Source of the DNA: Gammaproteobacteria bacterium
GTDB lineage: Bacteria > Pseudomonadota > Gammaproteobacteria > Steroidobacterales > Steroidobacteraceae
Assembly (NCBI GenBank): GCA_025358295.1
Contig: JANYJY010000040.1
Coordinates: 1-55,927, forward strand
Length of the DNA stretch: 55,927 bases
Direction of reading: 5' to 3'
Both the position numbers and the translations under genes were made by a program. Of this stretch, positions 1 through 55,927 are shown piece by piece; the stretch's first letter is position 1, and each line of letters starts with the position of its first letter. The notes below the pieces were generated by a model, which saw only the letters and a program-made list of their open reading frames with translations, searched no databases and was not told the origin of the DNA.

Positions 1-300
1 CTTCCTGGTCAACCCACGCGTTGGGTGATTTTGCGTCGGCAACACGAGTCTGCCGGCGCTTTCGAACAAGGTCGTTCGGCATAGAGCACCGTGTTGTGGC
101 ACACGGATCATCTGTATCTCATCATCAAGAAACACTTGCAACAATAATTTGCAAATCATTAGAAATAATCAGAAAGTTGTGGGTAATTGAAAGGTTGCTC
201 AACCGCTTACAATCAGCCAGCTTCTCACGACGCGTTTCCAATAAAACGCGCGAAACGAATCGGAATAGACGATAGTGGCCAGCGCCGCGCGGGAGAAAAA
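1..300. other. Intergenic, no gene seen
   Basis: Short open frames cross this stretch but none has a ribosome binding site or a recognisable product. The part from about 120 to 190 is AT-rich. It lies downstream of the - strand dehydrogenase gene. I see no strong terminator hairpin and no tRNA-like fold. Confidence 0.5.
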
Positions 301-1635
301 TTATTTAGACGCCGGAGCGGCACTCACTCGCCATACGGTGTTCGCCACATCGTCGGCAACCAAAAGCGATCCCTGTTTATCGATCGCTAATCCGACCGGA
401 CGGCCCCGTGCTTCCCCATGGGGACCCAAGAAACCACCCAACACTTCGATGGGCATTCCGGTGGGAGTTCCCTGCTCAAACGCGACGAATACTACCTTGT
501 ACCCGCTCTTGTCTTTTCGGTTCCAGGATCCGTGCTGGCCGACAAACATGCCATGCTGAAAGGGCGCGGGAAGCTTTGCGGCGCCGGACCAACAAAGGCC
601 GAGGGATGCGGTGTGCGCGCCTAACGCATAGTCCGGCGCAATGGCTTTCGCGACCATCTCGGGGTTCTGCGGCTTCACCCGATCATCAACATGTTGACCG
701 TAGTAGCTGAACGGAAAGCCATAAAAAGCATTGTCCCGAACCGCGGTCATATAGTCGGGTGGCACATGATCTCCGAGTTCATCCCGTTCGTTCACCGATA
801 CCCAGAGCGCACCCGTCTCCGGTTGCCAAGCTAAGCCCACCGGGTTTCGGAGCCCATTCGCGAAAATGCGGTGCTGGCCGCTACTCGGATCTATTTCCCA
901 CACCGCATTGCGTTCGTTCTCGGCCTCAAGACCATTCTCGCCCGCATTGCTGTTGGAGCCGACGCCGACGTAGAGCTTCTTACCGTCCGCGCTCGCAATC
1001 AATGTTTTGGTCCAATGATGATTGATGCGGCCCGCTGGCAGCGCGACAACCGGCTCCGGTGCCGCGCTAATTTCGGTGTCTCCCGTCTTATACGGAACCT
1101 TCACCACCGCGTCGGAGTTAGCCACATAAAGTGTGGCGCCCACCAGGACCATGCCGATCGGCGAATTGAGGCCTTTAAGGAACACATGGCGCTCGACGTG
1201 AGCGCCATCGCCGGCGGCATCGCGCAGCAACGTTATTTGATTGGCACTGGGCTTTGCTCCTGATCCGGCGCGTTTCATAACCGCCTTCTGAATCTTGCCG
1301 CGGATGCCTTTGGAGTCATCCGGTTTAGTCGGGGCATCACTTTCGGCGACCAGCACATCGCCATTCGGCAGCACATAGAGCCAGCGCGGATGTTCAAGGT
1401 GAGTGGCGAGCGCCGATACACGAGTGCCTGGAGCTGATCGCGGCGTATCAGTGCCCATCCACGGCTTCGCCTTCGCGATGTGCAGCCTCGGGATCAATGA
1501 CTTCTCAGGCGCCGGGAGAACCGGGGAGGGTCCGTATTCTCCTTGAGCATCATATTGAATGGCGCCGTAACCCATAGCGGGAATTACGAATATGCCTGCT
1601 AATACCGAGGACGCTAAAATCTTTATATTAGACAA
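301..1635 (-). CDS. Sorbosone/glucose dehydrogenase-like beta-propeller protein, exported
   Basis: A protein of about 444 aa resembling the L-sorbosone dehydrogenase / soluble glucose dehydrogenase family. These are six-bladed beta-propellers in the periplasm that oxidise sugars or aldoses, usually with PQQ. Visible family segments are HPRWLYVLPNGDVLVAES near residue 80, GLRNPVGLAW in the middle, and the C-terminal VFVAFEQGTPTG and GRPVGLAIDKQGSLLVADD. The frame opens at a TTG at 1659, but the TTG at 1635 is preferred: it follows a GGGGGT box and gives a clean signal peptide (MSNIKILASSVLAGIF...). PQQ binding is inferred from the family, and the substrate is unknown. Confidence 0.85.
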   Translation of the reverse strand: MSNIKILASSVLAGIFVIPAMGYGAIQYDAQGEYGPSPVLPAPEKSLIPRLHIAKAKPWMGTDTPRSAPGTRVSALATHLEHPRWLYVLPNGDVLVAESDAPTKPDDSKGIRGKIQKAVMKRAGSGAKPSANQITLLRDAAGDGAHVERHVFLKGLNSPIGMVLVGATLYVANSDAVVKVPYKTGDTEISAAPEPVVALPAGRINHHWTKTLIASADGKKLYVGVGSNSNAGENGLEAENERNAVWEIDPSSGQHRIFANGLRNPVGLAWQPETGALWVSVNERDELGDHVPPDYMTAVRDNAFYGFPFSYYGQHVDDRVKPQNPEMVAKAIAPDYALGAHTASLGLCWSGAAKLPAPFQHGMFVGQHGSWNRKDKSGYKVVFVAFEQGTPTGMPIEVLGGFLGPHGEARGRPVGLAIDKQGSLLVADDVANTVWRVSAAPASK

Positions 1636-1708
1636 GGGGACCCCCGGGAACGAACCCAAACCTCGGAACGCCGCAACTAAATGGTGAAACAGTCAGCACG
1701 CGGTGCGT

Positions 1709-1810
1709 CTAGTCGCCGCTCATGTTAGCGCGGTCCGCAGGTGCGTTTCCATCGCCTAGTACAGAAAGCCGGCCCATGTCGAATTGTTGATAGTCCGCCT
1801 GTTCTGCCAT
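1709..1810 (-). CDS. Possible 33-aa small protein or leader peptide
   Basis: An ATG at 1810 follows an AGAGGAAA ribosome binding site at good spacing and opens a 33-codon frame (MAEQADYQQFDMGRLSVLGD, then GNAPADRANMSGD). It is hydrophilic with no membrane segment and matches no family I know. It ends about 75 bp before the dehydrogenase on the same strand, so it could be a leader peptide or a small protein of that transcript. Evidence is the ribosome binding site only. Confidence 0.3.
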   Translation of the reverse strand: MAEQADYQQFDMGRLSVLGDGNAPADRANMSGD

Positions 1811-1974
1811 GCGCTTTTCCTCTGAGAGTCGTGTCTTGGGAAGTTGCGCCCATCGAGTTGGCCTGCTCGTACGCACCGCACAAGAGGGGTCGGTGTCAGT
1901 GCTACCAAGTTCTTTACGCCTCACTGGCGGATCCGCACAACGGGGCTAGTAAGCCGCCTACCCAGCCATACCCC

Positions 1975-2020
1975 CTGTCTGACAGAGGTTGTCAGGCATG
2001 CTAGGATGCCTACCTGGTAG
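1975..2020. repeat. Stacked inverted repeats upstream of the histidine kinase
   Basis: Four short perfect inverted repeats lie end to end. CTGTC-T-GACAG is at 1975-1985. CTGACA/TGTCAG is at 1979-1995 with a 5-nt loop. AGGCAT/ATGCCT is at 1994-2011 with a 6-nt loop. CTACC-T-GGTAG is at 2010-2020. Neighbours share bases, so the hairpins compete. The array ends 17 bp before the kinase start, so it could be an operator cluster or a structured mRNA leader. Confidence 0.5.
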
Positions 2021-2037
2021 CAAGGGAATCTCGCAAC

Positions 2038-3360
2038 TTGACGCGAGCCGAAGATCAATTACCTGGGTTGGCCGACTACCTTCAGGCCGCACGGGTTCGA
2101 ATTCTGCTGTGCTGGCAAGACGCGGTCGCTCGCGACCCGCAGCTTACGACCGCGTCAACCATTTCACGAACCCAGTTCAACGACCACATACCCCAGGTCC
2201 TCGAAGCTTTCGAGCACCGCCTGCGCGCACACAACTTAAGCGAAAGACGCCAGGCAAGCGAGGAGCAGCGCGAAAACGCCGCCGAGCATGGCCTGCACCG
2301 CTGGCAGCAAGGGTACGATCAGCGGGAGACCATGCGAGAGTGGGGACATCTGCATCTTTGTGTGCTTGCAGAGCTCGAGCGCTTTGCACGCGATCATAAG
2401 GAGCTTGACGAGTCAGCCATGCCTGCTGCGCGGGCAGCCCTAGTTCAGCTGTGTGCGGAAGGGGTGTGCGAGAGCGGGGCGCGATACGCGCGCCTGCAAC
2501 AGTCCGAGGCGGCCAGCCGGGTGTGCGATCTGGAACGTGCGCTGCATGAACTCCAGGAGCTCGAGCGGGAGCGAGCTGAAGCATGGCGCGAGGCGGCGCA
2601 TGACCTGAGGGGAACGGTACACGTGATTACCAGCGCATCGACCCTCTTGACCAAAGATACCGCTCCGGATCCGAAACGCACCCATCTCTCACAAGTATTG
2701 CGAAGAAATCTCACCTCTTTACAAGAACTTCTCGGAGACCTGATGGACTTGGCTCGACTGGAGGCGGGCCAGGAGCACCGGAAGATCGCGCCCTTCGATG
2801 CTGGCCATCTACTCAAAGAATACTGCGACTCCATGCGCGATCTGGCGACTGAGCGCAATCTTTTTCTCAAAACCGAAGGGCCGGCTTCCCTGCCGGTTCA
2901 AGGCGATGCGATCAAAGTGAAGCGCATCGTGCAAAATCTCGTGCTCAACGCATTGAAGGTGACGGAGAGAGGCGGAGTCCGCGTGACCTGGCAGGAGCAC
3001 GATGTTCCGGGCACGCACCAATGGATTCTCTGCGTACAGGACACCGGTCCGGGCTTTAACCCCGTTCATGCCGCCCCCCTTGTTCGCGTGCTCAAGCAAG
3101 CAACGGTGACCGCCCAGGATGTTGAGGTCAGTGCAGCATTATCTGGCGAGGCCGCAGCCGGAGCGGAGCCCGCGCCGACGCTTGCCTCCAGATCAGAATC
3201 TGCATCATCATCACACGCCGGCGGAGAAGGAATCGGCCTCTCGATCGTGAAACGTCTATGCGAGCTGCTCGACGCAAGTCTCGAACTGCAAACGTCGGCT
3301 GGCAGCGGTACGACGTTTCGCGTGATTCTTCCGCGGCACTACCAAGGCTCAGCCATTTAG
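2038..3360 (+). CDS. Orphan sensor histidine kinase with RsbRD-like N-terminus
   Basis: A 440-aa cytosolic protein without membrane segments. The N-terminal ~150 residues are helical and resemble the RsbRD/globin-like sensory domains found in some kinases. A coiled coil follows (about 155-183), then the H box HDLRGTVHVI with His188, N box IVQNLVLNALKVT near 297-309, G1 DTGPGF at 335-340 and G2 GEGIGLSIVKRL near 397. An Ala/Ser/Glu-rich stretch of about 50 residues sits between G1 and G2, where the ATP lid is usually short. The start is TTG with GGGA upstream. No response regulator is adjacent, so the partner is unknown. Confidence 0.85.
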   Translation: MTRAEDQLPGLADYLQAARVRILLCWQDAVARDPQLTTASTISRTQFNDHIPQVLEAFEHRLRAHNLSERRQASEEQRENAAEHGLHRWQQGYDQRETMREWGHLHLCVLAELERFARDHKELDESAMPAARAALVQLCAEGVCESGARYARLQQSEAASRVCDLERALHELQELERERAEAWREAAHDLRGTVHVITSASTLLTKDTAPDPKRTHLSQVLRRNLTSLQELLGDLMDLARLEAGQEHRKIAPFDAGHLLKEYCDSMRDLATERNLFLKTEGPASLPVQGDAIKVKRIVQNLVLNALKVTERGGVRVTWQEHDVPGTHQWILCVQDTGPGFNPVHAAPLVRVLKQATVTAQDVEVSAALSGEAAAGAEPAPTLASRSESASSSHAGGEGIGLSIVKRLCELLDASLELQTSAGSGTTFRVILPRHYQGSAI

Positions 3361-3544
3361 GAAAATATGGCCGGAGGCAGAATGGCGCCCGCCGGATCCC
3401 AGCGAATTAGGGCAGGGTGACCATCCAAACCGGAGGCGACCTCACGATCGCACGTGAACCGGCAGTCCTGAAGCCATTTGTCGCAGAGTAGGACTCGTCT
3501 TACACATTCTGTGACCAGTTGGTTATAGCGAGGCCGGTGTTTGA

Positions 3545-3559
3545 ATGTAATGATTACAT
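3545..3559. promoter_or_regulatory. 15-bp palindrome upstream of BON gene
   Basis: ATGTAAT-G-ATTACAT is a perfect palindrome with 7-bp arms, centred 34 bp before the ATG at 3586. Its size and place fit a dimeric repressor or activator site for the BON gene. No bound regulator can be named. Confidence 0.4.
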
Positions 3560-3585
3560 CTCATCAGGCAACTTCTGGAGTCAAT

Positions 3586-3918
3586 ATGAAAACTAAACTT
3601 GCAATCGCGTGCCTAATTGTTGGCGCTTCACTCACCCCGGTCGTCAGTTATTCTGCCGATGAAACGGATATGGATCGCTCTCATCCAAAGGCATTCGTCA
3701 AAGATTCGGCGATAACCATGAAGATAAAATCGAAGCTGGCGGCGCAACACGTCACCAGTTTGGGACGTATTCATGTCGATACCGATGCGAATGGGGTCGT
3801 ATGGCTGAGCGGAACCGCACGTAGTCAGGACGCCATTGATAAAGCGGTCTCGATCGCGCGGGAAACAGAACACGTGGTGTCCGTAAAGAACGAGCTAACA
3901 ATCAAGAAGGACGATTAG
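3586..3918 (+). CDS. Periplasmic BON-domain protein
   Basis: A 110-aa exported protein. Residues 1-23 form a signal peptide (MKTKLAIACLIVGASLTPVV...), followed by one BON domain (about 40-108) with the typical ITMKIKSKLAAQ start and the central GVVWLSGTA strand-turn. BON domains occur in OsmY and related osmotic-stress proteins and are thought to contact membranes or phospholipids. The frame opens upstream at 3541, but ATG 3586 is chosen because CTGGAG lies 5 nt before it and the signal peptide starts there. It opens the run of envelope-stress-type genes that continues to 8.1 kb. Confidence 0.85.
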   Translation: MKTKLAIACLIVGASLTPVVSYSADETDMDRSHPKAFVKDSAITMKIKSKLAAQHVTSLGRIHVDTDANGVVWLSGTARSQDAIDKAVSIARETEHVVSVKNELTIKKDD

Positions 3919-4054
3919 CCAGTGGGCTGCGCTTAAACTCGCAGCCATACGAGCTTAGCAGCACACACAGCTCGCGATCGACCGAACGTCGCAGCGCGCG
4001 TAAAATATGCTGCTGAACTATCTCTGGCTCAAACCAAAAGCCGGGCGGTAAGCT

Positions 4055-5650
4055 ATGAACTTGCTGAAATGCAGAGTTGCTATCAGCGCTATTCTTGCGA
4101 CCCTCGTCGCCGGATGTGCATCGCTTCCGCCCGGCTCCGGCTTTTCCAAGCGCCCGTCCACCGCGTTTGCTCATCCTGAGGAAACACGGGTTGGCGTCTT
4201 ATTCGAAAACCAGGCGCGCGTTCATCCGGATGAATCGGCGTTTCGCATGCTTTCGGTAGGCGCCGACGGCTTTGCCACGCGAATGCAAATGATCGATGCA
4301 GCGCAGCGCAGCCTGGATGTTCAGTACTTTATATTCACCGCAGACACTACCGGCCAGTTGCTGACGGGGTCTTTGTTGGCCGCGGCCGATCGTGGCGTGC
4401 ACGTGCGTATTTTAATCGACGATGGATCCACCGCTCCCGGGGATGAGCAGATCCTGGTGCTTGCAGCCCACCCGCAAATAGAGGTGCGCATCTTCAACCC
4501 CTTCGCCTATCGTGGCCATTTGCGATTGCTGCGCTCCCTTGAATTCGCATTGGATGCGCGGCGCCTTGACTATCGAATGCACAATAAATTGTTTGTTACG
4601 GACAATGCCACCGCGCTGATTGGCGGCCGCAACATCGGTGACGCCTATTTTCAGGTAGACGCCGACGCACAGTACGCGGACGACGACGTTTTTGTAGCGG
4701 GACCAGTGGTTCGCAAACTCTCCGCCACGTTCGACGAGTACTGGAACAGCTCATTTGCCATACCCGTCGAGGCCCTGGCTGGCGGTAAACCCTCCAAAGC
4801 AAATCTTGCACGCCAACGTCAACGACTGGATGAAAACCTGCGCATAGCTCGCAGGACGGGAGTCGACTTCGTTAAGCGCGCCGAACAGGGAGACCCTTTC
4901 GCCGGCATTGTGGCCGGCAGGCTGCCCCTTGTGTGGTCGCGGGCGGAGGTGGTGTGCGACAGTCCGGATAAAAAAAATGTCATCAAGGGTACTGTCGTCG
5001 GCAGGCTGATGTACGGACAGATTGAGGAAGCTGCCAATGCAACCGCATCAGAGATGATCATGGTGACACCCTATCTGGTGCCTACGGCCGGCGAGTTGCT
5101 GTTACTGCATACCTTACGTCAGAGAAATGTACGAGTGCGCATCCTGACAAATTCTCTCAATTCGACCAATGAGCTATCCGCCCATGCCGGCTACGTTCGG
5201 TATCGGAAGCAGTTGCTTCGAGAAGGTGTGGAGGTTTACGAGGTGCGGGCACTCTTGGGCAAAAACAGTAAGGGTAGCGGACAGTCCGCCGCCATGTCCC
5301 GTCACGGCAATTATGGCTTACATGCGAAATTTTTTGTATTCGACCGGCGCAAGCTGTTTGCTGGCTCAATGAATTTCGATCAGCGGTCGAGGCGACTCAA
5401 CACCGAAACCGGATTGATTATCGACAGCCCCGAATTGGCGGAGCAAACCGCGGCCCGTTTCGAGGCCATGACCCGGCCGTCAAGTGCGTATGCGGTGACA
5501 TTGCAGTCGTTAAACTCGGGTAAGGAGGAATTGGTTTGGCGCACGCAAGAGAACGAAAAAATGGTTGAATATACTCGCGAACCGTCACGATCCTCTTGGC
5601 GACGAGTCGAGGCGAGCATATTGACCCTCGTACCGGATAGAGAATTATGA
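4055..5650 (+). CDS. PLD-family cardiolipin synthase-like lipoprotein (ClsC-type)
   Basis: A 531-aa protein with a lipoprotein signal (LVAGC, Cys21) and two phospholipase D domains. The HKD motifs are HNKLFVTD at His176 and HAKFFVFD at His423, each followed by the usual GG/GSxN element (GGRNIGD, GSMNFDQRS). Two-HKD proteins of this architecture are close to the ClsC/YmdC cardiolipin synthases, which join phospholipid headgroups. A secreted phospholipase is the alternative. The lipobox suggests an envelope-anchored enzyme. It sits between the BON protein and the DUF883 cluster, which fits membrane adaptation to stress. Confidence 0.85.
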   Translation: MNLLKCRVAISAILATLVAGCASLPPGSGFSKRPSTAFAHPEETRVGVLFENQARVHPDESAFRMLSVGADGFATRMQMIDAAQRSLDVQYFIFTADTTGQLLTGSLLAAADRGVHVRILIDDGSTAPGDEQILVLAAHPQIEVRIFNPFAYRGHLRLLRSLEFALDARRLDYRMHNKLFVTDNATALIGGRNIGDAYFQVDADAQYADDDVFVAGPVVRKLSATFDEYWNSSFAIPVEALAGGKPSKANLARQRQRLDENLRIARRTGVDFVKRAEQGDPFAGIVAGRLPLVWSRAEVVCDSPDKKNVIKGTVVGRLMYGQIEEAANATASEMIMVTPYLVPTAGELLLLHTLRQRNVRVRILTNSLNSTNELSAHAGYVRYRKQLLREGVEVYEVRALLGKNSKGSGQSAAMSRHGNYGLHAKFFVFDRRKLFAGSMNFDQRSRRLNTETGLIIDSPELAEQTAARFEAMTRPSSAYAVTLQSLNSGKEELVWRTQENEKMVEYTREPSRSSWRRVEASILTLVPDREL

Positions 5651-5857
5651 GGCGCGAATCCGTGCGCTCGGTACTGTAGAGGTTCTTTCATGCTGCATAC
5701 GCCTCGAAGCATCGGCCCGAATAAGATTGTCGGTTGTCGTGCTCGTTAATGGCTGCTGACGCGTGGGTTCCTTCTTACAGTAGAAATCAGTTGCGTCCTA
5801 CGGATTAGACCGCGCGCCTGCTCAATAATCCGCACTGTCAACAGGCGAGGTATCTCC

Positions 5858-6154
5858 ATGAATTACGAAAAGCAAATTGATCGCTTAATGAATGACGCCC
5901 GCGAGCTAGTGTCTAAGTTGCACGACACAAACAATCCCGACCTGCAACGGCTGCGTGATCGTTTCGACAAATTCACCTCGCGACGAGCGGAGAGCAAGCC
6001 GCCGGGTGGCGCGCAGCACTCGTTGAAACTTACTCGTATTCCGAATTCACTCTGGGAGTATGTTCACGAACATCCCTGGTTGGCGGTCCTTACAGCCGCG
6101 TCGCTCGCATGGACTCTGAGTCATTTGTCCGTGGCGAGTCGCGATAACCGATAA
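5858..6154 (+). CDS. DUF883-like (ElaB/YqjD-type) small membrane protein
   Basis: A 98-aa protein with a charged helical N-terminal part (about 1-45), a linker, and the EHPWLAVLTAASLAWTLS motif near 71-88, a single C-terminal membrane segment. This resembles ElaB/YqjD/YgaM proteins, which are tail-anchored inner-membrane proteins made in stationary phase and, for YqjD, bind ribosomes. The ribosome binding site is GCGAGGTATCTCC-ATG. A second relative lies at 7378. The match is by pattern only, as the sequence is divergent. Confidence 0.65.
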   Translation: MNYEKQIDRLMNDARELVSKLHDTNNPDLQRLRDRFDKFTSRRAESKPPGGAQHSLKLTRIPNSLWEYVHEHPWLAVLTAASLAWTLSHLSVASRDNR

Positions 6155-6381
6155 CCGGAAGTGTCTGCGGTGAAGCATGAGTGCTGGCCCAACAGTTGAG
6201 CAGACTATGACGCGGCGAAGAAGCTCATTGCCGAAGGCAGATCGCGCTTCACGCAATGCATAAACTGGGCACGTAGGATTAGCCTTACACTACTACTAGC
6301 AAATTGATAATTGTTTCTCGCGAGGTCGCCGCCTACAGTTTGACCTAAGTTCATAACACTCGACTACAAGGAATCCAAATC
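6155..6381. other. Intergenic, no gene seen
   Basis: A 227-bp AT-rich spacer before the 26-aa peptide gene. It has no frame with a plausible start. A TTGACC element occurs near 6339 without a convincing -10 at correct spacing. It probably holds the promoter of the small-protein run. Confidence 0.35.
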
Positions 6382-6462
6382 ATGGGTCGCGGAATACTTC
6401 TTTGGATGTTAGGGGTGCCTCTACCAATTATTTTGTTGCTCGCCATGTGTTCGCACCACTAG
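6382..6462 (+). CDS. 26-aa hydrophobic membrane peptide
   Basis: This reads MGRGILLWMLGVPLPIILLL, then AMCSHH, and stops at TAG. It has an AAGGA ribosome binding site 9 nt before the ATG. It is one hydrophobic helix with a Gly-Val-Pro-x-Pro kink. Very similar tiny peptides (MGRGILLWLLGIPIP-type) recur in proteobacteria next to DUF883 and YrzE-like genes, as here, which supports it being a real gene. The stop lies 9 bp before the next start. The function is unknown. It is easily missed because of its length. Confidence 0.75.
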   Translation: MGRGILLWMLGVPLPIILLLAMCSHH

Positions 6463-6471
6463 GCGACGTTT

Positions 6472-7341
6472 ATGATCGAAAACGTACGCCCAGAGTCCGT
6501 CGACCGCTCCGGCTTACAGCATCTCGCGTACTCCCGGTCCGCAGTCTCTTGGCCTGCGATCGTCGCGGGGGCCTTTGTAGCGGTTGCAGCCTCACTCATC
6601 CTTATTGCGCTGGGGTCTGGTCTGGGATTTGCCTCTATTTCCCCGTGGCCCAACCAAGGCGTGTCCGCAACGGCTTTCGCGGTTACGAGCGTTATCTGGA
6701 TCATCGTCACGCAATGGGTGTCAGCGGCTTTGGGTGGCTACATTGCCGGACGACTGCGGACTCGATGGATCGGTACGCACACTCATGAGGTGTTTTTCCG
6801 AGATACCGCCCATGGATTGCTTACGTGGTCAGTAGCAACCGTCGTAGTCGGCGGCATTCTTGGAAGTTCGCTGTTTGCTGCGGCCGGCGCCGGCGTGCAT
6901 GCGGCATCCGATCTCGCCACCGTCGGTGCCAAAGAATCCCTGATGAGCGCGACTTCGACCTCGGCTAGCTACGAGATGGACCGCCTATTCCGGGCGGCGG
7001 ACGTTGCTAGCACCCCAGTTGGGTCGGATCCGCGACCGCAAGTCATCGGGATTCTGGCCAATGCAGCAGTTTCGGGACAAATACCTGAGGCTGATCGCGC
7101 TTACTTGACGCAACTAGTTGCCGCGCGGACCGGAATGTCGCAAGCGGATGCGCTGGTGCGGGTGGATGATTTCGCTGCTCGAATAAACGATGTGGAGGTC
7201 AAAGCCAAGGCTGCTGCCGACACTGGGCGCAGCGCCGCCGCGAAACTGTCGATTTATCTAGCTCTATCGTTGTTGATCGGCGCCTTCATAGCGAGCATCT
7301 CCGCGGCGCTTGGCGGGCGATTGCGCGATGAGCATCCTTAA
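6472..7341 (+). CDS. YrzE-like multi-pass membrane protein
   Basis: A 289-aa protein with hydrophobic segments at about 25-53 (VSWPAIVAGAFVAVAASLIL), 64-92, 115-140 and 258-283. A long soluble Ala/Asp-rich stretch (about 145-255) lies between the third and fourth. The AxSWPAIxAG start and the GGYIAGRLRTRW end of segment 2 are typical of a conserved membrane family often annotated as YrzE/TIGR04086-like. The molecular role is unknown. It is clustered with the 26-aa peptide upstream and a DUF883-like protein 36 bp downstream, so the three are probably co-expressed. Confidence 0.7.
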   Translation: MIENVRPESVDRSGLQHLAYSRSAVSWPAIVAGAFVAVAASLILIALGSGLGFASISPWPNQGVSATAFAVTSVIWIIVTQWVSAALGGYIAGRLRTRWIGTHTHEVFFRDTAHGLLTWSVATVVVGGILGSSLFAAAGAGVHAASDLATVGAKESLMSATSTSASYEMDRLFRAADVASTPVGSDPRPQVIGILANAAVSGQIPEADRAYLTQLVAARTGMSQADALVRVDDFAARINDVEVKAKAAADTGRSAAAKLSIYLALSLLIGAFIASISAALGGRLRDEHP

Positions 7342-7377
7342 CGTTCTAATTGCCACAATTACATCCTGAGAGGAATC

Positions 7378-7689
7378 ATGAACAAGATGCAAACGTTTGA
7401 CAGCCTGCCCGACCACGCCAGCAAGGTAATAAACGGGGTCGCTGAGGACGCGGCGCCTAAAGCGCGAGAGCTGGGAAGTCGAATTAACGATACCCTCACA
7501 TCTGCCGCAAGCGCCATTGCTGATGCGAGTGCGAATGCGGGAAATGTCCTTAAAAGCGCGGCCGCATCTACGGATGAGTTTGTCCGCGATAACCCTTGGA
7601 TTGCGATTGGCGTGACGGCAGGAATTGCGGGGGCCGTCGGCTTTCTCGCGGGGCTTATGGCAGCCCCTAAGAAGCGGTTTTGGACTTAA
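7378..7689 (+). CDS. DUF883-like tail-anchored membrane protein
   Basis: A 103-aa protein with an Ala-rich amphipathic helix (about 15-70), then VRDNPWIAIGVTAGIAGAVGFLAG (69-92) as a C-terminal membrane anchor, and a short basic tail. The DNPW-plus-glycine-rich anchor is the signature of ElaB/YqjD/DUF883 proteins of the inner membrane. The ribosome binding site GAGAGGAATC precedes the ATG. It is a paralogue in type of the 5858 gene but better conserved at the anchor. Confidence 0.8.
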   Translation: MNKMQTFDSLPDHASKVINGVAEDAAPKARELGSRINDTLTSAASAIADASANAGNVLKSAAASTDEFVRDNPWIAIGVTAGIAGAVGFLAGLMAAPKKRFWT

Positions 7690-7720
7690 TTAATCGACGA
7701 AACAATAGAGAACGGTATCC

Positions 7721-7888
7721 ATGGACGTGATTATTGTGCTGATTGTCTTGTTGGTCCTATTCGGTGGTGGTGGTGGGTTGTATTGGGGGATGGGCACCGG
7801 TTGGGGTATGGGCCCCATCGGGTTAATCGTTGCCGTCCTCGTCATTGCCTTGTTGCTAAATGGGTATCGTGGCCGAGGGCGTCGTTAG
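7721..7888 (+). CDS. 55-aa Gly-rich hydrophobic small protein
   Basis: This has an N-terminal hydrophobic run (MDVIIVLIVLLVLF), five consecutive glycines, a YWGMGTGWGMGP loop and a second hydrophobic run (IGLIVAVLVIALLL), and ends in GYRGRGRR. It is therefore a two-helix membrane miniprotein with a basic tail. It resembles the DUF3309-type small hydrophobic proteins in layout. It lies 31 bp after the DUF883 gene and 31 bp before another small gene. Its ribosome binding site is weak. The function is unknown. Confidence 0.7.
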   Translation: MDVIIVLIVLLVLFGGGGGLYWGMGTGWGMGPIGLIVAVLVIALLLNGYRGRGRR

Positions 7889-7919
7889 TCGTGGCCGTTC
7901 GACGATTTAAGGAGTTGTC

Positions 7920-8072
7920 ATGATTCGACGAGCATTATTGCTGCTGGCCATTGCGGGTATTTATATGTTGGTCAAGCGCAACGGGAAAGCACTCACGCCG
8001 CATCCAAGCGATCGCGAGGCAGACTCACGATGGGCAAATGAAGGTGGTGCAAACGCACCCACAAGCGTTTAA
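7920..8072 (+). CDS. 50-aa small single-pass membrane protein
   Basis: An AAGGAG box lies 5 nt before the ATG, the best ribosome binding site of the cluster. The protein starts MIRRALLLLAIAGIYMLVKR, a single N-terminal membrane helix with flanking arginines, followed by a polar tail ending NEGGANAPTSV. No family is recognised. Tight spacing to the 55-aa gene suggests the last gene of the same transcript. Confidence 0.6.
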   Translation: MIRRALLLLAIAGIYMLVKRNGKALTPHPSDREADSRWANEGGANAPTSV

Positions 8073-8218
8073 TCCGCGTCCAAATATTGCCGGCGACCAA
8101 AGCGGACTGACGCTGCTCTGTGACCTCGCCGCTGGGCGAAAAAGGCGATCAATCCTGCCGAGGTCCCCAAATCGCTGGGTGTTGTACGCGCGGCCGCCCA
8201 GCCGCCGAGGTTTCGGCC

Positions 8219-8887
8219 TTAGTGGTAAGTAACCGTCAGCAATGGGGCGAATGAGGCACGATCTGCGCCAGTGGTGTCGTCGATCTCAAGCAGTAACGGA
8301 ATGGCCGGGCCGAGCTCCTCCAAGATGCGGATCTGGAAATCGACGAGTCCCATTTGCTGCGCTTTGACCATCAACGTAGTGACATCAATCGATACATTGG
8401 TGCCCACATCCGACTGCGCAAAATCGGGAGAGACCAATATCGATGCCAGGGGTGGCTGCGCCACTCGGTCGTAGTCAGTCGAAATGATATTCGGGGGCTG
8501 GAATTCGACCAGATCGATGCGAATGGGGAGGGTGCCGACATTCGTCTGCAGGCTCTTCACGTGGATATCCAGAAACGCCGATTCAATGAATGCGTTACCG
8601 GGGACGCCATTGGAACCCGTCAGTTGGAAATCCAGGAACGAGCGGTACTCATCACCGCTGGCGGGATCGATGCCCGCAAAGACGCTTTGCACCGTGGCTG
8701 ACATGCCTTGGGTGACAGTGAACGTGTTGGCCAACGTAAGTGCAATATCGCCGTCGAAGCTTGGGTCGCTCTGGATTTGGGTGGTGTATGAGACCGGCGG
8801 CCCGAGGGCATGGTCCCCACCGCCACATGAGGTCAGACCGATGCATGTGAAGGCCAGGGCTAGTGCGACTCGTTGCAGATTGATCAT
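8219..8887 (-). CDS. Lipoprotein with DNRLRE-like beta-domain
   Basis: A 222-aa protein with signal peptide and lipobox LTSC (Cys21) followed by a GGG linker. The remaining ~180 residues are beta-rich. They have FLDFQLTG and IESAFLDIHVKSL in the first half, VSIDVTTLMVKAQ in the second, and end in FAPLLTVTYH. A terminal LxVTY strand is typical of DNRLRE/CBM-like jelly-roll domains found on surface proteins. The likely place is the outer membrane or periplasm; the ligand is unknown. It is monocistronic, with no same-strand gene within 390 bp upstream. Confidence 0.6.
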   Translation of the reverse strand: MINLQRVALALAFTCIGLTSCGGGDHALGPPVSYTTQIQSDPSFDGDIALTLANTFTVTQGMSATVQSVFAGIDPASGDEYRSFLDFQLTGSNGVPGNAFIESAFLDIHVKSLQTNVGTLPIRIDLVEFQPPNIISTDYDRVAQPPLASILVSPDFAQSDVGTNVSIDVTTLMVKAQQMGLVDFQIRILEELGPAIPLLLEIDDTTGADRASFAPLLTVTYH

Positions 8888-9283
8888 CCCGTACTCCCAT
8901 TGCGAAATACCATCTTACTGGTTTTGTGGCAGAACGATGTCCGCAAACTACAGTACGCAAGAAGCGTTCGCGGGTTGACAATACCGGACGAAATACATTT
9001 TGCTGGCAGGGATTGAAAAATTTACACGCCTTTGACGTCGACGCGGTCGCACGAGCGGACAAATCGCCGAAAAGTCTATATCAGATATGCGTGGGCGTCT
9101 TATGACACAAAGCGATCTTGGCGGACCGAGGCTGCCCAAGTGTAGCTTAGCGAGATCACATAGCCGGAAATGGCGAAGAACAGATCCACTCCGCTCGACG
9201 CGTCCTACGGAAATATTGGAACGTAGGATTACAGTCAGTCGAAGTGATCGCTCCCGAGTCCGACCAGGCCGCTAAGCCCCGAA
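8888..9283. other. 396-bp intergenic region, no gene seen
   Basis: It separates two - strand genes and should hold the promoter of the lipoprotein and the end of the hybrid-kinase transcript. A small palindrome, ATATC-A-GATAT, is at 9078-9088. Open frames here lack ribosome binding sites and family features. Confidence 0.4.
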
Positions 9284-12200
9284 TTAGCCCGCCTTCAATC
9301 GTAGATAGGCAGACATCTTTTTAATTTCGTCGGCGAGGTTTTCCGCCAGCGCTGGAATGTGTGTGGAGTTGCCCGACGCTGCGGCTGTTTCGAGTTGGGC
9401 CGCGGCTGATGCGGCGGCCGAGGCGCGCAGATTCGCGCTGGCGCCTTTGAGTGAGTGCGCGGAATCGCGCAATGCGGCGTTGTCACCCTTGCTCAGCGCG
9501 CTTGAGATTGCGTCGAGTTCGTGCTCTCCGGTGCGAATGAATGCGTTCGCCAGATCGCGGGCGAATACTTCATCGCCATCGATGGATTCCAGCAACGCTG
9601 ACCAGTCGACCGGTTGATTCTGATGCGCGGCAACGGCAACGGGCGCGAGTCTCTCTGGTTCATTCGCCGCCATGTCATCCTCGACGGCTGTCGCTGCCTC
9701 ATCGGCGGAAGCCATATTCGCCGAACTGACATTGCGCAACAGTCGCTCCAGACAGATATCCAGCTTGGTGCGGTCAATGGGTTTGGCGAGGTAGTCATCC
9801 ATGCCGGCGGCGCGGCATTTTTCTTCGTCGCCTTTGATGGCGTGTGCGGTGAGCGCCACGATGGGGATATGACGCTTGCCATCCTCGAGCCTGCGAATCT
9901 CGCGCGTGGCCTCGTAGCCGTCCATCTGCGGCATCTGGCAATCCATGATGATGAGATCGAATTTTCCGGTCTGCCATGCGGCGACCGCTGCGAGGCCGTC
10001 TCCGACGACGTCCACACGGTAGTCTAATTTCTCGAGCAACCGCAGGGCAACTTTCTGATTGACCAGATTGTCTTCGGCCAGAAGAAGTCGATTGCGACCC
10101 TGGCCCCGCTGCACCCGCAATGCATTTCGCGTGATCATGGGCTGACTTTGCAGATGCCATGACTGAGCGGAGTTGGCCAAGGCCAACACCAAACAGGCCG
10201 TCAGGTCTCGCTGCGTGACGGGCTTCAGCAAATACGCCGCAAAGCCGATGTCGGCAAATAGTTGTCCATCGCCGCCCTGACCGGAGGACGTCAAGAGAAT
10301 CAGGCGGGTCGATTTCAGGGCCTCATCCTGGATGACATTTCTGCCCAGCTCCGCACCGTCGCAATCGGGCATCAGATGATCGAGTAGCGCTGCGTCGAAG
10401 GGCCGGCCCGCGGCGGCGGCCTGGCGCATGAGCGTCAATGCTTCATCCGCCGAGCTCGCGGATATCGGTTCGACGCCGCAGAGCAGCAGTTGACCCATGA
10501 GGACTTTGCGATTCGTGGCGTTGTCGTCCACGACCAATACGCGCTGCCCTTTGATCGACGTCGGCGCCGGATAAACCGGGAGCAAGCTTGACGTGGCAGG
10601 CCCGAAGTGCGCGGTGAACCAGAATAGAGAACCCTCGCCTTCGACACTCTCGGCACCGGTTTTGCCGCCCATCAGATCGACGAGGCGACGAACGATCGAT
10701 AATCCTAAGCCGGTGCCGCCGAATCTGCGGGTCGTCGAGGTGTCCACCTGCATGAACGGCGTAAATAGGGATTCCAGTCGGTCGGCAGGAATGCCGATCC
10801 CCGTGTCGCGCACCTCGCAGCGAACCATCGTGCCGTTGGGCCCTGTTTCGAGGACTTTGATCTCGATGGAGACCTCACCCTTGGTCGTGAACTTGATTGC
10901 GTTGCCCGCGAGATTCAGCAGAATCTGGCGGATGCGCCCGGAATCGCCCTTCACCAGATCGGGGAGCTTCGCATCGATTTGAGCAGTCAGCTCGAGGCCC
11001 TTGGCGTGGGCGTCGACGGACAGCAGCCGTGCGACGTCATAGAAGGTGTCGCGCAAGTCCACGTCCACTTGTTCGAGTTCCAGCTTGCCGGCTTCCACTT
11101 TCGAGAAATCGAGAATGTCATTGATGACGGTGAGCAGCGAAGTGCCGCTGTTGCGAATCGTTTCCGCGTAATCGCGCTGCAGGGCATCGAGCTTAGTGTC
11201 GAGCAAAAGTTCGGTCATGCCCAGCACACCATTCATCGGCGTGCGTATTTCGTGGCTCATATTGGCGAGAAAATCGCTTTTCGCGCGGTTGGCGGATTCC
11301 GCCACTTCCTTGGCACGCAGCGTTTCCAGCGCAGCCGCTTTCAAGTCCGTTAGGTCGAGTACGATTCCCTGTATCTCGATCGGCTGTCCGCGAACATCGC
11401 TGCGCGTGGCGACGGCGGCGCGCACGTACTTGACGGCATCGTGGACGAGGAGTCGATGATCGAGGGTGCGTGATCCTCCATGGGTGCTCAGATCGGCGAG
11501 CATGGTTTCGACCGATGCGCGGTCGTCCGGATGAGTGGCCGCGAGATAGGCCGCCAGCGCGAGGTCGCTATCCGCGGGATTACCCAGCAGGTGCCGAAGC
11601 TCGTCTGACATGGAACCGGCGCGAGTGCGGAGGTTTGCATACCAGGTTCCCAAATTGGCGAATTGCTGGGCCCTTTTCAATTGATCTTCGGTCTGCGCTT
11701 GAGCTGCGATTGCTCGACGCCGCGCGCTTTCGGACCGCCAGATCGCAACCCCATTGAGGAAGGCGAGAGCACCTGCAATCAAAATGCCCAATACAGCGGA
11801 TATGTCGACTCGCCTCAGCAGTTGCCGATACCGCTCGGCCCGCATGGTGATGCCGACATACCCGGTCATTTCCCCATTCCGGGCGAACACCGGCGCATGA
11901 GCCCTGATCCCCATGCCCCAGGCCGTGGCGGTGGGTTCACTTTCCACGGCCAGCCGTCGCGTTCGGGTGACCTCCAGTTCTCCCGGACTCGGTTCTGACT
12001 CTTCCATGGGAGGAGAGTGATTTGGCCTGCCCGCCTCGTCGAAAGTGCCCTGCTGGGTTCCGTCGAGCACGAAGTGCATGACGTTTCCTTGAACGACTCC
12101 GACATAGGCGAATCGGATATCCGGATTCGTGTCGAGCAAGGCCCGCAGAGGGCGCGCGGCACGGTCGTATTCCGGCGATCCGTCCTGATTAGGGTTGTTG

Positions 12201-12436
12201 AAGGACTGGAGTTGGTCTCCGTCGATGAGGGCGGCGGTGCCTGCGACCGTGCGCGCCAGATAGGTCCTAATGTCTTCCAAAAGAATCTGGCGGACGATGA
12301 CATCGACCACGGCTATACCCGCGATCGCGGTTCCCCACGCGATCAGGCCTCCAACAATGGCGGACAACAGGGGACGTGCCTCGTGAGCTATCCGGCCGGC
12401 CGATCTTGGGGGCTGCGAAACTATCGACTTACTCAC
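9284..12436 (-). CDS. Hybrid sensor histidine kinase, two REC domains and Hpt (BarA-like)
   Basis: A 1050-aa multidomain phosphorelay protein. Membrane segments are at about 23-47 and 212-233, flanking a periplasmic sensor of ~165 residues. A PAS-like region (about 255-365) follows. Then come HisKA with [11 protein letters not shown] (His395), an ATPase domain with N box [10 protein letters not shown]1 DTGIGIP and G2 [13 protein letters not shown]1 with VVDDN and phosphoacceptor Asp686, REC2 with AEDN and Asp832, and Hpt with SAHSLKG (His994). The start is GTG. It has all parts of a His-Asp-His-Asp relay except a DNA-binding output, and no response regulator is nearby. Confidence 0.93.
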
Positions 12437-12641
12437 GGGTGTCAGGGATTACCTTAGACGCTGGTGTAGGAGTTTTTATGAGGCATTGGGCTTGAGAATA
12501 ATCCGTTCCCGTAGGCGATAACCATCCTAATCTGCCTGATTCGCGATGCGCATCTCGAAGCGAGGGGCAAAAGAACTTGACCGATCGGGGTGGTTCAGTC
12601 AGGTTTCCCATCTAATTTTGATTTATGAGAGCTTAAGGACT

Positions 12642-14390
<1,749 letters not shown>

Positions 14391-14396
<6 letters not shown>

Positions 14397-14424
14397 GAGC
14401 CGCTTACATACTGAGAGTCGCTTA
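14391..14424. repeat. 18-bp tandem duplication across two stop codons
   Basis: TACTGAGAGCCGCTTA at 14391-14406 is repeated at 14409-14424 with one mismatch (T for C). The first copy carries the esterase stop TGA. The second contains the convergent TfpX stop codon at its end. It looks like a recent small tandem duplication. Confidence 0.8.
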
Positions 14425-15177
14425 TTTCGCTTCGAGCAAGGCTTTGAGGGTCGCGGTGGCCGGGTCGAACACGGCGAGCAAGGGCCGCCCCCGCCCTAAC
14501 AGCGCCATCGAATTCTTCTGATCGGCTGCGAATCCCGACGCCTGCAGGCGTTCTTTGAGCCGTTTCCTTTCGTTGCCCGAAAAGTAGCCGATATCATCCA
14601 CCTTCTTCAGTTGCGTGCGAAGTGACGGCAGTCCCTGGTCCCAGGGCTTGAAGTATCTTGGCATCGATATCACATCGTCGCCCCCGCTGATCGCGGAGTT
14701 CAAGACTCGATCATGTTCCTTCGGGTCTTGCGGCAGCGGCGCCCAAACCCAGCGAGGCAGGCTATACCAGTGCGGCGCAAATTCCACATGCTGTCGGCGG
14801 GCGGCAGCACCTTCCTCGGGATTGATATCGTAGGCCTGCACGATCTGCAGTATGGTCTCGGAGAAGGCGTAGTACAGCGGTCGTCCGTTCCAAATCGACA
14901 TCGTGCCGTACAGCAGAGCAACGATCTGTATCGCAATGATTACCGCGATGTCGCGCGCAAGCACGCGGCGTAATTTATTCTGGTTCGCCACAATGAAGGT
15001 GAGAATCGGACCGACGACCAGATCGACGCCGGCCATCACTAGAACCACTTGGGAGACGCCGGCCAAGTACCAGCCCGGCCATCGATACCACGCGAAGTAA
15101 AGAGCGCCGAACACCAATGTCAGCGCGACCGCGCTCGAGAGCAGATGCATGCCAAACGCCTTTAACCGGAAACGCAT
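14422..15177 (-). CDS. TfpX/TfpZ-type pilin accessory membrane protein
   Basis: A 251-aa protein with three or four N-terminal membrane helices, at about 10-30, 36-62 and 74-94. They include the family features YFAWYRWPGWYLAG, GVDLVVGPILTFIV and ALLYGTMSIW. A periplasmic C-terminal domain follows. Such proteins accompany certain type IV pilins in Pseudomonas and Xanthomonas and are needed for assembly or stability of their cognate pilin. Here no pilin or pil gene is near, so the partner must be elsewhere, or the protein has another role. Confidence 0.75.
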   Translation of the reverse strand: MRFRLKAFGMHLLSSAVALTLVFGALYFAWYRWPGWYLAGVSQVVLVMAGVDLVVGPILTFIVANQNKLRRVLARDIAVIIAIQIVALLYGTMSIWNGRPLYYAFSETILQIVQAYDINPEEGAAARRQHVEFAPHWYSLPRWVWAPLPQDPKEHDRVLNSAISGGDDVISMPRYFKPWDQGLPSLRTQLKKVDDIGYFSGNERKRLKERLQASGFAADQKNSMALLGRGRPLLAVFDPATATLKALLEAK

Positions 15178-15224
15178 AATTATTATATTGTCAGAAATCT
15201 ACCGGTCAATTGAGAGGTGCGCAT

Positions 15225-15947
15225 CTATGTAACGGAGATGCTGTGCCGATGTCCCTTTGCTCCGTCCGGGGGCGCGGCCGCGTGATGCCATACACGAAAT
15301 CCGCCGAGAAAGGCGAAATCATTGCTGCCGAGGCGCGAGTTCTTCGGCAGCCGTTTCAATTTTCGCGCATTGCCACCGCCGATGACCACATAGTCCGCTT
15401 CGAGCAGTGTGCTCAGCTGCGCGACCACTTCACTGACAGTTCGTCGCCATTTCTTGCCGCCCAATCGCTTCAGGCCGCGCTCACCGACGTAGTCCTCATA
15501 GGTTCGTCCTTTCTTATAAGCCAGATGCGCGAGCTCCATCGGGGCAACGACGCCGTCGACGATCATCGCCGAGCCCAGTCCGGTACCCAGGCCGAGAAAA
15601 AGCATTCGGCCGCCCTCGTAGCTGCCGATGGCCTGCATCGCGGCGTCGTTCATGATGCGGGTCGGCCTGCCGAAGGCCTTGCGAAAATCGAATCCCACCC
15701 ACCCGGGTCCCAGATTATGGGGTTCAGCAACGATCTTACCGTGCAGTACCACCCCAGGATAACCGATGGAGACCGCTTCGTAGACCCAGTCGCCGGTCAG
15801 CGCATGGATCTGCGAGACCATCTGACGGGGCGTGAGATCCGGCCCCGATTCGAATTGGCGCAACTCTCGACGCCCAAAAACACGCGCTTTTACGTGACTT
15901 CCGCCGATATCGATGGCGAGTACTCGCCGATAGCGTTTTGGCTTCAT
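15225..15947 (-). CDS. ROK-family kinase, polyphosphate-glucokinase-like
   Basis: A 240-aa protein with the phosphate-binding DIGGSHVKA at 14-22, a second phosphate motif LGLGTGLGSAMIVDG and the adenosine-type VIGGGNARKL. PMELAHLAYKKGRTYEDYVG fits polyphosphate/ATP glucokinases (PpgK), in which ELGH precedes a PpgK-specific segment. The histidine of the E-x-GH motif is kept as ELAH. It probably phosphorylates glucose in the cytosol; whether polyphosphate or ATP is used is not visible. It starts 15 bp after the class C serine hydrolase stop, so the two are probably co-transcribed. Confidence 0.75.
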   Translation of the reverse strand: MKPKRYRRVLAIDIGGSHVKARVFGRRELRQFESGPDLTPRQMVSQIHALTGDWVYEAVSIGYPGVVLHGKIVAEPHNLGPGWVGFDFRKAFGRPTRIMNDAAMQAIGSYEGGRMLFLGLGTGLGSAMIVDGVVAPMELAHLAYKKGRTYEDYVGERGLKRLGGKKWRRTVSEVVAQLSTLLEADYVVIGGGNARKLKRLPKNSRLGSNDFAFLGGFRVWHHAAAPPDGAKGHRHSISVT

Positions 15948-15962
15948 GACCGAAACGATACC

Positions 15963-17102
<1,140 letters not shown>

Positions 17103-17180
17103 TTCAAGACTTCATAAACATCGGCCGCTCTGACCTATGTCAAATATACTCGGACTTTCCCGATGGGTCTCCTTAGATAG

Positions 17181-17834
17181 ATGAACAAGAAACCATACGA
17201 CCTGATCATTTTCGATTGTGACGGCGTGCTGGTGGACAGCGAAGTGATTACCTGCCGCATTTTTTCCAACATGCTCAACGAACTGGGTCTCACGATTTCA
17301 ATCGACGAGGTATTCGAACGATTTGTCGGTAAATCCATGGCGCAATGCCTGGAGATGATTGCGGGACTGATGACTGCTGATGTTCCGGAGGATTTCGTTT
17401 CTCGATTTCACGCTCGCACCACGGCGGCGCTCAAAGCGGAGCTAACGGCGGTTCCGGGTATAGAATTGGCGCTGCAGGCCATCCGCATTCCCTACTGTGT
17501 GGCGTCCAACGGCACCCACGAGAAGATGCAGGCCACGCTGGGTATTACCGGCCTGCTGCCGAAATTCAAGGATCGGGTATTCAGCGTCTCGGAAGTGGCC
17601 AGAGGCAAGCCATTTCCCGACGTGTTCTTGCACGCGGCGAGGAAGCTCGGCGCCGCGCCGTCTGCGTGCGCCGTCATCGAGGATACCCCGACAGGAGTGA
17701 GTGCAGGAGTGGCAGCAGGCATGACCGTGTACGGTTACAGCGCACGCACGCCGGCCCAGCGCTTGACGGACGCGGGCGCGCATTGCATTTTCGATCGCAT
17801 GAGCGATCTACCGCGATTGCTCGCCGGCAACTGA
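17181..17834 (+). CDS. HAD-family sugar-phosphate phosphatase
   Basis: A 217-aa cytosolic HAD hydrolase, subfamily IA. Motif I is FDCDGVLVDSE (nucleophile Asp12, acid Asp14), motif II VASNGT, motif III Lys in GKPFPDVFL and motif IV VIEDTPTGVSAG. A four-helix cap follows motif I. Overall it is closest to the YieH/beta-phosphoglucomutase-like group, which acts on 6-phosphogluconate or small sugar phosphates. The exact substrate is not readable from sequence. acuI follows 57 bp downstream. Confidence 0.85.
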   Translation: MNKKPYDLIIFDCDGVLVDSEVITCRIFSNMLNELGLTISIDEVFERFVGKSMAQCLEMIAGLMTADVPEDFVSRFHARTTAALKAELTAVPGIELALQAIRIPYCVASNGTHEKMQATLGITGLLPKFKDRVFSVSEVARGKPFPDVFLHAARKLGAAPSACAVIEDTPTGVSAGVAAGMTVYGYSARTPAQRLTDAGAHCIFDRMSDLPRLLAGN

Positions 17835-17891
17835 AATAGGGCTTTTGCGCCGCTGTTTATATTTGAACCTTCATGGACTATCAGGTGAGAT

Positions 17892-18875
17892 ATGTTTAAT
17901 GCAGTTCTGATCGAACGCGATGACCGTCCCTATCGAGCGAGCTATACCTCACTCGATGACAAGCGTTTGCCCGCCGGCGATGTGACGGTACGAGTCGATT
18001 ACTCCTCGCTGAATTACAAAGACGGGTTGGCGATTACCGGCAAGGTGCCGGTGGTGCGACAATTTCCAATGGTTCCGGGAATCGATTTTGCGGGCTCGGT
18101 CGTGGCATCCGAGAACGCCTCATATCGGGCCGGAGACCGGGTCATACTCAATGGTTGGGGTGTCGGTGAGCAGCATTGGGGCGGCCTTGCTCAGCTTGCT
18201 CGCGTAAAGGGGGAGTGGCTGATCCCGATGCCGGGCGCATTCACGGCTCGACAATGCATGGCCATTGGCACGGCCGGCTACACCGCCATGCTGTGCGTCA
18301 TCGCTCTGGAGCGCCATGCAGTGCTGCCCGATAGCGGCGAGATATTGGTCACAGGGGCTGCGGGCGGAGTTGGCACGGTGGCGGTTGCCGTGCTCGCCAA
18401 GCTGGGATATCGCGTGGTTGCCGTGACCGGCCGCCCCGCCGAGGCCGAATTCTTAAAGAAATTGGGTGCGGCAGAAATACTGGATCGCGCGCTTTTCTCA
18501 AATCCGGGCAAACCCCTCGCCAAGGAGCGCTGGGCGGGTGCCATCGATGTGGTTGGAAGCCATACCTTGGCCAACGTTTGCGCCTCCCTGCGCTATGCAG
18601 GAGTCGTCGCGGCATGTGGACTTGCCGGAGGGATGGATTTTCCGGCGACCGTGGCGCCGTTCATTTTGCGGGGCGTCACGCTGGCGGGGGTGGATAGCGT
18701 CATGTGCCCACGTGTCCATCGGCTGGAGGCCTGGCGCCGGCTGAGTCAGGACTTGGATATCGATAAGCTGGAGTCTCTCACCGAGGAAATTGCCCTCTCG
18801 CAGGTCATTGACCGAGCCGCCGGGTTTCTCGAGGGGAGAATTCGCGGCCGCATCGTAGTCGATGCAAACAGTTAG
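17892..18875 (+). CDS. acuI: Acrylyl-CoA reductase (NADPH), AcuI/YhdH family
   Basis: A 327-aa zinc-free medium-chain dehydrogenase. Family features are [31 protein letters not shown] (split across 39-69), [15 protein letters not shown], and the Rossmann motif [16 protein letters not shown]. AcuI reduces toxic acrylyl-CoA to propionyl-CoA with NADPH, in DMSP or 3-hydroxypropionate breakdown. The ribosome binding site is AGGTGAGAT. Its stop overlaps the yeiH stop on the other strand by 4 bp. Confidence 0.9.
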
Positions 18876-19912
18876 CGAGCGCCGCCGACGGTAAGTATCC
18901 AACTCAATACCAGCAGCGCCAAGAAGATAGTTTCCGCTGCGATGAGGGCGATGGCCCGCTTGCCGACGGCCATCATTTCACGCAGCGAAGTCTTCATGCC
19001 GAGAGCGGCCACGGAGACGACCAGCAGCCACTTCGACGCTTCCGTAAGCACCGCGGCGACCGGCGCCGCGACCAGGTTGAACCCATTGAGGGCGGCCAAA
19101 ACGACGAAGGCGATAAGAAACCCCGGCAGCAGCGGGACCTTCTCCTGCGGGGGCGCGTCCAAATCGGTTTTCTTCGCGGCAACGATGGTGATGATGAACA
19201 CCACCGGCAACAACATGGCCACTCGCATTAGCTTCACTATGGTTGCCGTGTCGCCGGTCTGCGGCGAGGAGGCATAGCCTGCGGCGACTACCTGGGCGAC
19301 GTCGTGGATGGATCCGCCGAGGAATCGGCCGGTTTGTACCGGGTCCAAATGCAGATGGGCGACCAGAACCGGGTACAGCACCATGGCGATGGTGCTGTAG
19401 GTCGTGATACAGGCTATCACCACGACGGTATCGCGCTCTGAGTCCTTGCACGGCCACGCCACGGCAATCGCCATCGCGGCGGAGGCGCCGCAAATTCCAA
19501 CCGCGCCGCCGGAGAGGACGCCGTACCGGCCATCGATCTTCATGGCTTTGGCGAGAGCCCAGCCGAAGAGTACGGTCAACGGAACGCTGACCACGACCAT
19601 GATCCAGGTCGACCAGCCGAGCGCGCCGATTTGACCAAAGGTAATGCGCAATCCAAGCAGGGCCACGCTGATGCGCAGAAGACGGCGGGCCGACACATTG
19701 ATGCCGGGCAAGTAGCGCGCCTCAGCCGACAATTGATTCAAGGCCATGCCCAACAGCAGCGCGAATATGACGGGCGGCGCGTGGTAGTGATCCGACAAGT
19801 AAGTTGCGGCCAGAGCCACGATCAGCGTGGCCGCGATTCCGGGACCGTTGATTTCCCATGTTTTGCGAATTTTGTTGGGACGGCAACAGTCGACAATCGT
19901 GGCAAGCTGCAT
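18872..19912 (-). CDS. yeiH: YeiH-family putative sulfate exporter
   Basis: A 346-aa inner-membrane protein with about ten hydrophobic helices. Signature blocks are [37 protein letters not shown] and [15 protein letters not shown], all typical of the YeiH/UPF0324 family. Members are linked to sulfate or sulfonate-derived anion export, but this is not proven for most of them. Its ATG overlaps the glpK stop in TGATG, with no Shine-Dalgarno of its own, so translation is probably coupled to glpK. Confidence 0.85.
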
Positions 19913-21405
19913 CAGGAGGATCTTACCCGCTGCAACGCATTGCGCCAGCCCACGATCTGCGAGTCTCGGTCAGGAATATCCAAGGTCGGTTCGTAACGGG
20001 TCTCGCTACGGCTGAGGGTCGCAATGTCCTCGAGAGAGCCATAGACGCCGCTGCCCAGACCGGCCAGGCAGGCAGCGCCGAATGCAGTGGATTCTGCATT
20101 GGCGGGCCTGCGAATCGGTATCCCGAGAATGTCGGCCAATCTTTGCAAGAATAGAGTGTTATTGGACATACCACCGTCCACCTTGAGAGTCTCCGGTCGA
20201 AGGCCGTCCGCAGCCATGGCGTCGAGCAGGTCGTAGGTTTGAAACGCGACGCTGTCGAGCGCTGCGCGCGCGATTTCGCTGCGGGTCGAGCCGCGGGTCA
20301 GTCCGAGGATGGCGCCGCGCGCATCGGGATCCCAATAGGGCGCACCCAATCCCGTAAACGCCGGCACGAGATAGACGCCGCCGCTGTCAGGCGCCGACTT
20401 CGCGAGCGCTTCGATGTCGGACGCCTTTGCAATGAGGCCGAGTCCATCCCGCAGCCACTGAATTGTCGACCCGGCGGACAGGATGGAGCCCTCCAGAGCG
20501 TAGGTGACGACGCCATTCAGACTATAGGCGATGGTGGTCAGCAATCGATGCTTCGACGGGACGAGCTGTTGAGCCGTGTTGAGCACGAGGAACGCGCCGG
20601 TGCCGTAGGTGCTTTTGACATCCCCCGCCTTGAAGCACGACTGGCCGATCAGTGCGGCCTGCTGATCGCCAGCGATTCCGCAGATGGGCAAGGCTTGGCC
20701 CAGAACACTGGCGTCCGTGAGGCCGAATTTGCCGGCGCTGTCGCGGACTTCCGGCAACACGTTCATTGGCACGTCGAACAGGTCGCAGAGCGCCTCATCC
20801 CAGCGCCCTCTGCCGATGTCGTAAAGTGCGGTGCGGCTGGCATTCGTGGCGTCCGTGATGTGCAGGCGGCCGCCGGTCAACCGCGACACGAGAAAGCTAT
20901 CGATCGTACCGAATGCAATGTGCCCGGCCTTTGCAGCCTCGCGCGCACCGGCGACATGATCGAGAATCCACGCAATTTTAGTCGCGGAAAAATACGGATC
21001 CAAGCGCAGCCCGGTCTTGGCGCCGATGGCGGATTCGCCATGCTCACGGGCCAATTGCCGGCAGCGATCGGCGGTCCTGCGATCCTGCCAGACAATGGCG
21101 TTGTAGATGGGCGCACCGCTGCGCCGATCCCAGAGAATCGTTGTTTCGCGCTGATTGGTAATGCCGATGGCGGCGATAGTCCGCTTCATCGCGGCGATCC
21201 GTTGCAGCACCTGACGGCTGGTGGACAACGCCGTGGCCCAGATCTCTTCGGGATCGTGTTCCACCCAGCCAGGTTGCGGGTAGATTTGTTCGAAACCCTG
21301 CTGCTGTGTCGTTACTACCTCCGCGGTATTCGAGAAAGCGAGGGCACGCGTCGAACTTGTTCCCTGATCGATCGCCAGCAGTAGGTGGTCATTACGCTTC
21401 ATCAT
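19912..21405 (-). CDS. glpK: Glycerol kinase
   Basis: A 497-aa FGGY-family kinase of usual length. It has the phosphate-binding DQGTSSTRALAF at 13-24, the FGGY signature stretch YSLNGVVTYALEGSILSAGSTIQW and the C-terminal DGGMSNNTLFLQRLADIL. It phosphorylates glycerol to sn-glycerol 3-phosphate, feeding phospholipid synthesis or glycolysis. No glpF or glpD is adjacent. It is instead joined to yeiH by a 1-bp stop-start overlap. The upstream leader contains competing inverted repeats (see 21437-21481). Confidence 0.95.
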   Translation of the reverse strand: MMKRNDHLLLAIDQGTSSTRALAFSNTAEVVTTQQQGFEQIYPQPGWVEHDPEEIWATALSTSRQVLQRIAAMKRTIAAIGITNQRETTILWDRRSGAPIYNAIVWQDRRTADRCRQLAREHGESAIGAKTGLRLDPYFSATKIAWILDHVAGAREAAKAGHIAFGTIDSFLVSRLTGGRLHITDATNASRTALYDIGRGRWDEALCDLFDVPMNVLPEVRDSAGKFGLTDASVLGQALPICGIAGDQQAALIGQSCFKAGDVKSTYGTGAFLVLNTAQQLVPSKHRLLTTIAYSLNGVVTYALEGSILSAGSTIQWLRDGLGLIAKASDIEALAKSAPDSGGVYLVPAFTGLGAPYWDPDARGAILGLTRGSTRSEIARAALDSVAFQTYDLLDAMAADGLRPETLKVDGGMSNNTLFLQRLADILGIPIRRPANAESTAFGAACLAGLGSGVYGSLEDIATLSRSETRYEPTLDIPDRDSQIVGWRNALQRVRSS

Positions 21406-21436
21406 TCGAGAATAGCGGGTGGCCGAATCCGCGCAA

Positions 21437-21481
21437 GCGGACCCGGTGTCCGCGGCTGCAATCGAACCCTATCCGCGGACA
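21437..21481 (-). promoter_or_regulatory. Alternative hairpins in the glpK leader
   Basis: On the glpK strand three arms follow each other: TGTCCGCGG (21481-21473), CCGCGGACA (21455-21447) and GTCCGC (21442-21437). The middle arm pairs perfectly with either the first (9 bp, 17-nt loop) or the third (6 bp, 5-nt loop), but not both. The third arm ends 31 nt before the glpK ATG. This may be a switching RNA leader, or a pair of protein-binding CCGCGG sites. Confidence 0.45.
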
Positions 21482-21568
21482 ACTTGGATTTCTCGGAAGG
21501 CATATAAAAATATAAAAAACAATAACTTATAGCTGACTTAAGCTCGGAGGCCGACGGCCCTGCAGTAA

Positions 21569-22201
21569 TCAGTCGAATTCCGTGGCGAGTTGCGGATGCG
21601 CGGCATGGTGGAACATTCTGTCGATCTGCGCAGCCGTGGTTCGTCCGAGGGAGAGGGGAGGCAGTGCGTCGCGAGCGAAGAACGCCACTTCACTGGTTTC
21701 ATCGCTGGCGCATGCGCTGCCGCCGGTAATTTCGCATATGAAAAACAACTTATAGATGGAGTCCAGATTGCGGGGCGGATGAGCGCTCTTTTGATAATCG
21801 CGCACGGCGGCAAGCTTCAATGTCTTGGCTTCGAAGCCCGATTCTTCGGCGATTTCGCGGACCACGCATTCGGCGGCGGACTGGTGAATGTCCGCCCAAC
21901 CGCCGGGCAACGTCCATTTGCCGTCGCTGATTTCCCGCACCATCAGCACACGGCCATCGACGAAGGCGGCGCCACGTACATCGACCTTGGGCGTCGCGTA
22001 GCCGGCGTCCTGGTCAAAAATCCCCAGGATTTGATCGCGCTCGCCACCGCACCCCTGCGCCACCATGCTCGCCGCCAATTCGCGCAGCCGTACATAGCGT
22101 AGCCGGTCGAAGCGATCCCGGGTGAACGTCAGGCCGGTCTGCGCAATGGCGCGTAGCTCGCGCGCGATGCTCAACCAAAGTGGATCGTCAGGCGGCGTCA
22201 C
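21569..22201 (-). CDS. Nudix hydrolase with N-terminal Nudix_N_2-type domain
   Basis: A 210-aa protein. The N-terminal ~65 residues form a helical domain (PLWLSIARELRAIAQTGLTF) seen in ADP-sugar and nucleotide Nudix enzymes. The Nudix domain runs from about 68 to 190, with the box GGWADIHQSAAECVVREIAEESGF split at residues 100-123. The REIAEESGF half is intact, but the first conserved Glu of G-x5-E is Gln (HQS instead of the usual GES). The metal-binding glutamates remain, so it is probably active. The substrate is unknown. It lies between cdh and glpK on the same strand. Confidence 0.85.
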   Translation of the reverse strand: MTPPDDPLWLSIARELRAIAQTGLTFTRDRFDRLRYVRLRELAASMVAQGCGGERDQILGIFDQDAGYATPKVDVRGAAFVDGRVLMVREISDGKWTLPGGWADIHQSAAECVVREIAEESGFEAKTLKLAAVRDYQKSAHPPRNLDSIYKLFFICEITGGSACASDETSEVAFFARDALPPLSLGRTTAAQIDRMFHHAAHPQLATEFD

Positions 22202-22274
22202 GGTGCTGTCTCCTTAAGGTCATGCCAAGTTCGCTCCTATTTCAGCAACGATTCGCCGCTGCGGAGCTGCTGAA

Positions 22275-23063
22275 TCACAGTAGCGTAGTGGCGATGGCGC
22301 AACTCGAATCCAGCAATAATTCCCCGGCTGGGCCGCTGCTTGCGAGCAAAACGAATCCTGGGCCCTCCAGGTAGTCCATGCCGACGAGAATCAGGGTGTA
22401 GTCACCGAGCGCGGATTTTTCCGCGGGCAATTTCTTGGCGAGCAACTCGAAGGGATTGGCGTCGTCCAGCTCCTCGCCCAAGATGCGAAGAGCCGAGAAC
22501 CGCCGGGAGCCGATCGACTGGGGCGACCAAGTCTCACTGATTTGACGCGCGGCCGCCCTAAGGTCCTTGGCGACATCGATACGCACGCATTCGATGTGAA
22601 TGTGCAATTGATCCTGACTACGTGCATGCCGCGGATTTAGGGCCAGGCCGACCATGCCGCGGCGGAGCGTGTGCCCGGCCGCATCGGCGACCAGATCACG
22701 CGAGCGCCACGCTGCGGCGAAGTAATTCGGCGTGCCGGGTTCGAACAACTCGGCACTCTCCATGCCGGCAATGGTCTTGGTGGGAATCAACAGGAAATGA
22801 GCGCCTCCTTTGATGTCGTGGAGCACCGCGAATCCTGCGTTCTCATTCGGCGCTTCAGGCAGAGAAACGCGTTCGCAGGGCAGGGCATCGTGTTGCTCCC
22901 GCCAATGAACGGTGCATTGGTCTTGCACGATCTGACGCAGCGCGTCGCGATTTGCCGCCGGCGCCGCGGCCGGCAGCAGTGTCGCCGCACAAATGTGAAG
23001 AATGACGAGCAAGCAGCCGGCCCGTCCGCTGCGCACTGGGAATGAAGAATGGCAATCCAGCAC
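22275..23063 (-). CDS. cdh: CDP-diacylglycerol pyrophosphatase
   Basis: An enzyme of about 262 aa that hydrolyses CDP-diacylglycerol to CMP and phosphatidate at the membrane. An N-terminal hydrophobic anchor (about 18-38) is followed by the Cdh features CTVHWREQHDALPCERV, GGAHFLLIPTKTIAGMES, the HIT-like catalytic QDQLHIHIECV and the late DYTLILVGM. The frame opens at a TTG at 23102, but the GTG at 23063 has GGGGT 8 nt upstream and is preferred. With glpK and the PLD enzyme it adds to the phospholipid genes of this window. Confidence 0.85.
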   Translation of the reverse strand: MLDCHSSFPVRSGRAGCLLVILHICAATLLPAAAPAANRDALRQIVQDQCTVHWREQHDALPCERVSLPEAPNENAGFAVLHDIKGGAHFLLIPTKTIAGMESAELFEPGTPNYFAAAWRSRDLVADAAGHTLRRGMVGLALNPRHARSQDQLHIHIECVRIDVAKDLRAAARQISETWSPQSIGSRRFSALRILGEELDDANPFELLAKKLPAEKSALGDYTLILVGMDYLEGPGFVLLASSGPAGELLLDSSCAIATTLL

Positions 23064-23159
23064 CGTTTTACCCCGAAAATTTGACCTGCTGATTTTAGAC
23101 AAAACAGCGATTTCAATCGCTTCGATCTGGGTCTCGGCTTGAACTTCTGATCGGAACGC

Positions 23160-24581
23160 TTAAATCGGCACCGGATCGGCGGTTCGCTGCAACGCATTGA
23201 CGGCTGGGATTCTTACCAGAAGATTCGTGCCGCCGGAGGCGGCGCTTTTCACGTCCAGCCGTCCGCCGAGCGCGCGCACCCTGTGGCGCATGGACGCCAG
23301 GCCGTGCGAGCCGATGGCCGTGAGCCGTCCCGCGGGGATGCCTGTGCCGTCATCGGAAATCTGCATGACGATCGCATCTCCGTCCAGGCGCAACGCGAGG
23401 GCCATGGATTTTGCCGCCGAATGCTTCAGGATATTCGTGAAGGCTTCTTGGGCGATGCGGAAAAGGGCGATAGCGGCTTCGGACGTGAATGTCGGCTCTT
23501 CGTCAGGATATGACTCGGTACATTTGAGGCCGGCATTGCCGCAGGTCACTTTCAGCTGCCAGCGCAATGCGGCGAACAGTCCCACGTTGTCCAACAGGGT
23601 AGGCCGAAGTTCCTCGATGATCCGTCGTTTCAAGTCCACTCCGGCGGAGAGATTTTCCTGCACGCGGTGCAGGCGATGCTTGATGTCGGGATCTATGTTG
23701 GCGAGATGCTGTTCCGCCCAGGATATATCCATGCGTGCGCCCACCAACAGTCCGCCGAGCTCATCGTGCAGCTCGCGCGCAAGGCTGGCTTTCTCGCGCT
23801 CAGAGACGTTCTGCAAGTGAGTGGAGAGCTCGACGAGCTCCCGATTGCGCTCCTCCGCCTCCAATTCGAGCTGCTGCTTTTGGTCGCGAAGTTCCGCCGT
23901 CTGCAGCGTGCGGCGGCGCAAGTCCATGTACACCAGCCGCGCGGCGACGCCGACCAGCAGCATGTTGATAATTGTTCCGCCGATGGTGAGCCACCGGCTC
24001 AGCAGCAGGGATTTGGACCAATGCTCCTCTGCGGCGGCGTGCTCAGCGTGTTCGCGTATGCGCAACTGTTCCAGAATGTCGTTGATCGCGTCGCCGGTAT
24101 CCGACCCGACGGTGGTTTTTACCAAGGCGTTGGCGGCAGGGGCTCCTTGGGTATTTTGAATGGCCACCAGCATCGCGAGATCCGCCAGACGCTTGCCGAT
24201 CAACACATGCAGGCTGCGCACTTTCGTCAGATTAGCATCGGAACCCTCGTACGCCAGGCGCAGTTCCTCCAGGCGCGGTTCCACGTCGGCGACATGTTTG
24301 TCATAGCTCTTGTAATATTTCTTATCGCCGGTCAGCAGGAAACCGCGTTGGGTGGCAACCGATCGGGAGACTGCGACCTGCAGATCATCGATCGCATGTT
24401 CGCGCAGCGCAGATTTCTGCAGGCGCTCGCTGGCCTCCTGCAGACGCTGCTGGCCCGCGCCCGTCAGAAAAAACAGGGCAGCCAAAAAGCCTATGATCAG
24501 AAACGGGGGTACCGCGACATACCAACGGCCCAGTCCGTCGAGCGCCTCCCCGAGAATGTTGACCCGATTTGCCATGCTCAT
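23160..24581 (-). CDS. NarL-type sensor histidine kinase with CHASE3 sensor
   Basis: A 473-aa membrane kinase. The first membrane segment is about 24-42 and the second about 195-218. Between them is a CHASE3 domain with QRGFLLTGDKKYYKSY. A coiled coil (225-262) leads to HisKA_3 with ARELHDELGGLLVGARM (His272), then a HATPase domain with FRIAQEAFTNILKHS and DDGTGIP and SHGLASMRHRVRALGG. Kinases of this kind normally pair with LuxR-type response regulators, but none is adjacent. It starts 55 bp after the GGDEF-EAL gene on the same strand. Confidence 0.9.
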   Translation of the reverse strand: MSMANRVNILGEALDGLGRWYVAVPPFLIIGFLAALFFLTGAGQQRLQEASERLQKSALREHAIDDLQVAVSRSVATQRGFLLTGDKKYYKSYDKHVADVEPRLEELRLAYEGSDANLTKVRSLHVLIGKRLADLAMLVAIQNTQGAPAANALVKTTVGSDTGDAINDILEQLRIREHAEHAAAEEHWSKSLLLSRWLTIGGTIINMLLVGVAARLVYMDLRRRTLQTAELRDQKQQLELEAEERNRELVELSTHLQNVSEREKASLARELHDELGGLLVGARMDISWAEQHLANIDPDIKHRLHRVQENLSAGVDLKRRIIEELRPTLLDNVGLFAALRWQLKVTCGNAGLKCTESYPDEEPTFTSEAAIALFRIAQEAFTNILKHSAAKSMALALRLDGDAIVMQISDDGTGIPAGRLTAIGSHGLASMRHRVRALGGRLDVKSAASGGTNLLVRIPAVNALQRTADPVPI

Positions 24582-24636
24582 GCGGATCCACTGTACGCGA
24601 ATTTTCTGTAAACGCGAATGACCTGAACCCCGAGCG

Positions 24637-26967
24637 TCAGTAGATGGCGAGGCTCACCGAATCGGTCAAATCTTCGATCTTAAAATCAACCGGCATCGCA
24701 ATGACCGGAACTCGTTCCTTGCCCTCGAGCCAGGCCTCGAATGCGGCAAGCGGCATGGGTTTTGCGTACAAATAGCCCTGCGCAATATCGCAGCCGAAGC
24801 TGCGCAGGCGTGCGGCCGCTGCTTCAGTTTCGATGCCTTCCGCGACCACCTTGAGTCCCAGGCCATGGCCCATGTCGATGGCCGATCTGACCACGGGTTC
24901 GGTCTCTGGGTCCGACTCCAGACCCTGCACGAAACTACGGTCTATTTTGACTTCATGCACCGGCATGCGAGCCAGGTGACTCAGCGAGGAATAACCCGTA
25001 CCGAAGTCGTCAATCGACAAGCTCACGCCGAGTGCGGCAAGCGCGTCGAGCATGCGCAGCGCACGCGTGGGGTCTTCGATGAAGCCGCTTTCGGTCAGCT
25101 CCAATGTCAGCAGCGCCGGCGGCATTTGATGCCGCGTCAACATGCTGGCTACGCGCGTGTCGAAGCGTTCGTCGCCGATGTCGTCGGCGCTAATGTTGAC
25201 GGCCAATCCGACGGGCTTGCCGGCGCGCTGCCACACGGCGCCTTGTGCGATGGCGTGGTCCAGTGTCCAACGGGTCATCCGTCGGATGAAGCCGGTCTGC
25301 TCGGCGAAAGGAATGAAATCGACGGGGGAGAGCAGCCCGCGTGTGGGATGCTGCCAGCGAAGCAGGACTTCCGCTCCGGTGATGCGACCCGTTTTGAGTT
25401 CGATTTTTGGCTGAAAGAACAGGCGCAGCTCATCGTGTTCCACCGCGCGGCGCAGCTCGCCGAGCAGCGAGAGCTGATCGCGGGCCGCGGGTTTGAATGC
25501 CTCCTCATAAACGGCGAGCGCGCGCTTTTCGCGGCGTGCGTGTTCCAACGCAAGATCGGCGCACCGCATCAGTTCGTCGGTCGAGGCGGATCCTCCTGCG
25601 GCAAGAGCCAACCCCAGGGTCGCGGTAATGTCGATGGGCTGCGCTTCGACGAACACCGGTTCGGCGAGGGCCATGACCAGCGAGGTCCCCCAGGACTGCA
25701 GGTTCGCCGCGTCTTTGAGTCGCGTGAAGGCGGCGAATTGATCGGCCGCGAGCCGCGCCACCGCAGAATGCACCGACGGCACCGCCGCCAGGCGCGCCGC
25801 CATTTTGGTGAGCACGGCATCGCCGACCGAATATCCAAGATGTTCGTTGATGCGCCGAAAGCGGTCCAGATTGATCACGGCGACCGCGACGGGTCCTGCG
25901 TCGGCCACCGCCAGCGCTTCGCTCAGCGCCGCACCGAAGGCCGTGCGGTTCATCAGGCCGGTGAGCGTATCTTCGTAAGCCAGACGACGGATGGATTGGT
26001 CCCGGGATTGAACGGCTGTTTGCATGAGATGCAGACCTTCGGCGAGCACTCCCAGCTCGTCGCTTCGCTGCACGCTTAAGGCCACATCATAGGTTCCGCT
26101 GCGCATTTGATCGACTGCCTTCGTCAAGTCATGCAGCGGCCGGGTGATATTGCGTGCCAGCCAGAAGGCAGCCACGGCCGATGCAACCAGGCTGATGGCG
26201 GCGATCAAGAACAAAACCTTTGTCAGGCGTTCGAACGGCGCGCGTGCGTCCGCCAGAGAGCGCGACAAGATCGCTGCCGCTTGTGAGTTTCCCCACTTGG
26301 ACATTTCGATACGTCGCGTGACCACGTCGGTCTGACTCGTTGCGCCGGCTGGCAGCGTGGTGACCACGTTGGTCCAGCGTCCATCGGAATTCACGGCAAG
26401 CGTCACAGCCAGCCCGGTGATGTCGGCGAGTTCGTGTGCGGCCTTTTGATCGAGTTCAAAGGCCATCGCAATCCACGCCACCGGCAAGGGGCTGCGCACC
26501 GGCACGGTTACCAATTGGTAGATGCGGCCGTTGTCGACCATGAGGCTGGTTGCACCGTCGCCGGCAAGGCTGCTTCTTTGTGCGGACGATACTGGAAACG
26601 GTGTGCCGGCCTTGACGTGCAATCCCGAGGCGGCGATGACATCGCCGTTGAGAGACGTCAGGACCACCAGGGCGGCGCCGATGCGTTCGCCGCTGTTTTG
26701 CAGAACCGACACGAGGGTGTCGGTGTCGCGCGTCGCAACCGCTTCGCGGAAGCCGTAGTCCGAGGCGACGGCCTGCGCGGCCTGGGTCAACTGCCGGCGA
26801 TTGCTTTCCAGCAGGCGCTGAAACACCGAGACGCCGACGTCGAGCTGGCGCTGTACTTCGCGTTCCGCGTTGCCGCGGTTGGTCGCGGACACGGCGCCCA
26901 GGGCCGCAGCCAACACCGCGGCGAGCAGGAGGCTGAAAGTCACGGCAATTCGGGTACGTAGCGTCAC
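24637..26967 (-). CDS. GGDEF-EAL protein with degenerate GGDEF; c-di-GMP phosphodiesterase
   Basis: A 776-aa membrane protein. It has an N-terminal helix (7-27), a periplasmic Cache-like domain (about 30-248), a second helix (250-272) and HAMP (273-325). The GGDEF domain (about 330-490) has AADQF at 407-411 in place of GGDEF, so it should not make c-di-GMP. The EAL domain (about 500-745) keeps catalytic features: EVL at 533, NISADD, ELTES, DDFGTGYSSL at 653, KIDRSFV and VAEGIET. It is therefore likely a phosphodiesterase. It follows the copper-protein gene by 6 bp. Confidence 0.92.
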   Translation of the reverse strand: MTLRTRIAVTFSLLLAAVLAAALGAVSATNRGNAEREVQRQLDVGVSVFQRLLESNRRQLTQAAQAVASDYGFREAVATRDTDTLVSVLQNSGERIGAALVVLTSLNGDVIAASGLHVKAGTPFPVSSAQRSSLAGDGATSLMVDNGRIYQLVTVPVRSPLPVAWIAMAFELDQKAAHELADITGLAVTLAVNSDGRWTNVVTTLPAGATSQTDVVTRRIEMSKWGNSQAAAILSRSLADARAPFERLTKVLFLIAAISLVASAVAAFWLARNITRPLHDLTKAVDQMRSGTYDVALSVQRSDELGVLAEGLHLMQTAVQSRDQSIRRLAYEDTLTGLMNRTAFGAALSEALAVADAGPVAVAVINLDRFRRINEHLGYSVGDAVLTKMAARLAAVPSVHSAVARLAADQFAAFTRLKDAANLQSWGTSLVMALAEPVFVEAQPIDITATLGLALAAGGSASTDELMRCADLALEHARREKRALAVYEEAFKPAARDQLSLLGELRRAVEHDELRLFFQPKIELKTGRITGAEVLLRWQHPTRGLLSPVDFIPFAEQTGFIRRMTRWTLDHAIAQGAVWQRAGKPVGLAVNISADDIGDERFDTRVASMLTRHQMPPALLTLELTESGFIEDPTRALRMLDALAALGVSLSIDDFGTGYSSLSHLARMPVHEVKIDRSFVQGLESDPETEPVVRSAIDMGHGLGLKVVAEGIETEAAAARLRSFGCDIAQGYLYAKPMPLAAFEAWLEGKERVPVIAMPVDFKIEDLTDSVSLAIY

Positions 26968-26973
26968 TGCCGG

Positions 26974-27606
26974 TTACTCGGGCCAACCGACGGCGGTGGG
27001 AGCACTGCTCACGTCGATCTTGACGGGCACCGTCAATGATGCCGCTTGAACAGCGATCTCCTGTGACGGTACGGCGGCGAGCGCATTGGGGTTCCATGTG
27101 CGCAGGCGGTAGCGCCCGGCCGGAAGATTCAACGACGCCGTTCCTGCATCGGTTGTCTTGGCATAATATGGTGAGTCGACTACGCCGACGTACGCGACCA
27201 TGTTGTCGTGAATGTTGCAGCCAAGGACCACGAGACCCGGATGATCGAAGATCACGGGTGTATTAGGCGATCCCGCATACAGCTTGAGCGTAAAAGTCTT
27301 GGCCGGCGAGAATGAATAGACCTGGTGACGGATACGGTCGCTGTTGGGAAAAATGATCGACGTGCCGGTGCGCACCACGCTGACGCGCGGCACGAATCTC
27401 TTGCTGACTTGGTCGATGATTGCTGCGTCATGGCTCGGCGGCGGAGCCGCATCGAGGGGGTCGAACACGACGACGGTATCCCGCGCCGGGGCTCCCGAGG
27501 GGGTCGTGACGTCCACGGTTACCATTCCTGCCGACGCCGCGTGCGCACACAGCGCCGCGAGCACTCCCGCGACAATCCGCCGGCGGCGCTGCACGATGGT
27601 CATCAT
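26974..27606 (-). CDS. Exported cupredoxin-like (methylamine-utilisation-type) protein
   Basis: A 210-aa protein with a signal peptide (about 10-26) and a plastocyanin-like domain. The ligand set of a type-1 copper site is complete: His94 in RIRHQVYSF, then Cys130, His133 and Met136 in GCNIHDNM. The C-terminal part is a beta-sandwich (SLNLPAGRYRLRTWNP). Such proteins are often annotated as methylamine utilisation proteins, but no methylamine genes are here. Its ATG overlaps the haemoglobin stop (ATGA), so the two are co-translated. It probably carries electrons or senses copper or redox state in the periplasm. Confidence 0.85.
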   Translation of the reverse strand: MMTIVQRRRRIVAGVLAALCAHAASAGMVTVDVTTPSGAPARDTVVVFDPLDAAPPPSHDAAIIDQVSKRFVPRVSVVRTGTSIIFPNSDRIRHQVYSFSPAKTFTLKLYAGSPNTPVIFDHPGLVVLGCNIHDNMVAYVGVVDSPYYAKTTDAGTASLNLPAGRYRLRTWNPNALAAVPSQEIAVQAASLTVPVKIDVSSAPTAVGWPE

Positions 27607-28055
27607 GGTGCGATGTGCGCGGGTTCCACCACGTCACGCTTCATGGGAGCGAGCAGGCGCAGCAACTCGTTGGTGGCGCCTTGACTTACATGGCGGGCTT
27701 TCAGCACTTCGCGCAGATCCGCGACCATGCCATAGAATTCCGCTTCCGAAATGTGATGTCCGGCGTGCACTTCCTTCATGGAATCCCCCGAATAGCGGCA
27801 CGGTCCGCCCGCAAGATCGCAGATCTGCTCGGCGAGCAGCTTCTTGATCCGGTCCAATTTGGAATCCTTGAAGCTGCGCCCCAGATCGGGATCCGAACTG
27901 ACTCGGTCAATGAGCGCAGTGGCGATGGCGCTGACTCCGGCCGCACCGCCCAAGCGATCGTAAAGACTGGCCTGCGCGCCCATGGCATTGCCGGCCGCCG
28001 CCCCTATGAAAAGCAGGAGCGCAGAAACCAGCACCCGATATGCGACGGCGGTCAT
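27603..28055 (-). CDS. Group I truncated haemoglobin with signal peptide
   Basis: A protein of about 150 aa. Residues 1-27 from ATG 28055 form a signal peptide ending near AMGA, and a TTG at 28067 is an alternative start. The globin part has the group-I features SLYDRLGGAAGVSAI, FKDSKLDRIKKLLAEQICDLAGGP and MKEVHAGHHIS with the proximal His in VHAG. Members bind O2 or NO with haem. Export to the periplasm is unusual for truncated globins but recurs in this gene pairing. It heads the run globin, cupredoxin, GGDEF-EAL, kinase. Confidence 0.9.
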   Translation of the reverse strand: MTAVAYRVLVSALLLFIGAAAGNAMGAQASLYDRLGGAAGVSAIATALIDRVSSDPDLGRSFKDSKLDRIKKLLAEQICDLAGGPCRYSGDSMKEVHAGHHISEAEFYGMVADLREVLKARHVSQGATNELLRLLAPMKRDVVEPAHIAP

Positions 28056-28154
28056 AAGATGGCCCAATAAAGGCTTAGGTTAAACGGGCTGGGTCCGCGA
28101 GGCTGTGCGCTTGGACACAATATTCCGCAGCCGCGCCCCCTAACCTTGCATGCC

Positions 28155-29021
28155 GTGAAAACACCCATTCATATGGCGTTCGCCCTGGTGGCGGCGGCCG
28201 TCGCACTGACCAATACCATGCCCGCCCAGGCCGGCGATCGGCTCGGGTGGACCGGCGGTGTCACCCAGGTCGAGGGCGCCGCGGGCGGCGGCCTCGTTCC
28301 TTGGGCGCTCATCGGCGGACTGGGTACGGACGCGCAGGTCGGCGCTTCCGGATCTGTGACCTACGTCTCGACCCAGGATTTCTCGCTGCGCTCCGCGGGG
28401 GCGAGCATCGATGTGGCCAATCGGATAGAAATCTCCGTGGCGCGCCAGAGATTCGACGCCGGGTCCGTGGTTTCGGGGTTGACGCTGGGCCAGGACATCG
28501 TCGGGCTGAAGGTCCGGTTGGCCGGCGACGCTGTTTTTGACCCCGACCAATGGCTGCCGCAAATTGCGCTCGGGGCGCAATGGAAGCGGACCCTGGATTT
28601 CGAGGTGATTCCGCGGGCTGTCGGCGCCACGCGCGGCGCGGACGTCGACTGGTACATCGCGGCGACTAAGGTGTATTTTGCTGCGCTCGCGGGGCGCAAT
28701 GTGATCATCGACGCGACGCTGCGCCGTTCCAGCGCCAATCAATTCGGGCTCTTGGGGTTCGGCGGAGACGCCGGTGGATACCGGGTGAACCCGGAGGCCT
28801 CTGCCGCCGTGTGGTTGAACGACGATGTGCTGCTGGGTGCGGAATACCGCCATAAGCCGAACAATTTAAGCGTATTCCGCGAAAACAGCGCCGAAGATTT
28901 GTTTCTCGCCTGGGCGCCGGTGAAGAATGTGGCGCTCACCGCGGCGTGGACCGATCTGGGCTCAGTCGCCGGCAAGCCAGTACAACGGGGCATCTACATT
29001 TCTGTGTGGCTGGGTTATTGA
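28155..29021 (+). CDS. DUF3034-family outer-membrane protein
   Basis: A protein of about 288 aa with a signal peptide and then the DUF3034 signature: LGWTGGVTQVEGAAGGGLVPWALIGG, VEISVARQRFDAG-like strands, WLPQIALGAQWKR, ANQFGLLGFGGD, LLGAEYRHKPNNL and AWAPVKNVALTAAWTDLG. It ends in a short aromatic strand (ISVWLGY) as beta-barrels do. It is divergent from the globin operon over ~100 bp. The frame opens at a TTG at 28146; GTG 28155 gives a better signal peptide, but neither start has a clear ribosome binding site. Confidence 0.8.
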   Translation: MKTPIHMAFALVAAAVALTNTMPAQAGDRLGWTGGVTQVEGAAGGGLVPWALIGGLGTDAQVGASGSVTYVSTQDFSLRSAGASIDVANRIEISVARQRFDAGSVVSGLTLGQDIVGLKVRLAGDAVFDPDQWLPQIALGAQWKRTLDFEVIPRAVGATRGADVDWYIAATKVYFAALAGRNVIIDATLRRSSANQFGLLGFGGDAGGYRVNPEASAAVWLNDDVLLGAEYRHKPNNLSVFRENSAEDLFLAWAPVKNVALTAAWTDLGSVAGKPVQRGIYISVWLGY

Positions 29022-29049
29022 GGCGAAGCCGCTTATTATACGCGGCCTC

Positions 29050-30915
29050 ATGCCTACCGTCCGCCTCGACAAAGTCTCCTTAAGCTTCGGCCTCAAACCC
29101 CTGCTGGACCACGCGGACCTGCAGATTCGCAGGGGCGAGCGCGTCTGCTTGCTCGGCCGCAACGGCGAGGGCAAGTCCTCGCTGTTGCAGCTGATCACCC
29201 GCCAAATCGTTCCCGATAGCGGTGAAGTCTGGGTGCGTCCCGGAGCACGTGTCGCGAGCCTGGCGCAGGAAGTCTCGCCGGCCAGCGAGGCGTTGGTGCG
29301 CGACGTGGTGCTCGGCGGCGTCGCCCCGGGTGCTATCGAGCATGGCGATTGGCAGGCGGAGTTGCAGGCTGACCAGGTGATCTCGCGCCTGCAACTCGAT
29401 CCGGATGCCACCATGGGTTCATTGTCGGGCGGATGGCGCCGCCGGGTAATGCTGGGGCGAGCGCTGGTCGGAGACCCGGACCTGTTGTTGCTGGACGAGC
29501 CGACGAATCATCTGGACATCGATGCCATTACCTGGCTCGAAGAGATGATGCTGGAATTCGACGCGGCGCTGTTGTTCATCAGTCATGATCGCGCCTTCGT
29601 GCGCCGTCTGGCGACCCGAATCCTGGAGCTCGACCGCGGACAGCTGCGCGTCTGGCCCGGCAGCTACGATGACTACGTTGTTCAAAAGCGCGCAGCGCTC
29701 GAGGTCGAAGCCAAGCATGCCGCGCTGTTCGACAAGAAATTGGCGCAGGAAGAAGTGTGGATTCGCCAGGGCGTGGAGGCGCGGCGCACGCGCAATGAAG
29801 GCAGGGTGCGGGCACTCAAACAGCTGCGGATTCAACGCAGCGAGCGGCGTGAGCGCATCGGGCAGGTTGAGATTCGGGTGCAGGACGCGGCGCAGTCCGG
29901 CAAGCTGGTATTCGAGGCGGACCACGTCACGCACAATTTCGGCGGGTCGCCCGATAGGGTACCTGTCATCGCCGACTTTTCCGCCCGCATCATGCGCGGC
30001 GATCGCATCGGCATCATCGGTCCGAACGGCTGCGGGAAAACGACGCTGATCAAATTGTTGATCGGCGAATTGGAGCCGACTGCGGGCACAATCCGGCGAG
30101 GCACCAGCTTGTTGCCGGCCTACTTCGATCAACAGCGCGAGCAACTGGACCTGACAGCCTCCATCATGGACAACGTCACCGGCGGCAGCGGCGACGCGGT
30201 CACCATCGATGGTCAGCCGCGGCACGTGTCGGGGTATTTGCGCGATTTCTTGTTTCCGCCGGAGCGGTTGCACGCGCCGGTGAGCATGCTGTCGGGCGGC
30301 GAGCGTAACCGCTTACTGCTGGCGCGGCTGTTTGCCCGGCCGAGCAATTTGTTGGTGATGGATGAGCCGACCAATGATCTGGACGCCGACACTCTGGAGC
30401 TCTTGGAGGAGATGGTCGCGAATTACGCCGGCACACTGCTGCTGGTGAGTCACGACCGGGCGTTTCTCGACAATGTGGTGACCAGTACTCTGGTGTTCGA
30501 AGGCTCCGGCGCGGTCAACGAATACGTCGGAGGTTATAGCGATTGGCTGCGGCAACGCAAAGTGAAAGCTCCGGCCAAGGTGCGGGCGCCTCTCGCGCCG
30601 GCGGCCGCAGCACCCGCCGAGCCTGCGGCGCCCGCCAAGCAAGCTTTGCCCGCGCCCATCGCCGCGACATCACGCGCTGCCCAATCGAAGATGCGGCGAT
30701 TGTCCTACAACGAGCAGCGCGAGCTCGCGGCCATGCCGGTAAATATTCAACTTCTCGAGGCCGAGCAATTGCGACTGCAGACCGCGATCGCGGATCCTGC
30801 GCTCTTCAAGGAGGATCCGGCACGCGGTACGGCAGCGCTGCAGCGTCTGCAAGAATTGACCGCGGAACTGGAGACGGCGTACTCGCGCTGGGATGCGTTG
30901 GAGTCGTCTATCTAG
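29050..30915 (+). CDS. uup: ABC-F ATPase Uup
   Basis: A 621-aa soluble twin-ATPase. Domain 1 has Walker A GRNGEGKSS, signature LSGGWRRRV and Walker B LLLLDEPTNHLD. Domain 2 has GPNGCGKTT, LSGGERNRLLLARL and LLVMDEPTNDLD. An interdomain linker rich in Arg and Glu lies near 245-290, and a C-terminal Pro/Ala hinge leads to the Uup coiled coil (LSYNEQRELAAMPV onward). ABC-F proteins act on ribosomes or branched DNA; Uup limits transposon excision and helps ribosomes. Upstream frame is open, but ATG 29050 matches family starts. Confidence 0.93.
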   Translation: MPTVRLDKVSLSFGLKPLLDHADLQIRRGERVCLLGRNGEGKSSLLQLITRQIVPDSGEVWVRPGARVASLAQEVSPASEALVRDVVLGGVAPGAIEHGDWQAELQADQVISRLQLDPDATMGSLSGGWRRRVMLGRALVGDPDLLLLDEPTNHLDIDAITWLEEMMLEFDAALLFISHDRAFVRRLATRILELDRGQLRVWPGSYDDYVVQKRAALEVEAKHAALFDKKLAQEEVWIRQGVEARRTRNEGRVRALKQLRIQRSERRERIGQVEIRVQDAAQSGKLVFEADHVTHNFGGSPDRVPVIADFSARIMRGDRIGIIGPNGCGKTTLIKLLIGELEPTAGTIRRGTSLLPAYFDQQREQLDLTASIMDNVTGGSGDAVTIDGQPRHVSGYLRDFLFPPERLHAPVSMLSGGERNRLLLARLFARPSNLLVMDEPTNDLDADTLELLEEMVANYAGTLLLVSHDRAFLDNVVTSTLVFEGSGAVNEYVGGYSDWLRQRKVKAPAKVRAPLAPAAAAPAEPAAPAKQALPAPIAATSRAAQSKMRRLSYNEQRELAAMPVNIQLLEAEQLRLQTAIADPALFKEDPARGTAALQRLQELTAELETAYSRWDALESSI

Positions 30916-31310
30916 CGCCGCGTGCGCCCGCGTCCGAGTAAATCACTCGAATTCGGCAGCGCTCCGCCGGCGCCGTCCGGAATGACCAGGGATGACGCCT
31001 GCTCGCGGCGCATTTCTTGCAGTTCTTGCATGGTCTGATGGACCGCCTGTTCCGCGGCAGCGCCGAACTTCTCGATTGCAACATCGAGCGACGGAGCCTC
31101 GAGCTCGAAGCTGATCGGGAGGGCGCCCATGGGCGTCATGACCTGCGCCTGTCCGACATAAATCACCGCTCGCGCGGAATCCACCGATCCATCCGCGGCC
31201 GTGGGTGTCAAGCGACGGATGGTGCCGACTTTGCGATCGGTGAATGTCTCCTCGCGATAAATCTGTGTCGCATCCATGTTTGCCTGACGGCCATCGTTAG
31301 TCGAACTCAT
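30912..31310 (-). CDS. Conserved hypothetical cytosolic protein
   Basis: A 132-aa protein from ATG 31310; ATG 31277 is a shorter option. It has a beta-rich middle (KVGTIRRLTP, ARAVIYVGQAQVMTPMGALPISFELEA), then a helix (LDVAIEKFGAAAEQAVHQTM) and an Arg-rich tail. It has no signal peptide, membrane segment or known catalytic motif. Its stop overlaps the uup stop by 4 bp, and it is divergent from mprF with a 51-bp gap. Function unknown. Confidence 0.65.
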   Translation of the reverse strand: MSSTNDGRQANMDATQIYREETFTDRKVGTIRRLTPTAADGSVDSARAVIYVGQAQVMTPMGALPISFELEAPSLDVAIEKFGAAAEQAVHQTMQELQEMRREQASSLVIPDGAGGALPNSSDLLGRGRTRR

Positions 31311-31361
31311 AGGTGGGCTACCCCTGGGTAAACGGTTCCAATAAACATCAACCCTAGCAGT

Positions 31362-33962
31362 TTGCAGCGCCGCCTGGGAGGCCCTGCTACGATAGCGAGC
31401 TTGGCACACCCGGTCACAGCTCCCAAGGTCCCCGCGTGGACCACCCTGTTAGGCGTCGCCCTGTTTGGGCTGGCATTGTTTTGGCTGCACCACCTGCTCA
31501 GCCAATACCGCTGGCAGGACATTCTCGCGCACGTTAAGGCCATTTCCACGGGGAAACTGGCGAAAGCGGGCCTGTTCTCCGTCGCCGGCTACTTCTGTCT
31601 GACCCTGTACGACGCGCTGGCCGTGCGCTTTGCCGGGGCGCGGGTGCCGTATCCCCGGATTGCCCTGATATCGTTCATGGGCTACGCCATCGGCCACAAC
31701 GTGGGCCTGAACACCTTGAGCGGCGGGGCGATTCGCTATCGAGCCTATTCCGCACTGGGTCTCGGCGCAAAGCAAATCGCCACCATCATCGGGTTCGGTA
31801 CGGTTACGTTTCTGCTCGGCGCGGGATTTCTTCTGGGGCTGTCCCTGCTGACCCAAGGGGGGATGTCGGGGTCGGTACTGCATGTGCACTCCTCGCTGGC
31901 CATGCTGGCGGGCGGGATACTGCTCGCGTGCGTTGCGGCGTATCTGTGGTTGGTGTGCACGCGGCACGAGCCGCTGCGATATCGCAGTATCGTGATTCCG
32001 GTGCCTAAGCCGCGCATTGCCATTGCCCAAATTGCCGTGGCATGCGCGGATCTATTGTGCGCGGCCAGCGTCTTGTACGTGTTGTTACCGCCGCAGGCGC
32101 TCATCGGCTTCGCGGCTTTCGCCGGCGTCTATCTGGTTGCAATCGCCGCCGGCGTCATCAGCAATGTCCCCGGCGGCATCGGCGTGTTCGAGGCTGTTTT
32201 GCTGCTGTTGCTGCCGTCGGTGCCTCAAGATCGGCTGCTGGGCGCTTTGGTCGCCTATCGCGCCATTTATTATTTTGCTCCCTTCGCCCTCGCTCTCGCC
32301 TTATTGGGCGCGCATGAGTTATGGGTGCATCGCGGACCCGCGGTGCGTTTGATGCGGCTGGGGCGAAGTTTTTTGATTGCCGTCACGCCTCAGGCGATCG
32401 CAATTGCGGTGTTCGTAATGGGAGCCGTGCTGTTGTTCTCGGGCGCAACCCCGGGCCTCGGCAAGCGCCTGGACCTGTTGCGCGATTTCGTGCCGCTGCC
32501 CATTCTCGAGCTATCGCATCTGCTCGGCAGCGCCGTGGGAGTAGGGCTGCTCGTGATTGCCCACGGGCTGTACCGGCGGCTCGACGCGGCGTGGTGGCTG
32601 ACAACGTGGTTGCTGTGCGCCGGGATACTTCTGTCGCTGCTCAAAGGTTTCGACTACGAAGAAGCCTCGGTACTGGGAATCGTCGTTGTCGTGCTGGTTC
32701 TGGCTCGCGGGCGCTTTCAGCGGCGCGCGTCGCTGATCGAACAACATTACTCCGGACCCTGGATCATCGCGCTGGCCTTGGTGCTTTTCACCGTGGCGTG
32801 GCTGGTGATATTCGCGTACCGCCACGTTCCGTACGACAGTCAATTGTGGTGGCAATTCGCGTTCCATGCGTCGGCGCCGCGCAGCCTGCGCGCCTCGCTG
32901 TTCGCCGCCGTGCTGGCCGCCGCCTACGGCTTGTGGCGGCTGCTGCGCCCGGCGAAGCCGGTGGCCACTGCACCAAGCGAAGCCGACCTGCAGCGTGTCA
33001 CGGAGTTGATTGCCGAAGTCGACGATACGACGGCCAACCTGGCATTGCTTGGCGACAAGAACTTGCTGTTCAACGCCGAACGCACGGCGTTCATCATGTA
33101 TCAGGCCTCCGGCCACAGCTGGGTGGCCATGGGCGATCCGGTCGGCCCGCCTGCGGTTTGTGAGGCGTTGGCGTGGGAGTTTCTGGAGAACTGCGATGTG
33201 ATGGCGGTGTCGCCGGTGTTCTATCAAGTGAAGCCGCAGAATCTGCCCCTGTACATCGATCTCGGATTGAATCTCAGCAAGCTCGGCGAAGAAGCCCGCG
33301 TCCCGCTGGAGGCGTTTTCATTGGAGGGTCCGGCGCGTGCGGACCTGCGCCAGACGCACCGGCGCGCAAACCGGGACGGCGCAATATTCGAGGTCGTGCC
33401 GCGCGCGGAAGTCGGCGCGATTCTGCCGCAGTTGCGCGCGGTGTCCGACGCCTGGCTCGCAGAAAAGAATACTGCCGAGAAGCGTTTTTCGCTGGGCTTT
33501 TTCGATGAGAAATACTTGGTGAACTTCGATTGCGGAGTGGTGCGACGCGGCGGTGCCATTGTTGCCTTCGCCAATCTATGGCGCGGCGGTGGGCACGAAC
33601 TATCGGTGGATCTGATGCGCTACGGCGGCGACGCCCCGAAGGGCGTGATCGACTACTTGTTGATCGAGTGCATGCTGTGGGGGAAGTCGCAAGGCTATCA
33701 CTGGTTCAATTTGGGGATGGCACCCCTGTCGGGCCTCGAGGAGCACGCGCTCGCACCGACCTGGCACAAGCTCGGCCGCATGGTGCAGCGCTATGGCGAG
33801 AATTTCTATCCCTTCGAGGGGCTGCGAAAATACAAGGAGAAATTCCTGCCGGAGTGGCGCCCGCGATATCTCGCGGCGCCGGATGGCCTGGCTATTGCGG
33901 GCGCATTGCTCGACGTGACCGCAATCATCTCCGGCGGCGTCGGCAAGGTGTTGAGAAAGTAA
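31362..33962 (+). CDS. mprF: Lysylphosphatidylglycerol synthase/flippase MprF (LpiA-type)
   Basis: An 866-aa membrane protein. The N-terminal ~540 residues hold about 13-14 hydrophobic helices with the flippase features NVGLNTLSGGAIRYR and VISNVPGGIGVFEAV. The C-terminal DUF2156/GNAT-like synthase (about 545-850) has NLALLGDKNLLFN, WVAMGDPVG, RQTHRRANRDG and FNLGMAPLSG. It adds lysine from lysyl-tRNA to phosphatidylglycerol and flips it, lowering surface negative charge. The start is a TTG without strong ribosome binding site, so the first ~20 residues are uncertain. acvB follows after 16 bp. Confidence 0.93.
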   Translation: MQRRLGGPATIASLAHPVTAPKVPAWTTLLGVALFGLALFWLHHLLSQYRWQDILAHVKAISTGKLAKAGLFSVAGYFCLTLYDALAVRFAGARVPYPRIALISFMGYAIGHNVGLNTLSGGAIRYRAYSALGLGAKQIATIIGFGTVTFLLGAGFLLGLSLLTQGGMSGSVLHVHSSLAMLAGGILLACVAAYLWLVCTRHEPLRYRSIVIPVPKPRIAIAQIAVACADLLCAASVLYVLLPPQALIGFAAFAGVYLVAIAAGVISNVPGGIGVFEAVLLLLLPSVPQDRLLGALVAYRAIYYFAPFALALALLGAHELWVHRGPAVRLMRLGRSFLIAVTPQAIAIAVFVMGAVLLFSGATPGLGKRLDLLRDFVPLPILELSHLLGSAVGVGLLVIAHGLYRRLDAAWWLTTWLLCAGILLSLLKGFDYEEASVLGIVVVVLVLARGRFQRRASLIEQHYSGPWIIALALVLFTVAWLVIFAYRHVPYDSQLWWQFAFHASAPRSLRASLFAAVLAAAYGLWRLLRPAKPVATAPSEADLQRVTELIAEVDDTTANLALLGDKNLLFNAERTAFIMYQASGHSWVAMGDPVGPPAVCEALAWEFLENCDVMAVSPVFYQVKPQNLPLYIDLGLNLSKLGEEARVPLEAFSLEGPARADLRQTHRRANRDGAIFEVVPRAEVGAILPQLRAVSDAWLAEKNTAEKRFSLGFFDEKYLVNFDCGVVRRGGAIVAFANLWRGGGHELSVDLMRYGGDAPKGVIDYLLIECMLWGKSQGYHWFNLGMAPLSGLEEHALAPTWHKLGRMVQRYGENFYPFEGLRKYKEKFLPEWRPRYLAAPDGLAIAGALLDVTAIISGGVGKVLRK

Positions 33963-33978
33963 CGAAAGGGAACCGAAG

Positions 33979-35415
33979 GTGAAAATCGCTGTGATCGTGC
34001 GCGCCGCGGAAATATTGAAGGTCGTCGGGGTTCTGATGTGCGGGTTGGGGACGGCGGTTGCAACCCCGAGTTCGCTGATTGGTTACGGGCGATTCGGCGA
34101 GGTGAGCGTCTATCGGGGCAGCGCCGCTCCTCGCGATATGGTGCTGTTCGTGTCGGGTGATGGAGGTTGGAACCTCGGAGTGACATCCATGGCCCAGCGC
34201 CTCGCCGACAACGGCGCGATCGTGGCCGGCATCGATATTCGCCACTACCTGGCGCAGCTGGAGAAGTCCGGCGACAAGTGCGTATCGCCGGCCGCGGATA
34301 TGGAGAATTTGAGCCGCTATCTGCAGTCCAAGCTGGGCATCGATCACTATTTACAGCCGACGCTGGTGGGTTATTCGTCCGGTGCGACGTTGGTGTATGC
34401 GACTCTCGCCGAAGCACCGGATGGGCTATTCAAGGGCGCTCTTTCGATCGGCTTCTGTCCGGATCTGGACCTCAAGAAGCCCGTGTGCCCAGGCTCGGGA
34501 ATCGGGGCGACACCGCGGCGAGATTCCAAGGGCGCCTTGAAAGGGGTCAATTTCCTGCCCGCGCAGCAGCTGTCGGGAAAATGGATTTCGCTGCAAGGGG
34601 AACTGGATCAAGTGTGCCCGGCTGCCGCGACACAGAAATTCATCGCGACCGTTCCGGGCGGCAGCGTCATCATGCTGCCGAAGGTCGGCCACGGATATTC
34701 CGTGGAGAAAAACTGGGTGCCGCAATACGAGGCCGCCTATGAACGCATAACCGCCACGCCTAGCGCAGGAACGGCCCCGGCATTGCCTGCGCCGGTGGCC
34801 GATTTGCCGCTCACCGTCGTGCCTGCCGCGCCCGGAAATTCCAGTCCCTGGTTCGGGGTCTTTCTGTCGGGCGACGGTGGTTGGGTGGGGCTCGACCGCG
34901 GCGTGTCAGATGAATTGGCCAAACACAATATTCCCATCGTCGGCTGGGATTCCTTGAAATATTTTTGGTCGCCGCGCACGCCTCAGGGGGCTGCGCAAGA
35001 TCTCGATCGGGTGGTGCGCCACTATTCGCAAGTGTGGGGCAAGACCCACGTCCTATTGATCGGCTATTCCCAGGGCGCTGACACCATGCCGTTCATGGTC
35101 AACCGCCTTCCTGCGCAAACGCGGGACATGGTGGGGTTGACCACTCTGCTCGGCATCAGCGACAAAGCGCTGTTCGAATTTCACGTGGCGAACTGGCTGG
35201 GGAATCCGACCGGCGGCATCGAAACGGCGCCGGAGCTGCAACGCTGGAGCGGCGCGCCGTACCTGTGTTTGTACGGCGAGGCTGACGGCGATTCGACTTG
35301 TGCGCAGATGCAGGGAAAGGACGGCGTCGTGGTCAAGATGCCCGGCGGACATCATTTCGGCGGTGGGTACGCAAGCATCGCCGGCGAAATATTGCGGCGC
35401 TTGCCCCCGCTCTAG
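33979..35415 (+). CDS. acvB: AcvB/VirJ-family periplasmic lysyl-PG hydrolase
   Basis: A 478-aa protein with a signal peptide and two VirJ-like alpha/beta-hydrolase halves. The first has FVSGDGGWN and GYSSGATL, the second FLSGDGGWV and GYSQGADTMPF. In Agrobacterium and Rhizobium tropici AcvB is encoded next to LpiA (an MprF homologue) and cleaves lysyl-phosphatidylglycerol in the periplasm, counteracting the synthase. The same gene pair here supports that role. The start is GTG with AAGGGAA 9 nt upstream. Confidence 0.88.
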   Translation: MKIAVIVRAAEILKVVGVLMCGLGTAVATPSSLIGYGRFGEVSVYRGSAAPRDMVLFVSGDGGWNLGVTSMAQRLADNGAIVAGIDIRHYLAQLEKSGDKCVSPAADMENLSRYLQSKLGIDHYLQPTLVGYSSGATLVYATLAEAPDGLFKGALSIGFCPDLDLKKPVCPGSGIGATPRRDSKGALKGVNFLPAQQLSGKWISLQGELDQVCPAAATQKFIATVPGGSVIMLPKVGHGYSVEKNWVPQYEAAYERITATPSAGTAPALPAPVADLPLTVVPAAPGNSSPWFGVFLSGDGGWVGLDRGVSDELAKHNIPIVGWDSLKYFWSPRTPQGAAQDLDRVVRHYSQVWGKTHVLLIGYSQGADTMPFMVNRLPAQTRDMVGLTTLLGISDKALFEFHVANWLGNPTGGIETAPELQRWSGAPYLCLYGEADGDSTCAQMQGKDGVVVKMPGGHHFGGGYASIAGEILRRLPPL

Positions 35416-35428
35416 CGCGCCACGCCCT

Positions 35429-36259
35429 CTAGGCGCTCGCGGCGTTCGCGTTTACGAACTCCGCTTCGATTTTCTGAGCGACATCGCGCATCTTCGGCAG
35501 GAATTGATCCACGGCCGTGCGCAATGGGAGCGCGGTCGCGGCATAGCGGACGGTGACCGTGCCCAAAATTCTGCCCTTCCCACGCACCGGCACCGCCAGA
35601 CTGGTTTCTCCCGATACGCGCCTGGCGCGATGCGCCATGCCGAATCCCTGGGCGCGGGTTTCATTGAGCAGTCGGTCGACGTCGAGGGGGCTGCGCGCCA
35701 GGCGGTCCTCGGGCAGAGAAGAACGAGACAGCAGCTCAAGCAAGGCATCGCGCTGCGGACTCGAACAGAACGCCAGATACGCACGTCCGGCCGCCGAACC
35801 CAGCATGGGGACGTGAACGCCGATGTTGTAGTGTTCAAGGGCAAGAGGGCTTTGATGATCCGTGGTCTCGCGAATCGTCATGGTCGCGCCGGAGGGTGTG
35901 GCGACGGCGACGGGCCATACGATTTGCGCGCCGAGTGCGTTCAGATGCGGTTTGGCGATATGGGCAACCATGGCCTCATCGTTAAAGCCGTCCGCCAGAG
36001 CGCGCACCATGATAGTCGGTCGATAGCAGTCATCATGCTCATCCCGGTCGACATAGCCCGCAAGGCGCAGGGTTTCCAAAATACGGTAGGTGGTTGTGCG
36101 CGGCAGGCGAGCTTCGCTGGCCAGCGTATTGATCGCAGCCCTTTCGAGGCGATTCAAAGTCGTCAGCACGTCCAGCCCGCGATTCAGGGAGCGAATCGGA
36201 CGGGTGGACCCATGATCACCGTTGAGAGGTTCTGGTGAGGGAGCGACTTTCGCGTGCAT
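35429..36259 (-). CDS. IclR-family transcriptional regulator
   Basis: A 276-aa regulator. The N-terminal winged helix (about 22-80) has RSLNRGLDVLTTLN and ARLPRTTTYRILETLRLAGYV. The C-terminal effector domain (about 95-270) has MLGSAAGRAYLAF and SLAVPVRGKGRILGTVTV. It is close to the MhpR type that governs aromatic degradation, but no such genes adjoin it. The gene has a good AAGGA ribosome binding site. It is divergent from the ferredoxin reductase gene; the 243-bp gap is its likely operator region. Confidence 0.9.
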   Translation of the reverse strand: MHAKVAPSPEPLNGDHGSTRPIRSLNRGLDVLTTLNRLERAAINTLASEARLPRTTTYRILETLRLAGYVDRDEHDDCYRPTIMVRALADGFNDEAMVAHIAKPHLNALGAQIVWPVAVATPSGATMTIRETTDHQSPLALEHYNIGVHVPMLGSAAGRAYLAFCSSPQRDALLELLSRSSLPEDRLARSPLDVDRLLNETRAQGFGMAHRARRVSGETSLAVPVRGKGRILGTVTVRYAATALPLRTAVDQFLPKMRDVAQKIEAEFVNANAASA

Positions 36260-36297
36260 GATCGTCTTCCTTGAATAATTTTCTCAGATAAAACAGG

Positions 36298-36361
36298 TAT
36301 GTACGTTCCCTGGGGCGCTATCGCTGCAGGGGCGCAAGCCCGCAAACCCCTCTTGTACATA
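36298..36361. promoter_or_regulatory. Inverted TATGTAC/GTACATA pair upstream of IclR gene
   Basis: TATGTAC at 36298-36304 and its inverse GTACATA at 36355-36361 lie 57 bp apart in the divergent gap between the IclR gene and the reductase gene. Possible regulator half-sites, but the arms are short and could be chance. Confidence 0.25.
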
Positions 36362-36502
36362 GGTACCCTGAGTTCGGCATCTGGTTGCCTGGGAGTGGGG
36401 TGAACCCGTGCCTCCCCCGGCGAAACCAAACAAGTGTGGCTATAGGCATTCGGCTACAATTTGCGGTTGATTTAGACGGAAATTGAAGGAATTAGGCTTA
36501 CC

Positions 36503-37588
36503 ATGTCGGAAAATCTCGCTGCGGCGCAGGCCGCCCCCACGACTGTCGATACGGTCATCATCGGCGCAGGTCCCGTCGGACTGTTTCAGATCTTCGAACT
36601 CGGCCTTCTCGGCATCAAGGCGCACATCGTCGATTCCCTGCCGCAGGCCGGTGGCCAATGTACCGAGCTATATCCGGACAAGCCGATTTACGACATTCCG
36701 GCATTGCCCATATGCGGGGCACAGGAATTGATCGACCGGCTCATGGAGCAGGCGAAGCCGTTTCACGCGGTCTTTCATCTGGGGCAGGAGGTCAGCGAAC
36801 TGCGGGCGTTGGAGGGCGGCAAGTTCCATGTCGCGACCTCCACCGGTACTCGCTTCATTGCCGGCGCCGTGGTGATTGCCGCGGGCGTCGGTTCCTTCCA
36901 GCCGCGTCGCTTGGCGCTGCCCGGGGTGGAGGATTTCGAGGGCAAGAGTGTCCACTACCGCGTGAAATCGGCGGCCGATTTTCACGGGCGCGACATCATC
37001 ATTTGCGGCGGCGGAGATTCCGCTCTCGACTGGACCGTGGCCCTGTGCGAAAAAGCGCGCTCCCTGACGCTGCTGCATCGGCGCGCGGATTTTCGCGCGG
37101 CGCCGGCCACCGTCGCACGCATGCGGGAACTGGTGAGCGCCGGCAAGATGCAGGTGCTCGAGGGCACCGTGGCGGGATTGCGCAAGGACAATGGCAAGCT
37201 GGCCGGACTCGATGTGAAAACCGCCGACGGTCGGGACCTGCCGGTGTCCGCGGAACAGGTGCTGGCTTTTTATGGCCTGCATCCGAAGCTCGGGCCCATT
37301 GCCGACTGGGGCATGGAACTGGAAAGGCGGGCACTCAAGGTGGACACCGAAAAATTCCAGACCAGCGTGCCCGGCATCTTTGCCATCGGCGACATCAATA
37401 CCTATCCCGGCAAGAAAAAACTCATATTGAGCGGCTTTCACGAAGCCGCGCTCGCCGCGTTCGCCATTCAGCATCATCTGTTTCCCGAGAAGCGGCAATT
37501 TCTACAATACACCACGACCAGCCCCATCATGCAGAAGCGCCTGGGGGTCTCGGCAGCGGAGACCGATTCGATGTCAGGCGGGATATGA
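36503..37588 (+). CDS. Ferredoxin-NADP reductase, thioredoxin-reductase-like type
   Basis: A 361-aa flavoprotein with FAD motif VIIGAGPVGLFQIFELG at 18-34, PQAGGQCTELYPDKPIYDIP, the NADPH motif ICGGGDSALDW and the late FAD motif VPGIFAIGDINTYPGKKKLI. It lacks the CxxC of thioredoxin reductase, which defines this FNR2 class. It transfers electrons between NADPH and ferredoxin or flavodoxin. Ribosome binding site GAAGGA lies upstream. The stop overlaps the tesB start in ATGA. Confidence 0.92.
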   Translation: MSENLAAAQAAPTTVDTVIIGAGPVGLFQIFELGLLGIKAHIVDSLPQAGGQCTELYPDKPIYDIPALPICGAQELIDRLMEQAKPFHAVFHLGQEVSELRALEGGKFHVATSTGTRFIAGAVVIAAGVGSFQPRRLALPGVEDFEGKSVHYRVKSAADFHGRDIIICGGGDSALDWTVALCEKARSLTLLHRRADFRAAPATVARMRELVSAGKMQVLEGTVAGLRKDNGKLAGLDVKTADGRDLPVSAEQVLAFYGLHPKLGPIADWGMELERRALKVDTEKFQTSVPGIFAIGDINTYPGKKKLILSGFHEAALAAFAIQHHLFPEKRQFLQYTTTSPIMQKRLGVSAAETDSMSGGI

Positions 37589-38442
37589 ATCAGCTGCTCG
37601 GCGACCTGATCAAGGTGATGACGCTCGAGCGGCTCGAGATGAACTTGTTCCGCGGCGAAAGCCGGGACATCGGCAGTCCCCAGGTGTTCGGCGGGCAAGT
37701 GCTGGGTCAAGCGCTGGTGGCGGCGACGGCAACCGCGGAGGGCCGCGTCGCGCATTCTCTGCACGCGTATTTCCTGCGTCGGGGGGACTTCAATTCGCCG
37801 ATCGTTTACGAGGTCGATCGGGCGCTCGACGGCAAGCATTTCTCCTCGCGACGAGTCGTCGCCATTCAACATGGCCGGCAAATCTTCAACATGTCGGCCT
37901 CGTTTCAATCGCCCGAGACCGGGCTCGACCATCAGATCCCGATGCCGGATGTGCCCCTTCCCGAGACATTGCCCGACTTGGAATCCTACTATCGCGGCAT
38001 GGCGGATCAGTTGCCGCCGGCGGCGCGCCGCATGCTGGAGCTAAAGCGCCCATTCGAGTTTCGACCGGTGCGCCCGCCCGATTTCCTGCGCGGCGACAAA
38101 TCCGCGCCGCTCAATCACGTATGGTTTCGCGCCGTGGAGAAGCTGGACGTCGATGAAGCCCTGCATCGCTGCTTGCTGGCGTACGTGTCGGATTTCCACC
38201 TGCTCGACACCGCCCTTAAGCCGCATGCGGTCTCCATCCTGTCACCGCAACTGGTGATCGCCAGCATCGATCATGCGATGTGGTTTCACCGCAGCGTGCG
38301 CGTGGACGATTGGCTGCTCTATGCTGTCGACAGCCCCAGCGCTTCGGGCGCGCGCGGGTTCACGCGCGGCAGTGTGTTCGCGCGCGACGGGCGCTTGGTC
38401 GCCAGTGCCGCGCAGGAAGGTTTGATACGCATCACGGCGTAA
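37585..38442 (+). CDS. tesB: Acyl-CoA thioesterase II
   Basis: A 285-aa double-hotdog thioesterase. N-terminal features are NLFRGESRDIGSPQVFGGQV and HSLHAYFLRRGD. The C-terminal hotdog has the catalytic Asp in ASIDHAMWFH and the Gln in SAAQEGLIR, as in E. coli TesB. It hydrolyses medium and long acyl-CoAs in the cytosol. The same frame is open upstream inside the reductase gene, but the start is the ATG in the 4-bp ATGA overlap at 37585. Confidence 0.93.
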   Translation: MNQLLGDLIKVMTLERLEMNLFRGESRDIGSPQVFGGQVLGQALVAATATAEGRVAHSLHAYFLRRGDFNSPIVYEVDRALDGKHFSSRRVVAIQHGRQIFNMSASFQSPETGLDHQIPMPDVPLPETLPDLESYYRGMADQLPPAARRMLELKRPFEFRPVRPPDFLRGDKSAPLNHVWFRAVEKLDVDEALHRCLLAYVSDFHLLDTALKPHAVSILSPQLVIASIDHAMWFHRSVRVDDWLLYAVDSPSASGARGFTRGSVFARDGRLVASAAQEGLIRITA

Positions 38443-38458
38443 TGCCGGGAGGTCTCGC

Positions 38459-38632
38459 ATGCTGAAGACAATTCTGATCATTGCGGTTGCGGTGGGCGCG
38501 ATACTCGGCGGGCTGCTGACGCTTCGCAACAGCGGTCGAGCCGGCGTGCCCGACAAGGACGTCCTGGAGCGTGCGGCTAAACGCGCGCGCGAGCAGGCTG
38601 CCGCCGAGCAGCGGGACGACGGCGGGACCTAA
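38459..38632 (+). CDS. 57-aa small membrane protein
   Basis: ATG 38459 has GGGAGG 7 nt upstream. The protein starts MLKTILIIAVAVGAILGGLL, one membrane helix, followed by a charged helical tail (KDVLERAAKRAREQAAAEQR). No family is recognised. It follows tesB by 16 bp. Its stop overlaps the stop of the convergent GNAT gene by exactly 4 bp, the same arrangement as other convergent pairs here, which supports it being a gene. Confidence 0.65.
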   Translation: MLKTILIIAVAVGAILGGLLTLRNSGRAGVPDKDVLERAAKRAREQAAAEQRDDGGT

Positions 38633-39207
38633 GGCGTGGCCTCAGGGGCGTAATCCACCCGCGACGCTTCCCATACTTCGCGCGGCAGCACGAACAGGTG
38701 ACAATCCCACCATCTGTTCTTGGCGCGGCGATGCTTGCGAAACACGGCTTCCCAGCGCATGCCGATTTTCTCCAGCACGCGGATGGAAGCGCCGTTGTTG
38801 ACATCCACCGTTGAGATAACTCGATCGGCGCGCAGGTCGAAGAAGGCCGCGTCGACGAGCGCCAATGCGATCTCGGTGGCAAGCCCCTTGCCCCACACAT
38901 CGATGCCGAGCATATATCCCAAATCGACGACATTGCGTTCAATGTACGACAGGTCGCATGCACCGACCACGCGCCCTGATTCGTTTTCCTCGACGGCAAG
39001 TTCGAATCGGGTTCGCGGGCGCTCGCGCTGCGAGGCCAGCAGCCCCTCGAGATATTCGGCCGTGCTGTCCTCGTCGCGGGGACCGAAAAATAAATAGCGC
39101 GTGACGCGCGGATCGGACGAATAGGCATACACGGCGCGCAGGTCGGATTGGACGAACTCGCGTAGACTCAGGCGAGCCGTGCGAATGGGAAGGATCAGCG
39201 TTCGCAC
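38629..39207 (-). CDS. GNAT acetyltransferase, RimJ/RimL type
   Basis: A 192-aa protein from a GTG at 39207, overlapping the end of the upstream dehydrogenase gene by 13 bp. It has LPIRTARLSLREF at the start, VVGACDLSYIERN, the acetyl-CoA motif DVWGKGLATEIALALVDAAF, and VNNGASIRVLEKIGMRWEAVFR, all typical of the RimJ/RimL N-acetyltransferase branch. The target may be a protein N-terminus or a small amine; it is not readable. A longer open frame upstream is a shadow of the dehydrogenase gene. Confidence 0.85.
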   Translation of the reverse strand: MRTLILPIRTARLSLREFVQSDLRAVYAYSSDPRVTRYLFFGPRDEDSTAEYLEGLLASQRERPRTRFELAVEENESGRVVGACDLSYIERNVVDLGYMLGIDVWGKGLATEIALALVDAAFFDLRADRVISTVDVNNGASIRVLEKIGMRWEAVFRKHRRAKNRWWDCHLFVLPREVWEASRVDYAPEATP

Positions 39208-40625
39208 AGCACTTTGCCTGGATTCATGATGCCCTTGGGATCCAGCGCCCGCTTCAAGTCGCGCATGACGTCGAGTTCCGCAGGGTCGGCGCGCCGCGCG
39301 AATTCGGCGGCTTTCAGCCTGCCGATGCCGTGTTCGGCGCTGATGCTGCCGCCGAGACTTTCGACCAGATCGAACACCGCCAGCTCCAGCACCGGACCGC
39401 GCGCCATGAAGCTCTTGATGTCGGTGTCCGGCTTTTGACCGACATTGAAGTGCAGGTTGCCGTCGCCCGCATGTCCGTAGGCGATGACATCTCCCTCCGG
39501 GGCGAGACGATGCACCAGGGCCGACCCCTCCTCGATCAGGACGGGAATGGCGGAGACCGGCACCGAGACATCGTGCTTGAGGCTCGCGCCATGGCGGCGC
39601 TGCGCCTCGGGCACCGATTCCCGCAATTTCCACATGGCGTGAGCCTGCGCTATCGAGGTCGCGAGCATGGCATCTACAATTGTGTTCCGCTCGGCGGCCG
39701 CCTCGAGGGTGGCGGTCAGCAGGGTGAGCAAATCCTGATGCGGATTCGGCGAGGAAAGTTCGATGAGCAGATACCAGGGGGAATTCTGGTCCAACGGGTT
39801 CGCAACGCCCGGCACATGCTGCACCGTGAGTTCTACCGCCAGGCGCGGCATCAGCTCAAACGATGTCACTTGATCGCCGGCCGCGGTGCGCAGCCGCGCA
39901 AGCAGGTCCAAGGCGCGCTGCGGCGAGTCGATGCCGACCAGCGCCGTCGCCGTGTCCGCGGGCAGGGGAAAGAGTTTCAAGCACGCGGCGGTGATGACAC
40001 CGAGAGTCCCTTCAGCGCCCACGAACAGCGATTTCAAGTCGTAGCCGGTATTGTCCTTGCGCAGGCTTTTCAGGCCGTTGAGCACGCGGCCGTCCGCCAA
40101 CACGACCTCAAGTCCCAGCACCAGGTCACGCATCATGCCGTAGCGCAGAACGGCGGTGCCGCCCGCATTGGTGGAGAGATTTCCGCCGATCTGTGCGGTC
40201 CCTTCCGAGCCCAGACTCAGTGGAAACAAGCGATCGGCCTCGCGCGCTGCGGCTTGCGCCTCGGCCAACGTGCATCCGGCCTCGATGACCATGGAATAAT
40301 TGGCGGCGTCGGTTTGTCGGACACGGTGCAACTGACGCAGGCACAGCACGATCTGGGAACCGGTTTCGTCGGGGGTGGCCCCGCCGCAGTAGCTGGTGTT
40401 GCCGCCGTGGGGCACTACGCCCACTTCCTCGCGGTTGCAGATTCGCAAAATCTGCGCCACTTCTGCGACGCTGCGCGGCAATAGAACCAATGGCGTGGCG
40501 CCGTGATACAGGCGGCGGAAATCGGAGAGATAGGGTTCCACCGAATCCGGCGAATCCAGCCAGGATCCGGCGCCGACGGCTGCCTTGAGCTCGCCTAGAG
40601 TTTTAGGATCAGGCGGGCGGGGCAT
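39195..40625 (-). CDS. FAD-linked D-2-hydroxyacid dehydrogenase (GlcD/D2HGDH family)
   Basis: A 476-aa protein with an FAD-binding PCMH/VAO domain. It has VVPHGGNTSYCGGATPD (near 72-88), LGSEGTAQIGGNLSTNAGG, RYGMMRDLVLGLEVVLADG and FVGAEGTLGVITAA. The C-terminal cap has AYGHAGDGNLHFNV and SISAEHGIGRLK. It oxidises D-2-hydroxyacids such as D-2-hydroxyglutarate or D-lactate to 2-oxoacids and passes electrons to the respiratory chain. The conserved HGIG and GHAGDGNLH suggest an active enzyme. Confidence 0.9.
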   Translation of the reverse strand: MPRPPDPKTLGELKAAVGAGSWLDSPDSVEPYLSDFRRLYHGATPLVLLPRSVAEVAQILRICNREEVGVVPHGGNTSYCGGATPDETGSQIVLCLRQLHRVRQTDAANYSMVIEAGCTLAEAQAAAREADRLFPLSLGSEGTAQIGGNLSTNAGGTAVLRYGMMRDLVLGLEVVLADGRVLNGLKSLRKDNTGYDLKSLFVGAEGTLGVITAACLKLFPLPADTATALVGIDSPQRALDLLARLRTAAGDQVTSFELMPRLAVELTVQHVPGVANPLDQNSPWYLLIELSSPNPHQDLLTLLTATLEAAAERNTIVDAMLATSIAQAHAMWKLRESVPEAQRRHGASLKHDVSVPVSAIPVLIEEGSALVHRLAPEGDVIAYGHAGDGNLHFNVGQKPDTDIKSFMARGPVLELAVFDLVESLGGSISAEHGIGRLKAAEFARRADPAELDVMRDLKRALDPKGIMNPGKVLCER

Positions 40626-40681
40626 GTACGGTGGCTACGGCCGCACGGCGCGAGAATGGTTTGGTCAGGAGCGTCCACTAT

Positions 40682-41668
40682 TTATTCGAACCGCTTGCCT
40701 TCCCCGAGCCGAACTGCGGCCGGCACCGGCTTTAATTCCCATATCACGCCGAAGAAGGACATCAGTTTCAGCAGGTAGAAAGTGATATCGAATTCCCACC
40801 AATAAAAACCCTGGCGCACCGACGCGGGGTAATGATGGTGATTATTGTGCCATCCCTCGCCCAAGGTGATGATGGCCAGCCACACATTATTGCGGCTGGC
40901 ATCCCCGGTCTTGTAACGCTGACGCCCGAACACATGCGACAGGGAATTGATGGTATAGGTACCGTGATAGACCGCCACGGTCGAGATGAAGAATCCCCAC
41001 ACCAGCATCTGCCAGCCGTTCGTCCCAAGGCCCGGCGCGACGTGCTTGAGCAGTACGCCGAGGAGAAATACGCCGACAGCGAGAATGACGGGCACGACGA
41101 TGTCGAAGCGATCGAGGAAGCGCAGTTCGGGGTACTTGAGCAGGTCCTTCACGCGCGATAAATCCGCGGCGAAGTGTTTGTGCGACATGAACCAACCCAT
41201 GTGGCTCCAAAAGAACCCATGCTGCACCGGCGAATGCACATCGTCCGGCTTGTCCGAATGAACGTGGTGGTGGCGGTGATGTGCCGCCCACCAGATCGGT
41301 CCGCGCTGCACGGCCGAAGCGCCCAGCAATCCGAATATGAATTGACCGACGCGCGAGGTTTTGAAACTGCGGTGAGAGAAATAGCGGTGATAGAAGCCGG
41401 TGATGGCGAACATGCGCACCAGGTACAGCGCCACCGTCACGGCCAGCGCGACCCAGCTGAATCCCACCCATATCACCGCAAGACAGGCGACATGCATCAA
41501 CAGAAAGGGGATGACTCGCGCCCAATCGACATGCCTGGCCTGCTCTCGATGCAGCTCGGTTTCCGGCGGGCGGGCCGACAATTCGTCGCTGCCGAACCAA
41601 CGCGACAGTTCCCGGCTCACGCGTTCTGCTGCAGGCGGCTGGGCCGCGGTTTCATTCTCTGGGATCAT
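40682..41668 (-). CDS. Membrane fatty-acid desaturase (delta-9 type)
   Basis: A 328-aa integral membrane enzyme with the three histidine boxes of acyl-CoA desaturases: HRYFSH, HHRHHH and HNNHHH. They are spaced by hydrophobic helix pairs (about 50-95 and 185-240). WWAAHHRHHH and GEGWHNNHHHYP are typical of the stearoyl-CoA delta-9 group. It introduces a double bond into acyl chains and tunes membrane fluidity. It starts 8 bp after htpX, so the two are likely co-transcribed. Confidence 0.93.
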   Translation of the reverse strand: MIPENETAAQPPAAERVSRELSRWFGSDELSARPPETELHREQARHVDWARVIPFLLMHVACLAVIWVGFSWVALAVTVALYLVRMFAITGFYHRYFSHRSFKTSRVGQFIFGLLGASAVQRGPIWWAAHHRHHHVHSDKPDDVHSPVQHGFFWSHMGWFMSHKHFAADLSRVKDLLKYPELRFLDRFDIVVPVILAVGVFLLGVLLKHVAPGLGTNGWQMLVWGFFISTVAVYHGTYTINSLSHVFGRQRYKTGDASRNNVWLAIITLGEGWHNNHHHYPASVRQGFYWWEFDITFYLLKLMSFFGVIWELKPVPAAVRLGEGKRFE

Positions 41669-41676
41669 TTGAATTC

Positions 41677-42549
41677 CTATGACTGGAGAGCGCCGATGCG
41701 CTCGTCGAGCGGCGGATGGCTCATGAACAGCCGCATGAAACCGCTCGTGCTGCCGGTGTTGATTCCGAAGGCCTGCATTTGCGGTGGCATCGGTTCTCCT
41801 TGACTGCGTTTCAGCGCCTGCAGCGCATCGATCATGCCGGCGGTTCCCGCCAGGTCGGCACCGCCGCGATCGGCGCGGAATTCGCGGCGCCGCGAATACC
41901 AGCTCACGATCATGCTGGCGAATATTCCCAGAACGATCTGCGCAATCATGGTGGTCAGAAAGAAGCCAATACCCGATTCCGCTCGCTCGTTCTTGAACAA
42001 GGCCCGATCGATGAAGCTACCGATGATTCGCGCAAGAAATATGACAAAAGTGTTTAACACACCTTGCAAGAGGGCAAGGGTAACCATGTCACCGTTCGCG
42101 ACATGGGTGATTTCGTGTCCCAATACCGCTTCGATCTGGGGGCGGGTCATGCTGCGCAGCAGTCCGGTGCTCACGGCGACCAAGGACGCATCGCGGCGCG
42201 CGCCGGTGGCGAAGGCGTTCATTTCCGTGGCATCGAAGATGCCGACTTCGGGCATACCGATGTGGGCCTGATCCGCCAGGCGCTTGACCGTGGCCACCAG
42301 CCAGAATTCCACGTCCGATTGCGGCGCCGTGATCACGCGCACGCCCATCATGCGCTTGGCCGTCCATTTGGACAGGGTAAGGGAGATCAGCGAGCCGCCG
42401 AAGCCGAAAATCGCTGCGAATAGCAGCAAACCGCCGGTTCCGCCGCCCGTCAAGCGCACACCGAAGACCCCATCGATGATGAAGATCACCACGCTGAGCA
42501 GGGCCAGCACAGCCAGATTCGTCACCAGGAACATGAAAATGCGATTCAT
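41677..42549 (-). CDS. htpX: Membrane zinc protease HtpX
   Basis: A 290-aa M48 metalloprotease. Two N-terminal helices (MNRIFMFLVTNLAVLALLSV and the next at 35-60) are followed by the zinc motif GHEITH, two more helices (LLQGVLNTFVIFLARI, FFLTTMIAQIVLGIFASMI) and the third-ligand motif REFRADRGG. It degrades damaged inner-membrane proteins with FtsH. The frame opens at a TTG at 42579, but ATG 42549 with AAAGG upstream matches the family N-terminus. A possible sigma-32 promoter lies upstream. Confidence 0.95.
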   Translation of the reverse strand: MNRIFMFLVTNLAVLALLSVVIFIIDGVFGVRLTGGGTGGLLLFAAIFGFGGSLISLTLSKWTAKRMMGVRVITAPQSDVEFWLVATVKRLADQAHIGMPEVGIFDATEMNAFATGARRDASLVAVSTGLLRSMTRPQIEAVLGHEITHVANGDMVTLALLQGVLNTFVIFLARIIGSFIDRALFKNERAESGIGFFLTTMIAQIVLGIFASMIVSWYSRRREFRADRGGADLAGTAGMIDALQALKRSQGEPMPPQMQAFGINTGSTSGFMRLFMSHPPLDERIGALQS

Positions 42550-42600
42550 AAGCCTTTTCTTTCCGAAAACTAACCGCAATATGGTAGCGCGGCACTCCCC

Positions 42601-42630
42601 ATGGTCGGGATGTTCCGGATCAATTTCAAG
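42601..42630 (-). promoter_or_regulatory. Possible sigma-32 promoter of htpX
   Basis: On the - strand CCTTGAAA (core 42630-42625) is followed after 15 nt by CCCGACCAT (42609-42601). The -35 matches the sigma-32 consensus fully, but the -10 (CCCCATNT expected) only partly. htpX is heat-induced in other bacteria, which supports it. Confidence 0.35.
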
Positions 42631-42671
42631 GATGACGATTCGGTCCGGGTCGGCCGGTCTTGGCTATGTGC

Positions 42672-42680
42672 TGGTAATAT
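42672..42680 (+). promoter_or_regulatory. Possible extended -10 promoter of cbpA
   Basis: TGG-TAATAT, an extended -10 element, ends 27 bp before the cbpA ATG. No good -35 is visible. Suggests housekeeping transcription of cbpA with a short leader. Confidence 0.3.
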
Positions 42681-42707
42681 ATAGCAATAATCTCGCAAAG
42701 GTTGGGC

Positions 42708-43559
42708 ATGCAATATAAGGATTACTACGAAGTTCTGGGGGTGAGCCGCAGCTCGGATGCCGATGCCGTGAAGCGCGCCTATCGCAAGCTGGCGCGCAAA
42801 TATCACCCGGACGTCAGCAAGGAAAAGAACGCCGAAAGCAAGTTCAAGGAGGTCCAAGAGGCCTACGAGGTGCTGCGCGATACCGAGAAGCGCGCCGCCT
42901 ACGATCAGTTGGGGCGCGATTACCGCCCTGGACAGCAATTTCGACCGCCGCCGGACTGGTCGCAACGCTACGGACAGTCCGGCAGCCAGCGGTTCTCCGA
43001 TCTGAACGGCTTCAGCGATTTCTTCTCCAGCCTGTTTGGCGGTGCGGGAGGGGCGCCGCCCGACGCGGATGCCGGCCACGTGGACGTCACTCTCGAAGAG
43101 GCCTTTGCGGGCACCAAACGGCGCGTCATGCTGAACGAGGGCGGCCGCTCGCGCTCGGTGGATGTGCAAATTCCCGCCGGGGTCGGCGAGGGCCAGTCGC
43201 TGCGCATTGCCGGCAATGGCGGCGGCCCTTCCCTGTTATTTCGTATCCGGCTGCGTCCGCACGCCCTGTATGCCATTCAAGGCAGGGACGTGCAGATCGA
43301 GTTGCCCCTGGCGCCCTGGGAGGCGGCCTTGGGTGCCAAGGTGGCAGTGCCCACACTCGGCGGGACCGTCGAGGTGACCGTGCCGGCCGGGGCGCAGTCG
43401 GGGCAGAAACTCCGTTTGCGAGGACGGGGCCTTCCCGGCGGCGATCAGATCGTCGTCATCAAGCTGGTCACACCGGCCGCAGAATCCGCCAAGGCGAAGG
43501 AAGCCTACGAGCGGATGAAAAGCGAATTCAGCTTCGATCCGCGCGCCGGCTGGCCTTAA
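42708..43559 (+). CDS. cbpA: DnaJ-like co-chaperone CbpA
   Basis: A 283-aa type II J-protein. The J-domain (1-70) has YYEVLGVSR and the HPD triad in KYHPDVSKE. A G/F-like linker (about 75-115, FSDFFSSLFGGAGG) leads to two C-terminal beta-domains (HVDVTLEEAFAGTKRRV and GRDVQIELPLAPWEAALGAKV). No zinc-finger is present, unlike DnaJ itself. It stimulates DnaK. No cbpM modulator follows. The ATG has AAAGG upstream. Confidence 0.92.
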   Translation: MQYKDYYEVLGVSRSSDADAVKRAYRKLARKYHPDVSKEKNAESKFKEVQEAYEVLRDTEKRAAYDQLGRDYRPGQQFRPPPDWSQRYGQSGSQRFSDLNGFSDFFSSLFGGAGGAPPDADAGHVDVTLEEAFAGTKRRVMLNEGGRSRSVDVQIPAGVGEGQSLRIAGNGGGPSLLFRIRLRPHALYAIQGRDVQIELPLAPWEAALGAKVAVPTLGGTVEVTVPAGAQSGQKLRLRGRGLPGGDQIVVIKLVTPAAESAKAKEAYERMKSEFSFDPRAGWP

Positions 43560-44534
43560 CCGTCGCCGAGCAGGTCGGGCAGGTCCGGCGTCATGCCGCT
43601 GCTGCCGCCACGCAGGCGCTGTGCCACCAGCACGCTCTGCGGCTTGACGAAAAGCGCCGACACCTCCGGGTGGGCGGCGCGAATGCGGGCCTCCAATTCG
43701 ACCACGGCACGTTCGATGTCCGGCGCACGCAGGTAATCGAAAAAGTCGAGGCTCAAGGTGGCTATCACATTGCGCGGTGCGAGCTGCAACGTCACGATGC
43801 TGTTGGCACTGCATACGCCGGCGATGCCCGCCGCCGTCCGGATGATGGCGTCGCTCAAGGCAGGATCAGCGCGTTCGCCGATCAGCAGCGCCTTCGATTC
43901 CCTGGCTAGAAGCGCGGCCACTCCCGCCAGAATGACGGCAATGATCAACGATGCGACGCCGTCCCAACGCGCATTGCCGGTGACCATGGCGGCCGCCGTG
44001 CCCGCAGCCGCCACTACTATCCCCCAAGATCGCCGCGCTGTCCTCGAACACCACGATGAAGGTGGGTGGATCCTTGGAGCGTCGAAACGCCTGCCACCAA
44101 CTTAAGGTGCGCTTGGCGATGCGAAATTCGCGGATGCCGACCAGCCACGAGGCGCCTTCGAATGCGAGGGACACGCCCAGAACGACAAAAATGACGATGG
44201 GTTTCTCGATGGGCATGGGATGCATCAGGCGATTGCCGCCCTGATAACCAGAGACGCCCGCGCCGAGCGCAAAGATCAGCAGGGCCACGATAAAGCTCCA
44301 AAAATACAGCTCTCGGCCGTAGCCCAAGGGGTGCACCCGGTCGGGCGGCCGGGCGGAGCGGGCGATTCCATACAGCAGCAGAAGCTCATTGACGGTATCG
44401 ACCAGGGAGTGAACCGCCTCACTCAGCATGGCGGCGGATCCCGTGACCGCGGCGGCCACGAACTTGGCTGCGGCGGCCAGCACATTGCCGGTGAGCGCTG
44501 TCCTGACCGCCAGATTGGTGACGCTCTTCGCCAT
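43556..44534 (-). pseudogene. Cation diffusion facilitator (Zn/Co/Fe efflux), frameshifted
   Basis: The N-terminal part (from ATG 44534) reads as a CDF transporter. It has SVTNLAVRTALTGNVLAAAAKF, AAMLSEAVHSLVDTVNELLL, HPLGYGRELYFWSF and the FVVFEDSAAILG segment. After ILG the frame breaks at a run of five C (44021-44025 on the + strand) and continues one base out as IVVAAAGTAAAMVTGN to LARESKALLIGERADP and a cytosolic C-terminal domain ending at 43556. Removing one base restores a ~325-aa CDF protein. Both halves look conserved, so this is either a recent mutation or a sequencing error in a homopolymer. Confidence 0.8.
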
Positions 44535-44539
44535 GATAT

Positions 44540-44567
44540 CTTGAAGAATACAGCAGCGACCCCATCT
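44540..44567 (+). promoter_or_regulatory. Sigma-32 heat-shock promoter of htpG
   Basis: CTTGAA (44540-44545), 14 bp, then CCCCATCT (44560-44567) matches the sigma-32 consensus CTTGAA-N13/14-CCCCATNT at every conserved base. It lies 50 bp before the htpG ATG. It starts just past the divergent CDF gene start. Confidence 0.85.
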
Positions 44568-44616
44568 CGCCTGGAGCATCGCTAATTTCCATTAAAACAA
44601 CCTGATATCCAAGGCC

Positions 44617-46494
44617 ATGATGACCGACACCCAGCCCCAGACGAAAGAGTTCCAAGCCGAAACCAAGCAAGTACTGCGATTGGTGATCCACTCGCTGTAT
44701 TCGCACAAGGAGATCTTCCTGCGTGAGCTGGTTTCCAATGCCTCGGATGCCTGTGAGAAGCTGCGCTTCGAGGCGCTCGCCAAGCCTGACCTGCTGGGTG
44801 CGGACGTGCTGTCGGTGACCCTGACTCCCGATGCCGCCGCGGGCACCTTGAACATCAAGGACAACGGCATCGGCATGAGCGAGGCGGAGGTGATCGACAA
44901 TCTGGGCACCATTGCGCGCTCCGGCACCAAGAAATTTCTCGAGACACTGAGCGGGGATTCGGCTAAGGATGCACAGCTGATAGGCCAATTCGGCGTGGGC
45001 TTTTATTCGGCGTTCATCGTTGCCGACAAGGTGACGGTGCTGACGAAACGCACCGACGCGCCCGGTGTGCGCTGGGACTCGGACGGCGAAGGCCAGTACC
45101 AGATTCAAACCGACCAAAAATCGGACCGCGGCACCGAGGTGATTCTGCACCTGCGTGATGAAGACAAGGAGTTCTTGCAGCCGGCACGCCTGCGCCAGCT
45201 GGTGCGCAAATACTCGGATCATTTGAGCCTGCCCATCATCTTGAAAGAAGGCGAGACCGAGGAAACCGTCAATCAAGCCAAGGCTTTTTGGACACGGCCC
45301 AAATCCGACCTGACCGATGAGGATTATCAGGCGTTCTACAAGCACTTGACCCACGACTCCGAGAACGCTCGAGTGTGGGCGCACAACAAGGTCGAAGGGA
45401 ATATCGAATACACCTCGCTGCTGTACCTTCCCAAGCGCGCGCCGTTCGATCTGTTCGAGCGCGAACAGAAAGGCGGCATTCAGCTGTACGTTAAGCGCGT
45501 GTTCATCATGGACAAGGCGGCGGAATTGCTGCCTCCCTATCTGCGCTTCATGCGCGGTCTGGTCGACACTGCCGATTTACCCCTGAATGTGTCGCGCGAG
45601 CTGCTGCAGAACAACCGCACCGTCGAGAAGATCAAGTCCGCGCTGGTCAAGCGCTCGCTCGATTTGCTCGAGGATTTGGCGGCGAACAAGCCGGAAGAGT
45701 ATGCGGAATTTTGGAAGACCTTCGGCGTAGTCTTGAAGGAAGGGATCATCGAAGATCCCGGCCAGAAGGAGCGCATTGCGAAGCTGCTGCGCTTTCACTC
45801 CACCGCGGCCGCCGGTGATGCTCCCGACGCGACGCTCGAGCAATATGTGGGGCGTATGCCAACCGATCAGAAGTCGATCTACTACCTGACCGCCGACACG
45901 TTGACCGCCGCGCGCAATAGCCCGCACTTGGAAGCCTCGCGCGCCAAAGGCGTGGAAGTGCTGCTGTTGGTCGATCGCATCGACGAGTGGGTCGCAAGCC
46001 ACTTGCACGAATTCGACGGCAAGCCGCTGGCGAATGTCTCCAGCAGTGCCGCCGATGTGGCGTCCGCCATCGAGACGCCGGAGAAGGCTGCCGCTGAATC
46101 GACGTTCAAAGACACCACGGAGCGGTTGGGCAAACTGCTGACCGGCAAGATTGCCGCGGCGCAGGTGTCGGCGCGCCTGACCGAGTCGCCCGCGGTACTG
46201 GTTGCAGGAGAATTCGGCATGAGCTTGCGCATGGGGCGCATTCTCAAGCAGGCGGGCCAGAACAATCCTTTCGCCACATTGCCGATTCTCGAATTGAATC
46301 CCAAGCACCCCTTGATCGAGCGCCTCAAGGACACTGCCGATGAGACGGACTTCGCGGATCTCGCCCATGTGCTGTACGACCAGGCCATGCTGGCGGAGGG
46401 CGGCGAGCTGGATGACCCGGCGATTTTCGTCCGCCGCGTCAATCGCCTGATTGTGGACGGCCTCGCCGAGAAGCCGAAAATCATACTGAGCTGA
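44617..46494 (+). CDS. htpG: Chaperone HtpG (Hsp90)
   Basis: A 625-aa protein of usual length. The N-terminal GHKL ATPase has ELVSNASDACEKLRF, DNGIGMS and GQFGVGFYSAFIVAD. The middle domain has RAPFDLF and LPLNVSRELLQ, and the C-terminal dimer domain ends in ...VDGLAEKPKIILS. It helps fold clients under heat stress in the cytosol. Two ATGs are adjacent (44617, 44620) after AAGG. The Deg-like protease gene starts 2 bp after the stop. Confidence 0.97.
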   Translation: MMTDTQPQTKEFQAETKQVLRLVIHSLYSHKEIFLRELVSNASDACEKLRFEALAKPDLLGADVLSVTLTPDAAAGTLNIKDNGIGMSEAEVIDNLGTIARSGTKKFLETLSGDSAKDAQLIGQFGVGFYSAFIVADKVTVLTKRTDAPGVRWDSDGEGQYQIQTDQKSDRGTEVILHLRDEDKEFLQPARLRQLVRKYSDHLSLPIILKEGETEETVNQAKAFWTRPKSDLTDEDYQAFYKHLTHDSENARVWAHNKVEGNIEYTSLLYLPKRAPFDLFEREQKGGIQLYVKRVFIMDKAAELLPPYLRFMRGLVDTADLPLNVSRELLQNNRTVEKIKSALVKRSLDLLEDLAANKPEEYAEFWKTFGVVLKEGIIEDPGQKERIAKLLRFHSTAAAGDAPDATLEQYVGRMPTDQKSIYYLTADTLTAARNSPHLEASRAKGVEVLLLVDRIDEWVASHLHEFDGKPLANVSSSAADVASAIETPEKAAAESTFKDTTERLGKLLTGKIAAAQVSARLTESPAVLVAGEFGMSLRMGRILKQAGQNNPFATLPILELNPKHPLIERLKDTADETDFADLAHVLYDQAMLAEGGELDDPAIFVRRVNRLIVDGLAEKPKIILS

Positions 46495-46496
46495 GC

Positions 46497-47510
46497 ATGC
46501 TGATACCGCAGTGGGTGGCGAACAGTGACGCGAGCGATGCGCAGGGCGAGCGCGACACCTCGCTGGTCGATGCCTACTCGGGGGCGGTCATCGGCGCGCT
46601 CGAGCGGGTGTCGCCGGCGGTAGCCTTCATCGACGTGGTTCACGGCGCCGCGCCAAAATCCCAAAGACGGACGCGCGGCAGCGGCTCGGGATTTCTTTTC
46701 ACTCCCGACGGCTATCTGCTGACCAACAGTCATGTGGTCCAAGGTGCCCAAGAAATCACGGTCCGATTGAATGATGACACCGGCTTCGGCGCCGATCTGG
46801 TGGGCAACGACCCGGACTCGGATCTGGCGGTACTGCGCATCGGCTCGCCGACCGCGCTTCCCTACGTGGCGTTCGGCGATTCGGCGAAACTACGAGTCGG
46901 CCAGGTGGCGATCGCCATCGGCAACCCGCTCGGCTATTCCAAGACCGTCACGACGGGAGTGGTTTCGGCGCTCGGGCGCACCTTGCGCGCGACCCCCGGC
47001 AGGCTGATGCACGATGTGATTCAGACCGACGCAGCGCTCAATCCTGGAAATTCCGGCGGCCCGTTGGTCGACTCGAAGGGTTTGGTCATCGGCGTCAATA
47101 CTGCAATGATCCCCCAAGCTCAGTCGATTTGCTTTGCCACGGGCATCGATACGGCAAAATGGGTGATTGCGCAGTTGTTCGCGCACGGTCGGGTGCGCCG
47201 TGCCTATATCGGCGTCTCCGGCGCCACGGTGCCGATTGCGACGCGCGTGGTGCGGCATTTCGGCCTATCGAGCAATACCGCGGTGCATGTGCTCGAATTG
47301 GTGGCAGGCAGTCCGGCGGCGCTCGCGGGCGTGGAGGCGGGCGATCGCATGATTGCCATCGACGGGCTATCTATCGATGGAATCAACGGCCTGCAGCGGC
47401 TGCTTGACGCCGGTTGGATTGGACGCGAGGGCGAGTTGCAGTTGCTGCGCAGATCGACCTTGATTCGTGTAAAAATCCGGCCGATTGAAATGCCCGCACA
47501 TGGCCGCTGA
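46497..47510 (+). CDS. Deg/HtrA-like S1C serine protease without signal peptide
   Basis: A 337-aa protein with the trypsin-like triad: His in TNSHVVQGA, Asp in DPDSDLAVL and Ser in NPGNSGGPLVDSKG. A single C-terminal PDZ domain (about 235-330) has VLELVAGSPAALAGVEAGDRMIAIDG. The first 40 residues are polar and hold no signal peptide or membrane helix, so it looks cytosolic, unlike DegP/DegS. It starts 2 bp after htpG, so it probably shares the heat-shock promoter. Confidence 0.9.
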   Translation: MLIPQWVANSDASDAQGERDTSLVDAYSGAVIGALERVSPAVAFIDVVHGAAPKSQRRTRGSGSGFLFTPDGYLLTNSHVVQGAQEITVRLNDDTGFGADLVGNDPDSDLAVLRIGSPTALPYVAFGDSAKLRVGQVAIAIGNPLGYSKTVTTGVVSALGRTLRATPGRLMHDVIQTDAALNPGNSGGPLVDSKGLVIGVNTAMIPQAQSICFATGIDTAKWVIAQLFAHGRVRRAYIGVSGATVPIATRVVRHFGLSSNTAVHVLELVAGSPAALAGVEAGDRMIAIDGLSIDGINGLQRLLDAGWIGREGELQLLRRSTLIRVKIRPIEMPAHGR

Positions 47511-47552
47511 CGATGAGCGCCTGAATCGGTCCGAAATCGAGGAGGAGATTCA

Positions 47553-48104
47553 ATGAGTCCCAACATCCCCGCTCACACGTTGGCAGTGCCGCTGGAACCA
47601 ACAGACCACGGCCTTGGCTCCGAACATGCACGCGTCACCGTGATCGAGTACGGCGATTTCGAGTGCCCGAGCTGCAAGGTGGCTGCTACCACGCCCAAAC
47701 TTTTATTGGAGCGATATCCGAACAGGATTCGTTTCGTTTTCCGGCATTTTCCGCTGCAAGAAGCGCACCCGCATGCGCTCGGCGCGGCCGAAGCGTCCGA
47801 GGCTGCCGCGGCACAGGGGAAATTCTGGCCCATGTACGATGTGCTGTTCCAGAACCAGGCCCATCTGAAGGACAAGGATTTATATCGATACGCCGCCGAC
47901 CTGGGCCTCGATATGGCGCGCTATACCGCGGAGATGGACGATCATATCTACCTGCAGAAAGTGCGCGAACACATCGAAGGCGGGCGCCGCAGCCATATTC
48001 GCGCGACTCCGTCGTTCTTCATCGACGGCGTCGTCCAGGATATCTCCTTCGGCATGAAGGCATTGCACGATGCAGTGGCCGCCGCCGTGGGACGCAGCGG
48101 CTAG
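47553..48104 (+). CDS. DsbA-family thioredoxin-fold protein, cytosolic
   Basis: A 183-aa protein with the DsbA/DSBA_5 layout: the CPSC active site at 38-41 (YGDFECPSCK), the helical insertion (ALGAAEASEAAAAQGKFWPMYDVLF) and the cis-Pro loop RATPSFFIDG. It has no signal peptide. It is probably a thiol oxidoreductase or a NhaA-associated-type protein acting in the cytosol. An AGGAGG ribosome binding site lies 7 nt before the ATG. It follows the Deg-like gene by 42 bp and ends at a terminator. Confidence 0.88.
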   Translation: MSPNIPAHTLAVPLEPTDHGLGSEHARVTVIEYGDFECPSCKVAATTPKLLLERYPNRIRFVFRHFPLQEAHPHALGAAEASEAAAAQGKFWPMYDVLFQNQAHLKDKDLYRYAADLGLDMARYTAEMDDHIYLQKVREHIEGGRRSHIRATPSFFIDGVVQDISFGMKALHDAVAAAVGRSG

Positions 48105-48147
48105 GGCGACGCCCTGTCAGTCTGCGTACGGTTACCGTGTAAAAAAG

Positions 48148-48171
48148 AGGGCGCCCGGTTGGGCGCCCTTT
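48148..48171. terminator. Bidirectional intrinsic terminator
   Basis: AGGGCGCCC - GGTT - GGGCGCCCT is a perfect 9-bp stem with a 4-nt loop. It is preceded by an A run (48141-48146) and followed by TTT, so it can end both the htpG-dsbA transcripts and the convergent TPR gene. Confidence 0.85.
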
Positions 48172-48198
48172 GATGCTGCAGTCGGCGTTCCGGCGCTT

Positions 48199-48999
48199 CT
48201 AGCTCCAGTCGCCGCCACCGCCCCCGCCGCCATCGCCCCAACCCGAGCCGGGGTCGTTCATGCCGAAATCGGAGCCGCCCATGTCGCTGTTGCTTGAGCC
48301 CGAGTCGCCGGCCTCGGCCGTGGGAATCACGCCGCCGCTGCCGCGTCCGCCATCCAGGAAGTGATGGGCAAGTTCTTCGCCGGCCACCACGCCCGCGCCG
48401 ACCGCCAATCCGGAGGCGAGCCCGCCGGCGATACCGGAGCCGATGCCGCCACCGCCCATGGGGCCGGGACCATAGCCGCCGGGACCGTAGGTGCCGGGTG
48501 CACCGCCCATGCCGGGTCCGGCCGCCGGATAGGGGGCATAAGCAGGACGCCTGCGGAACATCATCCACAGCAGGCCGACGGCGCCGGCCAGAATCAGCAG
48601 GGTGCCCCAAGGAAACCGACGTTCGGGTGCGCCGGACCGCATGAGGGTGGAACCTGCCGGCCGTGCGCCCAGGCCCAGCTGGGCCTTCAATTCCTGGACG
48701 GCGCGCGGGCTGGCGAAGGGCAGGCCGGGTTTCAACTGCTCGGCAGTGCTCAACTCGGAACGCGCCTGCGGGATTTTGCCCTCTCGCGCATACAGCTCCG
48801 CCTGTACGTAATGCGCGCGCGAGCTATCCGGGTGGTCGGCCAGCACTTGGCTAACCATTTGCTGTGCCCGATCGAGATGTCCGGTCTGAGCGGCGGTATA
48901 GATCTGATCCACGGTGGGATCGGAATCCGCCAATGCGGGCAGTGCAACGGCACAGCTCACCGCTACGGCAAGGGTTGCAGCAACTAAGAGTCTTCGCAT
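48199..48999 (-). CDS. TPR protein with Gly/Asp-rich C-terminus, membrane-bound
   Basis: A 266-aa protein. It has a signal peptide (1-24) and TPR-like helices (about 28-95, with YTAAQTGHLDRAQQMVSQVL and AHYVQAELYAREGKIPQARS). One membrane helix (FPWGTLLILAGAVGLLWMMF) follows, then a Gly/Pro/Tyr-rich linker and a C-terminus of Gly, Ser and Asp ending in Asp-Trp-Ser. The layout resembles proteins with a YgcG/TPM-like glycine tail. ATG 48999 after GGGGGCC is preferred over GTG 49011. Function unknown; probably protein-protein contacts in the periplasm. Confidence 0.7.
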   Translation of the reverse strand: MRRLLVAATLAVAVSCAVALPALADSDPTVDQIYTAAQTGHLDRAQQMVSQVLADHPDSSRAHYVQAELYAREGKIPQARSELSTAEQLKPGLPFASPRAVQELKAQLGLGARPAGSTLMRSGAPERRFPWGTLLILAGAVGLLWMMFRRRPAYAPYPAAGPGMGGAPGTYGPGGYGPGPMGGGGIGSGIAGGLASGLAVGAGVVAGEELAHHFLDGGRGSGGVIPTAEAGDSGSSNSDMGGSDFGMNDPGSGWGDGGGGGGGDWS

Positions 49000-49092
49000 A
49001 GAGGCCCCCACAGGTCGAATTGACCCATGTATGCTTAGATATGGGCGCCGGGGCGAAGTTCAACGCCCCAAAGCGCGAGCTCGCCATGACAT

Positions 49093-50151
49093 TTAGATGA
49101 CACCGCGGCGCTTTTGGTCCAATTCAATGGACTCGAACAGGGCTTGAAAATTCCCTTCGCCGAAACCGTCGTTGCCCTTGCGCTGAATGATTTCGAAGAA
49201 AATCGGACCAATGGCATTTTTGGTGAAAATTTGCAGCAGAATGCCGCTGGTCGCGTTGCCGTCGATAAGAACCCCGCGGCGCTGCAACTCGCTCAAGTTC
49301 TCGGCATGCCCGGCGACGCGGGCGTCGATGCCCTCATAGTAAGTGTCGGGCGTGTCCTGGAACTCGACGCCGCGCGTGCGCAGGGCGTCGACGGTGCGGT
49401 ACACGTCATCGGTTCCGAGCGCAATGTGCTGAATGCCCTCACCTTTGTATTCGTTGAGGTATTCCTCGATCTGGCTCTTGTCGTCCTGGCTTTCGTTGAT
49501 CGGGATGCGGATTTTCCCGCACGGCGAGGTCAGCGCGCGCGAGAACAAGCCGGTCTGCTTGCCCTCGATGCTGAAATAGCGGATTTCCTTGAAGTTGAAT
49601 AATTTCTCGTAGAATCCGGCCCATAAATTCATGTTGCCGCGCTTGACGTTGTGAGTCAGGTGATCGATGCGCGTCAGGCCTACGGGTTCACTGGAGCCCG
49701 GCTTTGCTGCGGAGACGGGCAAGAAATCCACGTCATAAATCGTCCGCTCGCCGTAGCGGTCGACCAAGTAGATCAAGCTGCCGCCGATGCCTACTATCGA
49801 GGGAATATTGAGTTCCATCGGTCCAGCCGTGGCGGGCCCCGGTTTCGCCCCCAATTCCAGCGCGCGCGCGTACGCGAAGCGCGCATCGGCCACGCGAAAC
49901 GCCATGGCGCAGGCGCACGGCCCATGCGCACGCGCAAATTTCTGCGCGAAACTGTCGTGTTCCGCATTGATAATGAAGTTGATGTCGCCCTGGTTGTGCA
50001 GGGTCACGTTCTTCGAGCGATGCCGTGCAATCGCCGGCAGGCCCATGCTCTCGAACAGCCGGCGCAGCAGTTCGGGATCGGGCGCAGCGTACTCGACGAA
50101 TTCGAAGCCGTCGGTGCGCATGGGATTGGAAGCGTTCAGCTCGATGTTCAT
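49093..50151 (-). CDS. hpd: 4-hydroxyphenylpyruvate dioxygenase
   Basis: A 352-aa Fe(II) dioxygenase of the two-fold vicinal oxygen chelate type. The metal ligands are His in RIDHLTHNV, His in GIQHIALGTDDV and Glu in FFEIIQRKGNDGFGEGNF. It turns 4-hydroxyphenylpyruvate into homogentisate in tyrosine breakdown. ATG 50151 with GAGGGAA upstream is preferred over an in-frame start at 50181. No hmgA follows in the window. It is the last gene of the run aruI, AOC-like, PLP enzyme, hpd. Confidence 0.95.
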   Translation of the reverse strand: MNIELNASNPMRTDGFEFVEYAAPDPELLRRLFESMGLPAIARHRSKNVTLHNQGDINFIINAEHDSFAQKFARAHGPCACAMAFRVADARFAYARALELGAKPGPATAGPMELNIPSIVGIGGSLIYLVDRYGERTIYDVDFLPVSAAKPGSSEPVGLTRIDHLTHNVKRGNMNLWAGFYEKLFNFKEIRYFSIEGKQTGLFSRALTSPCGKIRIPINESQDDKSQIEEYLNEYKGEGIQHIALGTDDVYRTVDALRTRGVEFQDTPDTYYEGIDARVAGHAENLSELQRRGVLIDGNATSGILLQIFTKNAIGPIFFEIIQRKGNDGFGEGNFQALFESIELDQKRRGVI

Positions 50152-50182
50152 GGCGGCGTTCCCTCTCTCATGCGCGCGCATG

Positions 50183-51403
50183 CTACGTCAGTCGCTCGAT
50201 ACCGGCCAGCAGACGGTTCAATTCGTCGCGGGTGTTGTACATGGAAATGCCGGTACGAAGCAGGCCGCCGCGCTCGGCAAGTCCCAACACTTGCACGGGC
50301 CGCGCCGCGTAGAAGTCTCCGTCCCAGACGCAAATGCCTTGCTCTCCCAGGGCGATGGCGGCATGGCCCGCGGTTGCCTTCTCGAGAGTGATGGATACGG
50401 TCGGCGCGCGCGCGCGGCCTGTGGCGAAGTCCGGCCCCCAGACCCGAACTCCGGGGATGCCGCGCACCGCATCGTAGTAATAACGGGCGAGGTCATGTTC
50501 GTAGCCGGAAATATGCGTCATTGCGTCCACGATGCGCTCGCGCAGGGTGGAACCGCTGCCCCAGCCGGCGATGAAATCGATCGCGGCACGCACGCCGTCG
50601 ATCGCCGCGTGATTCAGAGTGCCGGTTTCGATGCGATACGGCGCGGCGGGATCCTGCACGCTCAAACGGTCCGTGGGCAGCCGATCAAGAGCGCCGGGCC
50701 GCGAATACAGCACGCCGACATGCGGCCCGTAGAACTTATAGCCCGAGCAGAGCAGAAAGTCACAGCCGAGCGCCTGCACGTCAAGGGGGAAATGAGGTGC
50801 GTAATGCACGGCATCGACGACCAATAAGGCGCCGACTTGGCGCGTCAGACGCCGAGCGAGCGCAATGTCATTGACCGTGCCGAGGGAATTCGCCGATGCG
50901 CCGATGGCGAACAGCTTGGTGCGCGACGTGATTTTGGCGGCCATGTCGGCAGGGTCCAGCTCGCCGGACTCCATCAAGCGTACTTCGCGCACGACGATAC
51001 CGCGCTCCTGCAGGCCGAGCCACGGGCCGCGGTTTCCCTCGTGATCGAGCTGGGTGACGAGGACCTCGTCGCCCTTGTCCAGCGTGCGGCCGATGGCCGC
51101 GCTCAGGTTGAAGCTGAGCGTCGTCATGCTTTGACCGAAGGAGATGCAGGAGCCACTTTCGGCGCCGAGAAAAGTGGCGACGACGCTGCGTGCATTCTCC
51201 ATGCGACGATCCACTTCCCGCGAAGGCGCGAAGTTGCCGTGCGTATTCACATTGCAGGAGGCATAGACATCCGCAATGGCCTCCACCACGCAGCGCGGCA
51301 CCTGACTGCCTCCCGGCCCGTCGAGAAAGGCGAGGCCGGGATTCTTGACCAATGCAGGAAAGTCCTGCCGGCTGCGCAGGCAATGCTCGAGTGTGTAGGC
51401 CAT
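50183..51403 (-). CDS. VC1184-subfamily PLP enzyme (cysteine-desulfurase-like) lacking the Cys loop
   Basis: A 406-aa class V aminotransferase-fold protein of the VC1184/TIGR01976 subfamily. The PLP lysine is in LCSGYKFYGPHVG, with LAFLDGPGGSQVP at the start and RIETGTLNHAAIDG. True SufS/IscS desulfurases carry a catalytic Cys in a loop such as RxGHHCA. Here the matching place reads VWDGDFYAARP with no Cys, so desulfurase activity is doubtful. The ATG overlaps the AOC-like stop (TAATG). The role is probably in amino-acid breakdown with hpd, 31 bp downstream. Confidence 0.8.
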   Translation of the reverse strand: MAYTLEHCLRSRQDFPALVKNPGLAFLDGPGGSQVPRCVVEAIADVYASCNVNTHGNFAPSREVDRRMENARSVVATFLGAESGSCISFGQSMTTLSFNLSAAIGRTLDKGDEVLVTQLDHEGNRGPWLGLQERGIVVREVRLMESGELDPADMAAKITSRTKLFAIGASANSLGTVNDIALARRLTRQVGALLVVDAVHYAPHFPLDVQALGCDFLLCSGYKFYGPHVGVLYSRPGALDRLPTDRLSVQDPAAPYRIETGTLNHAAIDGVRAAIDFIAGWGSGSTLRERIVDAMTHISGYEHDLARYYYDAVRGIPGVRVWGPDFATGRARAPTVSITLEKATAGHAAIALGEQGICVWDGDFYAARPVQVLGLAERGGLLRTGISMYNTRDELNRLLAGIERLT

Positions 51404-51837
51404 TACAGCAGGTCGTAGGTGAAATCGTAGCTCGTCGATTTCGCATCGCGGGGGTGCAACTTCATGCTGCCCTTGGCGCCGGCGTATTTGCCGGTGCCTC
51501 CGGTGACGGCGAAGGTCGAATCACCTTCGTCCATGAAAGGACCTTCGACGGTGATTTGGCCAGCCTTCAGAGTCAGGGTCCAAATGCACTCCCAACTCTT
51601 GCCGACGATGGTGCGCACGCAGTAACCCTGATCGGTGCCGATTTGAGTTTTATTGGCGGGGTCGAACACGCCGTTGGCGAACACCAGCAAGTCGCCGATC
51701 GAATCGCCTTTGGCACCGAGATCCACGGTCGTTTCCCCGACGGGACGCTCAACCATTTTGATCTGTTCGGCGGCAAATGCCGGTAAACCTAAGAGCGCCG
51801 CTGCCAGCAGCGCCACGCGGCCGATTGTTATGTTCAT
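51403..51837 (-). CDS. Exported allene-oxide-cyclase-barrel-like protein
   Basis: A 144-aa protein with a signal peptide (1-22) and one small beta-barrel domain of the AOC/dirigent-like kind. It has GDSIGDLLVFANGVFDPANKTQIGTDQGYC, a WECIWTLTL strand, and the GGTGKYAGAKGSMKL loop that marks the family. Plant AOC makes jasmonate precursors; the role of bacterial members is unknown. It sits between aruI and the PLP enzyme, 39 bp after aruI, and its stop overlaps the next start, so it is part of this operon. Confidence 0.75.
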   Translation of the reverse strand: MNITIGRVALLAAALLGLPAFAAEQIKMVERPVGETTVDLGAKGDSIGDLLVFANGVFDPANKTQIGTDQGYCVRTIVGKSWECIWTLTLKAGQITVEGPFMDEGDSTFAVTGGTGKYAGAKGSMKLHPRDAKSTSYDFTYDLL

Positions 51838-51876
51838 TGTGTCTCCAGGGTTTTCGTTGAGTGAGTGGAATGATAG

Positions 51877-53493
51877 CTATTTTTCGAAGCTGGACGCGAC
51901 CACTTCGATCAGCGTCGGTCCTGCTTGAGCGAGAGCCGTGCGCACCGCTTCGGTGAGCGCGGCCGGGTGGTGCACCCGGTAGGCCTCGGCGCCACAGGCG
52001 CGCGCCAAGGCGACAAAGTCTGGATTGCGTCCGATCACGCCGAGTTGCGGAATGCCCGCGGCCACCATGTCGTCGCGAATCTGGCCCAGGGCCGAATTAT
52101 TCCAGACCACGATGGGCAGGCTCAGGCCGGATTCAACGGCCGTCATGAGTTCGCCCAGGGTGAATTGAAGTCCGAAGTCGCCTGCGAGAGCGATGACGGC
52201 GCGGGCCGGGCTCGATACTTTTGCGCCGATTGCCGCGGGCAGAGCAAATCCCAAGGTTCCGTAGCCCGAGGGGTGAAACCATTGCCCCGGATTTTCGACC
52301 GGATAGGCGTAATTTCCAAAGTAAGCGATTTGCGTCATGTCGCTGAACACGACGCCGTCGGCGGGCAGCGCGGCCTTGATGGCGCGCAGGGCACTGCCCT
52401 GAGCGCGGGCCTTTGAATCCAGGCTGGCGTCGATTTCGTTGCGATATTTCTCGAATCCGCCGAGGGCGGTGCGCCAGCCCGTGCGCCGCGGCCGCGCTTG
52501 CATGGCATCCGACAATCCCTGATTGATCGAGTGCAGGGCACTGCGTGCGTCGGACCACAGGCGTACATCGGCTCCATACTGGTCCGCGAGCTTCACCGGA
52601 TCGATGTCGATGCGGATCAACAAGCCGCCGAGCGGCAGCTTGGTGGTGAAATACATGTCGGTCTCGCCGAGCTCCGTCCCCACGCCGAGCACCACGTCTG
52701 CATCGAGAATCAATTGCTGAATCGGGCGGTACGGCAATGTGGTGCCGAAATTTGCCGGGTGACTATCCGCAAGCGCGCCTTTGCCGGCAGCCGTCGTCAC
52801 CAATGGGCAATCCAGTATGTCCACCAACCGATGTAATTCCGCGCTTGCGAGGCGCGTGCCGCCGCCGGCGATGACGAGAGGTCGCGCTGCCAGATTGAGC
52901 GTGCGTACCGCGGCCGCGATTTGCTCCGGGCTTGCCTCGGGTGCCAGCGGAGTGCCGTCGAATCGCTGCACCTCCAGAGTCGTGGTCTCCGCGAGCACGT
53001 CGAGAGGAATCTCCAGATACGCCGGACGTGGCCGGCCCGTGCGCAGCGATGCCAGGCAAAGCCGCAAGTGATCGCGCACGTCTTCTGCGCTGTGCGCCGA
53101 CCGCGCGATGCCGAACACGCCGGCGGCAAGCGCGGCCTGGTCGGACAGTTCGTGCAGCACGCCCCATTGTTTGCGAAACGAGGCGCGCACCGGCGCCGCG
53201 GCGATGACCAGCAGCGGTACCGAATCCGAATAGGCTTGCGCGACCGCGGTCATGATATTGGTGAGTCCCGGACCCGAAATCACGAAGGCCGCGGCGGGCC
53301 GGCCGCTCATGCGAGCGAAGCCGTCGGCCGCAAATCCCGCGCCTTGTTCGTGGCGCACGAGTACGTGACGCAGGTTCGCGGCAGTCAGGCCCCGGTACAA
53401 CTCCAGGTTGTGCACGCCGGGAATACCGAACACGGTGTCGATATCGTTTGCGGCCAAGAGTTCGACAAGATAACCGCCGACATTGCGCGACAT
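51877..53493 (-). CDS. aruI: TPP-dependent decarboxylase, likely 2-ketoarginine decarboxylase AruI
   Basis: A 538-aa acetolactate-synthase-fold enzyme. It has TVFGIPGVHNLELYRGL, catalytic Glu in RHEQGAGFAADGFAR and the TPP/Mg motif from GDFGLQFTLGE to VVWNNSALGQI. VFGIPGVHxxELYRGL is shared with Pseudomonas AruI, which decarboxylates 5-guanidino-2-oxopentanoate to 4-guanidinobutyraldehyde. The divergent neighbour is an AruH-like transaminase, matching the two steps of the arginine transaminase pathway. ATG 53493 with AGG upstream is preferred to an upstream in-frame start at 53634, which would overlap aruH. Another 2-oxoacid substrate is possible. Confidence 0.75.
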   Translation of the reverse strand: MSRNVGGYLVELLAANDIDTVFGIPGVHNLELYRGLTAANLRHVLVRHEQGAGFAADGFARMSGRPAAAFVISGPGLTNIMTAVAQAYSDSVPLLVIAAAPVRASFRKQWGVLHELSDQAALAAGVFGIARSAHSAEDVRDHLRLCLASLRTGRPRPAYLEIPLDVLAETTTLEVQRFDGTPLAPEASPEQIAAAVRTLNLAARPLVIAGGGTRLASAELHRLVDILDCPLVTTAAGKGALADSHPANFGTTLPYRPIQQLILDADVVLGVGTELGETDMYFTTKLPLGGLLIRIDIDPVKLADQYGADVRLWSDARSALHSINQGLSDAMQARPRRTGWRTALGGFEKYRNEIDASLDSKARAQGSALRAIKAALPADGVVFSDMTQIAYFGNYAYPVENPGQWFHPSGYGTLGFALPAAIGAKVSSPARAVIALAGDFGLQFTLGELMTAVESGLSLPIVVWNNSALGQIRDDMVAAGIPQLGVIGRNPDFVALARACGAEAYRVHHPAALTEAVRTALAQAGPTLIEVVASSFEK

Positions 53494-53534
53494 TTGAACC
53501 TGCCTGAATTTGAACGCCGTTTCACAAAGCGCGA

Positions 53535-53564
53535 TAGGATTGCGCAGCGGCGTAGGATTGCGCA
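53535..53564. repeat. Direct repeat in the aruI-aruH divergent promoter
   Basis: TAGGATTGCGCA occurs at 53535-53546 and again at 53553-53564, an 18-bp period. Flanks are also similar (GCG before, CG after). A partial third copy (CGTAGG) is at 53574-53579. It lies in the 97-bp gap between the two divergent genes, so it is a candidate binding site for a shared regulator. Confidence 0.5.
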
Positions 53565-53590
53565 CCGCCATGACGTAGGCAAGAGAAAAG

Positions 53591-54760
53591 ATGCAATATT
53601 CACCTTTAGTCAGGCGAATTTCCGGCGAGGGCACGGACGCTTGGGTCGTTCATTACGCGGCGCGGGCGGCCCTCGAGCGCGGCGAAGACGTCATATTGTT
53701 GAGCGTCGGGGACCCCGACCTCGATACGCCGGCGCCGGCCCTGGAGCGCGCCATCGAGAGTCTGCGGGCCGGCGACACACACTATACGCCGGTGATGGGC
53801 CGGCAGCACTTGCGCGAGGCCATTGCGGCCACGCACCGTGCCCGTACCGGGCAAGCGGTCGATGTTTCCAATGTGATTTTTCTTGCCGGCGCGCAGAACG
53901 CGCTGTTCGTCACGTCGATGTGCATCGCCGCTCACGGCGACGAGGTCATAGCGCTCGAACCCTTGTACCCGAGCTATCCGGCGACTCTCGAAGTGTCGGG
54001 CGCGCGCATGGTGAGGGTGCCGTCGCCGGCGGCGCTGGGATTTCGCGTCGACCTGAATGCGCTCGAGGCGGCAATCACGCCGCGCACGCGGGCATTGTTC
54101 TTTGCCACGCCGAACAATCCAAGCGGAGTGATCTTGAGCACGGCCGACTTGGCGGTGATCGGCGATCTGGCGCGCCGCCATTCACTGTGGGTGGTGGCGG
54201 ACGAGGTTTACGCGGGCCTCGCTCCCGCCGGCCGGGTGCCGAGCCTCGCCGCCGAGCTGCCGGAGCAGGTGGTGACCATCTGTAGTCTGTCCAAATCGCA
54301 CTCGATGCCGGGCTGGCGAGCAGGTTGGCTGGTGGGTCCGCCGCAATTGGTGGTTTACGCGGAGGCCATGGCGCAGTGCATGCTGTTCGGGCTGCCGGGT
54401 TTCATTCAAGAGGCTGCTGCGACGGCCTTGAGCGTGTCGGAGGCTGCGGAATCGCGAGTCCGCGAGTACTGCGCCGTGCGTCGCGATTTTCTGCTGGCCG
54501 GTCTCGCGAGCATCCGCGGAATCCATTGCCTGGTTCCCGACGCGGGAATGTTCTTGTTGCTGGATGTACGGGGCACGGGGCTTTCGGGCTACGATTTCAT
54601 GTGTGAGTTGTATCGGACCGAGCGAGTGTCGGTGCTCGACGGCGGTGCCTTCGGCGATGAGACGAGGGGATTCGTACGAGTGTGCTTCGCCACCGACGAA
54701 AAATTGCTCACTCTAGCCATCGTGCGAATAAGGCGTTTCGTTGACTCATTGGTGAGGTAA
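53591..54760 (+). CDS. aruH: Class I aminotransferase, likely arginine:pyruvate transaminase AruH
   Basis: A 389-aa PLP enzyme with LLSVGDPDLDTPAP near the start, NNPSG and VVADEVYAGL for PLP binding, and the Schiff-base Lys in SLSKSHSMPGWRAGWLVGP. Its N-terminal region and active-site segment closely follow Pseudomonas AruH as I recall it (ILLLSVGDPDxDTPAP, LSKSHAMTGWRVGW). AruH moves the amino group of arginine to pyruvate, giving 2-ketoarginine. The aruI-like decarboxylase is divergent. qorA begins 4 bp after the stop. Confidence 0.75.
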   Translation: MQYSPLVRRISGEGTDAWVVHYAARAALERGEDVILLSVGDPDLDTPAPALERAIESLRAGDTHYTPVMGRQHLREAIAATHRARTGQAVDVSNVIFLAGAQNALFVTSMCIAAHGDEVIALEPLYPSYPATLEVSGARMVRVPSPAALGFRVDLNALEAAITPRTRALFFATPNNPSGVILSTADLAVIGDLARRHSLWVVADEVYAGLAPAGRVPSLAAELPEQVVTICSLSKSHSMPGWRAGWLVGPPQLVVYAEAMAQCMLFGLPGFIQEAAATALSVSEAAESRVREYCAVRRDFLLAGLASIRGIHCLVPDAGMFLLLDVRGTGLSGYDFMCELYRTERVSVLDGGAFGDETRGFVRVCFATDEKLLTLAIVRIRRFVDSLVR

Positions 54761-54764
54761 GGGC

Positions 54765-55754
54765 ATGACGGTTGAAAACACGGACATGGGCATAGTGGTG
54801 CGCGCGGCGGGCGGTCCTGAGGCGCTGGAGTGGACGGCCGTCAATACGGGCAGTCCCGGTCCAGCTGAGGTGCGCATCGTGCAGCGCGCGATCGGCGTCA
54901 ATTTCATCGATACTTATTTTCGCAGCGGCCTTTATCCCTGGCCGTCGACTCCGTTGATTCCGGGGGCCGAGGCTGCGGGCGTGGTCGCGGAGATCGGCAC
55001 GGAGGTCGCCGATCTGAGGGTGGGCGATCGAGTGGCGTACACCATGCCGTTGGGCGCCTATCGCATGCAGCGCGTCGTCCCTGCCGAGCGGCTGGTCAAA
55101 CTTCCCGACGCCATTGCTTTCGACGTGGCCGCCTCGGTCATGCTCAAGGGCTTGACGGCGCAGTTTCTGCTGACCTCGTGTTTTCCGGTCAAGGCAGGCG
55201 ACACTGTGTTGGTGCACGCGGCCGCGGGTGGAGTCGGCTTGCTGCTGGGTCAGTGGCTGAAAACGCTGGGCGCGATATCGATCGGCACGGCGGGCTCGCC
55301 CGAGAAAGTCGCCATCGCCAAAGCGAACGGCTACACCCATGTCATCGATTATCGCACCGAGGATTTCGCCGCGCGCGTCAAGCAGATCACGGGTTCGGCG
55401 GGTTGCGACGTGGTTTACGATTCAGTGGGCAAGGACACTTGGCGAGGCTCGCTTAAATGTTTGAAGCTGCGCGGCAGCTTCGTTCATTTCGGTCAGTCGT
55501 CGGGCATGATTGCGGATTTCAAATTCTCGGACCTGGCTTCCGGCGGTTCCCTGTTCGCGACGCGGCCCATGTTGTTCGACTACATCAAGAGCCGCGCCGA
55601 GCTGTCGTCGCGCGCCGCGGATCTATTTGCACGGCTGGCCTCCGGCGAGGTCAAGGCGCATGTAGGTCAGCGGGCTGCGTTGCGCGATGCGGCCGACGCC
55701 CACCGCGAATTGGAGGGCCGACGGACCATCGGCGCTACGGTGCTGCTGCCCTAG
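54765..55754 (+). CDS. qorA: NADPH:quinone oxidoreductase QorA-like
   Basis: A 329-aa zinc-free medium-chain reductase of the zeta-crystallin type. It has GVNFIDTYFRSGLYPWPSTPLIPGAEAAG (41-69), the NADPH Rossmann motif VHAAAGGVGLLLGQWLK and GCDVVYDSVGKDTW. It reduces quinones with NADPH in the cytosol. The GTAAGGGC ribosome binding site overlaps the aruH end, so it is expressed with it. A role in arginine catabolism is not implied by the family. Confidence 0.88.
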   Translation: MTVENTDMGIVVRAAGGPEALEWTAVNTGSPGPAEVRIVQRAIGVNFIDTYFRSGLYPWPSTPLIPGAEAAGVVAEIGTEVADLRVGDRVAYTMPLGAYRMQRVVPAERLVKLPDAIAFDVAASVMLKGLTAQFLLTSCFPVKAGDTVLVHAAAGGVGLLLGQWLKTLGAISIGTAGSPEKVAIAKANGYTHVIDYRTEDFAARVKQITGSAGCDVVYDSVGKDTWRGSLKCLKLRGSFVHFGQSSGMIADFKFSDLASGGSLFATRPMLFDYIKSRAELSSRAADLFARLASGEVKAHVGQRAALRDAADAHRELEGRRTIGATVLLP

Positions 55755-55760
55755 CGGCCC

Positions 55761-55927
55761 TTACAGATTGGCCTCGATGAATGCCGCCAGCTGGGACTTG
55801 GACACGGCGCCCACCTTGGTGGCCACGACTTCGCCGTTCTTGAACAGCATCAGAGTGGGGATCCCGCGGACGTGGTACCGCGAGGGCACGGATTGATTCT
55901 CATCGACGTTGATCTTGGCGATCTCCA
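55761..55927 (-). CDS. trxA: Thioredoxin, C-terminal part (cut by window end)
   Basis: The last 54 codons of a thioredoxin are visible. They begin [11 protein letters not shown], then [19 protein letters not shown] with the cis-Pro loop, and end AAFIEANL. The WCGPC active site must lie beyond the window edge. It is convergent with qorA, with 6 bp between the stops. Confidence 0.95.

Follow-up and report, generated by a model that had tools for sequence, protein, structure and literature searches.

A conserved barrel, globin, cupredoxin and phosphodiesterase gene set as a candidate transenvelope sensing module

The stretch of DNA analysed here (the window; 55,927 nucleotides) comes from a member of the Steroidobacteraceae and contains the run of genes listed in table 1. 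All five genes of the first-pass annotation are present, and its gene-by-gene description is correct. The globin and cupredoxin genes are coupled, as had been noted, by an ATGA overlap that holds the stop codon of the former and the start codon of the latter. The gap between the cupredoxin gene and the GGDEF/EAL gene is indeed 6 bp, and a further 55 bp separate the GGDEF/EAL gene from the kinase gene.

Table 1. Genes and features of the locus, with positions in the window.
Feature	Position	Strand	Basis and remarks
DUF3034 protein	28146..29021	+	PF11231, E 9e-94; probable start GTG 28155
Presumed control region, between the divergent DUF3034 and globin starts	28056..28154		ORF coordinates
Exported group I truncated haemoglobin	27603..28055	-	PF01152, E 1.5e-12; Sec-like signal peptide
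Globin haem-site residues	27765..27911	-	B10 Ile49 (27909-27911), E7 Ile70, E11 Leu74
Globin cysteines and proximal histidine		-	Cys79 (27819-27821), Cys86 (27798-27800), His97 (27765-27767)
Exported type-1 copper protein (cupredoxin)	26974..27606	-	No Pfam match; assigned by fold
Cupredoxin copper ligands	27199..27327	-	His94, Cys130, His133, Met136
dCache_3-HAMP-GGDEF-EAL inner-membrane c-di-GMP phosphodiesterase	24637..26967	-	Pfam
dCache_3 periplasmic sensor domain	26320..26862	-	Pfam
Degenerate GGDEF motif	25735..25749	-	AADQF, residues 407-411
CHASE3-HisKA_3 histidine kinase	23160..24581	-	Pfam

The DUF3034 protein is predicted to be an outer-membrane beta barrel with a conserved pre-barrel segment: its AlphaFold2 model (pLDDT 86.4) has 12 strands in a predicted closed barrel, a signal peptide was recognized by eye, and Foldseek matches the model to KdgM/NanC-type, OmpG and FapF barrels at query TM-scores of about 0.3-0.5. 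The globin scores 48.2 bits against the Bac_globin profile PF01152 (cut-off 21). Its haem-site residues were placed by family alignment columns and by alignment to HbN, and the family set comprises 86 globins that score above 115 bits, exceed 105 residues and have DUF3034 in the same locus, broken and very divergent globins being excluded. Proximal His97 (F8), Cys79 and Cys86 are invariant (86/86), and the cysteine pair probably forms a disulphide. Position B10 is aliphatic in 76 of the 86, Tyr in 7 and Asn or Gln in 3, and E7 and E11 are hydrophobic throughout (86/86); the haem pocket is mostly aliphatic. The claim that TyrB10 is absent from the whole family was true of the first 51 rows and was abandoned on the larger set. 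The PheB9-TyrB10 pair, called the most conserved distal feature of group I truncated haemoglobins in passages of PMC4720485, is Leu48-Ile49 in the window globin. Both the globin and the cupredoxin bear predicted export signals, in line with the earlier description. Under a home-made rule, with N-termini of the first globin set also inspected by eye, 48 globins have a lipobox, 37 have a Sec-like signal and one is uncalled. The same rule gives 87 lipobox and 370 Sec-like calls among 1390 unselected neighbour ORFs, so the lipobox call clearly exceeds background and the Sec-like call does so by a smaller margin.

The AlphaFold2 model of the second exported protein (pLDDT 93.3) has a cupredoxin fold, and its top Foldseek match is a pseudoazurin with an amicyanin loop (2ux6, E 3.4e-6). 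All four type-1 copper ligands are invariant in 63 of 63 rows, and the ligand loop has the spacing of amicyanin, C-x2-H-x2-M. In the neighbouring phosphodiesterase, the Cache-like domain reported earlier corresponds to Pfam dCache_3, for which a profile search of the source genome gives one match, at the present locus. No His, Cys or Met conserved at the 75% level was found in the dCache alignment, so a hand-over of copper to this domain is not indicated. Thirteen EAL positions are invariant in 118 of 118 sequences, including E533, N591, E623, D653, D654, K674, E710 and Q730, which have metal or catalytic roles; judged by these residues, the EAL domain is intact. The diguanylate cyclase motif GG[DE]EF is absent from the window protein, which has AADQF instead, and [GSA]G[DE][EQ]x is retained in 57 of 123 relatives.

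A survey of gene neighbourhoods across genomes, proposed in the first-pass annotation, strongly favours a module. Among 398 Pseudomonadota genomes, the family globin occurs in 39/39 with DUF3034 versus 2/359 without it, and the cupredoxin (match E <1e-30) in 38/39 versus 15/359, the genome lists for these counts having been copied by hand from separate searches; the one DUF3034 genome without any cupredoxin match is G137. Throughout the sampled loci (38 of 38), the DUF3034 and globin genes are immediate neighbours and share a strand. The full set of four (DUF3034, globin, cupredoxin and phosphodiesterase) occur together in 29 of these, and the cupredoxin, the phosphodiesterase or both are missing in cis in 9 (both in 5). 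The DUF3034-globin and cupredoxin-phosphodiesterase pairs are combined in several gene orders. On the co-occurrence and neighbourhood counts together, the gene arrangement is not due to chance. DUF3034, previously listed as a divergent neighbour, is divergent in the window but is more than a neighbour, being the near-obligate partner of the globin. The earlier view of the locus as one module holds for the globin, cupredoxin and phosphodiesterase, which are conserved together, but not for the CHASE3 kinase, which is a local addition. Kinase cores occur in 0 of the 38 sampled DUF3034 loci (L082-L119) by profiles that were built from the window kinase and that other kinase types would escape, and the kinase was rejected as a part of the module. 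Of the loci from the window's own genus, L043, L046 and L048 (and L220, the same region as L046) carry a CHASE3 kinase, and L047 has the kinase core alone. Kinase cores also follow cupredoxin-phosphodiesterase pairs in L236, L280 and L299, and one lies at a greater distance in L279; on these gene positions, a kinase may join the module at times. A reading specific to NO was likewise set aside: NnrS (PF05940), one proxy for NO metabolism, is unenriched (19/39 DUF3034 genomes versus 190/359 others), and NO as the cue appears to have no special support.

The neighbourhood of the cupredoxin was counted in 131 distinct loci that extend 2.6 kb or more to each side of the gene, 34 of 165 distinct cupredoxins with a shorter flank being left out. 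A dCache lies within 3 kb in 115 of the 131, and of the 16 without one, 4 have DUF3034 and globin. Either a dCache or a presumed barrel (DUF3034, family B or family C), or both, is near the cupredoxin in 129 loci; 2 have none of these. A member of the three barrel families is a frequent neighbour. In 36 loci a dCache is present with the globin and all three barrel families absent, so the core cupredoxin-dCache pair can do without barrel and globin. The output behind the dCache_3-HAMP or related sensor-HAMP unit is swapped for a class III cyclase in L162, L164, L263, L290 and L297, for a Ser/Thr kinase in L154 and for histidine kinases in L206, L239 and L278; the named loci are the top 80 of 596 when ranked by similarity to the window cupredoxin, and counts based on them lean to near relatives. 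Distances among cupredoxins and among dCache domains remain correlated once the EAL domain belonging to the same protein is allowed for (partial r 0.49, reached in 0 of 2000 permutations). Co-location, swapped outputs and co-divergence indicate a dedicated link between the cupredoxin and its putative dCache receptor, and as judged from gene content the cupredoxin is the hub of the module. On the cupredoxin tree, the state of the module switches at least 13 times, a rough count from FastTree in which short-flank loci may score 'no' falsely.

The three presumed barrel families found near this one cupredoxin family have no detectable similarity to each other. Searches for families B and C gave a single copy per genome, which adjoins the cupredoxin gene or is separated from it by the phosphodiesterase gene alone in 6 of the 7 (family B) and 8 of the 9 (family C) genomes that have a match; these genomes were chosen for known cupredoxin loci, so that nearness is partly by choice and the new fact is that a second copy was not found. 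The family B query overlooked a member in G292 that was visible in another comparison.

The best explanation of the locus, to which we would give an even chance, is a transenvelope sensing module of barrel, globin, cupredoxin and dCache_3 phosphodiesterase. DUF3034 would form a small barrel in the outer membrane, and the exported globin, whether Sec-secreted or lipid-anchored, would be tied to it. The globin would hold haem in a mostly non-polar distal pocket and would interact with a gas or shift its redox state at the cell surface. Through electron transfer or contact, this state would reach the type-1 copper protein of the periplasm, and the cupredoxin would dock on dCache_3 as its direct ligand. 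A HAMP relay would then tune the phosphodiesterase, whose EAL domain is intact, and c-di-GMP would be lowered or spared. Counting against this reading are the 36 loci with a dCache but neither globin nor barrel, the 16 cupredoxin loci with no dCache nearby, the 9 DUF3034 loci with an incomplete set in cis, the DUF3034 genome G137 with no cupredoxin match, the unenriched NnrS, the globins with Tyr, Asn or Gln at B10 and the lack of conserved His, Cys or Met in dCache; evidence from gene neighbourhoods is also of an indirect kind. The computed support consists of the conservation of the module, the export signals, the ligands of copper and haem, the barrel fold, the intact EAL domain and the linkage of cupredoxin and dCache whatever the output; the physical contacts, the electron flow, the nature of the cue and the direction of the effect are what we infer.

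The alternative that survives best, though we consider it unlikely, is uptake and sensing of copper or another ligand, in which the barrel admits copper or a copper-binding compound, the cupredoxin binds copper in the periplasm, dCache distinguishes loaded from apo cupredoxin, and the globin protects or reduces copper. Three dissimilar barrel families around one cupredoxin family are what would be expected of entry pores, and the 36 loci with a cupredoxin-dCache pair and neither globin nor barrel nearby also suit this reading. It leaves the near-obligate pairing of DUF3034 with the globin unexplained, however, and type-1 copper sites serve electron transfer rather than transport. Somewhat less probable again is a periplasmic enzyme, in which globin and cupredoxin work as a redox pair to detoxify NO, O2 or peroxide and the phosphodiesterase is only co-regulated. 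A haem protein and a cupredoxin do occur together, and the cupredoxin is adjoined by a CCP_MauG di-haem peroxidase in L206 and by a short CCP_MauG fragment in L207. The mostly aliphatic B10 and the hydrophobic E7 and E11 residues are nevertheless unlike the Tyr/Gln pocket that passages of PMC4720485 tie to NO dioxygenation, the cupredoxin keeps its dCache where no globin is near, and NnrS is not enriched. That DUF3034 is a translocator or anchor delivering the globin to the surface, with the cupredoxin-phosphodiesterase pair a separate unit co-inherited by happenstance, would fit the near-obligate DUF3034-globin pair that stands alone in 5 of 38 loci, the FapF match and the repeated changes of module state, but is improbable given the retention of the cupredoxin in nearly all DUF3034 genomes against few others and the joining of the two pairs in several gene orders.

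Beyond the sensing module itself, we tentatively propose, with less confidence, a widespread class of transenvelope signalling systems. Its members would combine a dedicated outer-membrane barrel, either DUF3034 or a member of one of the two unnamed families, with a blue copper protein that moves through the periplasm as messenger and an inner-membrane dCache_3 receptor whose outputs are exchangeable, namely c-di-GMP breakdown, cyclic nucleotide synthesis or protein phosphorylation. Where the barrel is DUF3034, a haem-based cue would come from an exported globin with a disulphide, and the redox state of copper would report from outside to the cytoplasm. The gene set is kept together in bacteria of many families and looks like an undescribed means of sensing conditions at the cell surface. 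If the sensing module is real, DUF3034 gains a partner and a place, an exported truncated globin takes an unusual part in signalling, and the cupredoxin carries a signal instead of shuttling electrons for an enzyme. The module would also offer a concrete candidate input for a dCache_3 c-di-GMP phosphodiesterase, and since the design recurs with cyclases and kinases, one experiment would be informative for many receptors. No description of this module in print was found among the matches listed; the passages found that mention DUF3034 are irrelevant to it, and those of PMC3770913, which discuss truncated haemoglobins of iron oxidisers, do not mention it.

Several known systems share parts of this design. 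YfiBNR comprises an outer-membrane lipoprotein (the OmpA-like YfiB), periplasmic YfiR and the inner-membrane cyclase YfiN, and resembles the present set in that a single module joins an outer-membrane part, a small periplasmic protein and a c-di-GMP enzyme of the inner membrane with a HAMP domain. It differs in every protein, with no barrel, cupredoxin or globin, and YfiN makes c-di-GMP, whereas in the window protein the EAL domain is intact and the GGDEF domain degenerate. Among seven proteins scanned, no OmpA or YfiR domain was found, and the NCBIfam YfiN model scored 105.8 bits against a cut-off of 325. In LapD-type receptors both the GGDEF and EAL domains are degenerate; the window EAL is intact and the NCBIfam LapD score is 147.9 bits against a cut-off of 1020. 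Globin-coupled sensors also link a globin to c-di-GMP turnover, but theirs is a domain within the enzyme, while the window globin is a separate, exported truncated globin encoded by its own gene, and the phosphodiesterase has no Pfam globin domain. In HmsC/HmsD of Yersinia, according to a passage of the review PMC8846402, a c-di-GMP enzyme that has a periplasmic domain is likewise acted on by a redox-responsive partner in the periplasm; that partner, HmsC, is a cysteine protein and its target a cyclase, whereas the window pairs a copper protein with a dCache_3 phosphodiesterase. HbN (1idr) shares the group I profile match and the proximal His with the window globin, which differs in its export, its invariant Cys pair and its lack of TyrB10 and GlnE11. 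Amicyanin and pseudoazurin share the type-1 copper fold and ligand loop with the window cupredoxin, which is longer, has extra strands and no Pfam match, and has as its genetic partner a receptor, not a dehydrogenase.

The five genes named in the first-pass annotation are all present: DUF3034 on the plus strand, and the globin, the copper protein (a cupredoxin), a dCache_3-HAMP-GGDEF-EAL phosphodiesterase and a CHASE3-HisKA_3 kinase on the minus strand. The ATGA overlap and 6-bp gap that it described were both verified, and the kinase is separated by 55 bp in window coordinates. The copper protein has no match in Pfam or NCBIfam. DUF3034 and dCache_3 each have one match in the window's genome (97.5% complete), at the module. 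The kinase is followed by a CDP-diacylglycerol pyrophosphatase and then a Nudix hydrolase, both ordinary-looking.

One set of 398 Pseudomonadota genomes was searched with DUF3034 and with globin and cupredoxin alignments. DUF3034 occurs in 39 genomes, all inside a group of 41 with globin matches below E = 1e-40 that is set off by a wide gap (next match 1.1e-27); the remaining two are G387 and G213. The cupredoxin (E < 1e-30) is found in 38 of the 39 DUF3034 genomes versus 15 of the 359 others. Fisher p values for association with DUF3034 are 5e-52 (globin) and 1e-39 (cupredoxin), which overstate independence because the genomes are related. At all 38 sampled non-window DUF3034 loci the globin is adjacent (gap of at most 185 bp) on the same strand; within 5 kb, the cupredoxin is present at 32 and a dCache-EAL gene at 30. 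The neighbourhood survey proposed earlier found all four genes together at 29 of 38 loci; five of the other genomes (G272, G284, G305, G320 and G448) carry a cupredoxin-dCache-EAL pair at another site. Decaying copies were seen at L119 (G320), where DUF3034 has lost part of its start next to an intact globin, and at L120 (G137:C3), where stop codons interrupt a second DUF3034-globin copy.

Four module gene orders were found (table). On the Caballeronia plasmid Lep1P3 the genes are annotated as DUF3034 family protein, group 1 truncated hemoglobin, methylamine utilization protein and EAL domain-containing protein. Among the best 80 of 596 loci, ranked by similarity to the window cupredoxin, all four genes with a detected EAL are present at 34, dCache at 77 and a dCache-EAL protein at 69; the dCache gene is truncated close to the end of a contig at L247, L275 and L293, and no EAL is visible there. 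At L082 and L083 (G403, G296) the cupredoxin is flanked on each side by a dCache-HAMP-GGDEF-EAL gene.

Gene orders of the module, dCache partners lacking EAL, and coordinates of two further features
Feature	Arrangement or output	Where found	Basis	Coordinates
Order 1	DUF3034 divergent from globin-cupredoxin-phosphodiesterase	Window genus, Methylophilaceae		
Order 2	DUF3034-globin-cupredoxin-phosphodiesterase, one direction	Caballeronia		
Order 3	cupredoxin-phosphodiesterase-DUF3034-globin	Pseudomonas, Xanthomonas		
Order 4	cupredoxin-phosphodiesterase divergent from DUF3034-globin	L096, L102, L113, L115, L116, L118 (genomes of another class)		
dCache partner	Guanylate_cyc	L162, L164, L263, L290, L297	Pfam	
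dCache partner	Pkinase	L154	Pfam	
dCache partner	Histidine kinase	L239	Pfam	
dCache partner	Hybrid histidine kinases	L206, L278	Pfam	
Second cupredoxin beside family B protein		L038 (G000:C39, window's genome)		8225-9847
CDH (PF02611)		Window		22275-23102

Of 165 distinct cupredoxin sequences, 131 have at least 2.6 kb on both sides, and 115 of these lie within 3 kb of a dCache gene, with EAL in 108. The seven without EAL include a broken copy (L039). L162, L164 and L263 have less than 2.6 kb on one side and fall outside the 131; dCache_3 was recognised at L239 and L206 by our own profile and not by Pfam, and at L297 its Pfam score is under the cut-off. L207 carries a hybrid kinase with no recognised dCache. 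At L206 (G080) a CCP_MauG di-haem peroxidase, and at L207 (G111) a short CCP_MauG fragment, separates the cupredoxin from a HAMP-PAS or PAS hybrid kinase, as if replacing the globin. Cupredoxin and dCache distances remain correlated once EAL distances are removed (partial r 0.49, 0/2000 permutations, 118 loci).

Cupredoxins also adjoin two presumed outer-membrane families, B (approx. 300 aa) and C (approx. 410 aa), each internally homologous and presumed to be barrels from size, an export-like start, a C-terminal aromatic end and, in two B members, weak matches to Phenol_MetA_deg or OMP_b-brl; five others scanned have no Pfam match. No similarity was detectable between B, C and DUF3034. A dCache, DUF3034, B or C neighbour accompanies 129 of the 131 cupredoxin loci (the others are L155 and L207), 36 having dCache only. 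In genomes picked for known cupredoxin loci, B was matched once in each of 6 of 7, always directly beside the cupredoxin, and C once in each of 8 of 9, directly beside it in six; in G066 and G293 C lies about 2.5 kb away with the phosphodiesterase in between. The second cupredoxin of the window's genome (48% identical) is beside a family B protein, and the 17 kb covered there hold no dCache; four congeneric genomes (G000, G009, G013, G017) share this pairing.

Cys79, Cys86 and the proximal His97 do not vary across the 86 distinct globins encoded next to DUF3034; the Cys pair is absent from the solved relatives among the alignments listed. At the sites that we take to be B10, E7, E11 and G8 (B10 and E11 placed by profile alignment to HbN), B10 carries Leu, Ile, Val or Met in 76 globins, Tyr in seven and Asn or Gln in three; Leu, Ile, Val, Phe or, once, Ala occupies E7 and E11; and 76 globins have Leu, Met or Val at G8. 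One source ties rapid release of O2 to hydrophobic pockets and names PheB9-TyrB10 as the most conserved distal feature (PMC4720485), and another relates a proposal that such pockets, when they lack hydrogen-bond donors, help NO sensors to reject O2 (PMC10318465). Most module globins are therefore likely to have a low-affinity O2 site or an NO/CO site. A home-made export rule assigns a lipobox to 48 of the 86 globins and a Sec-like signal to 37, against 87 and 370 of 1390 unselected neighbouring ORFs. More distant globins (E ~1e-25) at L214, L215 and L216 (G145, G442, G421), where DUF3034 is absent, also have the C-x6-C-x-Y pattern and, under the same rule, an export-like start; exported Cys-pair globins therefore extend beyond the module. 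In family-level group f55, many genomes have two or three truncated globins, often adjacent, with weak profile matches.

All 63 alignment rows keep the cupredoxin residues His94, Cys130, His133 and Met136. Its model (pLDDT 93.3) best matches 2ux6, a pseudoazurin with an engineered amicyanin loop (E 3.4e-6); its sequence profile gives weak matches, at E 8e-5 and 9e-4 to copper nitrite reductases and at E 0.09 or worse to amicyanins. The DUF3034 model has 12 strands (pLDDT 86.4), preceded by a highly conserved segment of low model confidence, TGG..EG..GGG.VPWA. At query TM scores of ~0.3-0.5, Foldseek matches the model to porins, autotransporter barrels and FapF, from which the predicted barrel is clear but a specific family is not assignable. 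In the phosphodiesterase, 13 EAL positions, including metal and catalytic ones, are conserved in 118/118; GGDEF reads AADQF in the window and is intact-like in 57 of 123 relatives. The conserved activity is hence c-di-GMP breakdown.

Two pairs are steady: DUF3034 with the globin, and, independent of output, the cupredoxin with dCache_3-HAMP, which look like a periplasmic partner and its receptor. From these pairs we propose that the barrel and globin would be placed at the outer membrane, that the cupredoxin would act as carrier and dCache as its reader, and that EAL would be the output. The parts, export signals, ligands and linkage were observed; the contacts, electron flow, cue and sign of effect are putative, and the main rivals are copper sensing and an enzyme with attached regulation. 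Copper, plastocyanin and azurin do not occur in the main text of the review PMC8846402. Among the matches listed in the open-access literature, none describes the module, the exported globin or the cupredoxin-receptor pair, and the module is not a member of any known system tested. The proposed module would work similarly to YfiBNR, where gating of the c-di-GMP enzyme falls to a protein in the periplasm. It has the same likeness to HmsC/HmsD, for which such gating is described in part of that review (PMC8846402).
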